64,000 nt of DNA from Raineyella fluvialis (lineage in GTDB: Bacteria; Actinomycetota; Actinomycetes; Propionibacteriales; Propionibacteriaceae), in the NCBI RefSeq assembly GCF_009646095.1, contig NZ_CP045725.1:3472001-3536000 (forward strand), written 5' to 3'. Numbering within the stretch: the stretch's first letter is position 1; every line of letters starts with the position of its first letter. Below are positions 1-64,000 of the stretch, piece after piece. The position numbers were made by a program, and so were the translations under genes. The notes under the pieces are model-generated. The model was given only the letters and a program-made list of their open reading frames with translations. It did no database searches and was not told the DNA's origin.

Positions 1-300
1 GGCGCCGCTGGGCCACGTGCGCGAGCCACGCCAAAACGATCGCCACCAGGAGGTTGGTCGCGAGGTAGACCGCACCGAACGGTCGCGATGTCCCGGTGTC
101 GACCACGAGCGGGCCGAAGGCGATCAGGGCCGCCGCGATGTACGCCGCGGGAGTGCTCCGGGTCAGGAGGTGCGCCACGACGGCCACCGCCGCCCCCAGA
201 ACGCCAGGGCCCCCACCAGACTGTAGGAGAAGGAGCCGATGGCCAGCAGGAGGGCGTAGATGCCGTAGACGAACCAGGCGACCCTGATCGCGAAGGTCAT
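1..300 (-). CDS. Small integral membrane protein, cut by the window edge and frame broken by one missing base
   Basis: I do not recognise the family. From the ATG at 300-298 the minus strand reads MTFAIRVAWFVYGIYALLL, a membrane segment, and reaches a stop at 165-163. Changing frame in the G run at 193-197 gives a continuous hydrophobic reading (FWGAAVAVVAHLLTR and onward) with two or three more membrane segments that leaves the window at base 1. The ATG overlaps the pheT stop as ATGA, so the gene is probably translationally coupled to pheT. The break matches seven other single-base losses in G/C runs in this window, so the gene is probably intact in the organism. Confidence 0.55.
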
Positions 301-2798
301 GACCGCAATTCTGCGCCCAGCTCGCCTGCCGCGGCGACCGCGGCGTCACGTGCCTCGATCGCTTCCTTGTCCTTGAGCGTGCGGTCCGCCGCGCGGAATC
401 GCAGCGCGTACGCCAGGGACTTCTTGCCGGCGGGGATCTGCTCGCCCTCGTAGACGTCGAACAAGCGGATCGACTCCAGCAGGTCACCGGCGCCGCGGAC
501 CAGGGCAGCCTCGACGTCGGCGGCGGCCACGTCGCTGTCCACGACGAGTGCGACGTCCTCCTTGGCGACCGGGTGGGAGGAGATCGGGGTGACCGACCCG
601 CCCGCAGGTGCCAGCTCGATGAGCAGGTCCAGGTCCAGCTCGGCGGCGCAGGTGCGCGCCGGCAGCCCGTACGCCTCGCACACCTGGGGATGCAGCTCAC
701 CGGCGTGACCCACGACCGTGCCGTCCACCGACAACTCGGCGCACCGGCCAGGATGCCAGGGGGCGATGCCGACCGCTCGGCGCTTGAGGGTGAGGCCAAG
801 CGCCTCCGCCGCGGTCTCGGCGAAGTGCACCGCGTGCACCCAGGAGACCTTCTCCGCGCCGCCGGCCCAGCCGGGACTGCGCCAGTCGCCGGTCAGCACG
901 CAGGCGAGGTGGCGCGGCTGCTCCGGGAGGGCTGCCCGCAGCTGGGCGATCTGCTCGGCGTCGGGGCGCTGAGTGACCCCCAGGCGAGGAGCGACGGGCC
1001 GGCTCGCCCCCCGGAAGACAGAGCCCTGCTCATACAGGGCCAGGTCGTCGAGGCTGCGGGAGGTGTTGCGCGCAACGGCACCGAAGAGCCCGGGCAGGAG
1101 GGAGGATCGCAGCGCGGGCTGGAGATCGGAGAGCGGGTTGGCGAGTCGCACGAGGTCGCGGCGCCGGTCGTCGGCCGGGATCCCCATCCGGTCGAGGTCG
1201 TCGACGGCGACGAACGGGAAGCTGAGCACCTCGGTGTACCCGGCGGCCGGCAGCACGACGTCGAGGGAGCGGCGGGCCCGCTGGGAAGCCGTGAAGCCGC
1301 GACCGGAGGGCGCCGGCGGCAGCACGCCCTCGATCGTGTCCAGACCGACCTTGCGGCCGACCTCCTCCACGTAGTCGTAGGGGTCGACGAGGTCGGGACG
1401 CCAGGTGGGCGGGGTGAGGGTGAGCCGGTCGCCGCGCCGCTCGACGCGGGTGCCGCCCCCCTCGAGGTAGCGGATGGTGGCCTCCGCCGTCACGTCGGTG
1501 CCCAGGATCCGCGCCGGCAGGTCGATGTCGATGGTCTGCACCGGGGCAGGGGGAACCTCACCGACGACCGTCTCGGCGGACGCCAGGGTCGCCCCTCCGT
1601 ACTCCACGAGCAGGTCCGCGGCGCGGTGTGCCGCCGCGTAGGCGGCGTTCGGGTCGACGCCGCGTTCGTTGCGCCGGGCAGCCTCGGAACCGAGCCCGTG
1701 CCGACGAGCGGTGCGCGACATCGCCAGGGCGTTGAAGTTCGCGGACTCGAGGATGATCTCGGTGGTCGTCTGGCGCAGCTCGGTGTTCTCCCCGCCCATC
1801 ACGCCGGCCAGGCCGATCGGCCCGGAGTCATCGGTGATCAGCAGGTCCTGCGGATCCAGGGTACGGACCACCCCGTCAAGGGTGGTCAGTGTCTCCCCCG
1901 CCTTCGCCCGGCGGACCACGATGCCGCCCTGAAGGGTCGAGGCATCATAGGCGTGCAGCGGCTGGCCGGTCTCAAGCATGACGTAGTTGGTGACGTCGAC
2001 TCCGAGGGAGATCGAGCGCATGCCGCACAACGCCAGGCGGCGCTGCATCCAGCGCGGGCTGGTCGCCGTGGGATCGAAACCGGTGAGGCGGAGCGCGACG
2101 AAGACCGGACAGCCGTCCGCATCCTCGACGGTGACCGGGAAGCCGGCGGCACTGGGGGCCGGCACGTCACGGTCGATGACATCGGTGAAGGCCGCGCCGG
2201 TCGCCTCGGCCGCCTCCCGGGCCAGCCCACGGATGGACAGGCAGTAGCCCATGTCCGGGGTGACGGCGATGTCCAGGACGTCCTCACGCAGGTGCAGCAA
2301 CGGCTTGGCGTCCTGGCCCACGACGAGGGCGTTGCCGTCATCGTCGGTGGGGTCGAGCACGATGATGCCGTGGCCGCCGTCGTCGCCGAGCCCCAGCTCG
2401 GCCGAGGAGCAGATCATCCCGTCGGAGATGTGGCCGTACGTCTTCCGGGAGGCGATCGCGAAGTCACCGGGCAGCACCGCGCCGGGCAGCGCCACGACCA
2501 CGAGGTCGCCCGCGACGAAGTTGTGCGCGCCGCAGATGATGCCGCGGTTACCGGTTGTGGGGTCGTTGTGCTCGCCGACGTCGACATGGCACCAGTTGAT
2601 GAACTTGCCGTTCTTCTGCTGGTTCTTCTCCAGGTCGAGGACCCGACCGACGACGACCGGCCCCTGGACGTCGGCACCGGCCGACTCGACCTGCTCCACC
2701 TCGTGACCGTACGTGATGAGCTCCTCGGCGAGCTCGCGGGCCTCGAGGGCTTCGGGCAGCGCGACGTACTCGCGCAGCCAGGACATCGGGGCCTTCAT
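297..2798 (-). CDS. pheT: Phenylalanyl-tRNA synthetase beta subunit
   Basis: Beta chain of the alpha2-beta2 cytoplasmic enzyme that charges tRNA-Phe with phenylalanine. At 833 residues it is the full bacterial length. Visible parts are an N-terminal EMAP/OB tRNA-binding domain (about residues 40-150, with GIICGAHNF), the B3/4 editing region (about 210-385), B5 (about 400-480) and a C-terminal ferredoxin-fold anticodon-binding domain (about 740-833). Its ATG overlaps the pheS stop as ATGA, so the two subunits are translated as a coupled pair. The stop overlaps the start of a small membrane protein in the same way. Confidence 0.97.
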   Translation of the reverse strand: MKAPMSWLREYVALPEALEARELAEELITYGHEVEQVESAGADVQGPVVVGRVLDLEKNQQKNGKFINWCHVDVGEHNDPTTGNRGIICGAHNFVAGDLVVVALPGAVLPGDFAIASRKTYGHISDGMICSSAELGLGDDGGHGIIVLDPTDDDGNALVVGQDAKPLLHLREDVLDIAVTPDMGYCLSIRGLAREAAEATGAAFTDVIDRDVPAPSAAGFPVTVEDADGCPVFVALRLTGFDPTATSPRWMQRRLALCGMRSISLGVDVTNYVMLETGQPLHAYDASTLQGGIVVRRAKAGETLTTLDGVVRTLDPQDLLITDDSGPIGLAGVMGGENTELRQTTTEIILESANFNALAMSRTARRHGLGSEAARRNERGVDPNAAYAAAHRAADLLVEYGGATLASAETVVGEVPPAPVQTIDIDLPARILGTDVTAEATIRYLEGGGTRVERRGDRLTLTPPTWRPDLVDPYDYVEEVGRKVGLDTIEGVLPPAPSGRGFTASQRARRSLDVVLPAAGYTEVLSFPFVAVDDLDRMGIPADDRRRDLVRLANPLSDLQPALRSSLLPGLFGAVARNTSRSLDDLALYEQGSVFRGASRPVAPRLGVTQRPDAEQIAQLRAALPEQPRHLACVLTGDWRSPGWAGGAEKVSWVHAVHFAETAAEALGLTLKRRAVGIAPWHPGRCAELSVDGTVVGHAGELHPQVCEAYGLPARTCAAELDLDLLIELAPAGGSVTPISSHPVAKEDVALVVDSDVAAADVEAALVRGAGDLLESIRLFDVYEGEQIPAGKKSLAYALRFRAADRTLKDKEAIEARDAAVAAAGELGAELRS

Positions 2799-3904
2799 CG
2801 GGCACCTCCCAGGAGAGAACGGCTGAAGCGGATGTCACCCTCGACCATGTCGCGCATGTCGGCGGCGTCGTTGCGGAACATCAGGGTGCGCTCGATGCCC
2901 ATGCCGAAGGCGAAGCCGGAGTAGACCTCGGGGTCGATCCCGGCGGAGACCAGCACGCGGGGGTTGACCACACCGCAGCCGCCCCACTCGATCCAGCCCT
3001 CGGAGTTGCAGGTGCGGCACGGGCGGTCCGGGTTGCCGACGGACTCGCCGTGGCAGACGAAGCACTCGAGATCCACCTCGGCGCTCGGCTCGGTGAAGGG
3101 GAAGTAGTTCGGGCGCATCCGGGTCCTCACGTCACCGAACATGGCCCGGGCGAAGTGCTCGAGGGTGCCGCGCAGGTGGGCGAAGGTGATGCCCTTGTCG
3201 ATGCACAGGCCCTCGACCTGATGGAACACGGGCACATGGGTGGCATCCAGCTCGTCGGCCCGATAGACCTTCCCTGGGCAGACCACGTAGATCGGCACCT
3301 CGCGCTCCAGCATGGTGCGCACCTGCACCGGAGAGGTGTGGGTCCGCAGCAGGGTGTTGTTCTCCAGCGGCTCCAGGTAGAGGGTGTCCTGCATCTGGCG
3401 GGCAGGGTGGTCAGGATGGATGTTCAGGGCGTCGAAGTTGACCCATTCGGCCTCGGCCTCCGGTCCTTCGGCGATCTCCCAGCCCATCGCCACGAAGACC
3501 TCGGCGACGCGGTCCATCAGCCCGGTGATGGGGTGGACGGCACCGGCCGGGTGCAGCTCGACGGGCAGAGTGACATCGACCCGCTCCTCGACGAGGACCC
3601 GCTCGAGTTCGGCGGAGCGGACCTCCTCCTCGCGGATCTTGAGAGCCTTGTTGACCTCACCGCGAGCCTTGCCGATCCGCTGTCCGGCTTCCTTGCGGGC
3701 CTGCGGCGGGAGGGCACCGATCTCTCGGTTGGCCAAGGCGAGGGGGGAACGGTCGCCGGTGTGGGCGATACGCGCAGCCTTCAGGTCCGCGAGGGTCATC
3801 GCCCCGGCGAAAGCAGCCTTGGCCTCGGCGACGAACAGGTCGAGCGCCTCCTGCTGCAGCGGCGTCGTCTCCACCGGGTCATAGTTCGTGTTCGGCCCTG
3901 ACAT
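2795..3904 (-). CDS. pheS: Phenylalanyl-tRNA synthetase alpha subunit
   Basis: Catalytic class II aminoacyl-tRNA synthetase subunit, 369 residues. An N-terminal coiled-coil arm precedes the catalytic core, with motif 2 around FHQVEGLCID and motif 3 FGMGIERTLMF near the C-terminus. I place the start at the ATG 3904-3902 (MSGPNTNYDP) because GAGGGGA lies just upstream; an in-frame ATG 11 codons earlier has no such site. It forms an operon with pheT, and follows the rplT/tsnR block in the order usual for actinobacteria except that alkB is inserted between. Confidence 0.96.
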   Translation of the reverse strand: MSGPNTNYDPVETTPLQQEALDLFVAEAKAAFAGAMTLADLKAARIAHTGDRSPLALANREIGALPPQARKEAGQRIGKARGEVNKALKIREEEVRSAELERVLVEERVDVTLPVELHPAGAVHPITGLMDRVAEVFVAMGWEIAEGPEAEAEWVNFDALNIHPDHPARQMQDTLYLEPLENNTLLRTHTSPVQVRTMLEREVPIYVVCPGKVYRADELDATHVPVFHQVEGLCIDKGITFAHLRGTLEHFARAMFGDVRTRMRPNYFPFTEPSAEVDLECFVCHGESVGNPDRPCRTCNSEGWIEWGGCGVVNPRVLVSAGIDPEVYSGFAFGMGIERTLMFRNDAADMRDMVEGDIRFSRSLLGGAR

Positions 3905-3956
3905 GGGCTCCCCTCGCGTTCCGTACGGCCCCGACACCCTGCCGACACCGCGGCCA

Positions 3957-3962
3957 AGTCTA
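3957..3962 (-). promoter_or_regulatory. Possible -10 element of pheST
   Basis: TAGACT on the minus strand, 52 bases before the pheS ATG. No good -35 is seen at the expected distance, and no T-box or leader structure is evident. Confidence 0.35.
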
Positions 3963-4021
3963 GGAGTTGACGGCGCGGCGGGCGAACCGGTGGGATCGTG
4001 GATCTGCCGCGGGAGGAGGAT

Positions 4022-4648
4022 TCAGCGCACCCCCTCCGGGCGGAACTGGACGGAGATCCGCGGCTCCATGGTGCGGCGCGTCTTGGGAATGCAGTGCTCC
4101 CAGGTGCGCTGGCAGCTGCCGCCCATCACCACCAGATCGCCCGCACCGAGCGGCAGGGACAGCGACCGCCCGCCGCCGCGTGGGCGCAACATCAGCGGCC
4201 TCGTCGCCCCCAGCGACAGGATGGCGACCATCGTGTCCTCCGTACGGGAACGGCCCACTCTGTCGCCGTGCCAGGCGACCGAGTCGCGCCCGTCGCGATA
4301 GAGGCACATCCCCACCGACACGAACTCCTCCCCCAGCTCGGCGCGACAGTGAGCGGACAGGGCGTCGCGGCACTCCGCGATCGCCCGGTGCGGCAGGTCC
4401 TCGCCGCCCCCGTAGAACCGGGTGAGACGGGGTACGTCGACGACGGCGTCGTACATCACCCGGCGTTCGGCGCGCCAGGGGACCGCCGGGAGCAGCGCGT
4501 TGAACAGCTCCTCCGCCCCCGACAGCCAACCCGGCCGAAGGTCGATCCACGCACCGTCCCTCAGCGGGACCCTCCGCACCCCCGGGCCGTCCCAGGCGGG
4601 AGAGGGTCCTACTCGTGTCTGGAGATCGAACAGTGTGCCCTGCACCAT
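4022..4648 (-). CDS. alkB: AlkB-like 2-oxoglutarate/Fe(II) dioxygenase, DNA alkylation repair
   Basis: Oxidative demethylase family that reverses 1-methyladenine and 3-methylcytosine lesions. The 208-residue protein carries the jelly-roll iron site: H127-G-D129 in AWHGDRVG and H185 in WEHCIPK, and the 2-oxoglutarate-binding arginines R197 and R203 in RISVQFR. Length fits the short bacterial AlkB group. The gene stands alone between pheS and tsnR. A TAGAAT hexamer six bases before the ATG implies a leaderless mRNA, and a LexA-like box lies immediately upstream, so DNA-damage induction is likely. Alkylated RNA or tRNA as substrate cannot be excluded from sequence. Confidence 0.88.
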   Translation of the reverse strand: MVQGTLFDLQTRVGPSPAWDGPGVRRVPLRDGAWIDLRPGWLSGAEELFNALLPAVPWRAERRVMYDAVVDVPRLTRFYGGGEDLPHRAIAECRDALSAHCRAELGEEFVSVGMCLYRDGRDSVAWHGDRVGRSRTEDTMVAILSLGATRPLMLRPRGGGRSLSLPLGAGDLVVMGGSCQRTWEHCIPKTRRTMEPRISVQFRPEGVR

Positions 4649-4654
4649 GGAGCC

Positions 4655-4677
4655 ATTCTATTCGTTCACGTGTTCGA
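4655..4677 (-). promoter_or_regulatory. alkB leaderless promoter with LexA-like (SOS) box
   Basis: On the minus strand TAGAAT (4660-4655) sits six bases from the alkB ATG. Directly upstream, 4662-4677 reads TCGTTCACGTGTTCGA on the plus strand, matching 10 of 12 half-site positions of the actinobacterial SOS box TCGAAC-N4-GTTCGA. It lies between the -10 and where a -35 would be, where a repressor could block transcription. Confidence 0.6.
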
Positions 4678-4691
4678 TCGCCAGAGCTGAA

Positions 4692-4707
4692 GTCGGACGA
4701 GTCCGAC
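4692..4707. promoter_or_regulatory. Perfect palindrome, possible operator
   Basis: GTCGGAC-GA-GTCCGAC, a perfect 7-bp inverted repeat 13 bases upstream of the -35 of the plus-strand gene at 4777 and behind the alkB promoter. It may be a regulator site serving one or both divergent genes; no regulator is identifiable. Confidence 0.4.
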
Positions 4708-4720
4708 GTGTCAGCAGTGT

Positions 4721-4749
4721 TTGTCTGGGTATCGGCTCGCCAGTACCGT
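4721..4749 (+). promoter_or_regulatory. Promoter of the membrane protein gene at 4777
   Basis: -35 TTGTCT (4721-4726), 17-base spacer, -10 TACCGT (4744-4749). The start would be near 4756, giving a short leader that contains AGGAGGT before the ATG. Confidence 0.6.
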
Positions 4750-4776
4750 CGAAGTGAGGTCGCGACAGGAGGTGCC

Positions 4777-5439
4777 ATGGGCGAGGACGACCAGCGGACC
4801 TGGGGATTCGGCGAGCCGGGCCGCACCACCGGACCGACTCCGGGCGACGACGCGGCGCGCCGGGTCACCCGCGACGAACAGCAGACCCACGTCTTCGGTG
4901 GCTCGGACCAGTCCACGCAGGCGTTCCGCCCTGGGCGGGGCCCGGCGCCCGACCCCACGCGCACGTACGCGACCGCGGACGACCAGGACACCGGGCGCCT
5001 GCCCGCCTACCACGAGGGCAGCTCGGACGAGTCGTACCGCGAGGTCCGGGACAGCTACTACGACGCCGACTACGTCGCCCGGCAACGCGCCGGCACGTCC
5101 CTCCCCCCGCCGCAGCCCGAGGCACCGATGCCGCCAGCGACCCGGCACGACCAGCGAGCCCTTCGCCGTCGAGGTCGACTCATGCTGGCGCTCGGGATCG
5201 TGATCGGCCTGGTGGCGATGGCCCTGGCCGCGGCGGTACGCGAGGCGACCCGTACCCCCGCTCCTGTGCCCACCGTCACCGCCACGGCGACGGTCACGGC
5301 GACTGTGACCCGGACACCGCTGATCACTGTGCCGACCCGGCTGCCGAGCGTCCTGCCCAGCGTCTCGGGCCCACTGCTCCCGACGGGGTTCCCGAGCTTC
5401 CAGCTGCCGAAGATCCCGGGCCTGAATTCCCACGGCTGA
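4777..5439 (+). CDS. Single-pass membrane protein with Thr/Pro-rich extracytoplasmic tail
   Basis: Unrecognised 220-residue protein. The start is the ATG after a near-perfect AGGAGGT site at 4768-4774. Residues 1-130 are charged and hydrophilic, rich in D, R and T, and probably cytoplasmic. A basic stretch (LRRRGR) precedes one membrane helix at about 135-157, and the remaining 60 residues are a Val/Thr/Pro repeat-like segment with TATVTATVT. This layout resembles actinobacterial envelope-linked proteins with a disordered cytoplasmic region, but no domain supports a function. It is divergent from alkB and convergent with the SpoU methyltransferase. Confidence 0.75.
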   Translation: MGEDDQRTWGFGEPGRTTGPTPGDDAARRVTRDEQQTHVFGGSDQSTQAFRPGRGPAPDPTRTYATADDQDTGRLPAYHEGSSDESYREVRDSYYDADYVARQRAGTSLPPPQPEAPMPPATRHDQRALRRRGRLMLALGIVIGLVAMALAAAVREATRTPAPVPTVTATATVTATVTRTPLITVPTRLPSVLPSVSGPLLPTGFPSFQLPKIPGLNSHG

Positions 5440-5462
5440 GACGGCCCGGTGACGGCCTATTT

Positions 5463-6290
5463 TCAGTCCTGGATGCGCTGCGCCGATGCCGTGGTCCACA
5501 GGCAGACGGCAGCCGCGGTGGCGAGGTTGAGGCTCTCGGCCTGGCCCCAGATCGGGACCCCGACGACGGCATCCGCCAGCGCCGCGTCCTCCTCGGGCAG
5601 CCCCCACGCCTCGTTGCCCATCACCCAGGCGGTCGGCCGGGTCAGCAGCCCCCGGGTGACATAGTCCTGCAGATCGTCCCCACCACCGTCGGCGGCCAGG
5701 ATCTGCAGGCCGGCCGCACGCAGGCGGTCCGCGACATCCGCCAGGGCCAGGCCGGTCACCAGCGGCAGGTGGAAGACAGAGCCGACGCTGGCGCGGACGA
5801 CCTTCGGATTCGTCCATTCGACGGATCCCTTGGTACAGACCACCGCGTCCGCCCCGAAGGCGTCGGCGACGCGCACCACGGCGCCGAGGTTGCCGGGATC
5901 GCGGATCTGGGCGCAGACGAGAACGAGGCGAGGCGCTGCGGACAGTACGTCGTCGAGCGAGGCGGCCGGGGTGGCGACCTGGGCGAGGATGCCCTGCGGG
6001 GTGACGGTGTCACTCAGCCCGGCGATGAGGTGGGACCCGACGGCGTACACCGGGACACCGGCCGCCTCGGCCTGTGCGACAAGGACGTGGTGCCGATCGG
6101 CGAGGTCACGGTCCACCCAGACCGCGATCACGTCGCCATGGGTCAGGGCCTCTCGGACGGCCTGGCGCCCTTCGGCCAGGAACTGGCCCTCCTCCTCGCG
6201 ATGCTTGCGGGAGGTGAGACGACGAACCGACCGGACGCGGGCCCCGGAGGGCTCCTGCGATCCGGCCGGTCCATGCTGTGCCGAAGTCAT
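5463..6290 (-). CDS. SpoU/TrmH-family RNA 2'-O-ribose methyltransferase (TsnR/RlmB-like)
   Basis: SPOUT-fold methyltransferase, 275 residues, acting on rRNA or tRNA with S-adenosylmethionine. The N-terminal part (LTSRKHREEEGQFLAEG) is the substrate-binding L30e-like domain. The catalytic half has motif 1 (DPGNLGAVVR), motif 2 (AWVMGNEAWGLPEE) and motif 3 (SLNLATAAAVCLW) forming the deep trefoil knot. It lies 16 bases after rplT, the standard actinobacterial place for this gene (infC-rpmI-rplT-tsnR), so rRNA is the likelier substrate. The target nucleotide cannot be told from sequence. Confidence 0.9.
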   Translation of the reverse strand: MTSAQHGPAGSQEPSGARVRSVRRLTSRKHREEEGQFLAEGRQAVREALTHGDVIAVWVDRDLADRHHVLVAQAEAAGVPVYAVGSHLIAGLSDTVTPQGILAQVATPAASLDDVLSAAPRLVLVCAQIRDPGNLGAVVRVADAFGADAVVCTKGSVEWTNPKVVRASVGSVFHLPLVTGLALADVADRLRAAGLQILAADGGGDDLQDYVTRGLLTRPTAWVMGNEAWGLPEEDAALADAVVGVPIWGQAESLNLATAAAVCLWTTASAQRIQD

Positions 6291-6306
6291 GAGACGGCTC
6301 GCGACA

Positions 6307-6684
6307 TCAGGCGGCGACGGTCTCCGCGGCCGGCTGGTTGTCCTTGGCGACCTGCACCAGCGTGGCGAAGGCGGCGGAGTCGCTGACGGCCAGCTCGGCG
6401 AGCATCTTGCGGTCCACCTCGACGCCGGCGTTCTTCAGGCCGGAGATGAAGCGGTTGTAGGTCATGCCCTCGGCGCGAGCCGCCGCGTTGATGCGCTGGA
6501 TCCAGAGCTTGCGGAAGTCGCCCTTCTTGGCGCGACGGTCGCGGTAGCTGTAGACGCCGGAGTGGAGCAGCTGCTCCTTGGCCTTGCGGTACGAGCGCGA
6601 GCGCTGGCCGCGGTAGCCGGATGCGCGGTCCAGGACCTCGCGGCGCTTCTTGTGCGCATTCACAGAACGCTTGACGCGTGCCAT
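6307..6684 (-). CDS. rplT: 50S ribosomal protein L20
   Basis: 125 residues, basic N-terminus ([18 protein letters not shown]) and the conserved core [15 protein letters not shown] and [10 protein letters not shown]. Early assembly protein of the large subunit that binds 23S rRNA. It follows rpmI by 42 bases in the infC-rpmI-rplT operon. A GGAGAT site precedes the ATG. Length is a few residues over the usual 118-120 because of an Ala-rich C-terminus. Confidence 0.97.
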
Positions 6685-6726
6685 GGTGGTATCTCCTTCA
6701 GTTCACAAAATCAGGGTGGGGGATGC

Positions 6727-6921
6727 TCACTTGCCGAGCAGCTTCTTGGCCTTCGCGGCGTCGCCGGTCGGCAGCACGGCGTCGCCCGTCAGGTGACGGG
6801 TGCGCTTGCTGGACTTGTGCTCGTTGAGGTGCATCTTCCCGGCCCGGCGGTGCATGACCTTGCCGGAACCCGTCAGCTTGAACCGCTTCTTGGCACCGGA
6901 GTGCGTCTTCATCTTCGGCAT
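6727..6921 (-). CDS. rpmI: 50S ribosomal protein L35
   Basis: 64-residue basic protein starting [20 protein letters not shown], the standard L35 N-terminus, and ending in KAKKLLGK. I use the ATG at 6921-6919, with GGAG nine bases upstream; a longer reading upstream overlaps the end of infC and is not credible. It is the middle gene of the infC-rpmI-rplT operon. Confidence 0.97.
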
Positions 6922-6952
6922 GTTGTGCTCCGTTTCTATCGCCCTGCGGCGA

Positions 6953-7641
6953 TCACAGGTCGATATCGGGGTCCATGTTGTCGGCCGGACCCTTCTTCTT
7001 CGCTTTCTTCTCCTCGGCCTCGGCGCGGGCGCGGGCGGCGGCCTGCTCCTCACGCTCGAGTTCGACGTCGGCCGCGCGCTCGGCCGCCTTGCGTTCCTTG
7101 TCCTTCTCGTGCTCGAAGCGCGCCTGCGTCTTCTTGCGCGTCGGGGCGAGGATCATCAGCATGTTCCGCCCTTCCTGCTTGGGAGGGAACTCGATGGTGC
7201 CGAACTCGTCGACATCCTCGGCGAGCCGGCGCAGCAGGTTGAACCCCAGCTCAGGACGGCTCTGCTCACGACCTCGGAACATGATGGTGATCTTGACCTT
7301 GTCGCCACCCTTGAGGAAGCGGACCACGTGACCCTTCTTGGTCTCGTAGTCGTGATCGTCGATCTTCGGCCGAAGCTTCATCTCCTTGACGAGAGCATTC
7401 GACTGGTTACGACGGTTCTCACGCTCCTTCTGAGCGTTCTCGTACTTGAACTTGCCGTAGTCCATGAGCTTGACCACGGGGGCTTGGCCTGGGGGGCCAC
7501 CTCGACGAGATCCAGCTCCGATTCGCGGGCCAATCGCATGGCATCTTCGATGCGTACGATGCCCACCTGCTCTCCGTTGGGGCCGACGAGTCGGACCTCC
7601 GGGACCCGGATGCGCTCATTGATGCGCGGTTCAGTGCTGAT
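6953..7641 (-). CDS. infC: Translation initiation factor IF-3, AUC start, frame broken by one missing C
   Basis: IF-3 binds the 30S subunit and checks start-codon pairing. The N-domain ([20 protein letters not shown]) is in one frame and the linker/C-domain ([34 protein letters not shown]) in another. They join if the C run at 7478-7482 has six rather than five bases (Ala-Lys-Pro-Pro-Val-Val-Lys); the joined protein has about 229 residues. No ATG, GTG or TTG lies at the family start; instead GGAGG is followed four bases later by ATC at 7641-7639, giving (M)[10 protein letters not shown], as in other actinobacterial IF-3s. IF-3 genes classically use such weak starts for autoregulation. The break is most likely a homopolymer undercall. 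Confidence 0.88.
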
Positions 7642-7892
7642 GCTTCCTCCAAATTTGCGGTACTCGCAGGGTTGCGACCCGGGGATACGACAAAGGCCCC
7701 GCCGTCGCGGGGCCCTGAGTGAACGCATGACACCGCGAAGCCGACGCCCGGAACGATTGGCAAAGGCTTCGCGTCCATGCGACCTACCCGACGACGGTTG
7801 CCAGGCGATGCCCGGCGGGTGCCGTACGGGTGGGAGATCAGGTCCCCACTTGTGGATCCGACGCAGGGTCGAATCGGTCAGCGATCAGTCTA
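7642..7892 (-). promoter_or_regulatory. infC operon leader with attenuator-like hairpins
   Basis: This gene-free 316-base stretch (7642-7957) holds the 5' leader of infC. A possible -10 TAGACT is at 7892-7887. Transcribed leftwards, a 9-bp hairpin CGCGAAGCC/GGCTTCGCG pairs 7773-7765 with 7742-7734. Then an 8-bp GC hairpin GGCCCCGC/GCGGGGCC (7714-7695) is followed by TTTGT, like an intrinsic terminator, about 50 bases before the AUC start. The layout suggests transcription attenuation of a ribosomal-protein operon. The mechanism is inferred only. Confidence 0.5.
7695..7714 (-). terminator. Intrinsic-terminator-like hairpin in the infC leader
   Basis: Perfect 8-bp stem GGCCCCGC/GCGGGGCC with a four-base loop, followed on the transcript by UUUGU. 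It lies inside the leader, so it probably acts as an attenuator rather than an end-of-operon signal. Confidence 0.55.
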
Positions 7893-7957
7893 GCGAAGAT
7901 CCCCCTCAGTCCCTAATCGGCATCCACCTGCCTCGCCGACGCGGGGATGCGGCCGTT

Positions 7958-8557
7958 TCAGTGCCGGTGGGCGCCGTGGGGGTGGTCATGGTCATGATGA
8001 TGCTCGTGCCCATGGTGCTCGTGCCCGGGGTGCTCGTGCTCCTCGTCCTCGCGGGTCGCCAGCCACCCGAAGCCGTCGTCGAGGCGCACCAGCCGCCGGC
8101 CCTGGCCGAGGTTCGTCAGCAGCGGTTCCTCGAGTGCCATCGGGACCGGGCCCTGGAGGTCGATCAACAGGGTCTGCGCCCCGGACATGACGGCCGCCTC
8201 CGCCACCCGGTCCAGCGTGGCGGGGATCGGCCGCGCCCGGGGGTTCCAGGCAGCCAGGGAGTCCACCCCGGTGAACGCGAGCATCGCCTTCGCCCCGTCG
8301 GCCTGCTGCAGCAGCACCGCCGACATCTCGGCGTGCCGATCCGGGTCGGGCCCCTCGGGGCTCAGGTTCTCCCCGCTCGAGACGATCGGGATGAGCAGAC
8401 GCGAGAGGCACAACTCCACGACCGCGTCGAGATAGGCGACCTGGTCACCGTCCTGGGCGGCGGTCATCACGTCACGCAGCCCCTCGGGCGCGGAGCCGTC
8501 GTCGTCGGCGAACTCGTGGCTGGTGTCCCCGAGCAGGTGGTCGTGGTGGTCCGTCAT
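7958..8557 (-). CDS. SseB-family protein with histidine-rich C-terminus
   Basis: 199 residues. The central part (LLIPIVSSGENL, KAMLAFTGVDSLAAW, RPIPATLDRVAEAA) matches the SseB N-terminal domain, a small alpha/beta fold of uncertain role common in actinobacteria. The last 27 residues are over half His, Glu and Asp (HEHHGHEHHHDHDHPHG) and could bind Ni, Zn or Co. The N-terminus also has MTDHHDH. The start is ATG 8557-8555, with TACTCT eight bases upstream suggesting a leaderless message. It is next to the infC operon but in the same direction with its own promoter. Confidence 0.82.
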   Translation of the reverse strand: MTDHHDHLLGDTSHEFADDDGSAPEGLRDVMTAAQDGDQVAYLDAVVELCLSRLLIPIVSSGENLSPEGPDPDRHAEMSAVLLQQADGAKAMLAFTGVDSLAAWNPRARPIPATLDRVAEAAVMSGAQTLLIDLQGPVPMALEEPLLTNLGQGRRLVRLDDGFGWLATREDEEHEHPGHEHHGHEHHHDHDHPHGAHRH

Positions 8558-8565
8558 GGTGACCA

Positions 8566-8571
8566 AGAGTA
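8566..8571 (-). promoter_or_regulatory. -10 of the SseB gene, leaderless
   Basis: TACTCT eight bases before the ATG at 8557; no ribosome binding site is present in between. Confidence 0.45.
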
Positions 8572-8614
8572 GAGGATCCCTCCCGTCCGACCCGCCTTCG
8601 GGGATCCCGGTGAC

Positions 8615-8620
8615 TAGCCT
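8615..8620 (+). promoter_or_regulatory. -10 of the gene at 8627, leaderless
   Basis: TAGCCT six bases before the ATG at 8627; no ribosome binding site between them. Confidence 0.55.
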
Positions 8621-8626
8621 TGACGG

Positions 8627-9232
8627 ATGACAGAGGACCGCAGACCGCGCCGCCCCGGATTCCTTCCTCCGGCCGCGCTGGAGGCGTTGGGTGAGCGGAC
8701 GGACCCCATCGCTGCCCTCCACGCCGCCCATGAGTCCGCCGCCATCCTGCTCCACGCCGGCCGCGCCACCGACGATCCCGCGGTGACTGACCGACTGGTG
8801 GCCCTCGTCGACGACATCGGGCTCGACACCCTCGCCGACCTGTGGGCGCAGCGCCCCGCGCGTACGCTTCCGGGGGCGCTGTGGCGCCTGTACGTTCTCC
8901 ACTCCTGGGTGCTCACCGATCCCTACGGGGCTGCACGCGAGTACGCCGCCGGGATCCGCTTCACCGAGCCGGATCACGCAGTGGCGGGCGCCGGCGACCC
9001 GACCGGCCCCGACGAGGTGCGGCGGGTCACCGACGAGATCCTCCGCGGCGTCTTCGACGGGGATTTCGCCATCGCCCTCGAGCGCGCGGCCGCCTTCTGC
9101 CATGTGGTGTCCTCCGGCCGTGCCGAGGTGTCCGAGGGCACCCAAGCCGCCCTGCAGGCGGCCAGGATGCAGACCATGGCCGAGGACCTCACTGCCTGCG
9201 CGCAACTGTGGCGCACCGACGCGTTGCACTGA
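8627..9232 (+). CDS. Conserved actinobacterial protein of unknown function
   Basis: 201 residues, soluble, mostly helical by composition, without signal peptide or membrane segment. Distinct stretches are HAAHESAAILLHAGR, ALWRLYVLHSWVL and the charged REYAAGIRFTEPDHAVAG. I recall similar uncharacterised proteins in actinobacteria but can name no domain. It is divergent from the SseB gene and starts from a leaderless-type promoter. The codon pattern and strong third-position GC support a real gene. Confidence 0.75.
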   Translation: MTEDRRPRRPGFLPPAALEALGERTDPIAALHAAHESAAILLHAGRATDDPAVTDRLVALVDDIGLDTLADLWAQRPARTLPGALWRLYVLHSWVLTDPYGAAREYAAGIRFTEPDHAVAGAGDPTGPDEVRRVTDEILRGVFDGDFAIALERAAAFCHVVSSGRAEVSEGTQAALQAARMQTMAEDLTACAQLWRTDALH

Positions 9233-9477
9233 CGTCTGGTCGGCGCCCGGGGAGACGGTTCCGAAACCGGTTTGGGTCAGGCCCCATCGGGGATCTATCC
9301 TCGAAAACGCGTCGGGCCGCGGTAGCCCCGGGCCTCAACACTCGCCGCTACGAGCGGCCACTCGCCGAGAGGCGCTCCCGGTCCGACGCACTGATCGCCG
9401 CGGCGGTGCCCCCTCAGGCACACGTCACTCAGGCACACCTCCTGCATGCTCGTGGTGTCGGACCGGTCCAGCGGGCC
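9233..9477. other. Convergent intergenic region with a short direct repeat
   Basis: No gene is seen. Two 14-base copies of CTCAGGCACAC(G/C)TC lie 15 bases apart at 9413-9441. A 5-bp hairpin CGGTT/AACCG at 9256-9269 followed by GTTTG could be a weak terminator for the plus-strand gene. Confidence 0.4.
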
Positions 9478-9909
9478 TCAACCTCGGGTGACCGGCACCT
9501 TCCGGCCTCCCGGCGGTAGTTCACCACCGATCGGCACCCGGATCTCGAGGACCCCGTCGGCATAACTGGCGGTCACGTCCGTCTCCGTGGCACCGGCGGG
9601 CAGCGCGATGGTCCGGTTGAACGATCCGTAGCGGAACTCCGAACGGTAGGAGTCCTTCTCCTTGTGCTCGGTCCGCTCCTCCCGTTGGGCTCGGATGGTG
9701 AGCTTGCCGTTCTCCACCGAGATCGTGACGTCCTTGTCGGGATCAAGGCCCGGCGCCTCGGCTCGGACCACCAGGGTCGTGCCGTCGACGTACTCCTCGA
9801 CCCGCAGCAGCGACTCCTCGTCCGATTCGAAGAACCTCTCGGCCAAATCTTGCAGATCGACCCAGGGTGGGACTCCCCACGGGGCCCTGGGTCGGCGTAC
9901 GAGTGCCAT
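9478..9909 (-). CDS. Hsp20/alpha-crystallin small heat-shock protein
   Basis: ATP-independent holdase chaperone, 143 residues. The alpha-crystallin domain spans about residues 40-130, with EYVDGTTLVVRAEAPGLDPDK, VSVENGKLTIRA-type strands and the RSEFRYGSFNRTIALP segment, ending in the ADGVLEIRVPI strand. I start at the ATG 9909-9907, preceded by GGAGGAAGGAG. No HspR-type inverted repeat (CTTGAGT-N7-ACTCAAG) is seen in the 164 bases upstream, although a lone CTTGACC is present. The gene stands alone. Confidence 0.92.
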   Translation of the reverse strand: MALVRRPRAPWGVPPWVDLQDLAERFFESDEESLLRVEEYVDGTTLVVRAEAPGLDPDKDVTISVENGKLTIRAQREERTEHKEKDSYRSEFRYGSFNRTIALPAGATETDVTASYADGVLEIRVPIGGELPPGGRKVPVTRG

Positions 9910-10061
9910 GGTCGGCTCCTTCCTCCGTTGTCCCTTCAGCGTCGGTCCGGCAGCTGCGGGGGTCAAGAGGTTCGGGACGGGCTCCCGGAGGCCCCTGCCC
10001 GCTCGGCCCTGCCCCACCGGCGCCACGCCGCGTGCCCTCCGGGGCGACACCACCGCCCGGG

Positions 10062-10067
10062 TAGGCT
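10062..10067 (+). promoter_or_regulatory. -10 of the gene at 10074, leaderless
   Basis: TAGGCT six bases before the ATG at 10074; no ribosome binding site between them. Confidence 0.55.
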
Positions 10068-10073
10068 GAGGTC

Positions 10074-10616
10074 ATGAATCCCTCGAACGTCCTGCTCGTC
10101 GCGACCCTCGCACTGGCACTGATCGGTCTGGTGTTCGCGCTCGTCAGCTGGCGTGCCGGCTACGGCGCCGGGCGCGTCCTGGAGGGCTTCGGGTTGGTCG
10201 CGCTGAGCGCCGGTCTCTTCCTGTCCGGCTTGATGCAACTGGCCTACGACCTCGTCTCGGCGCTGATTTCGTGGGGCCTCGCGTTGGTGTGGACACCCCT
10301 GGTGGCGTCAGGCATCAGCGCGCTGGGTCTGGCCATCGTGCTCTGGCTCATCGCCGGTGCGTTGAACCGGCGGGGCATCGGCGTCAGGACGAAGGAGGAC
10401 AAGCGAGCCCGGCGAGAGGAGCGCAGGGCACGCAGGTCGGGCCAGGGGCAGGTGACGCCGCGCACCGGTGCCGGACAGGTCACGAAGCCGAATGATCCGG
10501 CCGCTACCCGGACGACCGCCGCCAAGCAGCCAGCGGCGAAGGGGTCCGGCACCGCCGGGAGCGGTGACGAGTTCGACGAGATCGACGACATCCTGCGCAA
10601 GCACGGGATCAACTGA
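10074..10616 (+). CDS. Membrane protein with charged C-terminal tail
   Basis: 180 residues, family not named. Three hydrophobic helices lie at about 5-27, 36-63 and 65-98. They are followed by a very basic stretch (KEDKRARREERRARR), a Thr/Ala/Pro-rich linker and an acidic end (DEFDEIDDILRKHGIN). That terminal motif, acidic residues followed by ILxxHGI, recurs in actinobacterial proteins of unknown role and may be a short docking peptide. The stop and the next start share a base (TGATG), so it is coupled to the HAD phosphatase gene. Confidence 0.8.
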   Translation: MNPSNVLLVATLALALIGLVFALVSWRAGYGAGRVLEGFGLVALSAGLFLSGLMQLAYDLVSALISWGLALVWTPLVASGISALGLAIVLWLIAGALNRRGIGVRTKEDKRARREERRARRSGQGQVTPRTGAGQVTKPNDPAATRTTAAKQPAAKGSGTAGSGDEFDEIDDILRKHGIN

Positions 10617-11443
10617 TGGGGGACATGTCCCTGCAGGTTCCGCGACTGGTGGCGTTCGATGTTGACGGCACGCTCCTCTCGTCCGACCACGACATCCTCG
10701 ACAGCACCCGCGAGTCGATCGACCGCATCCGGGCCGCCGGCACCACCGTGATGATCGCGTCCGGGCGCCCGGTGGCGGGGTTGCGGTTCCAGGTCGCCCG
10801 CCTCGGTCTGCCGATCGATGGCCTCGTCCTGGCCGGCTGCAACGGAGCCGTGATCGAGGATGGCGCGACGGGCCGAGAGATCGCCTCCTGGCCCATCCCT
10901 GCCGATGTGTCGGCACGGATGTACCGGGGGTTGCGCGCACTGCCGGTCTCGACCATCGTGCCGGTGGGCGCTGAGGTCTTCATCGAGGATCCGGACGGCT
11001 ATATGGTGCACGTCGAGGCCCGGGCCAACGGCACCACCGAGATCGTCGTCGACGACCTCCACGCAGTTGCCCCCACTCCGCCGAAGATCCTCGTCGCCGC
11101 ACCGTACGACGTCCTCGTCGACCACCGGGACGCGATCGACGCGCTGGGCGGCAGCGACATCGAGACCTGCTTCTCGTCGACCTACTACTACGAGGTGAAC
11201 GCCGCCGGCGTGAGCAAGGGAGCAGCGCTCGCCGCGTTCTGCGCCGCCGAAGGCATCCCGCTGGAGCGGACCGTCGCCTTCGGGGACAACGAGAACGACA
11301 TCACCATGCTGCGGGCTGCTGGCCTTGGGGTGGCGATGGGAAATGCGATCGACGCGCTCAAGCAGGTGGCGGACGTCGTGACCACCAGCAACGACGACCA
11401 CGGCATCGCACGGGTGCTCGACGGGATGCTGGTCAGCGTCTGA
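10616..11443 (+). CDS. Cof-type HAD-superfamily phosphatase
   Basis: 275 residues, haloacid dehalogenase phosphatase with a C2 (Cof) cap. Motif I is FDVDGTLLSSDHD near residue 12 with the nucleophilic Asp, motif II is the IASGRP stretch, the conserved Lys is in SKGAAL, and motif III is FGDNENDITML. Members dephosphorylate sugar phosphates, FMN/pyridoxal phosphate or similar; the substrate is not predictable here. Coupled to the membrane protein upstream by TGATG overlap. Confidence 0.9.
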   Translation: MGDMSLQVPRLVAFDVDGTLLSSDHDILDSTRESIDRIRAAGTTVMIASGRPVAGLRFQVARLGLPIDGLVLAGCNGAVIEDGATGREIASWPIPADVSARMYRGLRALPVSTIVPVGAEVFIEDPDGYMVHVEARANGTTEIVVDDLHAVAPTPPKILVAAPYDVLVDHRDAIDALGGSDIETCFSSTYYYEVNAAGVSKGAALAAFCAAEGIPLERTVAFGDNENDITMLRAAGLGVAMGNAIDALKQVADVVTTSNDDHGIARVLDGMLVSV

Positions 11444-11499
11444 GCGGGCGCAGGCTTCTGCCACCGGGGATCCGGCTCTCCCCTCAAGGGGATCGCCCT

Positions 11500-11949
11500 C
11501 TACGGGCGGTGGCTGAGCCAGATCTCCTGGAGCCGCGCGGCGTCGAGCCTGGCCCGATCGCCGTCCGGGCTCTGGATGGCCATCACCATGCGGCGCTGCG
11601 GGTCACCGTCGCGGTCCCGGCGGAACGTGAAGATGTAGGCCCACGGATCCCCTTCCAGGAAGCGGATGTCCGAGATCTCGTGCCAGGCGTAGCGATGGCG
11701 GATCAGCCCGGTGCTGATCGCCACGCCCTCCTCCGTCGCCACGACGGTCGACAGTCCGATCCCCATCGTGAAGGCCGAGATGGCGACGAGGATGAGGATG
11801 ACCATGGCGAGTTCCGGTCCGGTCGCTTCCGCGCGGATCTCCGGGGGGAGGGCGAACCAGGTCACGACCGGACTGCCGAGCGTCAGCAGCGACACGACAA
11901 TGGCCGTCGTCAGCATGGTCCGCGACCGGACCCGGAGCAGGACCGCCAT
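11500..11949 (-). CDS. PH-like domain membrane protein
   Basis: 149 residues. Two membrane helices (about 12-33 and 47-66) are followed by a bacterial PH-like beta-domain (VVATEEGVAISTGLIRHRYAWHEISDIRFLEG, in two pieces here). This arrangement is common for small actinobacterial PH-domain proteins of unknown function. It starts one base after the hisG stop on the same strand, so it is probably co-transcribed with hisG, though no functional link to histidine synthesis is evident. Confidence 0.75.
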   Translation of the reverse strand: MAVLLRVRSRTMLTTAIVVSLLTLGSPVVTWFALPPEIRAEATGPELAMVILILVAISAFTMGIGLSTVVATEEGVAISTGLIRHRYAWHEISDIRFLEGDPWAYIFTFRRDRDGDPQRRMVMAIQSPDGDRARLDAARLQEIWLSHRP

Positions 11950-11950
11950 G

Positions 11951-12811
11951 TCAGAGGCGGCAGGCAGCCAGATCCGTGACGAGAATCGCCCGCGCGCCGA
12001 GGTCCCACAGGTCGTCCATCACCAGGTGGGCATCATCGGCCGGCACCATCGCCCGCACGGCGAACCATCCCTTGCGGGCCAACTCGGACACCGTCGGGGA
12101 CTCGAAACCCGGCGTGAGGGCCAGGGCGGCCTCCAACTTGTCCTCGGACACGTCGTAGTCCATCAGGACGTACGCGCGCGCGACCAGCACGCCCTCGATG
12201 CGCTGGACGAAGTGCTCCAGCCCCTCCGGAACGTCGCCGTTGCGCTGGACGAGGATCGCCTCGGAGTGCAGGATCGGCTCGCCGAAGACCGACAGCCCGG
12301 CCCGCTTCAGGGTCGAGCCGGTCTCCACGACGTCGGCGATGACGTCGGCCACGCCCAGGCGGACGGAGTTCTCCACGGCGCCGTCGAGGCTGATCAGCCG
12401 TGCGCTCATCGATCGCTCATCCAGCCAGGCCTTGACCAGACCGACATAGGAGGTGGCGATGCGCTTGCCGTCGAGTTGGTCCACGGTCATCGCGGCCTCG
12501 TTCGGGGCGGCGAAGCGGAAGCGGGTCCCGCCGAACCCCAGCGCCTTGATCTCCGTCGCCGCGGCGCCCGAGTCGAGGAGCATGTCGCGGCCGGTGAAGC
12601 CGATGTCGAGGGTGCCCTCACCGACATAGATGGCGATGTCGCGGGGGCGCAGGTAGTAGAACTCGACCCGGTTGGCCTCATCGACCACCATGAGTTCCTT
12701 GGAGTCGGAGCGCTGCCGGTAGCCGGCCTCGCGCAGCATCTGCATGGATGCTTCCGACAGGGATCCCTTGTTCGGGACGGCGACCTTGAGGAACGGACGT
12801 TCTGAGTTCAC
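11951..12811 (-). CDS. hisG: ATP phosphoribosyltransferase
   Basis: First, feedback-controlled step of histidine synthesis: ATP + PRPP to phosphoribosyl-ATP. At 286 residues it is the long, regulatory-domain form. Features are KVAVPNKGSLSEASMQMLREAG at the start (split), the PRPP region (DVVETGSTLKRAGL) and a C-terminal ACT-like domain (about 210-286), which binds histidine. It begins with GTG 12811-12809, six bases after TAGGGT, with no ribosome binding site, implying a leaderless transcript separate from hisE. hisE lies just upstream on the same strand. Confidence 0.95.
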   Translation of the reverse strand: MNSERPFLKVAVPNKGSLSEASMQMLREAGYRQRSDSKELMVVDEANRVEFYYLRPRDIAIYVGEGTLDIGFTGRDMLLDSGAAATEIKALGFGGTRFRFAAPNEAAMTVDQLDGKRIATSYVGLVKAWLDERSMSARLISLDGAVENSVRLGVADVIADVVETGSTLKRAGLSVFGEPILHSEAILVQRNGDVPEGLEHFVQRIEGVLVARAYVLMDYDVSEDKLEAALALTPGFESPTVSELARKGWFAVRAMVPADDAHLVMDDLWDLGARAILVTDLAACRL

Positions 12812-12817
12812 GGCCCC

Positions 12818-12823
12818 ACCCTA
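12818..12823 (-). promoter_or_regulatory. -10 of hisG, leaderless
   Basis: TAGGGT six bases before the GTG start at 12811; no ribosome binding site between. Confidence 0.55.
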
Positions 12824-12898
12824 ATGGGGCCCCGCTGCCCGGCCCAACCCGGGAGCGGGGACGGAACACCGGGCCGCCGGCGCCCGCTCGGGCCGGCC

Positions 12899-13162
12899 TC
12901 AGAGCTTGCGGTAGACGTCGTCGAGGGAGAGTCCGGTCGCGATCATCATCACCTGGGCGTGGTACAGGAGCTGGGAGATCTCCAGGGCGGTCGCCTCCTT
13001 GCCCTCGTACTCGGCGGCCATCCAGACCTCGCCCGCCTCCTCGATGATCTTCTTGCCGATCTGGTGCACACCGGCGTCGAGTTCGGCGACCGTCCCCGAG
13101 CCCTCGGGACGCTTGGCGGCCTTGTCCTGGAGTTCGGCGAAAAGGCTCTCGAAGGTCTTCAC
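12899..13162 (-). CDS. hisE: Phosphoribosyl-ATP pyrophosphatase, possible independent start inside the mshC frame
   Basis: Second step of histidine synthesis, hydrolysing phosphoribosyl-ATP to the AMP form. The 87 residues from GTG 13162-13160 form a whole His[15 protein letters not shown], the MazG-like metal site [18 protein letters not shown] and [15 protein letters not shown] seven bases upstream of the GTG is exactly the leaderless promoter pattern seen elsewhere here, so separate expression is likely even though the frame is continuous with mshC. hisG is the next gene. Confidence 0.85.
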
Positions 13163-14458
13163 GCGGTTGAGACTATCCGACGTGGCCGAGGAGGTCGTCG
13201 TCATGTCGACCGCGACACCGAGTAGGGCGTCGGCGGCCAACGCCACCTGGGCCGGGGCGTCGGTGTCCGACCCCTCCCCCGCCAGCACGGCGGAGGCCCA
13301 GGCATCGATCGCCTCGAGGGCCGCCGGCGCGTCGAGGTCGTCGCGCAGCGCGGCCCGGACGGCCGCGATCGTCGGGGCGGCGTCGGGCCCGGCTACGGCG
13401 CTGAAGGCACGGCGCCACACATCGAGGCGGCCGATGGCCTCGAGCAGGCCACCATCGGTCCAGGACCAGTCGTCGCGGTAGTGGTGCGCGAGGATCGCCA
13501 GCCGGATCGCCATCGGATCCACCCCGGCCGCCGTCAGCCGGGAGACCAGCACCAGGTTGCCCCGCGACTTCGACATCTTCTCGCCGTCCAGACCCACCAT
13601 CCCCGCATGGACGTACGCCGAGGCGTACCGCCGACCGCTGGTGGCCCGGCCCTCGGCGGCGCTCATCTCGTGGTGCGGGAAAGCCAGGTCGGAGCCGCCG
13701 CCCTGGACGTCGAACGTCGTGCCCAGGTAGTGCTGGGCGATCACCGAGCACTCGATGTGCCAGCCGGGCCGGCCCGGGCCGAGTGCGGAGTTCCAGGAGG
13801 GCTCCCCGTCGCGGGCCATCCGCCAGACCAGGCAGTCGAACGGGTCGTCCTTGCCGGGCTGGCCCGGGTCGCCGCCCCGGTCGGCGAAGGTCGCCAGGGC
13901 TTCCCCCTCCGCCACGTGGGAGACGTCGCCGTAGTGCGGCACCCGGCGGGAACGGAAGTACCAGTCGGGGGCCTCGACACCGTCGGTGGCCGGGTCGAGC
14001 CGATAGACCAGGTCACGACCCTCGAGCTTCTCCACCGCCTCCACGACCAGCGGGATCGCCTCGACGGCACCCACGTACTCGCGCGGAGGCAGGACGCGCA
14101 GCGCCTCCATGTCCGAGCGGAACAGGTCGGTCTGGTCCACGGCGAGGGTCGTCCAGTCGACTCCGGTCGCGGCCGCACGCTCCAGCAGCGGGTCGTCGAT
14201 GTCGGTGACGTTCTGGACGTAGTGCACGTCGAGGCCGCGGTCACGCCACGTACGGTTGAGCAGGTCGAACGCCACGTACGTGGCGGCGTGACCCATGTGG
14301 GTCGCGTCGTAGGGCGTGATACCGCAGACGTACATGCGGGCCTCGCCCGATTCCGGGCCCACCGCGAGCAGCCCACCGCTGGCCGTGTCATGGACCCGTA
14401 CGGGTGCACTCCCGTCACCGGGGACCGACTTCAGGGCGGGGGAGCTCCAGGCACGCAT
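12899..14458 (-). CDS. mshC: Mycothiol ligase MshC, open in frame through HisE
   Basis: MshC joins cysteine to glucosaminyl-inositol in mycothiol synthesis, and is a cysteinyl-tRNA-synthetase relative. Residues 1-417 are a full Msh[20 protein letters not shown] (zinc Cys and HIGH-type site), [16 protein letters not shown], and [10 protein letters not shown] (KMSKS). The natural C-terminus [11 protein letters not shown] is reached, but no stop follows. Fifteen residues later the frame enters a complete HisE (last 87 residues). This is either an MshC-HisE fusion or, given the missing-base pattern in this window, a lost stop. One added base just after LLGV would end mshC at TAG 13175-13173. The ATG at 14458 follows TAAAGT by seven bases. 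Confidence 0.88.
13170..13175 (-). promoter_or_regulatory. Possible -10 of hisE, leaderless
   Basis: TAGTCT seven bases before the GTG of hisE. Its TAG would be the mshC stop if one base is missing upstream. Confidence 0.45.
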
Positions 14459-14465
14459 GGACGCG

Positions 14466-14471
14466 ACTTTA
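14466..14471 (-). promoter_or_regulatory. -10 of mshC overlapping the upstream stop codon
   Basis: TAAAGT seven bases before the mshC ATG; its TAA is the stop of the SCO1664-family gene. Confidence 0.5.
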
Positions 14472-15253
14472 CAGCGGCGGCCAAGGGATCGACGGCCAGC
14501 CGTCCTGCGGGACGGGAAGCGTGGCGCTTGCCATCATCGCCTCGGCGCGGGCGACCACGGCGCGGATCTCGGCCGCCGTGAGGAACTCCTCCAGCACCTG
14601 GGGGGCGACGGCCCGGGTGCGCTCGAGCAGCGCCTCCTCGTCGGCTCGTAGCGGCTCCCCCGCCCAGCCCCACAACACCGTGCGCAGCTTCGGCTCCCGG
14701 TGGAAGCACAGCCCGTGGTCGCAACCGAGAACCGCCCCGGCGCTGGGCAGCAGGTGGATGCCCTTGCGGTCGGAGTTGTTCGTCACGGCGTCGAAGAGCG
14801 CCAGCCGGCGCAGTCGCGGGTCGTCGCGGTGGACAAGGGTGACGTCACGACCCCGGATGTCGACCGCCGCCAGGACCCCGAGCCAACCCTCGGGTATCCG
14901 GTCCGCCGGAGCGAGGGCGACGAAGTCCTCGAGGTCCTCGTCGACCTCGACCCAGGTCTGCAGCGCCCCGGGGCCCGGGAGGTCTCGACCAGCCGGGTCG
15001 ACGGGACCACGTCATAGCCGGCCGCGGCCGACAGGGCGTACGCGGCCGCCTCACGCGCGGCCAACGTGCCGTCCGGAAAGTCCCAGAGCGGGCGCTCCCC
15101 CGCGACCGGCTTCCAGACGCACCGCAGCGGAGAGGCCCCCGGGCGATCCACCTCGGCCAGGTAGGTCGCGTTGGACGCCGTCCGGATCCGCCCCAGCACC
15201 CGCAGCGACACCTCGGGGCCCTCGAACGGCGCAGTGGTCAGGGCAGGGTGCAT
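14469..15253 (-). CDS. SCO1664-family protein, frame broken by one missing base
   Basis: Uncharacterised actinobacterial family with a distant kinase-like fold, always near mshC. The N-terminal half ([53 protein letters not shown]) and the C-terminal half ([40 protein letters not shown]) are in different frames. Adding one base in the GC run at 14966-14980 joins them through [19 protein letters not shown] to about 261 residues. The ATG 15253-15251 follows GGGAGG. It ends in the -10 of mshC. Confidence 0.82.
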
Positions 15254-15325
15254 CACGGCCTCCCGGGGCCGCTTCGGCGTCGGTCGGCCGGGCCGTGCGC
15301 CGCGGAACCGATCAACCGTGGCCGA

Positions 15326-15898
15326 TCACGCCAGCGGGTTGACATAACCGTTGGAGCGCGGGCACACGTGCCCGTCCGGATCCATCGGCTGCCGACAGAA
15401 CGGGCAGACCGGGCGGCCCGCCGCGACGACGGCCTGGGCACGGGCGACGAACTGCCGGGCATCCGCCGGGGTGAGTCCGATGATGCAGACGACACCTTCC
15501 TCGAGCGCGTCGGTGTCGATCTCCCCGACCGCCGTGATGGCCTCCTCCACGTCGTCGGAGAACAGTTCGAGGACCACCTTGTCGTGCCGGCTGTCCCAGG
15601 CCAGGCTCATCGGGCCGATCCGGAAGTCTTCGCTGATCGGCGCATCCAAGGGGCGCGTGTCGGCCGCCCCCGCGACGGGTGGCGGGATCTCGATGCCGCT
15701 GAGGGAACGGGCGGACACCTCGTCCAGCAGATGCGCGATCTGGTTGGCGAGGACCTCCACCTGCTGCTTCTCGCAGACCAGCGAGGAGAGCCGGTCCGCC
15801 TCCCTGACCTGGAGGAAGAACATCCGGTCCCCGGGCTCGCCGACGGTCCCCGCGACGAAGCGATCGGGGTGGTCGTAGCGAAGGGTGAATGCGGCCAC
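15326..15898 (-). CDS. DUF3090 family protein
   Basis: 190 residues, actinobacterial family of unknown biochemical role. Typical segments are AGTVGEPGDRMFFLQ, CEKQQVEVLANQIAHLLDEV and ALEEGVVCIIGLTPADARQF. It ends with a Cys-rich knuckle CPFCRQPMDPDGHVCPRSNG that probably binds zinc. It sits between the histidine phosphatase and SCO1664-family genes, the conserved order in mycothiol producers. GTG start with TAGGCT six bases upstream. Confidence 0.9.
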   Translation of the reverse strand: MAAFTLRYDHPDRFVAGTVGEPGDRMFFLQVREADRLSSLVCEKQQVEVLANQIAHLLDEVSARSLSGIEIPPPVAGAADTRPLDAPISEDFRIGPMSLAWDSRHDKVVLELFSDDVEEAITAVGEIDTDALEEGVVCIIGLTPADARQFVARAQAVVAAGRPVCPFCRQPMDPDGHVCPRSNGYVNPLA

Positions 15899-15904
15899 GA
15901 CGCC

Positions 15905-15910
15905 AGCCTA
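15905..15910 (-). promoter_or_regulatory. -10 of the DUF3090 gene overlapping the upstream stop codon
   Basis: TAGGCT six bases before the GTG at 15898; its TAG is the stop of the histidine phosphatase gene. Confidence 0.55.
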
Positions 15911-16606
15911 CGTCGCCGATCCCGCGCCGCCACCCACCACGGCATCCAGGCTGCGGCCGGTGTCCTCGGGGAGGAGGTCACGGACGATCCCCGCCGTGCT
16001 GTTGAGGGCCAGGACGTACGGTCGGGCCGTGGTGTAGCGCACCACGCTGATGGAGGCGGGGTGGACCACCAGGCGCTGGAAGTGGTCCAGGTGCAGGCCG
16101 AGGGCGTCCGCGAGCACGGCCTTGATGATGTCCCCGTGACTGACCGCCAGCCAGACCGCCTCCGCGCCCGCCTCGTCCGCCAGGGTGTCCTGCCTGGCCC
16201 GGACGGCGCTGACGGCTCGCTGGGCCATGGCGACCATGGACTCACCCCCCGGGAACCGTGCCGCCGAGGGATGGGCCTGGACGGTCCGCCAGAGTTCCTC
16301 CTTGGCGAGTTCCTCGAGGGCCCGGCCGCTCCACTCGCCGTAGTCCACCTCAGACAGGGCATCGTCCACGACGAGCTCAGGCCGCCCCTCCCCCAAGACT
16401 TCGTGCAACGCTCGGGCCGTCTCCAGGCAGCGCTCCATCGGTGAGGACACGGCCGCCGCCAACGTCAGCCCGCTGAGGCGCTGGCCGGCCGCCCGGGCCT
16501 GCTCCCAGCCTGTCGCGTCCAGCCTGATGCCGGGCGTACGGCCCGCCAGGATGCCGGAGGCATTGGCGGTCGTCCGACCGTGGCGGACCAGCAGGAGGAT
16601 GGTCAT
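15908..16606 (-). CDS. Histidine phosphatase family protein (MSMEG_4193 type)
   Basis: 232 residues, phosphoglycerate-mutase-like fold. The phospho-histidine motif LLLVRHGRTTANASG is at the N-terminus, SPMERCLETA supplies an Arg, YGEWSGRALEEL a catalytic acid, and VSHGDIIKAVLADALG the second His. Substrate unknown. It heads the conserved run with DUF3090, the SCO1664 family and mshC. ATG 16606 is preceded by TACGCT at six bases, again leaderless. Confidence 0.9.
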   Translation of the reverse strand: MTILLLVRHGRTTANASGILAGRTPGIRLDATGWEQARAAGQRLSGLTLAAAVSSPMERCLETARALHEVLGEGRPELVVDDALSEVDYGEWSGRALEELAKEELWRTVQAHPSAARFPGGESMVAMAQRAVSAVRARQDTLADEAGAEAVWLAVSHGDIIKAVLADALGLHLDHFQRLVVHPASISVVRYTTARPYVLALNSTAGIVRDLLPEDTGRSLDAVVGGGAGSAT

Positions 16607-16612
16607 GGGGCC

Positions 16613-16618
16613 AGCGTA
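16613..16618 (-). promoter_or_regulatory. -10 of the histidine phosphatase gene, leaderless
   Basis: TACGCT six bases before the ATG at 16606; no ribosome binding site between. Confidence 0.5.
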
Positions 16619-16621
16619 CGG

Positions 16622-17130
16622 TCAGACGTAGCGCCCGTAGCGGTGTTCGAGGGCGTCGACCCCGTCGGCCAGGTCCAACTCCTCGACCGTGGCCCGCACC
16701 AACAGGGCCCAGCCCGCGTGGTCCGGCGTCGCGTCGACGAGGCGGACCCCGACCCACCCGGCGGCGTCGATCAATCGTGGACCGTGTGTACCGTCCGTCC
16801 ACTCCCCCGTGCGGAACGGACCCCCGGGCGAGGGCGCGATCCGGGCGAAGGCGTCCGCGACCCGGCCCTGCCCCGGACCCAGGACGTTCACCGTCGCGGT
16901 GCCCGTCGAGCGGAAGAGGTCCCACCAGTCGCAGTCCTCGTCCACCAGCGCGATGAGCTCGGCCGGTTCTCCCTCCCCGACGAGGAGGGAGGAGATCGTC
17001 CAACCGTCCCGTGCACCCCCTCGGCGCTCGTCCACACGGTGACCGGCGCGGGGAGGTGGCCCCGCAGCCGGCGTACCGGGTCGCGCAGCTCCCGCGGCGG
17101 CTGGAAGGGATGCTCGTCGTGGATACTCAT
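16622..17130 (-). CDS. Flavin-reductase-like FMN-binding protein, frame broken by one missing G
   Basis: About 169 residues once repaired. The N-terminus (MSIHDEHPFQPPRELRDPVR, then GHLPAPVTVWTSAEG) is in one frame; the rest (ARDGWTISSLLVGEGEPAE, then WDLFRSTGTATVNVLG) is in another. They join if the G run on the minus strand at 17016-17020 has six bases. The fold is the split-barrel flavin reductase type, and the partner or substrate is unknown. The ATG 17130-17128 gives the usual family start. Divergent from the aldo/keto reductase. Confidence 0.8.
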
Positions 17131-17157
17131 GGGGCCAGTGTTCCCCAGGCACCCCAC

Positions 17158-17196
17158 CGCTCACCGCACCCGCTCACCGCACCCGCTCACCGCAAC
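17158..17196. repeat. Three tandem 13-bp repeats in a divergent promoter region
   Basis: CGCTCACCGCACC twice exactly, then once with one change (CGCTCACCGCAAC). It lies between the divergent flavin-reductase-like and aldo/keto reductase genes. Confidence 0.85.
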
Positions 17197-17259
17197 AGAT
17201 TCGCGCCGGGCAGCCGGTCCCAGCCGCAGGGTGATGCCGGCGGGTGACCGAGGGCCGCC

Positions 17260-17265
17260 TAGAGT
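17260..17265 (+). promoter_or_regulatory. -10 of the aldo/keto reductase gene, leaderless
   Basis: TAGAGT seven bases before the ATG at 17273; no ribosome binding site between. Confidence 0.55.
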
Positions 17266-17272
17266 CACGCGC

Positions 17273-18271
17273 ATGGAACAGCGACGCGTCGGCTCGTCAG
17301 GGCTGCAGGTCTCCCGGCTCGGCCTCGGCACGCTCACCTGGGGCCGCGACACCTCCCCCCAGTCCGCCTACGAACTGATGACGACGTTCGTCGATGCCGG
17401 CGGCACCCTGATCGACACGGCCGCGGCCTACGGCGCGGGGGACGCGGAGGAGATCCTCGGTGCCCTGATGGCGCGGGAGTTCGACCGTGAGGACCTCGTC
17501 ATCGCCACCAAGGCCGGCTTCGGCGTACGTGACGGGGAGCGGACGGTCGACACCTCCGCGCGGGCCATGCTCGCCGACCTGGACGGGTCCCTGGAGCGGC
17601 TGGGCACCGACTGGATCGACATCTGGCAGGTGCACGCGTGGGGCCAGGCGCCGATCGAGGAGACGCTGGCGGCGTTGGACCATGCCGTGACCTCGGGACG
17701 CGTGCGCTACGTCGGCCTGTCCAACTTCGTCGGCTGGCAGACCGCCCAAGCTGCCTCCTGGCAGCGCGCGATCACGACGCGCACCCCGATCACCTCGACC
17801 CAGGTCGAGTACTCCCTGATGACCCGGCGCGCCGAGGTGGAGATCCTCCCCGCCGTCCGCGCGATGGGACTCGGCTTCTTCGCCTGGTCGCCGCTGGGTC
17901 GCGGGGTACTGACCGGCAAGTACCGCCGCGGCATTCCGCGGGACTCCCGGGCGGCCGCCGAGCACTTCGCCTGGTTCGTCGACCCCTACCTGCAGCCACG
18001 CTCCCGCGGGATCGTGGATGCCGTCGCACGGGCGGCCGAGGGCCTCGGGATGGCACCGCTCGAGGTCGCCCTGCTGTGGGTGCGGGACGCCCCCGACGTC
18101 ACCGCGGCCCTGCTGGGAGCTCGCACCGCCGACCAGTTGGAGCAGTGCCTGGCCGTCGAGGAGATGACGCTCCCCGCGGAGATCGCGGCGGCCCTGGACG
18201 ACGTCTCGGGCGGCCCGATGGCGGCCCGTGAAGGCGCGGGACGCCCCGTGCCACCCGTGCACCACGACTGA
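17273..18271 (+). CDS. Aldo/keto reductase
   Basis: 332-residue (alpha/beta)8 NADPH-dependent oxidoreductase. The catalytic tetrad is visible: Asp and Tyr in LIDTAAAYGAGDAEE, Lys in IATKAGFG and His in IWQVHAWG. The NADPH 2'-phosphate region comes late (LLGARTADQLEQ). It is closest in outline to the potassium-channel-beta/YghZ type of AKR; substrate not predictable. The start follows a leaderless-type -10. Convergent with the DUF5703 gene. Confidence 0.92.
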   Translation: MEQRRVGSSGLQVSRLGLGTLTWGRDTSPQSAYELMTTFVDAGGTLIDTAAAYGAGDAEEILGALMAREFDREDLVIATKAGFGVRDGERTVDTSARAMLADLDGSLERLGTDWIDIWQVHAWGQAPIEETLAALDHAVTSGRVRYVGLSNFVGWQTAQAASWQRAITTRTPITSTQVEYSLMTRRAEVEILPAVRAMGLGFFAWSPLGRGVLTGKYRRGIPRDSRAAAEHFAWFVDPYLQPRSRGIVDAVARAAEGLGMAPLEVALLWVRDAPDVTAALLGARTADQLEQCLAVEEMTLPAEIAAALDDVSGGPMAAREGAGRPVPPVHHD

Positions 18272-18313
18272 CCCGTGAGCACCACGCTGCCTACCCGCCG
18301 GAGGCGGCCTAGC

Positions 18314-18547
18314 TCAGGCGAGGTACCCGTCGAGATCCAGCGTGGGCCGTACGCGGATGATCCGGCGACGGACCCACACGTCACGGCTGCCGTCCCGGTA
18401 CCGCCGCAGCCGGTGCAGCTCCCACCCGCCCCGCTCGGCCTCCTCGGTGAGGAGCTGGCGCAGGGCGTTGCGGGACACGTCGCGACTCACGGAGAACTGA
18501 CGTACGTCGTAGTCGCTCTCGGGTCGCTGGCGGGGCTTGGTCGGCAC
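18314..18547 (-). CDS. DUF5703 family protein
   Basis: 77 residues, small actinobacterial family of unknown function. Diagnostic stretch: SRDVSRNALRQLLTEEAERG, then WELHRLRRYRDGSRDVWVRR. Starts with GTG; CACAAT six bases upstream is a weak leaderless-type -10. Very basic, with no Cys or membrane segment. Divergent from tRNA-Leu. Confidence 0.85.
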   Translation of the reverse strand: MPTKPRQRPESDYDVRQFSVSRDVSRNALRQLLTEEAERGGWELHRLRRYRDGSRDVWVRRRIIRVRPTLDLDGYLA

Positions 18548-18572
18548 GCCACCATTGTGCCGAGCGGGTCAA

Positions 18573-18602
18573 TTGGCGTCGGCCGTAAGGGGTGTGTATA
18601 GT
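18573..18602 (+). promoter_or_regulatory. tRNA-Leu promoter
   Basis: -35 TTGGCG (18573-18578), 18-base spacer, -10 TATAGT (18597-18602). Start expected about 36 bases before the mature tRNA. Confidence 0.7.
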
Positions 18603-18644
18603 CCTACATCGCTGCCCGGCACGCCGGAGACAGCCGAAACACCT

Positions 18645-18730
18645 GTCCGGGTGGCGGAATTGGTAGACGCGCTAGCTTGAGGTGCTAGTGCCCGTTTTAG
18701 GGCATAGGGGTTCAAGTCCCCTCTCGGACA
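18645..18730 (+). tRNA. tRNA-Leu (anticodon GAG)
   Basis: 86 bases, class II with a long variable arm. Acceptor GTCCGGG pairs with CTCGGAC (one G-U). The anticodon stem CTAGC/GCTAG frames TTGAGGT, giving anticodon GAG for CUC leucine codons. The variable arm TGCCCGTTTTAGGGCA is typical of Leu, and GTTCAAGTC is the T loop. CCA is not encoded. Confidence 0.96.
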
Positions 18731-18740
18731 CAGTGAGGCG

Positions 18741-18768
18741 AAGGCTCGTCCCCAGTGGGGCGGGCCTT
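18741..18768 (+). terminator. Intrinsic terminator after tRNA-Leu
   Basis: AAGGCTCGTCCCC/GGGGCGGGCCTT stem with one bulge and a three-base loop, followed by TTCGTCGTT, 10 bases after the tRNA. Confidence 0.7.
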
Positions 18769-18905
18769 TCGTCGTTCCGACGAACGTGGCGACGACCCCA
18801 CTCGCTCGCTCACCCTCCTCCGCGTAGCCCGGGGTTGTTGCCACCGAGGTCATCGACCACGACGGATCACCACATCAGCCGGGCTCAGCTGCCTCGGCGG
18901 GACTG

Positions 18906-19511
18906 CTATGGCGTGGCGGCGAAGAGGAGATCCAACCGGGCGCGGCCAGCGAACTTCATCCCCTTCTCCACCGCCCGGTCACGAATGGGCTCAAGGCGGT
19001 CGAAGCCTTCCTCGAGCGACGCCACGTCGTCCCAGACCGACCCGACGAGGACCTCGCCAGTGGTGCGATCGACCAGCATCCGCACCGCTCGGAAGCCCGG
19101 CGATGACCGGTACATCGGCTCTGCCACCCAGGCGAAGAAGGAGATGATCTCGTGGATGAGGGCAGGATCGTAGAAGTGCCGATTGACATTCACGGGCAGC
19201 CCGGAGGTCAGCGGGCGATCCGATGCTGCATCCACCGGGACATCCCATTCCCGCACGCCGTGCACGGTACTGCCCGCACCCTCCGTCGCCCGCCGCCGAA
19301 GGTCCCTGGCGCCGCTACGACTCGCGATGAGGTCGTCGACGCGGTCCCAATCGGTGAAGGTCCACCGGGTCGAGGTCGCCGGGTCGCCGAACACGGAGAT
19401 TCCGCGGAACCCCTGCATGGCTGAGGCCCCAGGAAGAACCGTTGTGCTGATCTGGTCGATCAGCGTCTGCGGGTCACTGAAGCCCTCCGTCGTCGTCTGC
19501 CTGCTGAACAT
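18906..19511 (-). CDS. Dimeric alpha/beta-barrel (monooxygenase-like) domain protein
   Basis: About 201 residues from ATG 19511-19509. The first half (MFSRQTTTEGFSDPQTLIDQ, MQGFRGISVFGDP) and second half (SPGFRAVRMLVDRTTGEVLV, VASLEEGFDRLEPIRDRAVE) each look like a ferredoxin-type antibiotic-biosynthesis-monooxygenase unit, so the protein may be an internal duplication. No catalytic residue set is known for such proteins, and the role is unknown. An ATG 11 codons earlier exists but has a weaker context. Confidence 0.6.
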   Translation of the reverse strand: MFSRQTTTEGFSDPQTLIDQISTTVLPGASAMQGFRGISVFGDPATSTRWTFTDWDRVDDLIASRSGARDLRRRATEGAGSTVHGVREWDVPVDAASDRPLTSGLPVNVNRHFYDPALIHEIISFFAWVAEPMYRSSPGFRAVRMLVDRTTGEVLVGSVWDDVASLEEGFDRLEPIRDRAVEKGMKFAGRARLDLLFAATP

Positions 19512-19597
19512 GACTGCCCCACTCCCGAACGCCTGACGCTTCAATCATAGAGTGATCTACCTCACACTGCCAGCAGCGCAGGACCCCTTACCGGTCG

Positions 19598-20881
19598 TCA
19601 GACGCCGCGGCGCGCGGGCTGGACGCTGGTCAGGTCATAGCCGACCTCGGAGTGCTCGGCCAGGTCGATGCCCGAGGTCTCTGCCTCGGGGCTCACCCGC
19701 ATGCCGATCGTCCGGGTCAGGACCGTGGCCAGCAGCCAGGTCATCCCGAAGGAGAAGGCGCCCACCACCAGGACGGCGACGGCCTGACGCCACAGCTGGT
19801 CCACGCCACCGCCGTAGAAGAGACCTGCGACGCGGGTCGCTGTGCGGGGGTCGGCGAAGAGGCCGATCCCGAGGGTGCCGATGATTCCGCCGACCAGGTG
19901 GACTCCCACGAGGTCCAGCGAGTCGTCAACGCCCCAGACGAACTTCAGGCTGACGGCCCAGGAGCAGGCGGCGCCGGCGAGTAGCCCGATGACCATGGCG
20001 CCCAGCGGGCTCACCGCTCCACCCGAGGGGGTGATCGCGACCAGGCCGGCGACCGCTCCTGAGGCGGCACCCAGCGACGTCGCGTGACCGTCACGCCGCT
20101 TCTCGACGAAGAGCCAGGCCAGCATCGCCGCGCACGGGGCGAGCAGGGTGTTGACCCAGATGAGGGCCGCCCAGGTGCCGGAGACCAGCGCGGATCCGGA
20201 GTTGAAACCGAACCAGCCGAACCACAGCAGACCGGCGCCGAGCATCACCAGCGTCATGTTGTGCGGACGCATCGGCGCCGAGCCGAAGCCGATCCGTCGG
20301 CCGAGGACGATCGCCAGGGCCAGGCCGCCGGCGCCGCAGGCGACCTCGATCGTGGTACCACCCGCGAGGTCGATGGCGTGGAGGCTGTTGACGATCCAGC
20401 CGCCCCTCGGGGCGCTCAGCCCGTTGCTGGCGAAGACCCAGTGCGCCAGCGGGGCGTACACGAGCAGGAGCCACAGCACCGACAGGGCCATCCAGCCGCG
20501 GAAGGTGGCGCGTTCGGCGATCGCCCCGGACAGGAGTGCGACGGCGATGATCGCGAAGCAGCCCTGGAAGCCGGCGAAGGCCAGCGCCGGAACCGTCCCC
20601 ACCGTGGGGTCCCCGTAGACCAGTGAGTCGAGGAACGCGAACTGGAACGGGTTGCCGATGATGCCCCCGATCGAGTTGCCGAACGCCTCGCTGTAACCCA
20701 CGATGGCCCAGGCGACCCCGGCCGTGGCTATGCTGACGAAGCTCATCATGATCATGTTGAGCACGCCCTTGGACCGCACCATGCCTCCGTAGAAGAAGGC
20801 CAGTCCAGGCGTCATGAGCAGCACCAGGGCGGCGCTGGTCAGGAGCCACGCAGTGTCACCCGTGTTGATCTCAAGAACCAC
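19598..20881 (-). CDS. amt: Ammonium transporter, Amt family
   Basis: Trimeric inner-membrane ammonium channel, about 427 residues with 11 predicted helices. Family signature MTPGLAFFYGGMVRSKGVLN near the N-terminus, the pore His regions (ARLAHWVF-like LAHWVFASNG and VHLVGGIIGTLGIG) and the C-terminal tail. I prefer the GTG at 20881-20879 (VVLEINTGDTAWLL), which matches the family start. The longer ATG reading at 20929 runs into the GlnR-like sites. No glnB/glnD follows. Nitrogen control is likely from the sites upstream. Confidence 0.93.
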   Translation of the reverse strand: MVLEINTGDTAWLLTSAALVLLMTPGLAFFYGGMVRSKGVLNMIMMSFVSIATAGVAWAIVGYSEAFGNSIGGIIGNPFQFAFLDSLVYGDPTVGTVPALAFAGFQGCFAIIAVALLSGAIAERATFRGWMALSVLWLLLVYAPLAHWVFASNGLSAPRGGWIVNSLHAIDLAGGTTIEVACGAGGLALAIVLGRRIGFGSAPMRPHNMTLVMLGAGLLWFGWFGFNSGSALVSGTWAALIWVNTLLAPCAAMLAWLFVEKRRDGHATSLGAASGAVAGLVAITPSGGAVSPLGAMVIGLLAGAACSWAVSLKFVWGVDDSLDLVGVHLVGGIIGTLGIGLFADPRTATRVAGLFYGGGVDQLWRQAVAVLVVGAFSFGMTWLLATVLTRTIGMRVSPEAETSGIDLAEHSEVGYDLTSVQPARRGV

Positions 20882-20905
20882 GAGTGACAACGTTGCACGG
20901 CCCTT

Positions 20906-20965
20906 GTTTCGGCACCATTCCCAGGCCATTACGGTTCCATGAGCATGGTGTTACGGAGATGTTTC
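20906..20965. promoter_or_regulatory. Phased GlnR-like half-sites upstream of amt
   Basis: On the minus strand six pentamers each separated by exactly six bases: GAAAC, GTAAC, CTCAT, GTAAT, GGAAT, GAAAC. The actinobacterial GlnR box is GTnAC-N6-GAAAC in the same 11-bp phase; five of six pentamers fit one or other half-site closely. The site lies between amt and a divergent lipoprotein gene. Confidence 0.55.
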
Positions 20966-21037
20966 GCCGCCCCACCGCCCGTCACACAGCGGGTCGGCGA
21001 GGACAAAGGGTTGGGGCCAGGGACGCACACTGGCGGC

Positions 21038-22048
21038 ATGAGTCCTCTCCCGGACCCGCGGATGCCCGGGCGTCGGGCCTTCCTCCTCGGCACCGGCGTC
21101 CTGCTCGCCGGCTGCGCGACGGGGCCGCGCGGTCCCGCCGCCCCACCCCCGGACCCGACCACCATCGGGGCTGCGACCCCCGGACCGACCGCCCAGCGGA
21201 CGGGCGCCGCCGAGTCTCCGAGCGCCGCGATGCCCCCGCGGGCAACCTGGTCGGCGGACTCCAACGACGTCCGGCCCGCCGTCAAGCAGGCCGCCACCCG
21301 GCTCATCGAGGCGCTGGGGAACTGGGACCACGGTGATTCCGGCCCTGACGCCGCGGGTGCTCGGGTGAGGGCGCTCGGCCAGGATCCGTCGCTGGTGGAG
21401 GGCGTCGGCGCCCTCGTCACGGATGCGGACGCCTCGGTGCTGCAGGTGATCGACGCACAGTACGGCGGCATCCTCTCCGACTCGGCGAGCGTACTGGTCG
21501 TCACGCGTACCTGGGCCCGGAGCCCGGCCGGGACCATCTCCGGCGGAGGCGCCACGTACGACGTACGGCTCTCCAGCGCCTCCCCCACCTGGCGCGTGAC
21601 CGAGATCCACCCCTCCCAGCCGGGCACCCCGGTCACCCCCGGCACTCTCGCGCACGAGGTGCTCAGCTCGGATCGCCTCGACCTGCCACCGGCATCCTCC
21701 GCTGACATCGCCTCGGGGCAAGTCCACGACTCCGTCCTGGAAGCGATGCTTCACCTGGCCCAGACCTATCGTCTCGGCATCAGCGTCGTCCGTTCCGGAC
21801 ACCCGACGTACGTGTTCGGCACCACCAGGCCCAGCGACCACCCCCGGGGCCGCGCCTTCGACACCTGGATGATCGACGGGCATCCCGTCGTCGCCTCGGC
21901 CACGCCGCAGGCACTGGTCACCGCCTTCATGCGTGACGCCGCCCGGGCGGGCTCCTACAACATCGGCGGACCGTACGCGGTGTCGGGCTCCGCGTACTTC
22001 ACCGACGACACCCACCACGACCACGTGCACGCCGGGTTCACCAGCTGA
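21038..22048 (+). CDS. Lipoprotein with M15-like peptidase C-terminus
   Basis: 336 residues. The N-terminus RRAFLLGTGVLLAGC has a lipobox (LAGC), so it is membrane-anchored outside. The middle is a Pro/Ala-rich linker and a domain of unknown type. The C-terminal region has SDHPRGRAFDTWMIDG and HHDHVHAGFTS, resembling the H-x6-D and HxH zinc ligands of VanY/M15-type peptidases, although the spacing is unusual. A role in cell-wall peptide trimming is inference. The start is ATG 21038. Confidence 0.7.
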   Translation: MSPLPDPRMPGRRAFLLGTGVLLAGCATGPRGPAAPPPDPTTIGAATPGPTAQRTGAAESPSAAMPPRATWSADSNDVRPAVKQAATRLIEALGNWDHGDSGPDAAGARVRALGQDPSLVEGVGALVTDADASVLQVIDAQYGGILSDSASVLVVTRTWARSPAGTISGGGATYDVRLSSASPTWRVTEIHPSQPGTPVTPGTLAHEVLSSDRLDLPPASSADIASGQVHDSVLEAMLHLAQTYRLGISVVRSGHPTYVFGTTRPSDHPRGRAFDTWMIDGHPVVASATPQALVTAFMRDAARAGSYNIGGPYAVSGSAYFTDDTHHDHVHAGFTS

Positions 22049-22148
22049 CCGGGACGATCCGCGATCCCTGGCACTGGCCGTGTCCCGGGCCGCGCAGTGG
22101 GGGCGGAGTTGCGCGGTGCACGATGTGCCGAGTGGCGGGGCTCTCGAT

Positions 22149-22154
22149 TACCCT
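22149..22154 (+). promoter_or_regulatory. -10 of the small ORF at 22161, leaderless
   Basis: TACCCT six bases before the ATG at 22161; no ribosome binding site between. Confidence 0.45.
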
Positions 22155-22160
22155 CGACTC

Positions 22161-22241
22161 ATGCGCTATGTCCATCACCGGGATCCGGTCGTCACGCCGC
22201 ACGGGACGGTCCTCGGCGACGACGCGTCGGGACGCGCATGA
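22161..22241 (+). CDS. Possible 26-residue leader peptide upstream of the GT39-like gene
   Basis: Reads MRYVHHRDPVVTPHG then TVLGDDASGRA. Its TGA overlaps the ATG of the next gene as ATGA, and a leaderless-type -10 stands six bases before its own ATG. The downstream gene has no ribosome binding site outside this frame, so coupled translation is plausible. There is no run of any one amino acid that would suggest classic attenuation. It may be chance. Confidence 0.4.
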   Translation: MRYVHHRDPVVTPHGTVLGDDASGRA

Positions 22242-23809
22242 TCGAGCCTGCCGAGGCACTCACCGCCACCGCGCCGAGCTCGACTCGGCTGACGCCCTCA
22301 CGGGACCACCGTGGCGGCACCGGAACCGACCTGCCGGCACGGAGATCGGGGCGTCGCGCGCCGCGTCTGCCGCTGTCGCGCTGGATCCATGCGACGGTCG
22401 GTCTGCAGTTCCTCGTGCTGATGGTCTTCAGCGGAGGGTACGGCTACCAGCGGGACGAGCTGTACTTCCGCATGTTGCCGCCGGCCTGGGGCTACGTCGA
22501 CCAACCGCCGTTCACACCCTTCCTGGTCCGCACGCTGGCCCACCTCAGCGACCACCTCTGGCCGATCCGCCTGGTCGCCGCCCTGGCGATGTGCCTGGCG
22601 ACGTACACCCACGTCCTCATCACGCGGGAGTTCGGGGGGTCGGTCCGGGCCCAGGTCGTGTCGGCGATGGCGTACGCCTTCGCGCTCGTGCCGCTCTCCA
22701 TGGGCCACAATCTGCTCACCGCGACGGTCGACCTGCCGCTGTGGGGACTGACGGCGCTGTTCATCTGCCGGGCCGTGCTCCGGGACGACCCCCGGTGGTG
22801 GATCGCCGCGGGCGCGGTCATCGGGCTCACGACGTTCAACCGATGGCTGATCATCGCCTTCGTCCTGGTGCTGCTGGCGGGCTTGGTGCTCGCGGGCCCT
22901 CGCCACCACCTCGTCGACCGCCGGACCTGGTTCGGCGCCGCCGTCGCCCTCGTGCTGGCACTGCCCAACCTGTGGTGGCAATCCGCCCACGGCTGGCCGC
23001 AACTCACCTTCGGTATGGCGCTGGCCGGGTCGAACAACGCCGATGTCCGGCACGGCATGTGGACCCTGCTGCCGATCATCATGGGACCGTTCCTGCTCCC
23101 GTTCTGGCTGGCCGGGATCGTCGCGCTGTTCCAGCGGCCGGCGTGGCAGCGAGCCCGCTTCCTCGTCCCCGCACTGATCATCTTCCTGTTGCTGATGATC
23201 CCGGTCGCCGGACAGGCGTACTACCCGATGGGCATCGTCTCGGTGCTGCTGGCGATCGGCTGCATCCCCGTCACCGAATGGGCGACGACCATCCCCCGGC
23301 GTCGCGCCATCGCCGGTCTGCTCGTCGCGAACAGCCTCACCAGCATCGTCTTCGACCTCCCGGTGCTGCCGATCGAGAAGAGCCCGACCCGCTACGTCAA
23401 CCCGCTGGCACTGGACTCCAGCTTCTGGCCGACGTACGTGGGACAGGTCGCCGCTGCCTATCGGCGCTACAGCCCGCAGACCCCCGGGACGACGGTCGTC
23501 CTCGCCGGGGACTACGGCGAGGCGGGCGCTGTCGACCGCTTCGGACCGGCGATGGGGCTTCCCCCCGTCTACAGCGGCCACAACACCCTCGGATGGCTCC
23601 AGCCGCCACCCGACGCGGCGACCGCCGTCGTCGCGGTCGGCATCCCCGCCACCACGCTGGCCGGCCACTTCGCCACCTGCGTGACGGTGGGACGCCTCGA
23701 CAACGGCTACGCCATCAAGATGTTCCAGCAGGGCCAGCCGATCGTCGTCTGCGACGGCCGTCGGGATCCGTGGTCGAAGATCTGGCCGGACGTGACCCAC
23801 TGGGGCTGA
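22238..23809 (+). CDS. GT39/ArnT-like integral membrane glycosyltransferase
   Basis: 523 residues, about 11-12 membrane helices. The first extracytoplasmic loop has the family acidic motif (YQRDELYFRMLPPAWGYVDQ), used to bind a polyprenyl-phosphate sugar donor. Members transfer mannose or other sugars to proteins or lipids at the outer face. A soluble C-terminal domain is present (about 400-523). The start at ATG 22238 overlaps the stop of a small upstream ORF (ATGA). Acceptor unknown. Confidence 0.82.
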   Translation: MIEPAEALTATAPSSTRLTPSRDHRGGTGTDLPARRSGRRAPRLPLSRWIHATVGLQFLVLMVFSGGYGYQRDELYFRMLPPAWGYVDQPPFTPFLVRTLAHLSDHLWPIRLVAALAMCLATYTHVLITREFGGSVRAQVVSAMAYAFALVPLSMGHNLLTATVDLPLWGLTALFICRAVLRDDPRWWIAAGAVIGLTTFNRWLIIAFVLVLLAGLVLAGPRHHLVDRRTWFGAAVALVLALPNLWWQSAHGWPQLTFGMALAGSNNADVRHGMWTLLPIIMGPFLLPFWLAGIVALFQRPAWQRARFLVPALIIFLLLMIPVAGQAYYPMGIVSVLLAIGCIPVTEWATTIPRRRAIAGLLVANSLTSIVFDLPVLPIEKSPTRYVNPLALDSSFWPTYVGQVAAAYRRYSPQTPGTTVVLAGDYGEAGAVDRFGPAMGLPPVYSGHNTLGWLQPPPDAATAVVAVGIPATTLAGHFATCVTVGRLDNGYAIKMFQQGQPIVVCDGRRDPWSKIWPDVTHWG

Positions 23810-23821
23810 GGCACCGGATGG

Positions 23822-25344
23822 TCACCGCGGCGCGAGCGCCCGGACGTCCGCCAAGGTGTCCGCCTCGGCCGCCGTCTTGTCGCTCCGATAGCGCACCACC
23901 CGGGCGAACCGCAGGGTGACGCCGCCGGGGTAGCGCACGGACCGCTGGACCCCGTCGAAGGCCACCTCCACCACCTGCTCGGGTCGCAGCTGCACGACGT
24001 GCCCCTGCCGGCCGGTCTCGAGTTCGAGGAAGCGGGCGGTCTGCCAGGCCAGCATCTCGTCGGACATGCCTTTGAAGGTCTTCCCCAGCATCACGAACGC
24101 GTCCCCGTCCCTGGCCCCGAGATGAATGTTGGACAGCAGTCCCGTACGACGGCCACTGCCCCACTCCACGGCCAGGACGACGAGGTCGAGGGTGTGACGA
24201 GGCTTCACCTTCACCCAAGCGGCGCCGCGTCGCCCGGCGGCGTACGAGGCGGAGAGGTCCTTGACGACGATGCCCTCGTAGCCGCGTCCGAGCACCGTGG
24301 CGAACCACTCCTGCACGGTGGTCGGATCGGCGCCGATCAGCCGGGGGACGATCGCCTCGCCCGGCACGACTTCGCCCAGGGCCTCGATCCTCGCCGCGGC
24401 CGCGGCATCGATCAGGTCGCGCCCGTCGAGGTGCAGGATGTCGAAGAAGAACGCACTGAGGGGCGCGTCGCCGGCGAGCCCCTCCGCTGGGTGCGTCATC
24501 GTCCGAGCACCGGTCTCCTGGAAGGCCCGCGGCCGTCCGTCCGCGCCGAGCAGGAGTGCCTCGCCGTCGAGCACGACCGAGCGGAGCGGCAGGCCACGGA
24601 CGAGCGAGACGATCTCAGGCACCCGGTCGGTGATCTCGTCCAGTGAGCGGGTGAAGACAGCGACCTCGTCTCCGGCCCGGTGCACCTGGATCCGGATGCC
24701 GTCCAGCTTGGCATCGACCGCCACCGCAGCCCCGCCGAATCCCCGCAGGGCGCTGGGCACATCGGAGGCGGGCGAGGCGAGCATCGGGCGTACGGGGCGC
24801 AGTGGCTGCAGCCGGAAGGCCGCGAGGGCGTCCTGGCCCCGCCGAGTGCGGCCGCGGCCACCGGCCCGGAGAACGCGCTGAACATGGCGGCCCGCCGGAC
24901 CACCGCGAGAGGCACCTCCGCGGCCTCGGCGATCGCGTCCAGCAACAGGGCGTCGAGCGCGCCCTGCCGCAGCTCACCGACCAGGAGCCGGCGGAGGAAC
25001 ATCTGCTCGGGCGCCGTCGCCCGAGCGAAGAGTGCCGCGATCCCCCGTTCGCGGGCAGCTGCGGATCCCGGCCCCGAGATCGCGGCGAGGGCCGCCAGGG
25101 CGGCGTCCACGTCGAGCGGGGTGAGGGACGGCACAGAGGCCGGATCGGGCAGGGTGAGCAGGGAGCGCCACCCGACACCTGTCCGGCGCTGCCGGATCCG
25201 GCCGGACAGGAACGAGGCCACGATGTCCGCCTCGGTGGCGTCGCCCGTCTCGCCGAGGACCTCCGCCACCAGACGGCGCTTCTCGATCCGCGAGCGGGTC
25301 GCCGTGACCGCCGCCGAGGTCTGCACGAGCCGGGTGAGCAGCAT
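23822..25344 (-). CDS. ATP-dependent DNA ligase (LigB type), frame broken by one missing G
   Basis: About 507 residues when repaired, the length of mycobacterial LigB. The N-terminal DNA-binding domain (MLLTRLVQTSAAVTATRSR, RQRRTGVGWRSLL) is in one frame; from QDALAAFRLQPLRPVRPMLA on it is in another. They join if the G run on the minus strand at 24837-24840 has five bases. The adenylation domain has the catalytic Lys in DAKLDGIRIQVHRAG and GEALLLGADG, EGIVVKDLSA and WVKVKP; an OB domain follows. It seals nicks using ATP, a back-up repair enzyme in actinobacteria. Divergent from the LLM gene. Confidence 0.85.
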
Positions 25345-25394
25345 GCCCCGATCATCCCTCCCGGCACTGACGGCGTCGACCCCAGCACAAATAC

Positions 25395-25423
25395 TTGACA
25401 CTTGAACTATCTCGGGATTCGAT
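25395..25423 (+). promoter_or_regulatory. Promoter of the LLM oxidoreductase gene
   Basis: Perfect -35 TTGACA (25395-25400), 17-base spacer, weak -10 TTCGAT (25418-25423) six bases before the ATG, implying a leaderless transcript. Confidence 0.5.
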
Positions 25424-25429
25424 GGTGGC

Positions 25430-26488
25430 ATGACCGACGACAGCGCGACGCACACTCCGTTCGAACTGGGCCTCTTCACGTTCGGCGAGCTGACTCGCGA
25501 CCGGGACACCAGGCGGCTCCTGCCGGCAGCCCAGCGGCTGGGAGAGTTCGTAGACCTCGCGATCCTGGCCGACCGGGCGGGATTGGATGTCTTCGGCGTC
25601 GGTGAGCACCACCGACCGGACTTCGCCATCGCCTCGCCGCCGGTGGTGCTCGCCGCGATCGCCCAGGCGACCGAACGGATCCGTCTCACCAGCACCGTCA
25701 CGGTGCTCTCGACGGCCGATCCGGTGAAGGTCTTCGAGGACTTCGCGACCGTGGACCTGTTGTCCGGCGGCCGGGCCGAGATCACCGCGGGCCGCGGCGC
25801 CTACGTCGAGTCCTTCCCGCTCTTCGGTCAGCGTCTCGAGGACTACGACGACCTCTTCGAGGAGAAGCTCGACCTGCTCCTGCGACTCGGGGAGGCACCG
25901 GAGGTGACCTGGCAGGGCCGCTTCCGACCGGCGCTGGAGGGGGTCGGCGTCTATCCTCGCCCCGTCCAGGACGCCCTGCCGGTCTGGATAGCGGTGGGGG
26001 GCACCCCGGCCAGCGTGATCCGCGCCGGCCGCCTGGGTCTGCCGATGTACCTGGCGATCCTTGGACAGCCCGACCGCTTCCAGCCGCTCGCCGGTCTGTA
26101 CCGCCGGACGGCGGCCTCGTACGGTCACGACCCGGCCGCGTTGACCCTCGGAGTCACCAGCCATGTGCACGTCGCCCGGACGTCACAACAGGCGCGCGAC
26201 GAGTTCTACCCGTACTACAGCCGCTACATCGGCGACAACATGCCGGGCGCCCACGGCGTCCCGCTCGCCCGCGAGGCCTTCGAGGCCTGGGCGGGCCCGC
26301 GGGGGGCTCTCTTCGCCGGCAGCCCGCAGGAGGTGATCGAGAAGATCCTGTGGGAGCACGAGATCCTCGGCCACCGACGCTTCCTGGCCCAGATCGGACT
26401 GGGCGGCCTGCCGTACGCCACGACGGCCGCAGCGGTGGAACTCCTGGCCACCGAGGTGCTGCCGGTCGTACGTCGCGAGATCGGCTGA
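25430..26488 (+). CDS. LLM-class flavin-dependent oxidoreductase
   Basis: 352 residues, luciferase-like TIM barrel using FMN or F420. Characteristic pieces are GLDVFGVGEHHRPDFAIASP, RIRLTSTVTVLSTADPVKVF and VDLLSGGRAEITAGRGAYVE. The N-terminal LGLFTFGEL strand is the usual family opening. The substrate is unknown; members oxidise alkanes, sulfonates or act as reductases. No flavin reductase is adjacent. Divergent from the ligase. Confidence 0.92.
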   Translation: MTDDSATHTPFELGLFTFGELTRDRDTRRLLPAAQRLGEFVDLAILADRAGLDVFGVGEHHRPDFAIASPPVVLAAIAQATERIRLTSTVTVLSTADPVKVFEDFATVDLLSGGRAEITAGRGAYVESFPLFGQRLEDYDDLFEEKLDLLLRLGEAPEVTWQGRFRPALEGVGVYPRPVQDALPVWIAVGGTPASVIRAGRLGLPMYLAILGQPDRFQPLAGLYRRTAASYGHDPAALTLGVTSHVHVARTSQQARDEFYPYYSRYIGDNMPGAHGVPLAREAFEAWAGPRGALFAGSPQEVIEKILWEHEILGHRRFLAQIGLGGLPYATTAAAVELLATEVLPVVRREIG

Positions 26489-26501
26489 CCCGAGAGCAGG
26501 C

Positions 26502-27614
26502 TCACGCCACCGCCGGTGCGGAGTCGGTGGCGTCGGGGGAAGCGCCCCGGCGTACGACTTCCTCCCGGGCCCGATCGAGTCCGCCGAGTTCGAGGCCAGC
26601 CAGGGTGCTCTCCCCCGTCCAGTACGGGCGTCCGCGACGCTCGACCCGCAGGGTCAGCCGGGCGGCGAGGTGTTCCAGGGCGCCGGCGACGTTGCGTTCC
26701 TCGCTGGGCAGCGGCACCGGGAGGACATGGGCCCGGCCGGGCTCGGCCTGACCCTCCACGATGACCCGCCACTGCCGGGCGTGGCCGTCGAGGTGCCAGC
26801 GTCCCGGTCCGATGTCGGCCCGCACCGGGCTGGTGCCTGGATTGCCGAGCCGTAGGACCCGGCCGTCCGGCAGACGCACGACGAGGGCGGTGACGGAGGT
26901 GGACAGGGGCCCGGCGACGACCTGCCCCCCGGCGAACGCCACGCAGACGCCGGGATCGGCGAACCCGTGGGCCTGGCCGCACCACCACGCCTCGGGGAAG
27001 CCCTCCTTGCCCCAGTTCTTCTCGCCGTACGCTGCCGCGCCCTCGAGGTGCCAGACCTCGCCTCCGAGCGTCGCCTCTCCGGTGGCCCGCCCGCCCAGCA
27101 GCCACGGGTGCCAGTACTGGTTGAGGCCGGGAACCAGCTGGAAGCCGCTCGACCCTCCGAGGGCCCGGCGCGGTGGCCACGGATCCCGCACCTCGAGGCG
27201 TACGGACAGCTGGGCGTCCGGGCCCAGGTCGACTCTGACCATACGGTCATCGCCGGTGAACGAGGGGGCGGCGACCGCCCCGGGCCGAGGCGAGGCCGCC
27301 CCCAGGCCGTACGGATCCGCCCACGCACCGGGCAGTGCTGCCGTCCGCAGGAAGCCGTTACTGCCGGCGAGTCCGACCGTCGCCCACGGGCCATGGGGCC
27401 CGCGGTTCACCCCGATCAGGGCGACCACGACGCGCGAGGCGGAGGCATCGCTGAACCGCCAGTAGTAGCCCTCCATCGCCACGCCGTGCGCCCGCCGGGG
27501 GTCCCCCCAGGGAAGGTCCGCCCCGGAGGCACGGTAGGCGGACAGGATCCGGGCCCAGCCGTGACCCTGGGGCGCCGGGCCGGATCGTCGCCCGGAGTGC
27601 TCACGCTCAGGCAT
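26502..27614 (-). CDS. Tocopherol-cyclase-like (AttH/CrtC-type lipocalin) protein
   Basis: About 370 residues. The sequence WHLEGAAAYGEKNWGKEGFP, then AWWCGQAHGF, is the signature region of the tocopherol cyclase/hydroxyneurosporene synthase beta-barrel group. No tocopherol pathway is near, so the true substrate is unknown. It may be an isoprenoid or lipid hydratase/cyclase or merely a binding protein. The likely start ATG 27614-27612 overlaps the stop of the zincin gene by eight bases, implying coupled translation. Confidence 0.78.
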   Translation of the reverse strand: MPEREHSGRRSGPAPQGHGWARILSAYRASGADLPWGDPRRAHGVAMEGYYWRFSDASASRVVVALIGVNRGPHGPWATVGLAGSNGFLRTAALPGAWADPYGLGAASPRPGAVAAPSFTGDDRMVRVDLGPDAQLSVRLEVRDPWPPRRALGGSSGFQLVPGLNQYWHPWLLGGRATGEATLGGEVWHLEGAAAYGEKNWGKEGFPEAWWCGQAHGFADPGVCVAFAGGQVVAGPLSTSVTALVVRLPDGRVLRLGNPGTSPVRADIGPGRWHLDGHARQWRVIVEGQAEPGRAHVLPVPLPSEERNVAGALEHLAARLTLRVERRGRPYWTGESTLAGLELGGLDRAREEVVRRGASPDATDSAPAVA

Positions 27615-27957
27615 AACCGAGCTCGTGCAGGCGGGCATCGTCGATGCCGAAGAAGTGGGCGATCTCGTGGACGACGGTGATCCTGACCTGCTCCTGCAGC
27701 TCCTCGACCGTCGCGCACATGCGCACCAGCGGACGGCGGAAGATCAGGATCCGGTCCGGCAGCACACCGGAGTAGTAGTGCCCCCTCCGATCGAGGGGGA
27801 CGCCCTGGTAGAGGCCGAGCAGGGAGGGCATGTCGGCCGGCGGATCGTCCTCGATCACCAGGATGCAGTTCTCGACGAGATCCAGCAGCGCCTCGGGCAC
27901 CGAGGCGATGGCCGCGTCGACGTACGCCTCGAACTCCTCCTCGGAGATGTCGACCAT
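27607..27957 (-). CDS. Zincin-like metallopeptidase family protein
   Basis: 116 residues, single-domain minigluzincin-type. The zinc motif VVHEIAHFFGIDD is near the C-terminus (HExxH with a downstream Asp). The rest (EEFEAYVDAAIASVPEALLD, LGLYQGVPL, DRILIFRRPL) is typical of the actinobacterial group. A GAGGAG site precedes ATG 27957-27955. Function is unknown; coupled to the following tocopherol-cyclase-like gene. Confidence 0.9.
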   Translation of the reverse strand: MVDISEEEFEAYVDAAIASVPEALLDLVENCILVIEDDPPADMPSLLGLYQGVPLDRRGHYYSGVLPDRILIFRRPLVRMCATVEELQEQVRITVVHEIAHFFGIDDARLHELGYA

Positions 27958-28266
27958 GGTTGTCTCCTCACCGGCCCGTCCCCCTCCGTGGCACCGTCGG
28001 AACGACCGCCGTGCCACCTCGGAAGGCCCTGATCCCCACAGTACGGGACCGGCCAATGTCAATGTGGTCACATCTGGCCACGGGGATGACACGCGATTGG
28101 AACGCCCTCGCGGGACGTCGTAGCGTGGTTCCTGCACATCCTTTCGCGCCCGGGACCCCTTGTGGAGGGAGCGAAGGACCGCACGGTGTCGTGCACCTGA
28201 CTGCCCATGACGGCGGGTGGCCGGTGGACACCGCCCAGTTTCGTTCGGCATTCGTGAGGAGCAGTC
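27958..28266. other. Divergent intergenic region: mqo promoter and an inverted repeat
   Basis: 309 bases without a gene. GTGGCAC at 27988-27994 and GTGCCAC at 28011-28017 form an inverted repeat near the zincin gene start. The mqo promoter lies at 28097-28126 and its long leader fills the rest; no known riboswitch is recognised. Confidence 0.5.
28097..28126 (+). promoter_or_regulatory. mqo promoter
   Basis: -35 TTGGAA (28097-28102), 18-base spacer, -10 TAGCGT (28121-28126). This gives a leader of about 130 bases ending in GTGAGGAGCAGTC before the GTG start. Confidence 0.6.
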
Positions 28267-29817
28267 GTGGCGTTCGGCAAGCACAAACCAGGCAGATGGC
28301 CCGTGGAGGCCGAGGAAGTCGACGTCGCGCTGATCGGCGGCGGCGTGCTCAGTGCGACCTTCGGTCTGATGCTGCACATGCTGCAGCCCGACTGGACCAT
28401 CATGGGGTTCGAGCGGCTGCCCAAGGTCGCCAAAGAGTCCTCCAACCCGTGGAACAACGCGGGTACTGGTCACGCCGGTCTGTGCGAGCTGAACTACACC
28501 AAGGAAAAGCCGGACGGCTCGATGGACAACTCCAAGCCTATCGACATCAACGAGCAGTTCCAGGTCAGCCGTGAGCTGTGGTCCCACTTCGTCGAGGCGG
28601 GCGTCCTCGGTCACCCCGAGACCTTCATCAACTCCTGCCCGCACATGTCGATGGTGCACGGCGAGGAGGACATCGACTTCCTGCGTCGCCGTTGGGAGGG
28701 TCTGAAGGAGAACCCGCTGTTCGCGGCGATGGAGTTCTCCGATGACCAGGAGAAGATCCGGGAGTGGGCTCCCAACCTCGTCCAGGGGCGCGATCCCCAG
28801 GAGCGGATCGCGGTCACGTACGATCCCACCGGCACCGACGTGAACTTCGGCTCCATCACCCGCCAGATCTTCAACTACCTCGAGTTCCACGGCGTCTTCG
28901 TCGAGACCTCGAAGGAGGTCACCGACCTCAAGCAGAACTCTGATGGCTCCTGGACGCTGCGCGTCGCCGATCACCATCGCCGTAAGGAGGGCCGGGCCGA
29001 GGACAAGTTCGTCCGGGCCAAGTTCGTCTTCAACGGCGCCGGCGGCTGGGCCCTGAAGATGATGCAGAAGGCCGGCGTGCCCGAGGTCAACGGCTACGCG
29101 CTGTTCCCGGTCTCCGGAGCCTTCCTGTCGACGACCGACCCGCAGATCGTCGCCACCCACACGGTGAAGGTCTACGGCAAGGCCAAGGTCGGCGCGCCGC
29201 CGATGTCCAACCCGCACATGGACGCGCGGATCATCAACACCAACCGGTCGGTCCTCTTCGGGCCGTACGCCGGGCTGGATCCCCGCTTCCTCAAGTTCGG
29301 CTCCTGGTTCGACATGCCGAAGATGATCCGCACCGGCAACATCATGGCGGTGCTGAACGTGGCCAAGGACAACCTGGCCCTGATCAAGCTGCTCGTGGGG
29401 ATGATCTTCATGACCCCGGGTCAGAAGCTCAGGGAGCTGCGTGAGTTCTCACCCAGCGCCGACATGACCGACTGGCGGATGATCAAGGCCGGCCAGCGTG
29501 CCCAGATCATCAAGACCAACGCGGACGGCCGCGGCGGCAAACTGGAGTTCGGCACCGAGGTCATCACCAACGCCGACGGCACCCTGGCCACCGTCCTCGG
29601 GGCGTCGCCGGGTGCGTCGACGGCCGTGCCGATCATGCTCGAGCTGCTCGAGCGCTGCTTCCCCGACAAGATCGAGGAATGGACCCCCAAGATCAGGGAG
29701 GTCATCCCCACGTACGGCAAGAAGCTGTCGGACGACCCGCAGCTGGCGTACGAGACGATGAAGAAGACCGCCGAGGTGCTGCACATCACCGCCCCGGCCC
29801 CGGTCACCCAGTCCTGA
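28267..29817 (+). CDS. mqo: Malate:quinone oxidoreductase
   Basis: FAD-linked peripheral membrane enzyme oxidising malate to oxaloacetate and reducing quinone, an alternative to NAD malate dehydrogenase in the TCA cycle. 516 residues, starting at GTG after GAGGAG. The dinucleotide fold is VDVALIGGGVLSATFGLM near residue 20, and WNNAGTGHAGLCELNYT is the hallmark Mqo motif. The C-terminal LGASPGASTAVPIMLELL closes the FAD site. Followed by a strong terminator, so a single-gene transcript. Confidence 0.96.
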   Translation: MAFGKHKPGRWPVEAEEVDVALIGGGVLSATFGLMLHMLQPDWTIMGFERLPKVAKESSNPWNNAGTGHAGLCELNYTKEKPDGSMDNSKPIDINEQFQVSRELWSHFVEAGVLGHPETFINSCPHMSMVHGEEDIDFLRRRWEGLKENPLFAAMEFSDDQEKIREWAPNLVQGRDPQERIAVTYDPTGTDVNFGSITRQIFNYLEFHGVFVETSKEVTDLKQNSDGSWTLRVADHHRRKEGRAEDKFVRAKFVFNGAGGWALKMMQKAGVPEVNGYALFPVSGAFLSTTDPQIVATHTVKVYGKAKVGAPPMSNPHMDARIINTNRSVLFGPYAGLDPRFLKFGSWFDMPKMIRTGNIMAVLNVAKDNLALIKLLVGMIFMTPGQKLRELREFSPSADMTDWRMIKAGQRAQIIKTNADGRGGKLEFGTEVITNADGTLATVLGASPGASTAVPIMLELLERCFPDKIEEWTPKIREVIPTYGKKLSDDPQLAYETMKKTAEVLHITAPAPVTQS

Positions 29818-29840
29818 CCCTGACCCAGCCGGCAGCATGA

Positions 29841-29875
29841 CGAAGGGCACCTCCCGTCCTGGGAGGTGCCCTTCG
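29841..29875 (+). terminator. Terminator after mqo
   Basis: Perfect 15-bp stem CGAAGGGCACCTCCC/GGGAGGTGCCCTTCG with a five-base loop, 24 bases after the mqo stop. A weak U stretch follows. Symmetric, so it could also act on leftward transcription. Confidence 0.85.
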
Positions 29876-29990
29876 GCGTTGCGCGGCGGTGCAGCGGCGG
29901 TGTCGCGTGGGACCTCCCCTTCGACAGGTCGCGTCGACCGTCAGCCCTTCATCGCGGTCTCACCCAGCGCCCCACAGGCGACGGGCCTCC

Positions 29991-30218
29991 TCAATGGGCG
30001 GGACCCTGCCGATCATCGCCCCAGCTGTCGGGGATCTCATGCACCCGAGGCGGATAGAGAATGGAACGAGCGACGTTGTGGTAGCCGTACTGCTCCAGCA
30101 GGGCGGCTGCCTGGCGGTCCGTGAGGTCGTAGGCTCGCGCGAGCATGCGCACCTGTTCGGTGTAGAAGGCGTGCAGCTTGTCGACGCCCTTGACGAACTC
30201 GATCTCGTTCAACGCCAT
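29991..30218 (-). CDS. Small hypothetical protein
   Basis: 75 residues from ATG 30218-30216, preceded by GAGAGGGG. Amphipathic and helical: EFVKGVDKLHAFYTEQVRML, LTDRQAAALLEQYGYHNVAR. The stretch LTDRQAAALLEQYGYHNVARS is reminiscent of a helix-turn-helix but too short to assign. Not recognised. Lies beyond the terminator of mqo, same strand as the aminotransferase group. Confidence 0.6.
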   Translation of the reverse strand: MALNEIEFVKGVDKLHAFYTEQVRMLARAYDLTDRQAAALLEQYGYHNVARSILYPPRVHEIPDSWGDDRQGPAH

Positions 30219-30300
30219 CTCGCCGCCCCTCTCGTACGACCCGGTGGTGAGCATCACCCTATGTCCGGACGGTGCCACCCCGGGAGCCACACGACCGGGT

Positions 30301-30561
30301 CTACGGGCCGATCATGGTCGAGAGCCGCTGGCGCGCGATGGCGCTGAAGGGGGCCGTCTCCCCCTCGTCGTCGATCAGTCGCAGCAGCACACGCAGCCGC
30401 TGGCGCACCTCCGGGCGGACCGCGTGGTCCGCGAGGTGCTCGACCATCCGGTCGTCGGTGTCGAGCATGGCCGCGGCTTGGCACAGGTCACGGAAACTCC
30501 ACTCCATGGGGTCTGTCGACAACAACCGATCCCCGGGGTGCAACCAACGGACGTCGCCCAT
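30301..30561 (-). CDS. Small hypothetical protein
   Basis: 86 residues, not recognised. WLHPGDRLLSTDPMEWSFRD is followed by a helical segment rich in Leu and Arg. A leaderless-type -10 six bases before the ATG, overlapping the stop of the upstream aminotransferase gene, supports it as a real gene. Confidence 0.65.
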   Translation of the reverse strand: MGDVRWLHPGDRLLSTDPMEWSFRDLCQAAAMLDTDDRMVEHLADHAVRPEVRQRLRVLLRLIDDEGETAPFSAIARQRLSTMIGP

Positions 30562-30567
30562 GCGGGA

Positions 30568-30573
30568 AGCCTA
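30568..30573 (-). promoter_or_regulatory. -10 of the gene at 30561 overlapping the upstream stop codon
   Basis: TAGGCT six bases before the ATG; its TAG is the stop of the class IV aminotransferase gene. Confidence 0.5.
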
Positions 30574-31470
30574 CCCGTCTCGGTCCAGGAGGAAACGGTT
30601 CAGCGCAGCGGTCATGTGCGGATCGACAGGCAGTGCTCGGCCGTCCAATTGCCGCACCGGAGCAGCGAGCCGGGTGCTCGAGGTGAACCAGGCGGCCTCG
30701 GCCTCGTCCAGCTCCTCGATCCGGATCGACCGCGTAGCGGTGGGGACCCCGTGTTGCTCGAACCAGCGGAAGGCAGACGCCTGGGTGGTGCCCGGAAGGA
30801 CTCCGTCCTCGGCGGGAGGAGTCACGATGGTGCCGCCCAGCCTGACCAGGAACGAGGACGTGGGCCCCTCGAGGACGTAGCCGTCGGACGAGACGAACAG
30901 CGTGTCGTCCTGACCACGGCGATGAGCCTCCCGGATCACGGAGCGGTTGATCGCGTACGAGAGGGACTTCGCACCCGCCAGGAGCCAGGGAGCGGAGGCC
31001 ATCACGTCTCGGGGGACGCCGCGGCTGAGCACCACCACGCTGATCCCCTGCTCACGAGCCACCGAGTAATCGGGGCCCAGCATGGCGACGGCCCAGCCGG
31101 TCGCTCCTTCGATCCCGGGCGGATACTCCTGGCCGCGGGTGAGGATGAACTTGCAGGAGAGTTCGCGGCCGGGGTACTGCGCGTCGAGCCGCTCGAGCGC
31201 GGTGCGGACGGCCACCCGGTAGACCTCGTGGTCCGGGGCCGGGAGGTCCATCAGCCGGGCGGAACGGGAGAACCGGTCGAGGTGGGCCTGCAGCGCCTGG
31301 ACCCGACCGTCGAGGGACCCGGCGACCTCGAAGATGCCGTCCCCCCGGGTCACCCCCAGATCGTTGACCCGTACCTGACCGACCATGGCGTCGACGATCC
31401 GAAGGGCGTCAGCAGGTCGGGGGCGTGGCCGCTCCGGGCCCTCGATCATCACCAGCACGCTGTCGTCCAT
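30571..31470 (-). CDS. Class IV aminotransferase (aminodeoxychorismate lyase-like)
   Basis: 299 residues, fold type IV pyridoxal-phosphate enzyme like PabC, D-amino-acid and branched-chain aminotransferases. The PLP Lys is in LLAGAKSLSYAINR, and DDTLFVSSDGYVLEGPTSSF and LPGTTQASAFRW are the family cofactor-binding loops. The start at ATG 31470-31468 follows GAGGAGGG. PabC converts aminodeoxychorismate to p-aminobenzoate for folate; with no pabA/B beside it the activity is only likely, not certain. Confidence 0.85.
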   Translation of the reverse strand: MDDSVLVMIEGPERPRPRPADALRIVDAMVGQVRVNDLGVTRGDGIFEVAGSLDGRVQALQAHLDRFSRSARLMDLPAPDHEVYRVAVRTALERLDAQYPGRELSCKFILTRGQEYPPGIEGATGWAVAMLGPDYSVAREQGISVVVLSRGVPRDVMASAPWLLAGAKSLSYAINRSVIREAHRRGQDDTLFVSSDGYVLEGPTSSFLVRLGGTIVTPPAEDGVLPGTTQASAFRWFEQHGVPTATRSIRIEELDEAEAAWFTSSTRLAAPVRQLDGRALPVDPHMTAALNRFLLDRDG

Positions 31471-31748
31471 CTGCCCTCCTCGGACGTGGTGGAGGCCCTC
31501 GCGGAGCGAGGCGCCCGGACCGTCCCCATTGTCCTCCGACGGCACCAGGACGTCACGGGTAGCGAGGATCCCCGCGTCGGCTACGCCGACCGGCACCGAG
31601 CGTTCACCCCGAGTTCAGACGATCCCGGTGGTGGGGGCGGACGCGGTGGAGTGGGATCGGAGGGCCGGCCGACCGACCATCAGGGCATTGCCCGGGACAG
31701 TGCCAGGTCGCGTCCGGTGCCACCCCCTCTGACCCGAAAGGTGTTCCC

Positions 31749-32801
31749 ATGCGCGTACGCCGTCTCGGCATCGCCCTGACAGCCGCAGCCCTCCTTGCCG
31801 CCGCTCCCAGCGGCATCGCTCCCCACGCCATCGCCGCTCCCTCCGCCACGAACCAGGGCCAGCACCGCGGCCAGGGCCAGGACTACTCGATGGCCGTGAT
31901 CGGTGACGTACCGTACGGCTCCGCCCAGATCGCTGCGTTCCCGACCTGGATCGACCAGATCAACGCCGACCCCGACGTCCGGTTCGTGACGCACGTGGGC
32001 GATATCAAGAACGGCTCGTCACGATGCGACGACGCGTACTTCCAGCAGATCCAGACCGACTTCGACCGGTTCCAGGACCCGCTGGTGTACACCATCGGTG
32101 ACAACGAGTGGACCGACTGCCACCGAGGCAACAACGGCGCCTACAACCCGCTGGAGCGGCTCAGCGCGCTGCGCTCGGTGTTCTTCTCCGAGCCAGGCCG
32201 CACCAACGGTCAGGCCGTACCGATCGACTCGCAGAGTGCGGCGGGCTTCCCGGAGAACGTGAACTTCGAACGGGCGGGCCTCGACGTGGCCGCCGTCGAC
32301 ATCGTCGGTAGCAACAATGACCTCCAGCCCTGGACCGGCATCGGCCTCACCGCGCCGACCGCTGCCCAGCTCGATGAGGAGCGCGCCCGTACGGCGAACG
32401 CCATCGTGACCATCGACCGCGCGTTCGACGATGCCCAGCGCCACCAGCACACGGCGGTGGCGATCATGCTGCAGGCCGACATGTTCGACCCCACCTACAC
32501 CCCTACCTGGAACGACATCTCAGCGTTCCAGCCGCTGGTGCGGCACCTGGTCGAGCGCTCCGCCGCCTTCGACGGCGAGGTCTACCTGTTCAACGGCGAT
32601 TCCCATGTCTTCCGGGTGGACCAGCCGCTGGCGGCGGGGTCCACCTGGCTCGCGACGTACGGGATCACCAACGCGTCCGCCGGCAACCTCACCCGTGTCA
32701 CCGTCGACGGCTCGTCGAACAACAAGGACTGGCTGAAGCTGACGGTCCACCCGCAGGCAGACAGCCACGTGGTGACCTGGGAGCGCATCGCCTACCAGTG
32801 A
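31749..32801 (+). CDS. Secreted calcineurin-like phosphoesterase
   Basis: 350 residues with a Sec signal peptide (RRLGIALTAAALLAAAPSG) cleaved near AIAAPS. Metallophosphoesterase motifs in order are AVIGDVPYG, HVGDIKNGSS, YTIGDNEWTDCHRG and the late FNGDSHVFRVD, which hold the two metals. Probable secreted or wall-associated phosphatase; substrate unknown. GAAAGGTG precedes the ATG. A GC-rich inverted repeat lies 68 bases after the stop. Confidence 0.85.
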   Translation: MRVRRLGIALTAAALLAAAPSGIAPHAIAAPSATNQGQHRGQGQDYSMAVIGDVPYGSAQIAAFPTWIDQINADPDVRFVTHVGDIKNGSSRCDDAYFQQIQTDFDRFQDPLVYTIGDNEWTDCHRGNNGAYNPLERLSALRSVFFSEPGRTNGQAVPIDSQSAAGFPENVNFERAGLDVAAVDIVGSNNDLQPWTGIGLTAPTAAQLDEERARTANAIVTIDRAFDDAQRHQHTAVAIMLQADMFDPTYTPTWNDISAFQPLVRHLVERSAAFDGEVYLFNGDSHVFRVDQPLAAGSTWLATYGITNASAGNLTRVTVDGSSNNKDWLKLTVHPQADSHVVTWERIAYQ

Positions 32802-32868
32802 GTGACGCCAGCGACGGAGTGATGCCGACCGGGACCCGGGCCGGCATCGCGGCGCCGCGAATGCGATT

Positions 32869-32907
32869 CGCACCGGCCCCGTGCGACCACCGCGCGGGGC
32901 CGGTGCG
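32869..32907 (+). terminator. Hairpin between convergent genes
   Basis: Perfect 12-bp stem CGCACCGGCCCC/GGGGCCGGTGCG with a 15-base loop, without U run. It could serve both the phosphoesterase gene and metB, which converge here. Confidence 0.5.
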
Positions 32908-32951
32908 GCTATGGGACCGGGCGGTCCCGGCCCACGGTCACTCGGCCGAGG

Positions 32952-34100
32952 TCACCCCAGGGCCCGGTCCAGGTCGGCGATCAGGTCGTCGATGTCCTCG
33001 ATTCCGACCGAGAGTCGCAGCAGGTCGTCATCCACCGCGGAAGCGGTGCCCTCGACGGAGGCGTGCGTCATGGCGGCAGGGTGTTCGACCAGGGACTCCA
33101 CGCCGCCCAAGGACTCGGCGAGCAGGAAGACCTTGGTGGCGGACGCCACCCGGATCGATTCCTCGCGGCCACCCGCCACATGGAAGGACACCATGCCGCC
33201 GTACGCCCGCATCTGGCGGGTCGCGACGTCGTGGCCCGGGTCGGATTCCAGCCCGGGATAGTGCACCCGCGAGACCCGTGGGTGCTGGTCGAGGAACGCC
33301 GCTACTGCCCCGGCGTTGGCGCAGTGACGATCCATCCGCACCGACAGTGTCTTCATTCCGCGGATGAGCAGCCAGGCGTCGAACGGCGAGGACACGTAAC
33401 CGGCCGCGTTCTGGAGGAATGTCAGTCGCTCCGCGAGGTCGTCGTCGTTGACGACGATGGCGCCACCGACGAGGTCCGAATGACCGCCGAGGTACTTCGT
33501 CGTCGAGTGGACGACGACATCGGCGCCCAGGGCGAGCGGGTTCTGGAGGTAGGGCGAGGCGAAAGTGTTGTCCACGACCACCCGGGCGCCATGGGCATGG
33601 GCCTGCTGCGCCACCGCCGCGATGTCGCAGACGTGCAGCAGCGGGTTGGACGGCGTCTCGACCCACACCAACTGCCCTCCCGTCACCGGTCGGGCGAGGA
33701 CCTCCTCCAGTCGCTGCGAGCCACACGGATCGGTGATGACCGTCTCGATCCCCCAGGACTCGAGCACCTGGGTGAGCAATCTGGTGGTGCCTCCGTAGGC
33801 GTCCTGGCCGAGGATGACGCGACCCCCGGGGCGCAGCGCCGTCCGCAGTGCCAGGTCCGCGGCGGACATCCCCGAGCCGGTGATGAAGGCGCACGTCCCC
33901 TGTTCCAGCGCCGCCAGCTGTGTCGCCGCAGCGGTGCGGGTGGGGTTACCGGCACGGGAGTACTCGTAGTCGCCCCGCATTCGCCCGACCCCGTCCTGCA
34001 CGAACGTGGAGGTGAGGTAGAGGGGAGGGACGACCGCGCCCGTGACCGGATCGGGAGTCTGACCGGCACGGATGGCCCGAGTGCTGAAGCCGTATTCCAT
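32952..34100 (-). CDS. metB: Cystathionine gamma-synthase family enzyme
   Basis: 382 residues, PLP-dependent trans-sulfuration enzyme joining an acyl-homoserine with cysteine or sulfide in methionine synthesis. Motifs: YEYSRAGNPTRTAAATQLAA, the PLP Lys in VVVHSTTKYLGGHSDLVGGA, and the late ESLGGVESLVEHPA. Family members MetB, MetZ and cystathionine gamma-lyase are close; MetB is the likeliest by wording of these motifs but lyase activity is possible. The start follows TACGGT by six bases, a leaderless transcript. Confidence 0.88.
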   Translation of the reverse strand: MEYGFSTRAIRAGQTPDPVTGAVVPPLYLTSTFVQDGVGRMRGDYEYSRAGNPTRTAAATQLAALEQGTCAFITGSGMSAADLALRTALRPGGRVILGQDAYGGTTRLLTQVLESWGIETVITDPCGSQRLEEVLARPVTGGQLVWVETPSNPLLHVCDIAAVAQQAHAHGARVVVDNTFASPYLQNPLALGADVVVHSTTKYLGGHSDLVGGAIVVNDDDLAERLTFLQNAAGYVSSPFDAWLLIRGMKTLSVRMDRHCANAGAVAAFLDQHPRVSRVHYPGLESDPGHDVATRQMRAYGGMVSFHVAGGREESIRVASATKVFLLAESLGGVESLVEHPAAMTHASVEGTASAVDDDLLRLSVGIEDIDDLIADLDRALG

Positions 34101-34106
34101 GGCGAC

Positions 34107-34112
34107 ACCGTA
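34107..34112 (-). promoter_or_regulatory. -10 of metB, leaderless
   Basis: TACGGT six bases before the ATG at 34100; no ribosome binding site between. Confidence 0.5.
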
Positions 34113-34324
34113 CCTAACCCTCGGAAGCCCGCCCCGGCGATGGGACGGCGATCGACAGTCCTCGACCTGGGAACAGGGGTGCGACGCCAGGGTGGGGACC
34201 AGCGATGGGACACCCGCGAGTTGGTGCGAGGTGGACGCGCTGACTACTCTTCGAGTGGAACGCTGCCGCCAGAGCCGCCTCGCAAAACGTATCCGACCCA
34301 TTCGAGCGACGGAGCAGTGATTTG

Positions 34325-34597
34325 ATGTCGACTTTTGTTCACCAGGTCGAGGGCAATCGATTCGAAGCCCTCATCAACGACCAGATCGTCGGGACACTCC
34401 AGTACACGGTGTCCGGCAAGAAGATGGTCATCGAGCACACCGAGACCGTCCGGGACTTCCGGGGTCAGGGCATAGCTCGCAGGCTCACCCGTCTCGCCTT
34501 CGACGACGCCCGCACCCGCGGCATGGTCGTCGATCCGAAGTGCACCTTCGCCAAGCGGTTCGTCGATCTGCATCCCGAGTACACCGACGTCCTGTGA
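34325..34597 (+). CDS. GNAT-like N-acetyltransferase domain protein
   Basis: 90 residues, the short YjdJ-type GNAT (COG2388). Core motif is VRDFRGQGIARRLTRLAFDD for acetyl-CoA binding, then VVDPKCTFAKRFVDLHPEY at the C-terminus with its conserved Cys. A TTG one codon earlier is possible; ATG 34325 chosen. Single gene. Confidence 0.88.
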   Translation: MSTFVHQVEGNRFEALINDQIVGTLQYTVSGKKMVIEHTETVRDFRGQGIARRLTRLAFDDARTRGMVVDPKCTFAKRFVDLHPEYTDVL

Positions 34598-34783
34598 CGG
34601 CACTGACCTGACCCACGGCGAGGCTCCCGACCGCGCCGCCTCCCTCCCTTCCCCTCATCAACCGAACCGAGGCCTCTGAATCCTCTCCCGGGCCCTCCTG
34701 TTTGCGAACTCGCGCTCGGCACCGGCTCATCCGGCTGTACCGCTCCCCACCTTCACGGTTCCACTGTCACGGCGGAGAGCCGG

Positions 34784-35449
34784 TCAGGGGCGCAGCGAGC
34801 GCTCGCGACCGGGGGAACGCCGCGCAGCAAAAGCCTGTCCATAGCCTGGCGGCACGTCCAGGCCGGCGCTGCGCAGTTCCGCCCGGGCCAACGCGAGGAT
34901 GACCTCCTGATGCCCCTGTCGCACCTCCGCGACAGGGGCATCGCTGATCGCCTGGACGACTCCGAGTGGCCGGCGAGCCATTGCCCGCCAGGCGAAGAGT
35001 TCCAGGTCGACGCCGGCGTCGAGCATCCTGCGCGCCACGCCGGCCTCCCTGGCGAATCGCACCCGTGGCGGCACCCACACCAGCAGGGCGAGCCCCACCG
35101 GGAGCAGGAAGAGCACCCACCCGACCAGCGAGGCTCCGCGATCGATGGCACCCGCCTGGGCCAGCAGGGAAGCGACCAGTCCCTGGAGCCGCTGGCCGGC
35201 ACTGGTGAAGGGCTGGGCCAGCCCCGAGCCCAGCAGCGGGATCCCCGCGATCCGTCCGCCGGTATCGGTGACATCGTTCGACACACCGGTCAGCGCGCCG
35301 GCCATGTCCCGCAGTGGGGACGCGACTTGGCGGATCGCCGCCACGACCCCCCGCGACAGCAGCCACCAGGTGATCGCCCAGATCACCACCCCGACGTCGC
35401 CGACCAGCTGACCCACCAAGCGCCACGACGGTCGCGCGTACCACATCAT
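34784..35449 (-). CDS. Membrane protein of unknown function
   Basis: 221 residues. Helices at about 13-38 and 103-125 bracket a loop of about 65 residues (SPLRDMAGALTGVSNDVTDT). The C-terminal half is cytoplasmic and charged, with ARRMLDAGVDLELFAWRAMA. Not recognised. Two adjacent ATG codons at 35449 and 35446; I use the first. It sits between a GNAT gene and dprA on the same strand as dprA. Confidence 0.7.
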   Translation of the reverse strand: MMWYARPSWRLVGQLVGDVGVVIWAITWWLLSRGVVAAIRQVASPLRDMAGALTGVSNDVTDTGGRIAGIPLLGSGLAQPFTSAGQRLQGLVASLLAQAGAIDRGASLVGWVLFLLPVGLALLVWVPPRVRFAREAGVARRMLDAGVDLELFAWRAMARRPLGVVQAISDAPVAEVRQGHQEVILALARAELRSAGLDVPPGYGQAFAARRSPGRERSLRP

Positions 35450-35515
35450 GGGCCCAGTGTGCCCCGCGCGCGGCACAGGGTCCCGAGACCGCCCGAGGTG
35501 TCGCGGGCGGCAGGA

Positions 35516-36697
35516 TCACCGTGACACGGACCGGCGCCGGTCGAGATGACGATGCGTCAGCTGCCACCGGCCGGCGTCGCCCTCCCGGACGAGGCCCTTG
35601 GCCGTGAGTGACTCGAGCTCGACCAGACATCGTGGGACCGGCAGCGCTGCCCGGATAGCCAGCTCGTCCACTCCGATCGTGCCCCGCGCGGGCATCGCCT
35701 CCAGCACGATCGTCTCGGTCTCCCCCAGCAGGTCCACCAGCGTTGCCGGCTCCTGGTGCCCGATCAGGGCGTCCTGCCCGACCGGTGAGAGGAGGGCCAG
35801 AACGTCGTCCAGATCGGCGACCAGCTCTGCCTCGTGGTCGCGGATCAGCCGGTTGGGCGTGGCGGACAGTGCCGACGTCACGGGGCCGGGCACCGCCATC
35901 ACGTGCCGGCCGCAGGCCACAGCCCAGGTCACCGTGTTGCGGGCGCCGGACCGGTAGGCGGCCTCGACGATCACAGTGGCGCGGGAGAGGCTGGCGATGA
36001 GGCGGTTGCGGCTCAGGAACCGCAGTCTCGTCGGGTGTTCACCGGGCGGCAGCTCCGAGACCAGCACCCCGCGCTCAGTGATCGCCTCGAACAGATTCGC
36101 GTGGGCCGAGGGGTAGACCTGGTCGACCCCGCAGGCGAGGACAGCTGCGGTGACGCCGTCCGGCAGTCCATGGCGGGCGGCCAGGGCTCCCCGATGCGCC
36201 GCCGCGTCGATCCCGTACGCGGCGCCGGAGACGACAGGGACCCGGGCCATCACCAGATCATGGGCGAGCTGCATGCTCATGTGGTCGCCGTACGAGGTCG
36301 AGGCCCGGGCTCCCACCATGGCTACCGCGGACCGGGCTATCGCCGCCAGGTCCCCGGCGCCACGGACCCACAGACCGACCGGAACCCCGCAGCGTTCCTG
36401 CACCGGTTCGCATCCGCCGAGAACCTCGAGCTGTTCGGGCCATTCCTCGTCGCCGGGGATCAGGAATCTCGCCCCCGATCGCTCCGAGCGCAGGATCGCC
36501 CCCTCCGGGTCGAAGACCACGGCCCTCGGCGACCAGCGGCTGGACGATCGCGGCGACCTCAGGCTGGCCCAGGTCTGCTCGACCCCGTGGGTGGCCACGT
36601 CGCGCCAGGTCGCCGGGTCGGCCGGTTCCACGACATGCGCCAGGGCCAGCCGGGCGATCCGTTCCTCGCTCCAGGACGGCGGTTGCGACGCGGTCAC
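35516..36697 (-). CDS. dprA: DNA-processing protein A
   Basis: RecA loader for single-stranded DNA in natural transformation; many non-competent bacteria also keep it. 393 residues with a Rossmann core: GGCEPVQERCGVPVGLWVRG, SAVAMVGARASTSYG, VPVVSGAAYGIDAAAHRGAL and ELPPGEHPTRLRFLSRNRLI. A C-terminal winged helix (DELAIRAALPVPRCLVELES) is present. Residues about 47-62 are unusually Arg/Ser-rich and might be locally out of frame. Its ATG overlaps the comM stop (ATGA). Confidence 0.93.
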   Translation of the reverse strand: MTASQPPSWSEERIARLALAHVVEPADPATWRDVATHGVEQTWASLRSPRSSSRWSPRAVVFDPEGAILRSERSGARFLIPGDEEWPEQLEVLGGCEPVQERCGVPVGLWVRGAGDLAAIARSAVAMVGARASTSYGDHMSMQLAHDLVMARVPVVSGAAYGIDAAAHRGALAARHGLPDGVTAAVLACGVDQVYPSAHANLFEAITERGVLVSELPPGEHPTRLRFLSRNRLIASLSRATVIVEAAYRSGARNTVTWAVACGRHVMAVPGPVTSALSATPNRLIRDHEAELVADLDDVLALLSPVGQDALIGHQEPATLVDLLGETETIVLEAMPARGTIGVDELAIRAALPVPRCLVELESLTAKGLVREGDAGRWQLTHRHLDRRRSVSR

Positions 36698-38352
36698 GAT
36701 CGCGCCCCTGGCAGGAGGTGGGTCTCGCCGCGGCGCAGCGCGAGGGCCGTCTGCAGGTCTTCGGAGTCCGGTGTGTCATGGCCGGCCAGGTCCGCCACGG
36801 TCCAGGCGATGCGCAGTGTCCGTTCGACACCACGGTTGCTCAAGTCCCCATGCAGCAGCGCATTGTCGAGGATGTCCGTCGCCTCGGGCAACGGCAGGTG
36901 GTGACGAAGGTAGCTCCCCGAAACCTCACCGTTGGTGGTCCACGGAGTCCCTGCCAGTCGGCGGCGTTGCCGGTCCCGGGCCTGGAGCACACGAGCCGCG
37001 ATGGCGGCCGAGGGCTCGGGTGGGGGCAGCTTGGAGCCCAGCGCCAGATAGGCCGAGGCCGGTGGCGTCATCATGACCGTGATGTCGACGCGGTCCCGCA
37101 GGGGGCCCGAGATACGGGCCCGGTAGCGACGCACGGTGACCGGTGAGCAGCGGCACTCGAGGCCGGACACTCCAGCATTGCCGCAGGGGCAGGGGTTGGT
37201 CGCCATCACGAGCTGGAAGCGGGCGGGGTAGCGCGCCTCCCCGTGTGACCGGGACAGGGTTACCTCGCCCGCCTCGAGGGGCGTACGAAGGGCATCCAGG
37301 ACCAGGGGCGAGAACTCTGCCGCCTCGTCGAGGAAGAGGATCCCGCCGTGAGCGCGGGAGACCGCGCCAGGGCGAGCCATCCTCGACCCGCCCCCGACCA
37401 TCGCGGCGACCGAGCAGGCGTGATGAGGAGCGGAGAAGGGTGGGCGGCGCCGGAGTCCCGGCACCGGCTCCCCGATCAGGGAAGTGACGGCGGCCACCTC
37501 GAGTGACTCGGCCCGGGACAACTCGGGGAGGATGGTCGGGAGACGGGAGGCGATCAGGGTCTTGCCCACCCCCGGCGGTCCGCTCAGCATCAGGTGGTGG
37601 CGCCCGGCTGCGGCGACCTCGGTGGCGAGGCGCGCCTGCCCCTGCCCGACGACATCGGCGAAGTCCGCCCTGTCGTCGCCCAACTCCTCGTCATCCTGCT
37701 CCACGTCGTTCCCCTCGCCCCGTAGATCCGTCGGTCGAGCCTCGCCGCGGAGGAAGGACACCAGATCCCCCAGCGTGGCGACGGTGTGCACGTCGACCCC
37801 GTCCACGAGCGCGGCCTCCGCGTGCTGGCCGGCGGGGACCACCACCTTCCGATGGCCTTGGGCGTGGGCGGCGAGGACCGCCGGTAGAAGGCCCCTGACC
37901 CGCCGCACCCGGCCGTCCAGCCCGAGCTCTCCCAGTAGGACCACCTGCCGGACCGCGTCGTCGGGGACCACCCCGCCGGCGGCCAGGACCGAGGCCGCGA
38001 TGGCCAGGTCGTGATGCGAGCCGGCTTTGGGAAGGCTGGCGGGAGTCAGGTTGATCGTCAGGGAGGTGAGCGGCCAGGCCAGACCAGTGGCCGCCACTGC
38101 CGCGCGACAACGGTCCCTCGCCTCGTAGACGGCGGAATCCGGCAGCCCGACGAGGGTCGTGCGCGGGAGACCGGACGCGATCATCGCCTCGACCTCGATC
38201 TCCTGGCCGTCCATCCCGAGCAGCGCGATCGATCGGGCCGTGGCGGTGCGCGGGGCAGAGTGACCTCTGCTCGGCGGGAGGGCAAGGTCGGTGGCGGGCG
38301 GTCGCGCCGGCTCCACGACGTGCAGCGCTCGCGCCCCGGTCGTCGGGCTCAT
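36694..38352 (-). CDS. comM: YifB/ComM family Mg-chelatase-like AAA+ ATPase
   Basis: 552 residues; in competent species a helicase that extends recombination branches. Lon-type N-domain first (VEAMIASGLPRTTLVGLPDS), then Walker A in SGPPGVGKTLIASRLP, Walker B in HGGILFLDEAAEFSP, and the Cys-rich zinc stretch NPCPCGNAGVSGLECRCSP. It forms a coupled run with yraN and dprA (ATGA overlaps both sides), a widely conserved order. Confidence 0.95.
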   Translation of the reverse strand: MSPTTGARALHVVEPARPPATDLALPPSRGHSAPRTATARSIALLGMDGQEIEVEAMIASGLPRTTLVGLPDSAVYEARDRCRAAVAATGLAWPLTSLTINLTPASLPKAGSHHDLAIAASVLAAGGVVPDDAVRQVVLLGELGLDGRVRRVRGLLPAVLAAHAQGHRKVVVPAGQHAEAALVDGVDVHTVATLGDLVSFLRGEARPTDLRGEGNDVEQDDEELGDDRADFADVVGQGQARLATEVAAAGRHHLMLSGPPGVGKTLIASRLPTILPELSRAESLEVAAVTSLIGEPVPGLRRRPPFSAPHHACSVAAMVGGGSRMARPGAVSRAHGGILFLDEAAEFSPLVLDALRTPLEAGEVTLSRSHGEARYPARFQLVMATNPCPCGNAGVSGLECRCSPVTVRRYRARISGPLRDRVDITVMMTPPASAYLALGSKLPPPEPSAAIAARVLQARDRQRRRLAGTPWTTNGEVSGSYLRHHLPLPEATDILDNALLHGDLSNRGVERTLRIAWTVADLAGHDTPDSEDLQTALALRRGETHLLPGARS

Positions 38353-38753
38353 GCGACGCCCTCCAGGTGCGTGATGCAGGCCGGCTCGTCACCGGTGATC
38401 ACGATGCCGATGGCATCGAATCTCACCTGCGCGTAGCCACGTGGCTGCTCCATGAGGAAGGCCGTGGTGACGGCCCGCATCCGGGTGATCTTCTGGGGCG
38501 TGATGGCCTCCAGAGGGTCGCCGAAGTCATAGCCCACCCGGGTCTTCACCTCGCACGCGACGAGGACCGGCCCGGCTCCGTCCGCCCCCACGCCGACGGC
38601 GAAGACGTCGACCTCCCCTGCCCGGCAGCGCCAATTCCTGGCGACGACGATCAGCCCGGCGGCCTCGAGGGTCGCGACGGCCAGATCCTCCCCGGCGACC
38701 GCCAAGGCCTGGCGATCACGCGTACGTTGCTCCTGGATGCTCCACTGCTGCAT
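38349..38753 (-). CDS. yraN: YraN/UPF0102 nuclease-like protein
   Basis: 134 residues, restriction-endonuclease-like fold. The core is GEDLAVATLEAAGLIVVARN, WRCRAGEVDVFA (catalytic Glu/Asp) and VLVACEVKTRVGYDFGDPLE (E-x-K). Start at ATG 38753 after GGAGGTGGG. Probable resolvase/nuclease helper; function unproven. Coupled to comM. Confidence 0.92.
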   Translation of the reverse strand: MQQWSIQEQRTRDRQALAVAGEDLAVATLEAAGLIVVARNWRCRAGEVDVFAVGVGADGAGPVLVACEVKTRVGYDFGDPLEAITPQKITRMRAVTTAFLMEQPRGYAQVRFDAIGIVITGDEPACITHLEGVA

Positions 38754-38888
38754 GCTTCCCACCTCCACGGGGAGGTTGGGACGCACGTCGGGACGATGGC
38801 ACCGTCGCAGCGGACCTGTGGACGAACGAGCCCGGGCGCGAGGTCCTGTGGACAGCGGTGTGCCCGTCGAGCCCCGATCAGCCGGGGA

Positions 38889-39197
38889 TCAGGGGCGCGG
38901 GACGCTGAGGTCGGAGTGATCGATCTCCTCGATCGAGACGTCGCGGAAGGTCAGCACCTTCGCACTCTTCACGAATCGGGCGGGCCGGTACATGTCCCAG
39001 ACCCAGGCATCCGCCATCGAGACCTCGTAGTAGACGTCGCCGCCCTCGGTCCGGACCTTCAGGTCCACCGCATTGCACAAGTAGAACCGTCGCTCGGTCT
39101 CCACGGCATAGGTGAAGATCTCCACGACTGCCTTGTACTCCTTGTACAACTGCAGTTCGAGGTCGCTCTCGTACTGTTCCAGGTCCTCGGTGCTCAT
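38889..39197 (-). CDS. DUF2469 family protein
   Basis: 102 residues, actinobacterial family always between rnhB and yraN. Starts MSTEDLEQYESDLELQLYKE and contains TYAVETERRFYLCNAVDL. Acidic, no catalytic motif known. ATG overlaps the rnhB stop (ATGA). Confidence 0.95.
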   Translation of the reverse strand: MSTEDLEQYESDLELQLYKEYKAVVEIFTYAVETERRFYLCNAVDLKVRTEGGDVYYEVSMADAWVWDMYRPARFVKSAKVLTFRDVSIEEIDHSDLSVPRP

Positions 39198-39841
39198 CTC
39201 GCTGCCAGCCTAGCCGCGCGGATCACGTTGTCATAGCGCATCCGGTGCTGTGGGCAGGGCCCGAGCGCCTCGAGTGCCTCCTGGTGGGCTCGGGTCGAGT
39301 ACCCCTTGTGCTGCGCGAACCCGTAGCCCGGATGCTCGTCCTCCATCGCCACCATGATCCGGTCCCTGGTCACCTTGGCGAGGACGGAAGCGGCGGCGAC
39401 GCAGGCGGCGACCCGGTCCCCCTTCCACAGCGCAAGTCCAGGAACGCCCAGACCGTCCACGGCGAAGCCGTCCGTGAGGCAGTAGTGGGCCGCCACGTCG
39501 AGGCGCAGCAAGGCACGGCGCAGCGCCTCCAGGTTCGAGGGCTGGATCCCACGTCGGTCGCACTCGGCGGCCGGGATCTCCACAACCGCCCACGACACGG
39601 CCTGCGCCCGGATCAGGTCGTAGGCGACGTCACGCTGGAGGGGCGTCATCAGCTTGGAGTCGCGCAGGCCGGGGATCTCCGCCCCGGGTCGCTCGTCCAG
39701 GACAACGGCGGCCGCCACCAGCGGGCCGGCACAGGCGCCTCGGCCCGCCTCGTCCGCCCCGGCGACCGGGCCGAGACCCCGAGCCGTCAGTGCTCGCTCG
39801 TAGGCGTACAGGTCCGGGGTGTCCGGGGCGGGGGGAGCCAT
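39194..39841 (-). CDS. rnhB: Ribonuclease HII
   Basis: 215 residues; cuts RNA in RNA-DNA hybrids and at single ribonucleotides. Acidic metal site is in VAGADEAGRGACAGPLVAAA, and IPGLRDSKLMTP and VLAKVTRDRIM complete the active-site region. One-base overlap (TGATG) with lepB upstream and ATGA with DUF2469 downstream. Confidence 0.96.
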   Translation of the reverse strand: MAPPAPDTPDLYAYERALTARGLGPVAGADEAGRGACAGPLVAAAVVLDERPGAEIPGLRDSKLMTPLQRDVAYDLIRAQAVSWAVVEIPAAECDRRGIQPSNLEALRRALLRLDVAAHYCLTDGFAVDGLGVPGLALWKGDRVAACVAAASVLAKVTRDRIMVAMEDEHPGYGFAQHKGYSTRAHQEALEALGPCPQHRMRYDNVIRAARLAAR

Positions 39842-40608
39842 CAGCAGCTGACGCCGGCGGGCTCGATGGACGCCCGCTGGGGAGCGGCGGCGGCTGCTGC
39901 GGGGGCCTGGGCGAGGCTCTCGGCCTTGGCGAGCACGGTGGTGCGGTTGAAGGGCGCGAAAATGGCCCAGCCCACCCCTGCCACGTCGGTGAGGGGCACG
40001 AAAGCGTCGGCACCCTGCGGCTCCCCCGGCACGACATCAGCGAGATGGCATCGCGAGTCGGCGCTGGCGTTGCGGTGGTCGCCCATGACGAAGATGCGTC
40101 CCTCGGGCACCACGACACGGAAGCGGATGTCGGAGGGGGCGACCTGTTCGCCCGATTCGGAGCGGAAGAGGTAGGCCTTCTCATTGAGGGAGAAGCCGTT
40201 GACGGTGATGTTGCCACCCGAGTCGCAGCAGGCGACCGTGTCGCCGGGCATGCCGATCACCCTTTTGATCAGGTAATTCTGCGAGGTGTCGGGGAGAACG
40301 CCGACAAATTCCAGCGCCTGGCCGATCGGGCTGCGCCGGACCATGGGATTGGGGCCGAGCCACCCACCGGAATCCCGGAAGACGACGATGTCGCCCCGCT
40401 TGACCGGTGAGATCTTCTGGGCGATCACCCGATCACCGACGTTGAGGGTGTGTTCCATCGAACCCGACGGGATGATGAACATCTGACCGACGAAGTGCTG
40501 GAGCACCGAGGAGACCACCACGGCTCCCACCAGGATGATGAGCGCTTCCTTGATGGCGCGCCAGATGCGTTCACCCGCAGTAGGGGCGAATTCCCGGGAA
40601 TTGTCCAC
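39841..40608 (-). CDS. lepB: Signal peptidase I
   Basis: 255 residues, removes Sec signal peptides outside the membrane. Single N-terminal anchor (about 18-38), catalytic Ser in IPSGSMEHTLNVGDRV and Lys in LIKRVIGMPGDTVACCD, plus GDHRNASADSR. A GTG start is used with GGAA upstream. Just upstream of rnhB and downstream of rplS, standard actinobacterial order. Confidence 0.96.
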   Translation of the reverse strand: MDNSREFAPTAGERIWRAIKEALIILVGAVVVSSVLQHFVGQMFIIPSGSMEHTLNVGDRVIAQKISPVKRGDIVVFRDSGGWLGPNPMVRRSPIGQALEFVGVLPDTSQNYLIKRVIGMPGDTVACCDSGGNITVNGFSLNEKAYLFRSESGEQVAPSDIRFRVVVPEGRIFVMGDHRNASADSRCHLADVVPGEPQGADAFVPLTDVAGVGWAIFAPFNRTTVLAKAESLAQAPAAAAAAPQRASIEPAGVSC

Positions 40609-40689
40609 GGTGGCAGAGTTCCTTTCCCGGGCGCAGACGAGAGGTCATCGCGATCGTACGCCCGGGATCGGCAACACCGAAGTCGCGCG

Positions 40690-41040
40690 TCAGTTGAAGC
40701 GCTTCTCCTTGATCTTGGCGGCCTTGCCGCGACGATCACGCAGGTAGTACAGCTTCGCACGACGAACGTCGCCGCGGCGGTCGACCTCGATCTTGTCGAT
40801 GATCGGGCTGTGCACGGGGAACGTACGCTCCACGCCCACACCGAAGCTCACCTTGCGTACGGTGAAGGTCTCCTGGAGGCCGCCACCCGCACGGGCGATG
40901 ACGACGCCGGCGAAGACCTGGACGCGGGAGCGGCTGCCCTCGACGACCTTCACGTGGACCTTGACGGAGTCACCGGGACGGAAGTCCGGCACGTCGTCGC
41001 GGAGGGATGCGGCATCGACCGCAGCAATCAGCTTGCTCAT
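40690..41040 (-). CDS. rplS: 50S ribosomal protein L19
   Basis: 116 residues at the subunit interface. Conserved segments [40 protein letters not shown] and [20 protein letters not shown]. Start at ATG 41040 with GAGGAC upstream. A long inverted repeat lies just upstream in the leader. Confidence 0.97.
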
Positions 41041-41057
41041 AATGATGTCCTCGCCGG

Positions 41058-41122
41058 TGCCACAGGCCACCTCGCAGTCAGGATGGATACTCCCCCACGC
41101 CACGAGCGAACCCCCTGTGGCA
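41058..41122 (-). promoter_or_regulatory. Inverted repeat in the rplS leader
   Basis: TGCCACAGG (41122-41114 on the transcript) can pair with CCTGTGGCA (41066-41058), a perfect 9-bp helix closing a 47-base loop, ending about five bases before the GAGGAC ribosome binding site. It could be a ribosomal-protein feedback structure. Confidence 0.45.
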
Positions 41123-41232
41123 GGAGTCGTGAACGTACGGGCAACAGCTGTGCATTCTGCCACAGCCGGTGTCTCCGCTCAAATCCCGAGGGGAGGGCAG
41201 CAGCGGCGATTGCCGGGCGGCCGAGAGGTCGG

Positions 41233-42117
41233 TCAGGCCAGTCGACGCACGGCGGGCAGGTCCGTGACCCGGTTGGCCAGCACGGGTAGTGCGGTGCGGG
41301 CCGTGAATGCCGCGTCCGGATCGATGTCGAGGACGAGCAGATCAGCCTCGGGGCCCAGCTCCGCCACGACCGAGCCGGACGGGTCCACCACCATCGAATG
41401 TCCCACTCCGGTCGGTGCCTCGGCAGGACTGCCCGCCGTCAGGCCCGTCGGCACCGCCTGGCCGCACGCCAGCACCCAACTGGTCGTGTCCAGGGCCCTG
41501 GCCCGGCAGGCGAGCCGCCACTGTTCCAACTTGCCCGGTCCGTCCTGCCACGAGGCCGGGACCACATGGACGGTCGCCCCCGCCGCGGCGAGCGCGGTGT
41601 AGAGCGCCGGGAACCGGACGTCGTAGCAGATGGACAGCCCGACGAGGGCTCCGCCGCCATCGCGCGCCGGCACACTGACCAGGCACGGATCCCCGCCCGG
41701 GGCCACCGTACGGGACTCCCGGAAGCCGAAGGCGTCGAACAGGTGCAGCTTGTCGTAGCCGTCGTGGATGCCGCGCCCGGTGACCAGCAGGGTGTTACGG
41801 ATCCGTGGCCGCCCCTGCCCCGGGTCGGCGGACCGTGCCGCTCCCGCCTCGCCGTGCTCGGGCTCCCCCGGTGTGAACATCCCGACCATCACGACGATGT
41901 CGGCACGCTCGGCGATCTCAGCGACCTCCCGGGCCCACGGACCGTCCAGCGGCTCGGCCACCCCCCGAAGGGACTGCCCGAAGGCCTTCATCGTCGCCTC
42001 AGGGAAGACGACGAGGTCGGCCCCCGCCGCGGCGGCCCGGCCGGTCCAGTCCCGGACGAGGGCGAGGTTGGCCTGGGGGTCGGGGCCCGAGGTCACCTGG
42101 GCGAGAGCGATCCGCAT
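41233..42117 (-). CDS. Carbon-nitrogen hydrolase (nitrilase superfamily)
   Basis: 294 residues. Catalytic triad visible: Glu in LVVFPEATMKAF, Lys in YDKLHLFDAFGFRES and Cys in GLSICYDVRFPALYTALA. It resembles the Nit1/NitFhit-like omega-amidase or deaminated-glutathione amidase group, so damage repair of thiol by-products is plausible but unproven. Leaderless-type -10 TACCGT six bases before the ATG. Confidence 0.88.
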   Translation of the reverse strand: MRIALAQVTSGPDPQANLALVRDWTGRAAAAGADLVVFPEATMKAFGQSLRGVAEPLDGPWAREVAEIAERADIVVMVGMFTPGEPEHGEAGAARSADPGQGRPRIRNTLLVTGRGIHDGYDKLHLFDAFGFRESRTVAPGGDPCLVSVPARDGGGALVGLSICYDVRFPALYTALAAAGATVHVVPASWQDGPGKLEQWRLACRARALDTTSWVLACGQAVPTGLTAGSPAEAPTGVGHSMVVDPSGSVVAELGPEADLLVLDIDPDAAFTARTALPVLANRVTDLPAVRRLA

Positions 42118-42123
42118 GGGCCC

Positions 42124-42129
42124 ACGGTA
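42124..42129 (-). promoter_or_regulatory. -10 of the nitrilase gene, leaderless
   Basis: TACCGT six bases before the ATG at 42117; no ribosome binding site between. Confidence 0.5.
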
Positions 42130-42152
42130 GACCGGCCCGGCGGGTGGACCAA

Positions 42153-42187
42153 CAGACCCCCGCTCCGCAATGCGGGGCGGGGGCCTG
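42153..42187 (-). terminator. Terminator after sdhB
   Basis: Hairpin CAGGCCCCCGC/GCGGGGGTCTG with G-U pair and an inner CCGCA/TGCGG stem, 19 bases past the sdhB stop. No U run. Confidence 0.65.
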
Positions 42188-42205
42188 TGGGTGGCTGGTG
42201 GTACG

Positions 42206-42976
42206 TCAGCCGAGGTGCTTGCCGTCCACCGTCGTCAGCGCGCCCCACAGGTCGCGGTTGAGACGGGAGATGAACTGCAGCGGGATGCCCTTCGGGCACG
42301 CAGCGCTGCACTCACCGATGTTGGTGCAGTTGCCGAAGCCCTCCGCGTCGTGCTGGGCGACCATGCCGAGCGCACGCGAACGCCGCTCGGGCTGGCCCTG
42401 CGGGAGGGAACCCAGGTGGGTGATCTTCGCCGCGGTGAAGAGCATCGCCGAGCCGTTCGGGCAGGCGGCGACGCACGCGCCGCAGCCGATGCAGGTGGCC
42501 GCGTCGAACGCACGGTCGGCATCAGCCTTGGGCACCGGGGTGGAGTGGGCCTCGGGCGCGGTCCCCGTGGGGGCCGAGATGAAGCCGCCGGCCTGGATGA
42601 TGCGGTCGAACGCGGTCCGGTCGACCACCAGGTCCTTGATCACCGGGAAGGCGGTGGCCCGCCACGGCTCCACGTCGATGACGTCGCCGTCCTTGAACTC
42701 CCGCATGTGGAGCTGACAGGTGGTGGTCTGGTAGGTGGTCTGGCCACGTCCGTGCGGAATGCCGTTGATCACGACGCCGCACATGCCGCAGATGCCCTCA
42801 CGGCAGTCGGAGTCGAACGCCACCGGCTCGTCGCCGCTCTCGGTGAGCTGCTCGTTGAGAACGTCGAGCATCTCCAGGAAGGACATGTGCTCGTCGATGT
42901 CCTGCAGCTTGTAATCGACCATCTTGCCCTTGGTTTGGGCATCCCTCTGGCGCCATACGCGCAACGTGACGTTCAC
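42206..42976 (-). CDS. sdhB: Succinate dehydrogenase/fumarate reductase iron-sulfur subunit
   Basis: 256 residues. [2Fe-2S] ligands in [18 protein letters not shown], the [4Fe-4S] site in [14 protein letters not shown], and the [3Fe-4S] site in [14 protein letters not shown]. Passes electrons from the flavoprotein to quinone. GTG start overlaps the sdhA stop (GTGA). Confidence 0.96.
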
Positions 42977-44976
42977 TTGTAGCTCCGTGTCTTCAGCTCG
43001 ATGTTGTTGTAGACCAGCGGCTCACGGTGCAGGATCGGCTTGCCATCGCGGCCCGCGGCCTCCCACGCGGAGACGTAGAGGAACTGGTCATCGTGACGGA
43101 GGGCCTCGCCGTCTTCGGTGCGGGACTCCGCACGGAAGTGGCCACCACACGACTCGCGACGCTGCAGCGCGTCGATGCACATCAACTCGCCGAGTTCGAT
43201 GAAGTCGGCCACGCGCAGGGCACGCTCGAGCGCCTGGTTCAGCCCGGCACCCTCGCCGGTGACCTTCACGTTCTGCCAGAAGTCGGCCTTGAGGTCCCGG
43301 ATCAGGCCGATGGCGGTGATCAGGCCCTGCTCGGTGCGCTCCATGCCGCAGTACTCCCACATGATGCGGCCGAGCTCCTTGTGGATGCTGTCGACCGTGC
43401 GGGAGCCCTGGATGGAGAGCAGCTTCTCGGTGCGCTCCTTGACAGCGGCGATGGCCTCCTGGGCGGCCGGGTGCGAGTCGTCGATCTTCTCGAACGGGGC
43501 GGCTGCCAGGTAGTTCGGGATAGTCGTCGGCATCACGAAGTAGCCGTCGGCCAGACCCTGCATCAGCGCCGAAGCACCGAGGCGGTTGGCACCCTGGTCG
43601 GAGAAGTTCGCCTCACCGGAGCAGAACAGGCCCGGGATCGAGGTCTCCAGGTCGTAGTCCACCCACAGGCCACCCATGGTGTAGTGCACCGCGGGGTAGA
43701 TACGCATCGGCGTCTCGTACGGGTTCTCGCCGGTGATCTGCGCGTACATGTCGAACAGGTTGCCGTACTTGGCCTCGACGGCCTTGCGACCCATCCGCTG
43801 GATGGCCTCGCTGAAGTCGAGGTAGACGCCACGGCGACGGATGACCTTCTCGCCGGTCTGGTGGTCGACCTCCTCGATCGCCGGACCCACGCCACGACCC
43901 TCGTCACAGCGGTACTTCGCCTGACGCGAGGCGATGTCACGCGGGACCAGGTTGCCGAAGGCCGGGTAGATGCGCTCCAGGTAGTAGTCGCGATCCTCTT
44001 CGGGGATCTGGCGCGGATCCTTCTCGCAGTCCTCGGCCCTCTTCGGCACCCAGATGCGCCCGTCGTTACGCAGCGACTCCGACATCAGCGTCAGCTTCGA
44101 CTGGTAGTCACCGTGCTGCGGGATGCAGGTCGGGTGGATCTGGGTGTAGCAGGGGTTGCCGAAGTAGGCGCCGCGCTTGTGCGCCCGCCAAGCGGCGGTC
44201 ACGTTGGAGCCCATGGCGTTCGTCGACAGGAAGAAGACGTTGCCGTAGCCACCGGTCGCCAGGATGACGACGTCGGCGTAGTAGGTCTCGATGGCGCCGG
44301 TCACCATGTTGCGCACGACGATGCCGCGGGCGCGGCCGTCGGCGACGATCACGTCCTGCATCTCGTGCCGGGCGTACATCTTGACGGTGCCGGCGGCGAC
44401 CTGCCGCTCCAGCGCCTGGTAGGCGCCGATCAGCAGCTGCTGGCCGGTCTGGCCACGGGCGTAGAACGTACGCGACACCTGCACGCCACCGAACGAGCGG
44501 TTGTCGAGCAGACCGCCGTACTCACGGGCGAACGGCACGCCCTGCGCGACGCACTGGTCGATGATGTTGGCCGACACCTGGGCGAGGCGGTAACAGTTCG
44601 TCTCGCGGGCGCGGTAGTCGCCGCCCTTCACCGTGTCGTAGAAGAGGCGGTAGGTGGAGTCACCGTCGTTGCGGTAGTTCTTGGCGGCGTTGATGCCGCC
44701 CTGCGCCGCGATGGAGTGCGCACGCCGCGGGCTGTCCTGGTAGCAGAAGTTCAGGACGTTGTAGCCCATCTCGCCCAGCGAGGCGGCGCCGGCGCCACCC
44801 GCCAGACCCGTGCCGACCATGATGATGGTCATCTTGCGCCGGTTGGACGCGTTCACCAGCTTGGCGTTGAACTGCCGCTGCTGCCACATCTTGTCGATGG
44901 GCACGTCGAGCGGCGCCTTGGTGTCATGGATGTCGTTGCCCTCGAGCCAGAGGGACTCAGGAGTGGTGGTAGTCAT
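42973..44976 (-). CDS. sdhA: Succinate dehydrogenase flavoprotein subunit
   Basis: 667 residues, covalent FAD. FAD fold: [20 protein letters not shown] near residue 50; the flavin-linked His is in [20 protein letters not shown]. Catalytic stretch [20 protein letters not shown]. Oxidises succinate in the TCA cycle. Long type (about 640-670 residues) that pairs with the five-helix cytochrome b558 anchor rather than SdhCD. GAGGAGG site before ATG. Confidence 0.97.
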
Positions 44977-44986
44977 CTCGTCCTCC

Positions 44987-45718
44987 TCAGATACCCATGG
45001 TCGGAACCGGCGGCTGCGTGATCAGGATCCACGTGACCGGAGCCAGGAAGCCAACCCACAGCAGACCGCCGACGATCCAGGACAGGGCGTCCAGGTTACG
45101 GCGGGCGGCCGGGCCGATGTGGAGACCCAGGGTGGTGAAGGCGCTCCAGACGCCATGGCGCAGGTGCAGCAGGACCGCGGTCAGGGCGATCACGTAGGCC
45201 AGCCAGACCCACCACTGCTCGAAGGCGAACACGACACGGGCGTACGGGGAGGCCTGCATGACCGCGTCGGTGCGAAGACCGGATGCGGTGAACTGCAGCA
45301 GGTGCGCCACGACGAAGAGGAAGATGATGACGCCGCCCCAGCGCATGGTGCGCGAGGCGTAGGTGCGCTGAAGGCCGCTCCGGTTCTTGCCGGTCTGGTA
45401 GCGCTTGCCGCTCCCGACCGCCGTCATCGACTTCTTGGACACCACGATCGCCGAGACGATGTGCATCACGACACCAGCCAGCATCACGACTCGGACGATC
45501 CACAGGAAGCCACGGTTGGCAAGGATCGGCTCGAACATGATGCGCAGGTGGTGCGCATAGGTGTCATAGGTTTCCTGGCCCGCGAAGAGCTTCAGGTTGC
45601 CATACATGTGAAAGAGCAGGAAGGCCACCATGAGGAGGCCCGTGATTGCCATCACTGCCTTCCACACCACAGTGGAGCGTGCTGCTCGCTGCTTGGTTGT
45701 GAGAGTTGCTGTCGCCAC
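44987..45718 (-). CDS. sdhC: Succinate dehydrogenase cytochrome b558 subunit
   Basis: About 243 residues with five membrane helices; anchors SdhAB and binds heme. His residues in [32 protein letters not shown] and [12 protein letters not shown] are the likely heme ligands. I prefer GTG 45718-45716 because TATGGT lies seven bases upstream; the ATG at 45730 falls inside that -10. Order CAB, transcribed from here. With mqo it forms an NAD-independent malate/succinate branch of the TCA cycle. Confidence 0.93.
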
Positions 45719-45725
45719 GGCCAAT

Positions 45726-45731
45726 ACCATA
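45726..45731 (-). promoter_or_regulatory. -10 of sdhCAB, leaderless
   Basis: TATGGT seven bases before the GTG at 45718; no good -35 found. Confidence 0.5.
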
Positions 45732-45845
45732 GAGCACCCCTCAGTCCCGGATGCCAGCCAGGGTCAAACTGTGACGCACCGGCTCGGCGATGTTCTCGGC
45801 CTGCCAGTAGGTGACCGGGGCCCTACCGTGCCCTGCGCGGGGATC

Positions 45846-46598
45846 TCAGCTGTGGCGGGGATCACGCTCGGAAGGCGGCAGCAGGTCGGGTCGCCGCCGC
45901 CGCGTACGCTCCAGCGACTGCTCCCGGCGCCATCTGTCGACCCGGCCATGGTCGCCGGACAACAGCACCGGCGGCACCTCCAGGCCCCGCCATCGGGCCG
46001 GCTTGGTGTACACCGGGTACTCGAGCAGGCCGTCCTGGCCATCGGCGTACGACTCCTCGACGAGGCTGTCGGGATTGCCGATCACACCGGGGATGAGCCG
46101 CACGATGGCTTCGACCATCGCCAGCACCGCCACCTCACCGCCGTTGAGGACGTAGTCCCCCAGGCTCACCTCGCGCACGGGCATGATCGACCGGGCGTAC
46201 TCCATCACCCGTGCGTCAATGCCTTCGTAGCGCCCACAGGCGAAGAGCAGCCGTGGCTCCCGCGACCACTCCTGCGCCAGTGCCTGGGTGAAGGGAACAC
46301 CCGAGGGGGTCGGAACGACGAGAAGGGGCGGGTCCTGCGGTCCGACCAGGGCGTCGAACGCCTCGCCCCACGGCTCGGGTCGCATCACCATGCCGGCGCC
46401 CCCGCCGTACGGCGTGTCGTCGACGGTGCGGTGACGGTCATGGGTCCAGTCGCGCAGATCGTGCACACCCAGAGCCAACAGCCCGGACGCGACGGCCTTT
46501 CCGACCAGTGACAATCGCAGCGGGGCGAAGTAGTCGGGGAAGATCGAGACGACGTCGATCCGCTGGGTCGGAACGGCCTGCACGGGGGGCTCATGCAC
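45846..46598 (-). CDS. trmD: tRNA (guanine-N1)-methyltransferase
   Basis: 250 residues, SPOUT enzyme making m1G37 in tRNA and needed for frame maintenance. N-terminus [23 protein letters not shown]-binding knot [20 protein letters not shown] and [23 protein letters not shown] start eight bases before the rimM stop (overlap). Order rpsP-khpA-rimM-trmD is the standard one. Confidence 0.96.
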
Positions 46599-47169
46599 GG
46601 CCGGCCTCCTCCCCCGGGGTCACGTCGACATCCTCGGCACCCTCGGAGTCGTCGACGTCCTCCAGCAAGCCCGGCACGTCGGCCAGCGTGACGGTCCCCG
46701 CGGCGAGGTCCACCGTGGGGACCAGCGCCGAGACGAAGGGAACCAGGCGCGTCCCGCCCGGAGTGGTGATCTCCAGGACGTCCTGGGCCGGCAGGTGGAC
46801 CACGAAGGCGACCGTGCCGGCCTCCGCACCGTCCGCCGTCAGTACCCGTAGGCCGATCAACTGGCGGTCATAGTAGGAGTCATCCTCCTCCGGCAACGCC
46901 GTGGCATCGACCTGGGCGGTGAGTATCCAGCCACGAGCGGTCTCGGCCGCCGTACGGTCCGCCAACTCCTCGAATTTCACCAGCAGCCGCCCTTGGTGCC
47001 AGTGGTGTCCGGTCACCGTCAGCGAGCGACCGGAGCCCTCGACGACGAGTCGCTCGCCCGGTGCGAAGCGGCGCTCCGGCTCATCCGTACGCAACTCGAG
47101 GGTCACCTCGCCGCGGATGCCGTGGGGTTTGCCGATCCGGCCGACCACGACGGTGGTGGTCTCGCTCAT
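46591..47169 (-). CDS. rimM: Ribosome maturation factor RimM
   Basis: 192 residues, binds S19 and helps 30S assembly. Start at ATG 47169 ([20 protein letters not shown]) after GGAGAGGAA; the N-terminal [13 protein letters not shown] and [25 protein letters not shown] of the PRC-barrel half are clear. The C-terminal Asp/Glu tail is unusually long. TrmD overlaps its end. Confidence 0.95.
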
Positions 47170-47193
47170 GGATTCCTCTCCAACCTGGGCAGG

Positions 47194-47228
47194 ATCGTGC
47201 CCCGCAGCCGGAGACTGCGGGGCACGAT
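47194..47228 (-). terminator. Strong hairpin between khpA and rimM
   Basis: Perfect 14-bp stem ATCGTGCCCCGCAG/CTGCGGGGCACGAT, 7-base loop, without a U run. Being inside an operon, it may reduce readthrough or stabilise RNA ends. Confidence 0.55.
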
Positions 47229-47254
47229 GACGTCCTGCGGGTACGGGACCGTCG

Positions 47255-47512
47255 TCAGCGGCGGCCGTTGCCGCGCGGGCGATCGATGTCGGCGAAGTCG
47301 ACACGGACGGACTCACGTCCGGCAAGGGCGCCGATCACGGTGCGCAGCGCCGTGGCCGTACGCCCCCGGCGTCCGATCACCTTGCCGATGTCCTCGGGGT
47401 GGACGTGCACCTCGAGCAGACGACCGCGCCGGAGGTTCTTGTCCTTGACGTGGACATCCTCCGGATGCGGCACGATGCCCCGGACCAGGTGTTCGAGGGC
47501 CTCGGCGAGCAC
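47255..47512 (-). CDS. khpA: KH-domain RNA-binding protein KhpA
   Basis: 85 residues, a single KH domain with the GxxG loop in IGRRGRTATALRTVIGA. KhpA with KhpB binds many RNAs and influences division in Gram-positives. GTG start two bases after the rpsP stop. Between rpsP and rimM as usual. Confidence 0.95.
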   Translation of the reverse strand: MLAEALEHLVRGIVPHPEDVHVKDKNLRRGRLLEVHVHPEDIGKVIGRRGRTATALRTVIGALAGRESVRVDFADIDRPRGNGRR

Positions 47513-47514
47513 GA

Positions 47515-47967
47515 TCAGGCCTCAGCCTTGTCGGCGGCCTCGTCCTCGGAGGACTCGGGAGCGACCTCGGCGGACGCCTTGGCCTCTGCCTTCTTCGCGG
47601 AGAAGGCCTCGACCATCGGCTCGCCCTTGGCGTCAGCCAGCTGGGCGTTGAAGATCGCGGTCTTGTCGGCGCGCTCCGGCTGCGGGTCAACACCGGAGGG
47701 GATCGAGGTGTCGCCGGTGAACTGCTGCCAGTCACCGGTGCGCTTCAGCAGCGCCACGACGGCCTCGGTCGGCTGGGCACCCACGCCGAGCCAGTACTGG
47801 GCCCGCTCGGAGTTGATCTCGATGATCGAGGGGTCGTTCTTCGGGTGGTACTGCCCGATCTCCTCGATGGCGCGGCCGTCACGCTTGGAACGCGAGTCCA
47901 TGATGACGACGCGGTAGTGCGGGGTGCGGATCTTGCCGAGCCGCTTCAGTCGAATCTTGACAGCCAC
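47515..47967 (-). CDS. rpsP: 30S ribosomal protein S16
   Basis: 150 residues: canonical S16 for the first 85 ([38 protein letters not shown]), then an Ala/Lys/Glu-rich extension as in other actinobacteria. GTG 47967 after AGGAG. Heads the rpsP-khpA-rimM-trmD operon. The 231 bases upstream hold no gene; I see no confident promoter there. Confidence 0.96.
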
Positions 47968-48198
47968 GTGTGCTGATACTCCTGTACGAATGTCCCGGAA
48001 CGCCCCGGGGATGTCGGATGGGACGAGGATCGGCGTGGGGACACCGGCTCCGCGACCCGGGTGGATCGGTGTGCCACGGCATGAGAGGGACCCGAGCACA
48101 CAGATGCAACGGTCATTCTTGCATGGATCACTCCCGCCGGGGAAATCGACCTCGAGACGTACGCCCGGCCCGCGCGGTCCGACGGGTGCAGCCCCGTT

Positions 48199-49430
48199 TC
48201 AGGCGTCCCGTTCCCCCGAGTACACCCGCCCGCGCAGGATGACGACCCTCGGGTGACGCAACGCCCTCGCGGCGCGACGTGGATCACCCTCGTAGAGAAC
48301 GACGTCCGCGGACGCACCGAGCTCGACACCCGGCACGCCGAGCCATTCCCGGCCCCGCCAGGAGGCCGCTCCCAGTGCCCACTCGAGGCCGCCGACCTTC
48401 GCGAGGAGTTCGATCTCCTCACCGATCAGGCCGTGCGGCAGGCTGCCACCAGCGTCCGTTCCCGCGTAGATCGGGACGCCCGCCTCCTTCGCCTTGCCGA
48501 GGGTGTCGAAGCGGCGCGCATGCAGGTCACGCATGTGCGCCGCGTACAACGGGAACTTGCCCTCTCCTGCCTGTGCGATGGCTGGAAAGGTCTCCAGATT
48601 GACCATCGTGGGCACCAGGGCGACCTGGTTCTCGGCCATCAGGGCGATCACCTCGTCCGTCAGCCCGGTGCCGTGCTCGATCCCGTCGATGCCACTCGCG
48701 ACGAGGTCTGCCGCGGACTGCTCACCGAAACAGTGGGCGGTGACGCGGGCGCCCAACTGGTGGGCCCTGGCGATGGCCTGCGCCGCGACCTCGACGGGCC
48801 ACAACGGCGCCAGGTCGCCGGCCGTGCGTTCGATCCAGTCCCCCACCAGCTTGACCCACCCGTCCCCGCGGCCACCTGCTGTTCGACGGCCCCCAGCAGG
48901 TCCTCCGGATCGACCTCCTGGGCGAAATTCCGGATGTAGCGCTTGGGCCGGGCGATGTGACGGCCGGCGCGGATGATCCGCGGCAGATCCTCACGGTCGT
49001 CGATCCAGTGGGTGTCCGCCGGAGAGCCGGCGTCCCGGATCAACAGGGTGCCCGCCTCACGGTCGGTCAGCGCCTGGTGCTCGGCGACCTCCGGAGCAAC
49101 CGCCCCGTGGGCATCCAGGCCGACGTGGCAGTGCGCATCCACCAGGCCAGGAACGATCCACACATCGCGGGCCACGGTCTGGGCTCCGGGGAGGGGGCCG
49201 GCCACGAACCGCCCGCCGCTGATCCACAGGTCGACCGGTTCGTCACCGGGCAGCAGGACGCCGGCGACATGCAGGTCGGGGGCGGGCCCGCTCAGGTCGG
49301 GGGCGGGGATCCGACCATGCGGGTGGCTGTGGATGTGGGGGATGCCACCGTCGTGCGAGTGGACGAGCGGCCGGGGTCCGTGGGAGTGGGAATGGCCCTG
49401 GTGGGGGACGGCCTGTGTGGGGTCGTTCAT
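48199..49430 (-). CDS. Amidohydrolase family protein with His-rich N-terminus, frame broken by one missing G
   Basis: About 410 residues repaired. The first part (MNDPTQAVPHQGHSHSHG, IVPGLVDAHCHVGLDAHG) and the later part (ARVTAHCFGEQSAADLVASG, IEHGTGL, AGTDAGGSLPHGLIGEEIEL) are in two frames, joined by one more G at 48864-48867. HxH in DAHCHV, His in HCFG and IEHG, and Asp in AGTDAGG are the metal/catalytic residues. Imidazolonepropionase/prolidase-like group; substrate unknown. The first 40 residues hold about ten His. AGGAGGTGCC precedes the ATG. Confidence 0.82.
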
Positions 49431-49493
49431 GGCACCTCCTGATCGACCCCCAGTCTGGCCGACGGGCCGAGCGCTGTCAGGTGGACCGAGAGG

Positions 49494-51077
49494 TCAGGGC
49501 CGGCGCTGCTGCTGGCCGAGCATCTTCTGCAACTCCGGGGACAGCTGGAAGTCCTTCATCGTCCGCTCGAGGTCCGCGCCGTCCAGCGCACCCGCACCGA
49601 AGGGGGACGCGGCCGGTGCCTCGCCCACCTCCGCGGTCGGTTCCGCGGTGCGCTTGGCGGGGTTGCCGGAGACCTTCGTGCCCTTCTTCTTCTGCTTCTT
49701 GGCCTGCTGCTTGCCGGGCCTGGGCGCGCCCGGCATACCCGGCATGCCCGGCATACCGCCCATCGCCCCGCCTGCCATCGAGGCCATCATCTTGCGCGCC
49801 TCGACGAAGCGGTTGACCAGGTTGTTGACCTCGCTGACCGTGACCCCGGACCCCTTCGCGATCCGGGACCGGCGGGAGCCGTTCAGGATCGTCACGTCGG
49901 CACGCTCGGAGGGTGTCATGGACAGGATGATCGCCTCGACGCGATCGATCTCCTTCTCGTCGATGTTCTCCAGCTGGTCCTTGAGCTGGCCCATTCCGGG
50001 CAGCATCCCGAACACCTTGGACAACGGGCCCATCTTGCGGACGGCCTTCATCTGTTCGAGGAAGTCCTGCAGACCGAATTCCTTGCCGCCCTTCGAGCTG
50101 GCGAGCTTCGCGGCCGCCTTCGCGGACTGCTCCGCGTCGAAGGTCCGCTCGGCCTGCTCGATCAGCGTCAGTACGTCGCCCATCCCAAGGATGCGCGAAG
50201 CCATCCGGTCGGGATGGAAGACGTCGAAGTCCTCCAGCTTTTCGCCGTTCGAGGCGAACATGATGGGCTTGCCGGTGACCTTGCGGATCGACAGCGCCGC
50301 GCCACCGCGGGCGTCGCCGTCCAGCTTCGTCAGCACCACGCCGTCGAAGCCGACGCCCTCCTGGAAGGCGTTGGCGGTGTTGACGGCGTCCTGGCCGATC
50401 ATGGCGTCGACGACGAAGAGCACCTCGTCGGGCTGCACGGCAGCGCGGATGTCGGCCGCCTGCTGCATCATCTCGGCGTCGATGCCGAGGCGACCGGCGG
50501 TGTCGACGACAACCACGTCGTACAACTTGCGCTCTGCCTCGGTGATCGAGTCGCGAGCCACCTGGACCGGGTCCCCGATGCCGTTGCCGGGCTGCGGCGC
50601 GTAGACGTGCACGCCGGCACGCTCCCCGACCACCTGCAGCTGCTTGACGGCGTTCGGCCGCTGCAGGTCGGCGGCGACCAGGAGAGGCGTGTGGCCCTCA
50701 CGCTTCAGCCAGGTGGCGAGCTTGCCTGCCAGCGTCGTCTTGCCGGCGCCCTGCAGGCCGGCCAGCATGATGACGGTCGGCGGTTGCTTGCTGAACCGGA
50801 CGTTGCGGGTCTGACCGCCGAGGATCTCGGTCAGCTCCTCGTTGACGATCTTGACGATCTGCTGGGAGGGATTCAGCGCCTGGGAGACCTCGGCATTGCG
50901 GGCCTTCACCTTGACCGCGTTGACGAACTCCTTCACCACGGAGAGGTTGACGTCGGCCTCCAGCAGCGCGATACGGATCTCGCGTGCGGTCGCGTCGACG
51001 TCGGCATCGGTCAGCCGGCCCTTGCCACGAAGGTTCTTGAAGGTCGCGGCGAGGCGGTCCTGCAGGGTGTCGAACAA
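49494..51077 (-). CDS. ffh: Signal recognition particle protein Ffh
   Basis: 527 residues: N domain, GTPase G domain (LAGLQGAGKTTLAGKLATWL, VVVDTAGRLGIDAEM, TKLDGDARGG) and Met-rich M domain (RRSRIAKGSGVTVSEVNNLV), ending in Gly/Met then Lys repeats. Binds 4.5S RNA and signal peptides and docks with FtsY. The start is a TTG with GAGGA upstream. ftsY lies just before it on the same strand. Confidence 0.96.
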   Translation of the reverse strand: MFDTLQDRLAATFKNLRGKGRLTDADVDATAREIRIALLEADVNLSVVKEFVNAVKVKARNAEVSQALNPSQQIVKIVNEELTEILGGQTRNVRFSKQPPTVIMLAGLQGAGKTTLAGKLATWLKREGHTPLLVAADLQRPNAVKQLQVVGERAGVHVYAPQPGNGIGDPVQVARDSITEAERKLYDVVVVDTAGRLGIDAEMMQQAADIRAAVQPDEVLFVVDAMIGQDAVNTANAFQEGVGFDGVVLTKLDGDARGGAALSIRKVTGKPIMFASNGEKLEDFDVFHPDRMASRILGMGDVLTLIEQAERTFDAEQSAKAAAKLASSKGGKEFGLQDFLEQMKAVRKMGPLSKVFGMLPGMGQLKDQLENIDEKEIDRVEAIILSMTPSERADVTILNGSRRSRIAKGSGVTVSEVNNLVNRFVEARKMMASMAGGAMGGMPGMPGMPGAPRPGKQQAKKQKKKGTKVSGNPAKRTAEPTAEVGEAPAASPFGAGALDGADLERTMKDFQLSPELQKMLGQQQRRP

Positions 51078-51097
51078 GATGGTCCTCGGGTTCAGTC

Positions 51098-51163
51098 AGC
51101 GCGGTGGTCGGGGTCCGCGGTGGTCACTGGCCGCCGTGGTCAGCGACCGCGGTGGACGACGGG
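51098..51163. repeat. Imperfect tandem repeats upstream of ffh
   Basis: Four copies about 16-17 bases each, sharing CCGCGGTGGTC or close variants (CGCGGTGGTC, CCGCGGTGGTC, CCGCCGTGGTC, CCGCGGTGGAC). They fall in the ffh leader. Confidence 0.6.
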
Positions 51164-51208
51164 CGGGTGTCGGGGGGCGTACGTCCCTCCGGGTGCACCT
51201 GACGCCCC

Positions 51209-51214
51209 AGAATA
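51209..51214 (-). promoter_or_regulatory. Possible -10 of ffh
   Basis: TATTCT on the minus strand, with a 12-base palindrome CACTCCCGAGTG four bases upstream. No good -35. Confidence 0.35.
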
Positions 51215-51233
51215 CCCACTCGGGAGTGCCGAC

Positions 51234-51281
51234 CCCACCGCCCGGGCCGCTGGACCGCTCCGGCGGGCCCGCCGCGGTGGG
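51234..51281 (-). terminator. GC-rich hairpin after ftsY
   Basis: CCCACCG/CGGTGGG (51281-51275 with 51240-51234) plus inner GGGCC pairings, six bases past the ftsY stop; no U run. Confidence 0.4.
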
Positions 51282-51286
51282 ATCGT

Positions 51287-52549
51287 TCAGGAGCGGGCGG
51301 GTTCGAGCAGGGCGTCGACGAAGGCGGCGGGGTCGAAAGGCGCGAGATCGTCCACACCTTCTCCGAGGCCGATCAGCTTGACCGGAACGCCGAGTTCGCG
51401 CTGCACCTGGATGACGATGCCTCCCTTTGCCGATCCGTCGAGCTTGGTCAGCACGATTCCGGTGATGCCGATCTCCTGCGCGAAGACCCGGGCCTGGGTC
51501 AGACCGTTCTGTCCGGTGGTGGCGTCGAGGACGAGCAGGACCTCGCCGACCGGGGCCTTCTTCTCGATGACGCGGCGGATCTTGCCCAGTTCGTCCATCA
51601 GACCGGTCTTGGTGTGCAATCGCCCGGCGGTGTCGACGACTACCACGTCGACCTCCTGCTCGATGCCGGCGGTGACAGCGTCGAAGGCGACCGAGGCAGG
51701 GTCCGCACCCTCCGCTCCACGGACGGTGGGCACACCGACGCGGCCTCCCCAGGTCTCCAACTGGTCGGCGGCCGCTGCCCGGAAGGTGTCGGCGGCTCCG
51801 AGCAACACGTCCTTGTTCTCGGCCACCAGGACCCGGGCCAGCTTGCCGCACGTGGTGGTCTTGCCGGTCCCGTTCACTCCTACGACCATGAGGACGCCGG
51901 GCAGCTCGCCGGAGCGGTCGGCGTGCAGGTCGCGATCCAGGCTGGGATCGACCAGCGCGATGAGCTCTTCCCGGAGTACCGCGGTGGCGGCGGAGGGCTC
52001 GGAGATCCCCTCGACACGAAGCCGGGTGCGCAGCTTCTCGACCAGCTCGGTGGTCGGCCCCACCCCCATGTCGGAGGTCAGCAGGGTGTCCTCGAAGTCC
52101 TCCCAGGTCTCGTCGTCGAGCCGGTCGCTGGACAGCAGCATCAGCAGTCCACGTGCGAGGGCGTTGTTGGACCCGGCCAGGCGGGCCCGCAGTCGCGCCA
52201 TCCGCGTACGCGGCGATTCGGGGGTCTCGAGCGGGATCTCGACCTCGGGCGTGAGGACAGGCGGCGGGACGACCTCCCCGGGCGTCTGCGTCGGGGCACC
52301 GGGGGTCTCCTCGACCGGGGCCTCGATGGTCGGCGCCGGGCCACCGGGCGTCTCCTCGGTGGGACGCTCCTCGACGCCGACGGCCCCCTGTCCGGTGGCG
52401 TCGGGCCCCACCTGGGGCCGCTCCGCTCCCCGGGGCAGCTTCTTCTGGGAGGCGGCGACCGCGATGATGCCGGCGATGATGAGCACCGCGATGACGATGC
52501 TGACGATGATGGGCGTGATGAGCACGCCGGGGATCATGGGGACCAACAC
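51287..52549 (-). CDS. ftsY: Signal recognition particle receptor FtsY
   Basis: 420 residues with an N-terminal membrane helix (about 8-34), a disordered Pro/Glu linker to about 105, then NG domains: MVVGVNGTGKTTTCGKLARV, VVVDTAGRLHTKTGLMDELG, TKLDGSAKGG and PVKLIGLGEGVDDLAPFD. Receives SRP-ribosome complexes at the membrane. GTG start with CAAGAT six bases upstream. Confidence 0.96.
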   Translation of the reverse strand: MLVPMIPGVLITPIIVSIVIAVLIIAGIIAVAASQKKLPRGAERPQVGPDATGQGAVGVEERPTEETPGGPAPTIEAPVEETPGAPTQTPGEVVPPPVLTPEVEIPLETPESPRTRMARLRARLAGSNNALARGLLMLLSSDRLDDETWEDFEDTLLTSDMGVGPTTELVEKLRTRLRVEGISEPSAATAVLREELIALVDPSLDRDLHADRSGELPGVLMVVGVNGTGKTTTCGKLARVLVAENKDVLLGAADTFRAAAADQLETWGGRVGVPTVRGAEGADPASVAFDAVTAGIEQEVDVVVVDTAGRLHTKTGLMDELGKIRRVIEKKAPVGEVLLVLDATTGQNGLTQARVFAQEIGITGIVLTKLDGSAKGGIVIQVQRELGVPVKLIGLGEGVDDLAPFDPAAFVDALLEPARS

Positions 52550-52607
52550 GCCCCCATCTTGTCACGCGGAGGGTGAGGTGCGGCTCCGGGCGCAGGTGAC
52601 GGGCGGA

Positions 52608-52916
52608 TCAGGCCCCGAAGTCACCGGTCGACGGCAGCCCGGTGCTGTTGGGGCCCTCCTGCCGACGGGACTGCTCCGACGGGTGGCCCGCCTCGCCGGG
52701 GCGCGTCCTGGTGACGGGACCCCCGGGCTCCGCCGCACGGGGGGACGGCTCAGCCTCGCCGTTCAGGTGGCGCGCGGCCCATTCGAAGCGACCGGCGATC
52801 TCGGGGGCCTTCTCCGAGACCTCGGGCAGGCCCCCGTGCAGACCCACGACGACGATTCCGGCGATCACAACAGCCACGACGAGCGCCGCCACCACCGAGA
52901 TGACCACGACTCCCAT
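52608..52916 (-). CDS. Small single-pass membrane protein
   Basis: 102 residues from ATG 52916 after AGGAAGGG. One helix (about 2-26, VVVISVVAALVVAVVIAGIV), then a polar tail rich in Pro, Glu and Arg. Not recognised. Just upstream of ftsY on the same strand. Confidence 0.65.
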   Translation of the reverse strand: MGVVVISVVAALVVAVVIAGIVVVGLHGGLPEVSEKAPEIAGRFEWAARHLNGEAEPSPRAAEPGGPVTRTRPGEAGHPSEQSRRQEGPNSTGLPSTGDFGA

Positions 52917-53078
52917 GAATTCCCTTCCTCGTGATGGTCCGGAGGCGTCAGGATACGAGACGCGCGGCCCGCTCGGGACCGGATCGACCACAGGTCGGCA
53001 CCGAGACGGTCCGGAGATCCTCAGGACGTCAGCAGGCGATGCTCCGGACGACGTTCCGCGCGAGGCTCCCGGACAGGG

Positions 53079-53669
53079 TCACTCGCCGGCGCGGGGGGCT
53101 TCCTTGGCACGTACGTTCTTGGCCCGCACACCGGCGAAGACCCACAGCTTGCTGAGCACGAAGTTGAACGGGGTGGCGACCAGGGTGCCGATCAGGGTGG
53201 CCCAGTAGAGCAGGGTCCGGAAACCGTTCGAGTCGTCGAAGACCTCACGCGGCAGCGCCACCGGCGAGGTGGGGTTGATCAGCAGGGTCTGCACGATCAC
53301 ATTGACCACGAAGGCCGCCAGACCGGCGGCCAGGAACGGGAAGAACCCGCGCATCCAGCCGCCGTGGTGGCGGGACTTGAAGGTCCACATCCGGTTGAGC
53401 TGGTAGTTCCAGGTGTTCGCGACGAGGAAGGCCACGGTCGCGTACAGGTGGTAGAGGCGGATGCTCCACTGGGTACCGAAGAGGCTGAACAGCGGCATCT
53501 CGTAGTCCGCGTAGAGCTTCTTGCAGACGATCACCACGAGCAGGTTGACCAGCACACCGGAGCCACCGACGACGCCGAACTTGAAGAACTGTCGAATGGT
53601 GTAGCCGTACTTGGCCCAGAACGATTTCCGGGCGCCGGTGGTGTTCGGGGCGGGCGGGGTGGTGGTCAC
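53079..53669 (-). CDS. GtrA family membrane protein
   Basis: 196 residues, four helices, as in the GtrA flippase-like family that moves polyprenyl sugars. Key stretches: FFKFGVVGGSGVLVNLLVVI, FLVANTWNYQLNRMWTFKSR and GTLVATPFNFVLSKLWVF. GTG start. Alone, no glycosyltransferase adjacent. Confidence 0.9.
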   Translation of the reverse strand: MTTTPPAPNTTGARKSFWAKYGYTIRQFFKFGVVGGSGVLVNLLVVIVCKKLYADYEMPLFSLFGTQWSIRLYHLYATVAFLVANTWNYQLNRMWTFKSRHHGGWMRGFFPFLAAGLAAFVVNVIVQTLLINPTSPVALPREVFDDSNGFRTLLYWATLIGTLVATPFNFVLSKLWVFAGVRAKNVRAKEAPRAGE

Positions 53670-53731
53670 GGTGGTACAGGCCTATCGATCGACGATGTGG
53701 ACGGTCCGTGGGGACGGACCCTGCGGAATAC

Positions 53732-54583
53732 TCAGCAACGGTTCCGGGGCAGCCGCTGGCAGCGTGGGCAGCGGAACGAGGAGCGGTTCATGAACGCCTC
53801 CCTGCGGATGGGGGTGCCGCACCGGGGACAGGGCAGGTCCTCCCGCCCGTACGCGTTCAGGGAGCGGTCGAAGTAACCGCTCTCCCCGTTCACGTGCACG
53901 TAGAGGCTGTCGAAGGATGTACCGCCCTGGTCGAGTGCTCGCGCCATGATCCTACGCACAGCCTCGAGGAGTTCGCGAACCCGGCCCGGGCTCAGTGCGT
54001 CGGTCGCCTGGGCGTAGTGCATCCGGGCGAGCCACAGGGACTCATCGGCATAGATGTTCCCGATGCCCGAAACGACGGTCTGGTCGAGCAGTGCGCGCTT
54101 GATCCCGGTCCGACGCCGACGGATCGCCCGGACCACCGCCTCGGGGTCGAAGGCCTCCTCGAAAGGGTCCGGGGCGATGTGCGCGATCTCGGGCGGTACG
54201 TGGCCGTCGGCCTCACTCACCAGCAGTCCGCCGAACATCCGCTGGTCGCAGAAGCGGACCTCGGAGAGCCCGTCCTCGAAGCCGAGTCGCACCCGCACGT
54301 GGGGTTCGTCGGCCGCCCCCGGGGGATCGACCCGGAACTGGCCACTCATGCCCAGGTGGGTGAGGATCGCCTCGCCCGAGTCCAGTGGCAGCCAAAGGTA
54401 CTTGCCCCGGCGCGCGGGTTCCAGGAGCGTACGCCCGACGAGTCGGGCCGCGAAGTCGTCCGGACCACCGAGGTGACGCCGGACCGGACGCGGATGCAGG
54501 ACTTCCACCGCGGCGAGGGTGCGTCCCGCGAGGTGGGGTGCCAAGCCGCGCCGGACGACCTCGACCTCGGGGAGTTCAGGCAC
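53732..54583 (-). CDS. mutM: Formamidopyrimidine-DNA glycosylase
   Basis: 283 residues, removes oxidised purines. Catalytic N-terminal [13 protein letters not shown] requires Pro at position 2, so the start is GTG 54583 rather than an ATG seven codons earlier. [13 protein letters not shown] and the C-terminal zinc finger CPRCGTPI...CPRC are clear. Eight-base overlap with the rnc stop. Confidence 0.95.
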
Positions 54584-55363
54584 CGTCGAGGCCGCTCGGC
54601 GCAATCCCGCTGATCACCCCGTCATCCTGAGCGGCGGGCGAATCGGGGGCGGCGGCTGCCGTACGTTCCGCGTTCAGGGCCCGATAGGCGCTCTCCGCGG
54701 CGTCCTGCTCGGCGTACTTCTTCGATCGGCCGGAGCCCGGCCCGAAGCGTCGTTCTCCCACCCGCACGTACGCGACGAACCGCTTGTCATGGTCGGGCCC
54801 CGACGACGTCACCTCGTAGGCCGGCGAGTCCGACCCGAGGTCGGCCGCGATCTCCTGCAGGGAGGTCTTCCAGTCCAGGCCCGCACCCATGGTGGCCGCC
54901 TCGGCGATCAGGTCGTCGAGGACGTGGTGCACGAACGTGCGGGCACCCTCGATGCCGTACTCGACATGGATGGCCCCGATGATGGCCTCCATCGCGTCGG
55001 CCAACAGCGAGTCCTTGTCCCGGCCCCCGGTCGTCAACTCGCCCCGTCCCAGGCGGAGCAGAGCGCCCACGCCCAGCGTCCGGGCCACTCTCGCCAGGGC
55101 CTGGGTAGACACGACAGCGGCCCGCAGCTTGGCGAGCCGCCCTCGGCGAGGTCGGGATAGGACGCGAAGATGTGCTCCGTCACGACAACGCCCAGCACGG
55201 AGTCCCCCAGGAATTCGAGCCGTTCGTTGGTCGGGATCCGACCGTGCTCGTACGCGTACGAGCGGTGCGTCAGGGCGAGCTCAAAGAGCTGGGGGTCGGG
55301 TGCGACCCCCAGCTCATCGAGAAGCTGTTCGGCTGTGGAGGCGTGTACCACGCCGCCGGTCAC
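54576..55363 (-). CDS. rnc: Ribonuclease III, frame broken by one missing G
   Basis: About 262 residues repaired; processes rRNA precursors and double-stranded RNA. The catalytic signature [20 protein letters not shown] and the remainder ([40 protein letters not shown], then the dsRNA-binding domain [19 protein letters not shown]) are in two frames joined by one G in the run at 55140-55142. GTG start two bases after rpmF. RNase III is near-universal, so a sequence error is likely. Confidence 0.9.
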
Positions 55364-55365
55364 GA

Positions 55366-55557
55366 TCAGGCGTCCAGAACCTGACGGCGCTCGCCGCGCG
55401 GGCCGTACTGGCCGCACTCGGGGCAGGCGGTGTGAGGCAGGTGCTTCGCACGGCAGGCCGGGTTGGCACAGGTGACCAGGGTCGGCGCAGCGGCCTTCCA
55501 CTGGGAACGACGATTCCGCGTGTTGGAGCGGGACATCTTCCGCTTGGGAACTGCCAC
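55366..55557 (-). CDS. rpmF: 50S ribosomal protein L32
   Basis: 63 residues, zinc-type (four-Cys) L32: [20 protein letters not shown] and [23 protein letters not shown] 55557 after GGAGAG. Between yceD and rnc, the standard order. Confidence 0.96.
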
Positions 55558-55703
55558 GGGTCTCTCCTTCTGTCTTCGGGTGCCTGCACGCCGTCGGATC
55601 GTGTGCAGACGCAAGAGAAAACTATAGGCGCCGCCAGCCCCACGGCGCAAAACGGCGGACCGACGGGGTGGAGCCGGCCCCACGCGTGGGCCCACGCCGA
55701 GGG

Positions 55704-56296
55704 TCAGGCCTGCGAGGCCTCCCCCGGCAGCGCCCCACCGGTCTCACCCTCCGACCCAACGGACCAGTCACGCAGGGCGCCCCACCGGGCATCGCCGACC
55801 GGGCCATGGGTGTGTTCGGGATCGTCGTTCAGGTTGACCCCGCACTCGGGGCACAGCCCCGCACAGTCCTCACGGCACAGCGGGGTGAACGGCAGTTCGA
55901 GAACGACGGCATCACGAAGGGCCGGCTCGAGGTCGAGCAATTCGCCCTGCATCCGGGACAGGTCCTCGTCCTCGTCCCCCACGGCCTGGTCCTCGTAGAC
56001 GTACAACTCCTGGATGTCGACATCGACCTCGTCCTGCAGAGGGGTCAGGCAGCGGGAGCACTCCCCCTCCAGGTGAGCGGTGGCCACCCCACTCACCAAC
56101 ACGCCCTCGTGCACCGACTCCATCCGCAGGTCGAGATCGATCGGCGAGCCGGCAGGGATCCCGATCATCGGAGTGCCGATGCCCTCGGGGCGGGGACGCT
56201 CTCCACCACCTGGCGCAGGGCGCCGGCCCGACGCCCGAGATCGTGGGTGTCCAGGACGAGGGGGGAACGGGCGTCGAGGTGGCCGTGGGTCGTCAT
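55704..56296 (-). CDS. yceD: YceD/DUF177 family protein, frame broken by one missing C
   Basis: About 197 residues repaired. The N-terminus [31 protein letters not shown] is in one frame; [40 protein letters not shown] and [19 protein letters not shown] are in another, joined by one more C at 56187-56190. Linked with 23S rRNA accumulation; CxxC pairs may bind zinc. Leaderless-type start. Confidence 0.87.
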
Positions 56297-56303
56297 GGCC
56301 CTG

Positions 56304-56309
56304 AGTCTA
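56304..56309 (-). promoter_or_regulatory. -10 of yceD overlapping the surE stop codon
   Basis: TAGACT seven bases before the ATG at 56296; its TAG is the surE stop. Confidence 0.55.
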
Positions 56310-57206
56310 GGTCGGCGTGCCCTCCCCCGGTGGGCGGCTCGTCGCGCTGGATCGTGACGTCATCACCCGCGCGGCGTCCACCGCCACGACCGGGTCGCCC
56401 GACGGGGTCCCCGGGGCGCCGTCGAAGGCAGGCAGGGGCGGGCCGTCGGTGTCGGCGATCGGCGCCCTCAGCAGTGTCACCGTGGCCCAGCCCCGGGACA
56501 ACAGGTAGTGGTCGCTGCCCGGCTCGTCGCGCGCCTTCTCCGCGGAGTAGCTGACCTGGACGTATTTCTCGCCGATCGGACGGACCTGCGCCTGGACGGC
56601 GCCGAAACTGGCGAGGGCCGCCTCACGCAGCCCACGCAGGTGATCCGGGGCGATGTCGGGAACGTTGATGTTGAGCACGCCCTCCCGCGGGTCATTGGTC
56701 TCGAGCCAGGCGAGGGCCTTCTCAGTGACCAGTTGCGCAGTGTCCCAGTGCCGGGGCGATCCCGAGGCGATCGAGACAGCCATCGAGGCGATGCCGTGGG
56801 TGGCCGCCGACAGGGCGGCACCGACCGTGCCGGAGTGCAGCGTCGCCTTGCCGGTGTTGGCCCCCAGGTTCACCCCCGAGAGGACGTAATCGGGGACCGG
56901 TCCGAACGCGCCATAGCTCGCCAGGAAGGCGATCAGCGCCGGAGCCGCCTTGACCCCCATGGCGACGACGCCCGGCGGAAGATCCGGCGGTCCTCCAGTC
57001 ACCACGGCGATGCGGCCGTCGACCTCCTCCCCCGTCAGCGAGGCGCTGGCACCGGAGTACTGCTCGGCCGGTGCCGCGACGACGACCTGGTGCCCACGGG
57101 CGAGTGCTGCCCTGACCAGAACGGACAGCCCCGGCGAGTCGATGCCGTCGTCGTTGGTCACCAGCACCCGGCCGGGCTGGGCACTTCGTGATGGTGTCGT
57201 GGTCAT
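56307..57206 (-). CDS. surE: 5'/3'-nucleotidase SurE
   Basis: 299 residues, metal-dependent nucleoside monophosphatase. Metal residues in VLVTNDDGIDSPGLSVLVRA and the Ser/Asn site YSGASASLT, GVNLGANTG. ATG overlaps the PfkB stop (ATGA). Its TAG stop sits in the -10 of yceD. Confidence 0.95.
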   Translation of the reverse strand: MTTTPSRSAQPGRVLVTNDDGIDSPGLSVLVRAALARGHQVVVAAPAEQYSGASASLTGEEVDGRIAVVTGGPPDLPPGVVAMGVKAAPALIAFLASYGAFGPVPDYVLSGVNLGANTGKATLHSGTVGAALSAATHGIASMAVSIASGSPRHWDTAQLVTEKALAWLETNDPREGVLNINVPDIAPDHLRGLREAALASFGAVQAQVRPIGEKYVQVSYSAEKARDEPGSDHYLLSRGWATVTLLRAPIADTDGPPLPAFDGAPGTPSGDPVVAVDAARVMTSRSSATSRPPGEGTPT

Positions 57207-58180
57207 GTCGGTTCCTCCTGCTGATGGGCGACCCAGCCGGATCGGTAGAGCCGCTCGATGGTGTCGCGACGTCCCGTGGCCAGGCCGTGGCGGCTGACGT
57301 TCAGCGATCCGGCCGCGGTGCCGAGTCGTAGGGCCTCGATCAGCGACTCCCCGCGGGCCAGCCCCACGGCGATTCCCGCGGTCATCGAGTCGCCCGCCCC
57401 GTGGTGGTCCACCGGGGTGATCCGCGGTCCACGGACCTGATGGAACCCCTCGGCGTCCGCCAGCAGGGCGGACTCGTCGGCGCGCGACACGATCACCGCC
57501 CGGGCACCCCGCTCCCGCAGCCGTTCCGCCGCCTCAGCCAGCGCCTCGAGCGAGTCGGCGTCGGTGAGTCCGCCGTCAGCCAGTTCCTCGTGGCTGATCT
57601 TGAGGACATCCAGACCGGCGTCCACGGCCGCCAGGGCCGCCGCACCGCTGAGATCCGCCACGACCGGCCGCCCTGCGGCCCGCACGTCGTGGACCAGTCG
57701 CCCATAGACATCGGCGGGGAGTACGTCCTCGGGTTCGGCACCGGTCACCACTGTCACGTCCGCCTCGAGAGCGTCGACCAGCGCGGCGCCGTAGAGATCG
57801 TCGATCTCGTGGCGGGACAACGGCCTGGGCGACATCCGGGCCAACACCTCCCGTGTGCCGCCACGTAGGTCGTAGACGAAACCGCCGTTCGCCGTCGGGC
57901 CGGGCACCGGGTGCACCGTGGCCCCGAACTCCCGCACCATCGTGACGATCGACGGTCCGAGCTCACCGCCGAAGGGGCCGCAGACGGTCACGTCGGCTCC
58001 CAGGGCGACCGCCATCCGAGCCACCCACAGGCCCTGGCCGCCGGGGTACACGTGCACCTCGGACTCCTGAGGGCCGCGGTCGCGGCGGACGAAGGGTGTC
58101 ATCACCTCGACCACCATCAGGGGCGTCGGGACGAAGACGGTGATCCGAGGTCGGGAGGTGCCGGACTGGTGATCCGTCAT
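57203..58180 (-). CDS. PfkB-family carbohydrate kinase
   Basis: 325 residues, ribokinase-like. The catalytic motif reads PVDHHGAGDSMTAG instead of the usual DTxGAGD, with the anion hole GAGD and catalytic Asp kept. The substrate motif YPGGQGLWVARMAVALGADV is of the 1-phosphofructokinase/tagatose kinase type. Sugar unknown. Leaderless-type -10 TAGCGT six bases before the ATG. Coupled to surE. Confidence 0.88.
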   Translation of the reverse strand: MTDHQSGTSRPRITVFVPTPLMVVEVMTPFVRRDRGPQESEVHVYPGGQGLWVARMAVALGADVTVCGPFGGELGPSIVTMVREFGATVHPVPGPTANGGFVYDLRGGTREVLARMSPRPLSRHEIDDLYGAALVDALEADVTVVTGAEPEDVLPADVYGRLVHDVRAAGRPVVADLSGAAALAAVDAGLDVLKISHEELADGGLTDADSLEALAEAAERLRERGARAVIVSRADESALLADAEGFHQVRGPRITPVDHHGAGDSMTAGIAVGLARGESLIEALRLGTAAGSLNVSRHGLATGRRDTIERLYRSGWVAHQQEEPT

Positions 58181-58186
58181 ACGTCG

Positions 58187-58192
58187 ACGCTA
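58187..58192 (-). promoter_or_regulatory. -10 of the PfkB kinase gene, leaderless
   Basis: TAGCGT six bases before the ATG at 58180; no ribosome binding site between. Confidence 0.5.
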
Positions 58193-58259
58193 CTCCCCCG
58201 TCCCTGAGGGGAAAGGCGTGCCGGGTGGGCCGCACCGCGCCGCTGTCAGCATCGCCTCC

Positions 58260-58265
58260 TAGGCT
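58260..58265 (+). promoter_or_regulatory. Possible -10 of recG
   Basis: TAGGCT, giving a leader of about 50 bases that ends in AAAGGAG before the recG ATG. No -35 recognised. Confidence 0.35.
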
Positions 58266-58322
58266 TGCAGCAGGGCCGGACGTGGCCCCGAGCAGACCGT
58301 GGCCCGCAGAAAGGAGCCCCTG

Positions 58323-60497
58323 ATGGCGCTGGGTGGTTGGCGATCCGAGGCGTACGCGGCACTGGACCAGCGGATCGGGCTCGTCGTCGGGGCACAGGAC
58401 AAGGCCTTCAACGCGATGGGGATCCACACGGTCGGGGACCTGATGCACCATGTCCCCCGCCGCTACGTCGTGGGCACCGAGCTGAGCGACCTGTCGGATC
58501 TGCAGGTCGGCACGCACGTCGCCGTCCTGGCCAGGGTGGCGGAGGTCAGGCCTCACCCCGGGCCCCCGGGGAAGAAGGGCCGAGGCCGGTTGGAGGTCCA
58601 GCTCACCGACGGACGCCACCAGCTGCCGGCCACCTTCTTCGGCGCCAACCACCTGCTGGAGTGGTGGCAGCGGTCTCTCACCCCCGGTGCCAGGGGCATC
58701 TTCTCGGCGAAGGTCGGCGAGTTCCGCGGACAACCCCAGCTGGGCCACCCCGACTACGTCATCGTGGACGAGCAGGGCTTCTTCGTCGCGGGCTCGGACC
58801 GGAACCGGTCAATGGCGAGCGTGTTCCGCGGCGGACCGATCGGTATCTACCCGGCCAGTGCCAAGCTGCCGACGTGGGACATCGCCGAGGCCGCCGGCCT
58901 GACCCTGCACGCCCTGGGAGACCTACCGGATCCCTGGCCGGCCTGGGTCCTGGCGGCGACTGACCTGCCTCCGCTGGTCGAGGCCCTGCGCGCGGTGCAC
59001 CGTCCGACCGAGCTGTCGGAGGTGGCGTCCGGTCTCGAACGTCTGGCCTTCGATGAGGCACTCGAGGTGCAGCTCACGATGGCCTACCGGCGCGCCGACC
59101 ACACCAGGTTGGCGGCGGAGCCGCGTCGGGCCGCAGCCGATGGTCTCCTCAGCGCCTTCGATGCCCGGCTCCCGTTCGAGCTCACCCGTGGGCAGCTGCA
59201 GGTGAGCCGTGAGATCGAAGCCGACCTGGCCGGGCGGGTCGCGATGCAGAGACTGCTGCAGGGCGAGGTCGGCTCGGGCAAGACGGTGGTCGCGTTGCGG
59301 GCGATGCTGGCGGTGGTCGACACCGGCGGCCAGGCTGCGCTTCTGGCACCGACCGAGGTCCTGGCAGCCCAGCACTTCCACTCGATCACCACCATGCTGG
59401 GAGACCTGGCCGCCGGCGGCATGCTCGGCGGCACGCGCGTCGTGCTGCTGACCGGGTCGATGACGGCGGCGCAGAAGAAGAAGAGCCTGCTCGCCATCGC
59501 CTCGGGCGAGGCAGGCATCGTCGTCGGCACGCATGCGCTGCTCTCCGAGACCGTCCAGTTCGCCGACCTCGGTCTGGTCGTGGTGGACGAACAGCACCGG
59601 TTCGGCGTGGAGCAGCGCAACGCCCTGACAGCGAAGGCGGATCTGCACCCCCATGTGCTGGTGATGACCGCCACTCCGATTCCGCGCTCGGTCGCGCTGA
59701 CCATCTACGGGGACCTGGAGGTGTCGACCCTGCGTGAGGTTCCGGCCGGCAGGTCGGACGTGACCACGACGGTCGTCGATGTCCAGGCCCACCCGCGGTG
59801 GGTGGAGCGGGCCTGGGAGCGGGCCCGGGAGGAGGTGGCGTCGGGTCGTCAGGTCTTCGTCGTCTGCCCTCGCATCTCACCGGAGGGCGAGGCGTACGAC
59901 CCGCTCAACGGATGGTCCCTGGAGGAGGTCGCCGACCGCCTGCGCAGCACGCCGCTCGGCGAGGTCCGGGTCGGGGTGCTGCACGGCCAGCTCCCGACGG
60001 AGGAGAAGGACCGAGTGATGGCCGGGTTCGCCGCCGGCGAGTTGGACGTCCTGGTGGCGACGACGGTGATCGAGGTGGGCGTGGACGTCCCGAACGCGTC
60101 AATGATGGTGGTCTGCGACGCGGGCAGGTTCGGCATATCCCAGCTGCACCAGCTGCGCGGACGGATCGGACGGGGCCGCTTCCCCGGGCTGTGCCTGCTG
60201 CTCGCCGCCGCGCGGGACGAGGGCGGCCTGGAACGTCTCGAGGGGCTGGCGGCCACCCGCGACGGATTCGCCCTGGCCGATCTCGACCTGCAACAGCGCC
60301 GGGAGGGCAATGTGCTCGGCACGGTCCAGGCGGGCTCCCACACCGGGATGCGGCTGCTCAACGTGACGCGCGACGCCGACCTGATCGGCCTCGCCCGTGA
60401 CATTGCCGAGCGCGCCGTTCGCGACGACCCCGACGCCGCCACCCCCGGCTTCCACGACGCGATCCGACGGATGGCGCTGGTCAGTCTCGACGAATGA
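58323..60497 (+). CDS. recG: ATP-dependent DNA helicase RecG
   Basis: 724 residues, remodels stalled forks and Holliday junctions. The N-terminal wedge domain is followed by the helicase: Walker A in LLQGEVGSGKTVVALRAMLA, DEQH box VVVDEQHRFGVEQRNAL, motif III MTATPIPRSVALTIYG and motif VI QLRGRIGRGRFPGLC. ATG 58323 after AAAGGAG. Stands alone. Confidence 0.96.
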   Translation: MALGGWRSEAYAALDQRIGLVVGAQDKAFNAMGIHTVGDLMHHVPRRYVVGTELSDLSDLQVGTHVAVLARVAEVRPHPGPPGKKGRGRLEVQLTDGRHQLPATFFGANHLLEWWQRSLTPGARGIFSAKVGEFRGQPQLGHPDYVIVDEQGFFVAGSDRNRSMASVFRGGPIGIYPASAKLPTWDIAEAAGLTLHALGDLPDPWPAWVLAATDLPPLVEALRAVHRPTELSEVASGLERLAFDEALEVQLTMAYRRADHTRLAAEPRRAAADGLLSAFDARLPFELTRGQLQVSREIEADLAGRVAMQRLLQGEVGSGKTVVALRAMLAVVDTGGQAALLAPTEVLAAQHFHSITTMLGDLAAGGMLGGTRVVLLTGSMTAAQKKKSLLAIASGEAGIVVGTHALLSETVQFADLGLVVVDEQHRFGVEQRNALTAKADLHPHVLVMTATPIPRSVALTIYGDLEVSTLREVPAGRSDVTTTVVDVQAHPRWVERAWERAREEVASGRQVFVVCPRISPEGEAYDPLNGWSLEEVADRLRSTPLGEVRVGVLHGQLPTEEKDRVMAGFAAGELDVLVATTVIEVGVDVPNASMMVVCDAGRFGISQLHQLRGRIGRGRFPGLCLLLAAARDEGGLERLEGLAATRDGFALADLDLQQRREGNVLGTVQAGSHTGMRLLNVTRDADLIGLARDIAERAVRDDPDAATPGFHDAIRRMALVSLDE

Positions 60498-60539
60498 CGT
60501 CGCGCCGGCCCCAGACATGCGGGCCGGTGACGGGAAGAC

Positions 60540-60971
60540 TCACAGGTGCCAGGACTCCGGCTCCTCGCCGAACCGGAATCGGCGGCCCGACACGTAGTGC
60601 GGCCGGATCCGGACATACGTCGTCTTGATCGTGGCAACCCACGGCCGCAGCGGTAGCTGCTCGACGGCGGCGATCTCGTTGACGTCCTGCAGAACTTCGG
60701 CATCGCCGTGCACCACGATGCTCCAGCCACCCTCGTCCTCGTACGAATCCACCTCGAAAGCGACGCGGGAGTTCACCGTCAGCTCGAAGAGCTTGCTGCC
60801 CTGGGCGGTCCGGAAGACGACGGTCTGCCCGTCGAGGACGTAGTTGACCGGGAACATCTCGATGTCGTCGCCGATCGTGGTGGCGAGGCGCCCGATCGGC
60901 TGCTGCGCCAGCAGCTCCCAGGACTCCTCGTCGCTCAGGACAGTGATCGCGTCGTTCTCCACATATGCCAT
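60540..60971 (-). CDS. Pyridoxamine 5'-phosphate oxidase-like (PPOX split-barrel) protein
   Basis: 143 residues, flavin/F420-binding split barrel. Opens VLSDEESWELLAQQPIGRLA, with MFPVNYVLDGQTVVFRTAQG as the cofactor strand and VRIRPHYVSGRRF at the end. Role likely redox or heme-related; unknown. ATG 60971 after GGAGGGA. Divergent from rsmD. Confidence 0.9.
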   Translation of the reverse strand: MAYVENDAITVLSDEESWELLAQQPIGRLATTIGDDIEMFPVNYVLDGQTVVFRTAQGSKLFELTVNSRVAFEVDSYEDEGGWSIVVHGDAEVLQDVNEIAAVEQLPLRPWVATIKTTYVRIRPHYVSGRRFRFGEEPESWHL

Positions 60972-61074
60972 TGCCACATCCCTCCGTCGCCGCGGTGTCC
61001 GGCGACCCTCCGTGGCCGCGCCGCACCGGTGGTCGCATTCTAGTGAGGGCATGGGGCACGGGGGCCCCGCTCGG

Positions 61075-61080
61075 TAGCCT
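61075..61080 (+). promoter_or_regulatory. -10 of rsmD, leaderless
   Basis: TAGCCT seven bases before the GTG at 61088; no ribosome binding site between. Confidence 0.55.
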
Positions 61081-61087
61081 GTCGGAT

Positions 61088-61648
61088 GTGACTCGCATCA
61101 TCGCCGGAAGCCACGGTGGGCGCCGGCTCGCCACCCCGCCGGGCGCCCGGACCCGCCCCACCACGGACCGCGTCCGGGAGGCGGTGTTCTCCGCTCTGGA
61201 GTCCTGGGCCGGCGACGGGCTGGGCGGTCTGGCGTTCCTCGACCTGTACGCAGGGTCGGGGGCGATGGCGCTGGAGGCCGCGAGCCGGGGCGCCTCACCC
61301 GTGACGGCCGTCGAGTCCGACCGGCGTACCGCCGACGTCGTCCGCCGTAACGCCGCTGACCTGGGCCTCAGGGTCGAGGTCCGCACCCAGCCGGTCGAGG
61401 AGGTGCTGTCGGTCTCGCCGCCGCGGGCGTACGACATCATCTGGGCCGATCCCCCGTACCCCGTGCCGACCGATCAACTGCAGCGGCTTCTCGGCGGCGT
61501 CTGGGCCTCCGGGTGGCTCGCGGCGGACGGGTTGCTGGTCCTCGAACGCTCCTCCCGCGACCCGGACCCGCAGTGGCCCGACGGCATCGAGGAGTGGTCC
61601 CGCCGCTATGGTGAGACCACGATCCACTACGCCCAGGAGGCTCGGTGA
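61088..61648 (+). CDS. rsmD: 16S rRNA (guanine-966-N2)-methyltransferase RsmD
   Basis: 186 residues. N-terminus RIIAGSHGGRRLATPPGART, SAM motif FLDLYAGSGAMALEAASRGA and catalytic DPPYPVP. Start GTG 61088 supported by the -10 seven bases away. Coupled to coaD (GTGA), the normal order. Confidence 0.95.
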   Translation: MTRIIAGSHGGRRLATPPGARTRPTTDRVREAVFSALESWAGDGLGGLAFLDLYAGSGAMALEAASRGASPVTAVESDRRTADVVRRNAADLGLRVEVRTQPVEEVLSVSPPRAYDIIWADPPYPVPTDQLQRLLGGVWASGWLAADGLLVLERSSRDPDPQWPDGIEEWSRRYGETTIHYAQEAR

Positions 61649-62151
61649 AGGTCATCTGCCCCGGCTCGTTCGATCCGGTGACGCTCGGTCACCTCGACAT
61701 CATCGAACGGGCCGCACGGTCCTTCGACGAGGTCGTCGTGGGTGTCGGCCGCAACACCTCCAAGAACGGCCTGTTCAGCCTGGAGGATCGGCTGTCGATG
61801 CTCACCCAGGCATGTGCCGCTCTGCCCAATGTCACCGTCGACCCCATCGACGGCCTGCTCGCGGAGTACTGCCGCGAACACGGTGTCGGCGCCATCGTCA
61901 AGGGTCTGCGCTTCGCCTCGGACTTCGACTACGAGCTCCAGATGGCCCAGATGAACAAGCAGCTGACCGGCGTCGAGACGATCCTGCTCCCGACGGCTGC
62001 CCAGTGGTCCTTCGTGTCCTCCACGTTGGTGCGCGAGATCGCCCTGATGCACGGCGACGTGTCGACGTTCGTGCCGGACTTCGTCGTGACGGCCCTCGAG
62101 GTCCAGGCGGCGCGACGGTCCCCCGAGCGGGAGAGCGGGTCGCGACGATGA
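61645..62151 (+). CDS. coaD: Phosphopantetheine adenylyltransferase
   Basis: 168 residues, fourth step of coenzyme A synthesis. Nucleotidyltransferase HxGH-type motif CPGSFDPVTLGHLDIIERAA, KGLRFASDFDYELQMAQMNK, and SSTLVREIALMHGDVS. GTG overlaps the rsmD stop; the stop overlaps the next ATG (ATGA). Confidence 0.97.
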   Translation: MKVICPGSFDPVTLGHLDIIERAARSFDEVVVGVGRNTSKNGLFSLEDRLSMLTQACAALPNVTVDPIDGLLAEYCREHGVGAIVKGLRFASDFDYELQMAQMNKQLTGVETILLPTAAQWSFVSSTLVREIALMHGDVSTFVPDFVVTALEVQAARRSPERESGSRR

Positions 62152-63335
62152 GCGCCGACTGGGGACGCCTCGACGACCGGGCTGTCGACTGGCTGACGCG
62201 CCTGCTCAGCCTCGACACCACGAGCCGGCGGTCCAACCTGCCGGTGGCCGAGCTCATCGCCGAGGAGTGCCGCGCTCTCGGTATCCCGGTGCACCTGCGC
62301 CCCGATCCCACTGGGGCGAAGGCCAATCTGGTGGCCACCATCGCGGCCGCCGACGGCACGACGACCGGCGGTATCGCGCTCAGCGGTCACATGGACACGG
62401 TCCCGGTGGACGGCCAGGACTGGACGACCGACCCGTACACTCCTCAGGTGCGCGACGGCCACCTGTACGCGCGCGGCGCCGCCGACATGAAGGGCTTCCT
62501 GGCGCTCGTCACCGCCGCCCTGCCCCGGTTCGCCGCGACCAGACTGGCCGAGCCCGTCCATCTCGCCTTCACCTTCGACGAGGAACTGGCCGCGCGCGGG
62601 GCCGGGCAGATGGTCGAGGACCTCGCCGCCCTCGGGGTGCATCCCCGGGCCTGCATCGTCGGTGAACCCACGTCGATGCGCGTCATCACCGGACACAAGT
62701 CGGTGAACATCGTCCGCATCGACGTCCACGGCCTCGCAGCCCATTCCTCCCTGCCGGCGGCCGGCTGCAACGCGGTGGAGTACGCGGCCGCGATGTGCAC
62801 AGCGTTCCGGGCCATCACCGACGCCTGGCGCGACGAGGGACCGTACGACGAGGACTACGCGGTGGCCCACTCCACCGGTGGGGTGATGATGATCGAGGGC
62901 GGGACGGCCCGCAACATCGTCCCCGAACGATGCACGGTGTTGCTCGAGTTCCGCACCATCGCGGCCGTGGACCCGCACGACGTCGTCACCCGCCTGCGCA
63001 GCGTCGCGGACGACCTGACCCGGCAGATGCGGGCGGAGCAGGTCGGGGCCGGCATCGAGGTGGTCGTCGAGGACATGGTGCCGGCACTGTCCGCGCGCAG
63101 GGACTCCCCCGCCGCACAGGCCGCCATCGCTTACGGTGGGATCCCCAGCGACGAGCACGTGACGTACGGCACCGATGGTGGCGCATTCCATGCCGCGGGG
63201 ATCGAGACGGTCATCTGCGGACCTGGCGACATCGCCCAGGCCCATGGGGTCGACGAGTACGTCGACATCGACCAACTCGAGGCCTGCCAGGACTTCCTGG
63301 CGGCCATGCTCTCCCGCCTGTCCGCCGCCGACTGA
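62148..63335 (+). CDS. argE: M20-family deacetylase, probable acetylornithine deacetylase
   Basis: 395 residues, di-zinc amidohydrolase. ALSGHMDTVPVDGQDW and YARGAADMKGFLALVTAALP carry the metal ligands, with Glu-Glu in FTFDEELAARG and GEPTSMRVITGHKS. C-terminal TDGGAFHAAGIETVICGPGD. Acetylornithine to ornithine in arginine synthesis is the likely job; succinyl-diaminopimelate is an alternative. Third gene in a coupled run with rsmD and coaD. Confidence 0.88.
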   Translation: MSADWGRLDDRAVDWLTRLLSLDTTSRRSNLPVAELIAEECRALGIPVHLRPDPTGAKANLVATIAAADGTTTGGIALSGHMDTVPVDGQDWTTDPYTPQVRDGHLYARGAADMKGFLALVTAALPRFAATRLAEPVHLAFTFDEELAARGAGQMVEDLAALGVHPRACIVGEPTSMRVITGHKSVNIVRIDVHGLAAHSSLPAAGCNAVEYAAAMCTAFRAITDAWRDEGPYDEDYAVAHSTGGVMMIEGGTARNIVPERCTVLLEFRTIAAVDPHDVVTRLRSVADDLTRQMRAEQVGAGIEVVVEDMVPALSARRDSPAAQAAIAYGGIPSDEHVTYGTDGGAFHAAGIETVICGPGDIAQAHGVDEYVDIDQLEACQDFLAAMLSRLSAAD

Positions 63336-63367
63336 TCCTCGATTTCACCAATCCCGGGCGTTTCGGC

Positions 63368-63373
63368 TATTCT
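63368..63373 (+). promoter_or_regulatory. Possible -10 of rpmB
   Basis: TATTCT, with TTTCAC 19 bases upstream as a loose -35. The leader of about 65 bases ends in AGAAGGAG before GTG 63445. Confidence 0.45.
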
Positions 63374-63444
63374 GTACCGGTTGCTTTCGTGCCGTGATCC
63401 GTACGGCACGACGTGACCGACACGTTCCAGAAGGAGAACCACCA

Positions 63445-63630
63445 GTGGCTGCTGTATGTGACATCTGCGCCAAGGGCCCGGGCTTTGGACACAACGTGCC
63501 TTGGTCGAAGAAGAAGACGAACCGTCGTTGGAACCCCAACATCCAGCGCGTCCGCGTGACGTTGAACGGTTCGACCAAGCGCATGAACGTGTGCACCTCG
63601 TGCCTCAAGGCCGGCAAGGTCTCTCGCTGA
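63445..63630 (+). CDS. rpmB: 50S ribosomal protein L28
   Basis: 61 residues, zinc-type L28 with CDIC near the start and CTSC near the end. [20 protein letters not shown] is the core. GTG start after AGAAGGAG. The 173 bases to rpsO contain no other gene; a GGGGATCCC-like weak hairpin follows the stop. Confidence 0.96.
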
Positions 63631-63803
63631 CCCTGCCCGGTGAAGGGGATCCCCCGGGATTCCCCCGCACCACCACTCCATCCCGGAGTGACAGTCGGCA
63701 CCCAGCCGGCGACCTGTCCCCCCTGCCGTTCGATCGGCCGCGGATCCCCAAGAGCTGTGACCACTCAGCGCCGCGCAGCGGGAATGACGAAAGGAGTGCA
63801 GCC

Positions 63804-64000
63804 ATGGATGCTGCCGACAAGCAGAAGATCATCGAAGAGTACGCGACCCACCCCGGCGACACCGGCTCCCCGGACGTCCAGGTGGCCCTGCTCACCAAGC
63901 GCATCGCGCACCTGACCGAGCACCTCAAGGAGCACAAGGGTGACCACCACTCGCGTCGCGGCCTGATGCTCATGGTCGGCCAGCGCCGTCGCCTGCTCAA
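63804..64000 (+). CDS. rpsO: 30S ribosomal protein S15, cut by the window edge
   Basis: 65 residues visible of about 89. [20 protein letters not shown], then [20 protein letters not shown] and [18 protein letters not shown], the family signature. ATG 63804 after AAAGGAG. Usually precedes pnp. Confidence 0.96.

Follow-up and report, generated by a model that had tools for sequence, protein, structure and literature searches.

The window analysed here, 64,000 nucleotides of the genome of Raineyella fluvialis, contains a gene for an ammonium transporter of 427 amino acids (amt, 19598–20881, minus strand; PF00909, E 7e-112; TIGR00836 above cut-off), with a metagenome-assembled genome of Propionibacteriaceae (63%) and Tessaracoccus (62%) as its closest named matches. 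Divergent from it lies a lipoprotein open reading frame (21038–22048, plus strand) that gave no Pfam or NCBIfam match at E 0.001, and whose C-terminal stretch (SDHPRGRAFD...HHDHVHAGF) we take to resemble zinc D,D-carboxypeptidases (M15-like). Six pentamers follow one another between the two genes in exact 11-bp steps, separated by six-base gaps, from 20965 to 20906 on the minus strand, which is the coding strand of amt.

The start of amt was set by comparison, since its relatives align from the GTG at 20881. The longest open reading frame begins at ATG 20929, inside the array, and would place the array partly within the reading frame; this start was rejected on the alignment of the relatives and on the sequence of a second genome of the genus (G003), in which an in-frame stop falls inside its own array (in the GTAAC at −49), with no in-frame ATG, GTG or TTG between that stop codon and the GTG. 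With GTG 20881 as the start, the array is best read as intergenic, separated from the start codon by 24 bp. No ribosome-binding sequence is evident in this gap, which is itself short; both features suggest that the transcript is leaderless or almost so, as would also result from a possible −10 element, AACGTT (20889–20894, minus strand), a weak match to the consensus TAnnnT.

No P-II gene (glnK) was found at the amt locus of the window, where amt stands alone; the sole P-II gene found in the genome follows another amt copy. Both other copies (G000:C1:2811292-2812550 and 2331093-2332333; loci L082, L085, L083 and L084) are split over two reading frames, which would leave the window's amt as the single intact copy among the three detected, although the splits could be either sequencing errors or real frameshifts.

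Structure and significance of the array

Read in the direction of amt, the array (20906–20965, minus strand) is GAAAC-GTAAC-CTCAT-GTAAT-GGAAT-GAAAC, as defined by a half-site matrix, a scan of periods and alignment with three relatives. The matrix was built on the a (gTnAc) and b (GaAAc) consensus given in PMC5826061, with weights of our own. Slots 1 (GAAAC, 20961–20965), 2 (GTAAC, 20950–20954), 4 (GTAAT, 20928–20932), 5 (GGAAT, 20917–20921) and 6 (GAAAC, 20906–20910), all on the minus strand, score 8.2, 8.4, 7.2, 4.0 and 8.2, respectively, and thus fit a GlnR half-site at 4.0 or above. Slot 3 (CTCAT, 20939–20943, minus strand) scores 0.3 and is therefore not recognisable as a half-site, although the same pentamer recurs at the same slot in a related genome (G002). 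The preliminary description had counted six half-sites; five of its slots bear this out, and the third is degenerate.

The sum over the six slots, 36.3, is the highest of all positions on both strands of the window, where the best score without overlap with the array is 8.6, and it far exceeds the maximum of 19.3 reached in 150 simulated windows of 64 kb each (order-3 Markov). Periods of 8, 9, 10, 12, 13 and 14 bp gave best six-slot scores of at most 9.7, so that the high score belongs to a period of 11 bp only, and the exact 11-bp phase originally proposed for these 60 bp, with its six-base gaps, is upheld. The slots flanking the six score −8.4 and −7.3. A GTCAC does lie in register two slots beyond the array, near the start codon; a non-site separates it from the array and it was left uncounted.

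The classic two-box operator, gTnAc-n6-GaAAc-n6-GtnAC-n6-GAAAc, has the same pentamers and six-base gaps in four slots, rather than the six found here. Its a-b-a-b form had been put at about 27 bp, which is a miscount: four half-sites span 38 bp, and 27 bp holds three. The array is longer than this two-box form, as the preliminary description held, but not longer than every GlnR operator, since a three-box form with six sites (a3-b3, a1-b1, a2-b2) is published for the amtB promoter of Streptomyces coelicolor (PMC5826061; reviewed in PMC10704036) and was described in 2018 as the most GlnR boxes found in one promoter. In that account the a2 site, which is atypical, can be dispensed with, and induction was faster and larger with three boxes than with two. 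Like S. coelicolor amtB, then, the locus described here has six GlnR-type sites before an ammonium transporter, one of them atypical. Unlike the S. coelicolor promoter, compared by its published description, all six slots stand in exact 11-bp register, the gap between array and start codon is 24 bp, and amt is alone, without glnK. A GTAAC-20-GTCAC/T-11-GAAAC-22-GAAAC arrangement, one step of which is out of 11-bp register, occurred in 16 of 23 Streptomyces amt loci, a comparison of spacing only.

GlnR and its putative boxes in the host genome and in relatives

GlnR is an orphan OmpR-type nitrogen regulator of actinobacteria. Among eleven Trans_reg_C domains in the host genome, one belongs to a protein encoded at G000:C1:2235163-2235813 (minus strand) that aligns over its full length with 8hih (E 8e-74) and, in its receiver part, with 4o1h, a named GlnR (E 2e-22). 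By sequence, this receiver is without the acidic pair after the first strand and without the usual Lys-Pro. An NCBIfam search returned no GlnR model and only matches below cut-off, to PhoB, MtrA and others. The genome thus encodes a glnR, and a box at glnA, the other feature that the preliminary description had proposed to look for, was also found: GTAAC-GCAAT-GCAAC-GAAAT (2504301-2504338, minus strand), a short way upstream of the presumed glnA ATG, scores 25.9 over four slots compared with a maximum of 17.1 in 150 simulated windows, and has the classic four-slot form.

Across the whole genome, the four-slot consensus had 24 matches with up to three mismatches, the glnA box among them, and its reversed control had 7. 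One stretch repeated at three places, presumably 16S rRNA, accounts for six of the 24. The amtB-glnK pair is preceded by a weaker in-phase box (CTCAT-GTAAC-GCAGG-GAAAC) whose score, 11.9, is what a simulated 64-kb window reaches at its maximum on average. The score is not significant alone, so that the case for this box comes from its position and from a nearly identical box (13.1) at the amt of another genome (G001). A four-slot score of 14.2 was found at the glutamine synthetase gene near the third amt copy (L140). Two further glutamine synthetase loci had nothing comparable (L139, 5.8; L141, 9.5), nor had the third amt itself (L083, 5.3). A match scoring 18.2 (L100, G000:C1:2235936-2235973) lies just upstream of glnR on the opposite strand, where either autoregulation or chance is possible. 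Elsewhere in the genome, a locus (L096, G000:C1:1081421-1081627) encodes a protein that combines a uroporphyrinogen-synthase-like part with a winged helix at its C terminus and that we take to resemble the nitrate/nitrite regulator NnaR, and a GlnR-like four-slot match (1077641-1077689) is found about 4 kb from it.

Arrays of this kind are conserved at amt in the family of the host (f1, probably Propionibacteriaceae). Twenty of 22 amt loci exceeded a four-slot score of 11.8, which is the 99th percentile for shuffled versions of their own promoters (4,400 in total). One shuffled version reached 21.7, which counts against too ready an attribution to GlnR. The same 20 loci also exceed 7.2, the maximum of 126 coding segments. 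Further amt matches of the family, outside the 22, come for example from G006, G007, G025, G029 and G030 and from the second copies of G002, G003 and G032. Of the 22, the two that fall short are L122 (G021), at 0.9, and L127 (G005), at 6.4, the latter being included in the shuffle test of 22 loci and left out of the coding-segment comparison, the strand counts and the pair distances. Sixteen of the 22 loci have two half-sites 22 bp apart, the first of them 43 to 55 bp ahead of the GTG 20881 position, and distances between half-sites on the coding strand peak at 11 bp (16/133) and 22 bp (18/133), as they do among 80 named loci (50/380 and 47/380). GlnR-like pentamers favour the coding strand of the family promoters (97 vs 52); those on the opposite strand nevertheless weaken the GlnR reading, as does L116 (G019), which has a four-slot score of 19.9 on the template strand besides its coding-strand array, template-strand scores being otherwise lower. 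Exact 11-bp register was rejected as a universal mark, since several members of the family have a 10- or 21-bp step; in L113, the half-sites lie at −84, −73, −63, −52 and −30.

A GlnR-grade match (E below 1e-50, our own threshold) was found in 53 of the 57 genomes searched and an amt match in 52. Four genomes had no GlnR-grade match. In three of them (G015, G022 and G028) amt was likewise not matched; the fourth, G005, is 82% complete and carries an amt that lacks an array, its best score being the 6.4 already given. This co-occurrence, in small numbers, is consistent with the array being read by GlnR, against which stand G021, with GlnR and no array at amt, and G013 and G016, with GlnR and no amt match. 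The amt of G021 has, before its start codon, a purine-rich stretch in place of an array.

The closest orthologues of the window amt are those of G003 (86%), G002 (83%) and G032 (83%). G002 has four slots in exact register followed by half-sites one base out, and G032 has four slots and then two more, at 10 and 11 bp; in the alignment of all four sequences few runs are invariant, and these include GTAAC of slot 2 and GAAA of slot 6. No glnK was found near amt in these relatives, the contig of G032 ending too early to tell, and glnK lies within the locus in all of the other 18 family loci but L127. In G003, which belongs to the same genus, eight in-register slots (GAAAC-GTAAC-AACGC-GTAAC-AACAC-GTAAC-TGAAC-GAAAC; L109) cover 82 bp, from 104 to 23 bp before the start of the orthologous amt, with a score sum of 44.1. 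Six of the eight are recognisable by score; the other two are AACGC, which at −3.6 is no half-site, and AACAC, a weak one at 2.5. Within the titles and abstracts of the literature, we found no GlnR array of more than six sites, which is not proof of absence, and the eight-slot form and the variation of slot number within one genus could be new. One explanation would be that the stand-alone amt of this genus acquired GlnR operators that grow in 22-bp steps, to six slots here and eight in G003, on which a GlnR filament, three to four dimers long and in exact 11-bp register, would give a steeper nitrogen switch than the amtB-glnK promoter of the same genome; given the two poor half-sites among the eight slots of G003, we consider this rather unlikely.

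Candidate regulators and target genes

Taken together, the glnR gene, the glnA box, conservation in the family, and the strand and position of the array make an extended GlnR-type box for amt a well-supported reading of the sequence, as the preliminary description had proposed, despite the one slot in six that is not a half-site. That degenerate slot is also all that speaks for a chance periodicity in a GC-rich intergenic region, a reading whose probability is close to nil: it is refuted by the simulated windows, none of 150 exceeding 19.3, and by the period scan, and arrays are conserved in relatives. The PHO boxes of PhoP are 11-nt direct repeats as well (PMC6988585), and PhoP and MtrA compete for the GlnR sites of amtB in Streptomyces (PMC6988585, PMC9045223), so that a PhoP array might be supposed; we think this highly improbable, as the array region has no real match to the GTTCACC core. 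A matrix for two GTTCACC repeats reached at best 3.0 there (rank 422 of 127,966; window top 18.0), and matrices for three, four and six repeats scored below zero (ranks 482, 273 and 68 of about 127,900), the fairly high rank for six repeats coming with a score of −8.9. A PHO box defined by GTTCACC in 11-nt direct repeats was therefore rejected.

MtrA is the more serious competitor. In Streptomyces it is reported to bind GlnR boxes, and an mtrA mutant shows higher expression of nitrogen genes, amtB among them (PMC6988585, PMC9045223); PMC9045223 describes its motif as highly similar to that of GlnR, with sites that overlap GlnR boxes at the same target genes, which MtrA represses. The host encodes a homologue (G000:C1:2804575; E 7e-100 against the MtrA structure 2gwr), and the array could also, or mainly, be an operator at which MtrA represses amt in nitrogen-rich conditions, competing with GlnR at GTAAC-type repeats, a possibility to which we give appreciable weight, though short of an even chance, and which is compatible with the GlnR reading if both proteins bind. 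PMC5487470 and PMC13189361 yielded no usable MtrA matrix, and as the sites resemble those of both regulators, sequence alone cannot separate the two. The GAAAC slots and the matching glnA box nevertheless fit GlnR as the main regulator, and MtrA as the sole regulator is unlikely.

The array had further been suggested to act on the divergent lipoprotein gene, between whose ATG, 72 bp away, and the start codon of amt it lies. That it serves both genes now appears improbable. It is oriented towards amt and abuts the amt start codon, and the neighbour is not conserved: tblastn with an E limit of 1e-3 detected no homologue of the lipoprotein at any of the 109 other amt loci, 29 from relatives and 80 named, two of the named ones (L005 and L009) having less than 500 bases upstream. 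Orthologues in G002 (68%, on a different contig from amt) and G001 (70%, about 600 kb from amt) have no array in the 250 bp upstream, where the best four-slot scores are 1.4 and 0.1, respectively. With the orthologues located away from amt and lacking an array, the two genes are probably neighbours by chance.

A proposed role in nitrogen scarcity

Our preferred reading, which we hold with considerable confidence, is that the 60-bp stretch is an extended GlnR operator that serves amt and would activate it under nitrogen scarcity. GlnR dimers would line up head to tail along a single face of the DNA, with one subunit to each 11-bp slot, and the slot nearest to amt would fall at about the −35 region of its promoter, from which bound GlnR may recruit RNA polymerase when nitrogen is scarce. 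Cooperative binding, as originally suggested, is plausible. By analogy with the dispensable a2 site of Streptomyces amtB, the degenerate slot 3 would probably be filled, if at all, through neighbouring dimers. An array of this kind, known in its six-site form from Streptomyces amtB, is not new in kind, and the system is otherwise largely ordinary nitrogen regulation.

The conserved boxes indicate that putative multi-box GlnR control of ammonium transport reaches beyond Streptomyces, into a family that is probably the Propionibacteriaceae, in which close relatives differ in how many slots they have and how these are spaced. Within one genus, the six- and eight-slot forms would constitute a natural series in which the number of GlnR sites can be set against the speed and steepness of the nitrogen response, and this variation offers a way to test how slot number affects nitrogen switching.
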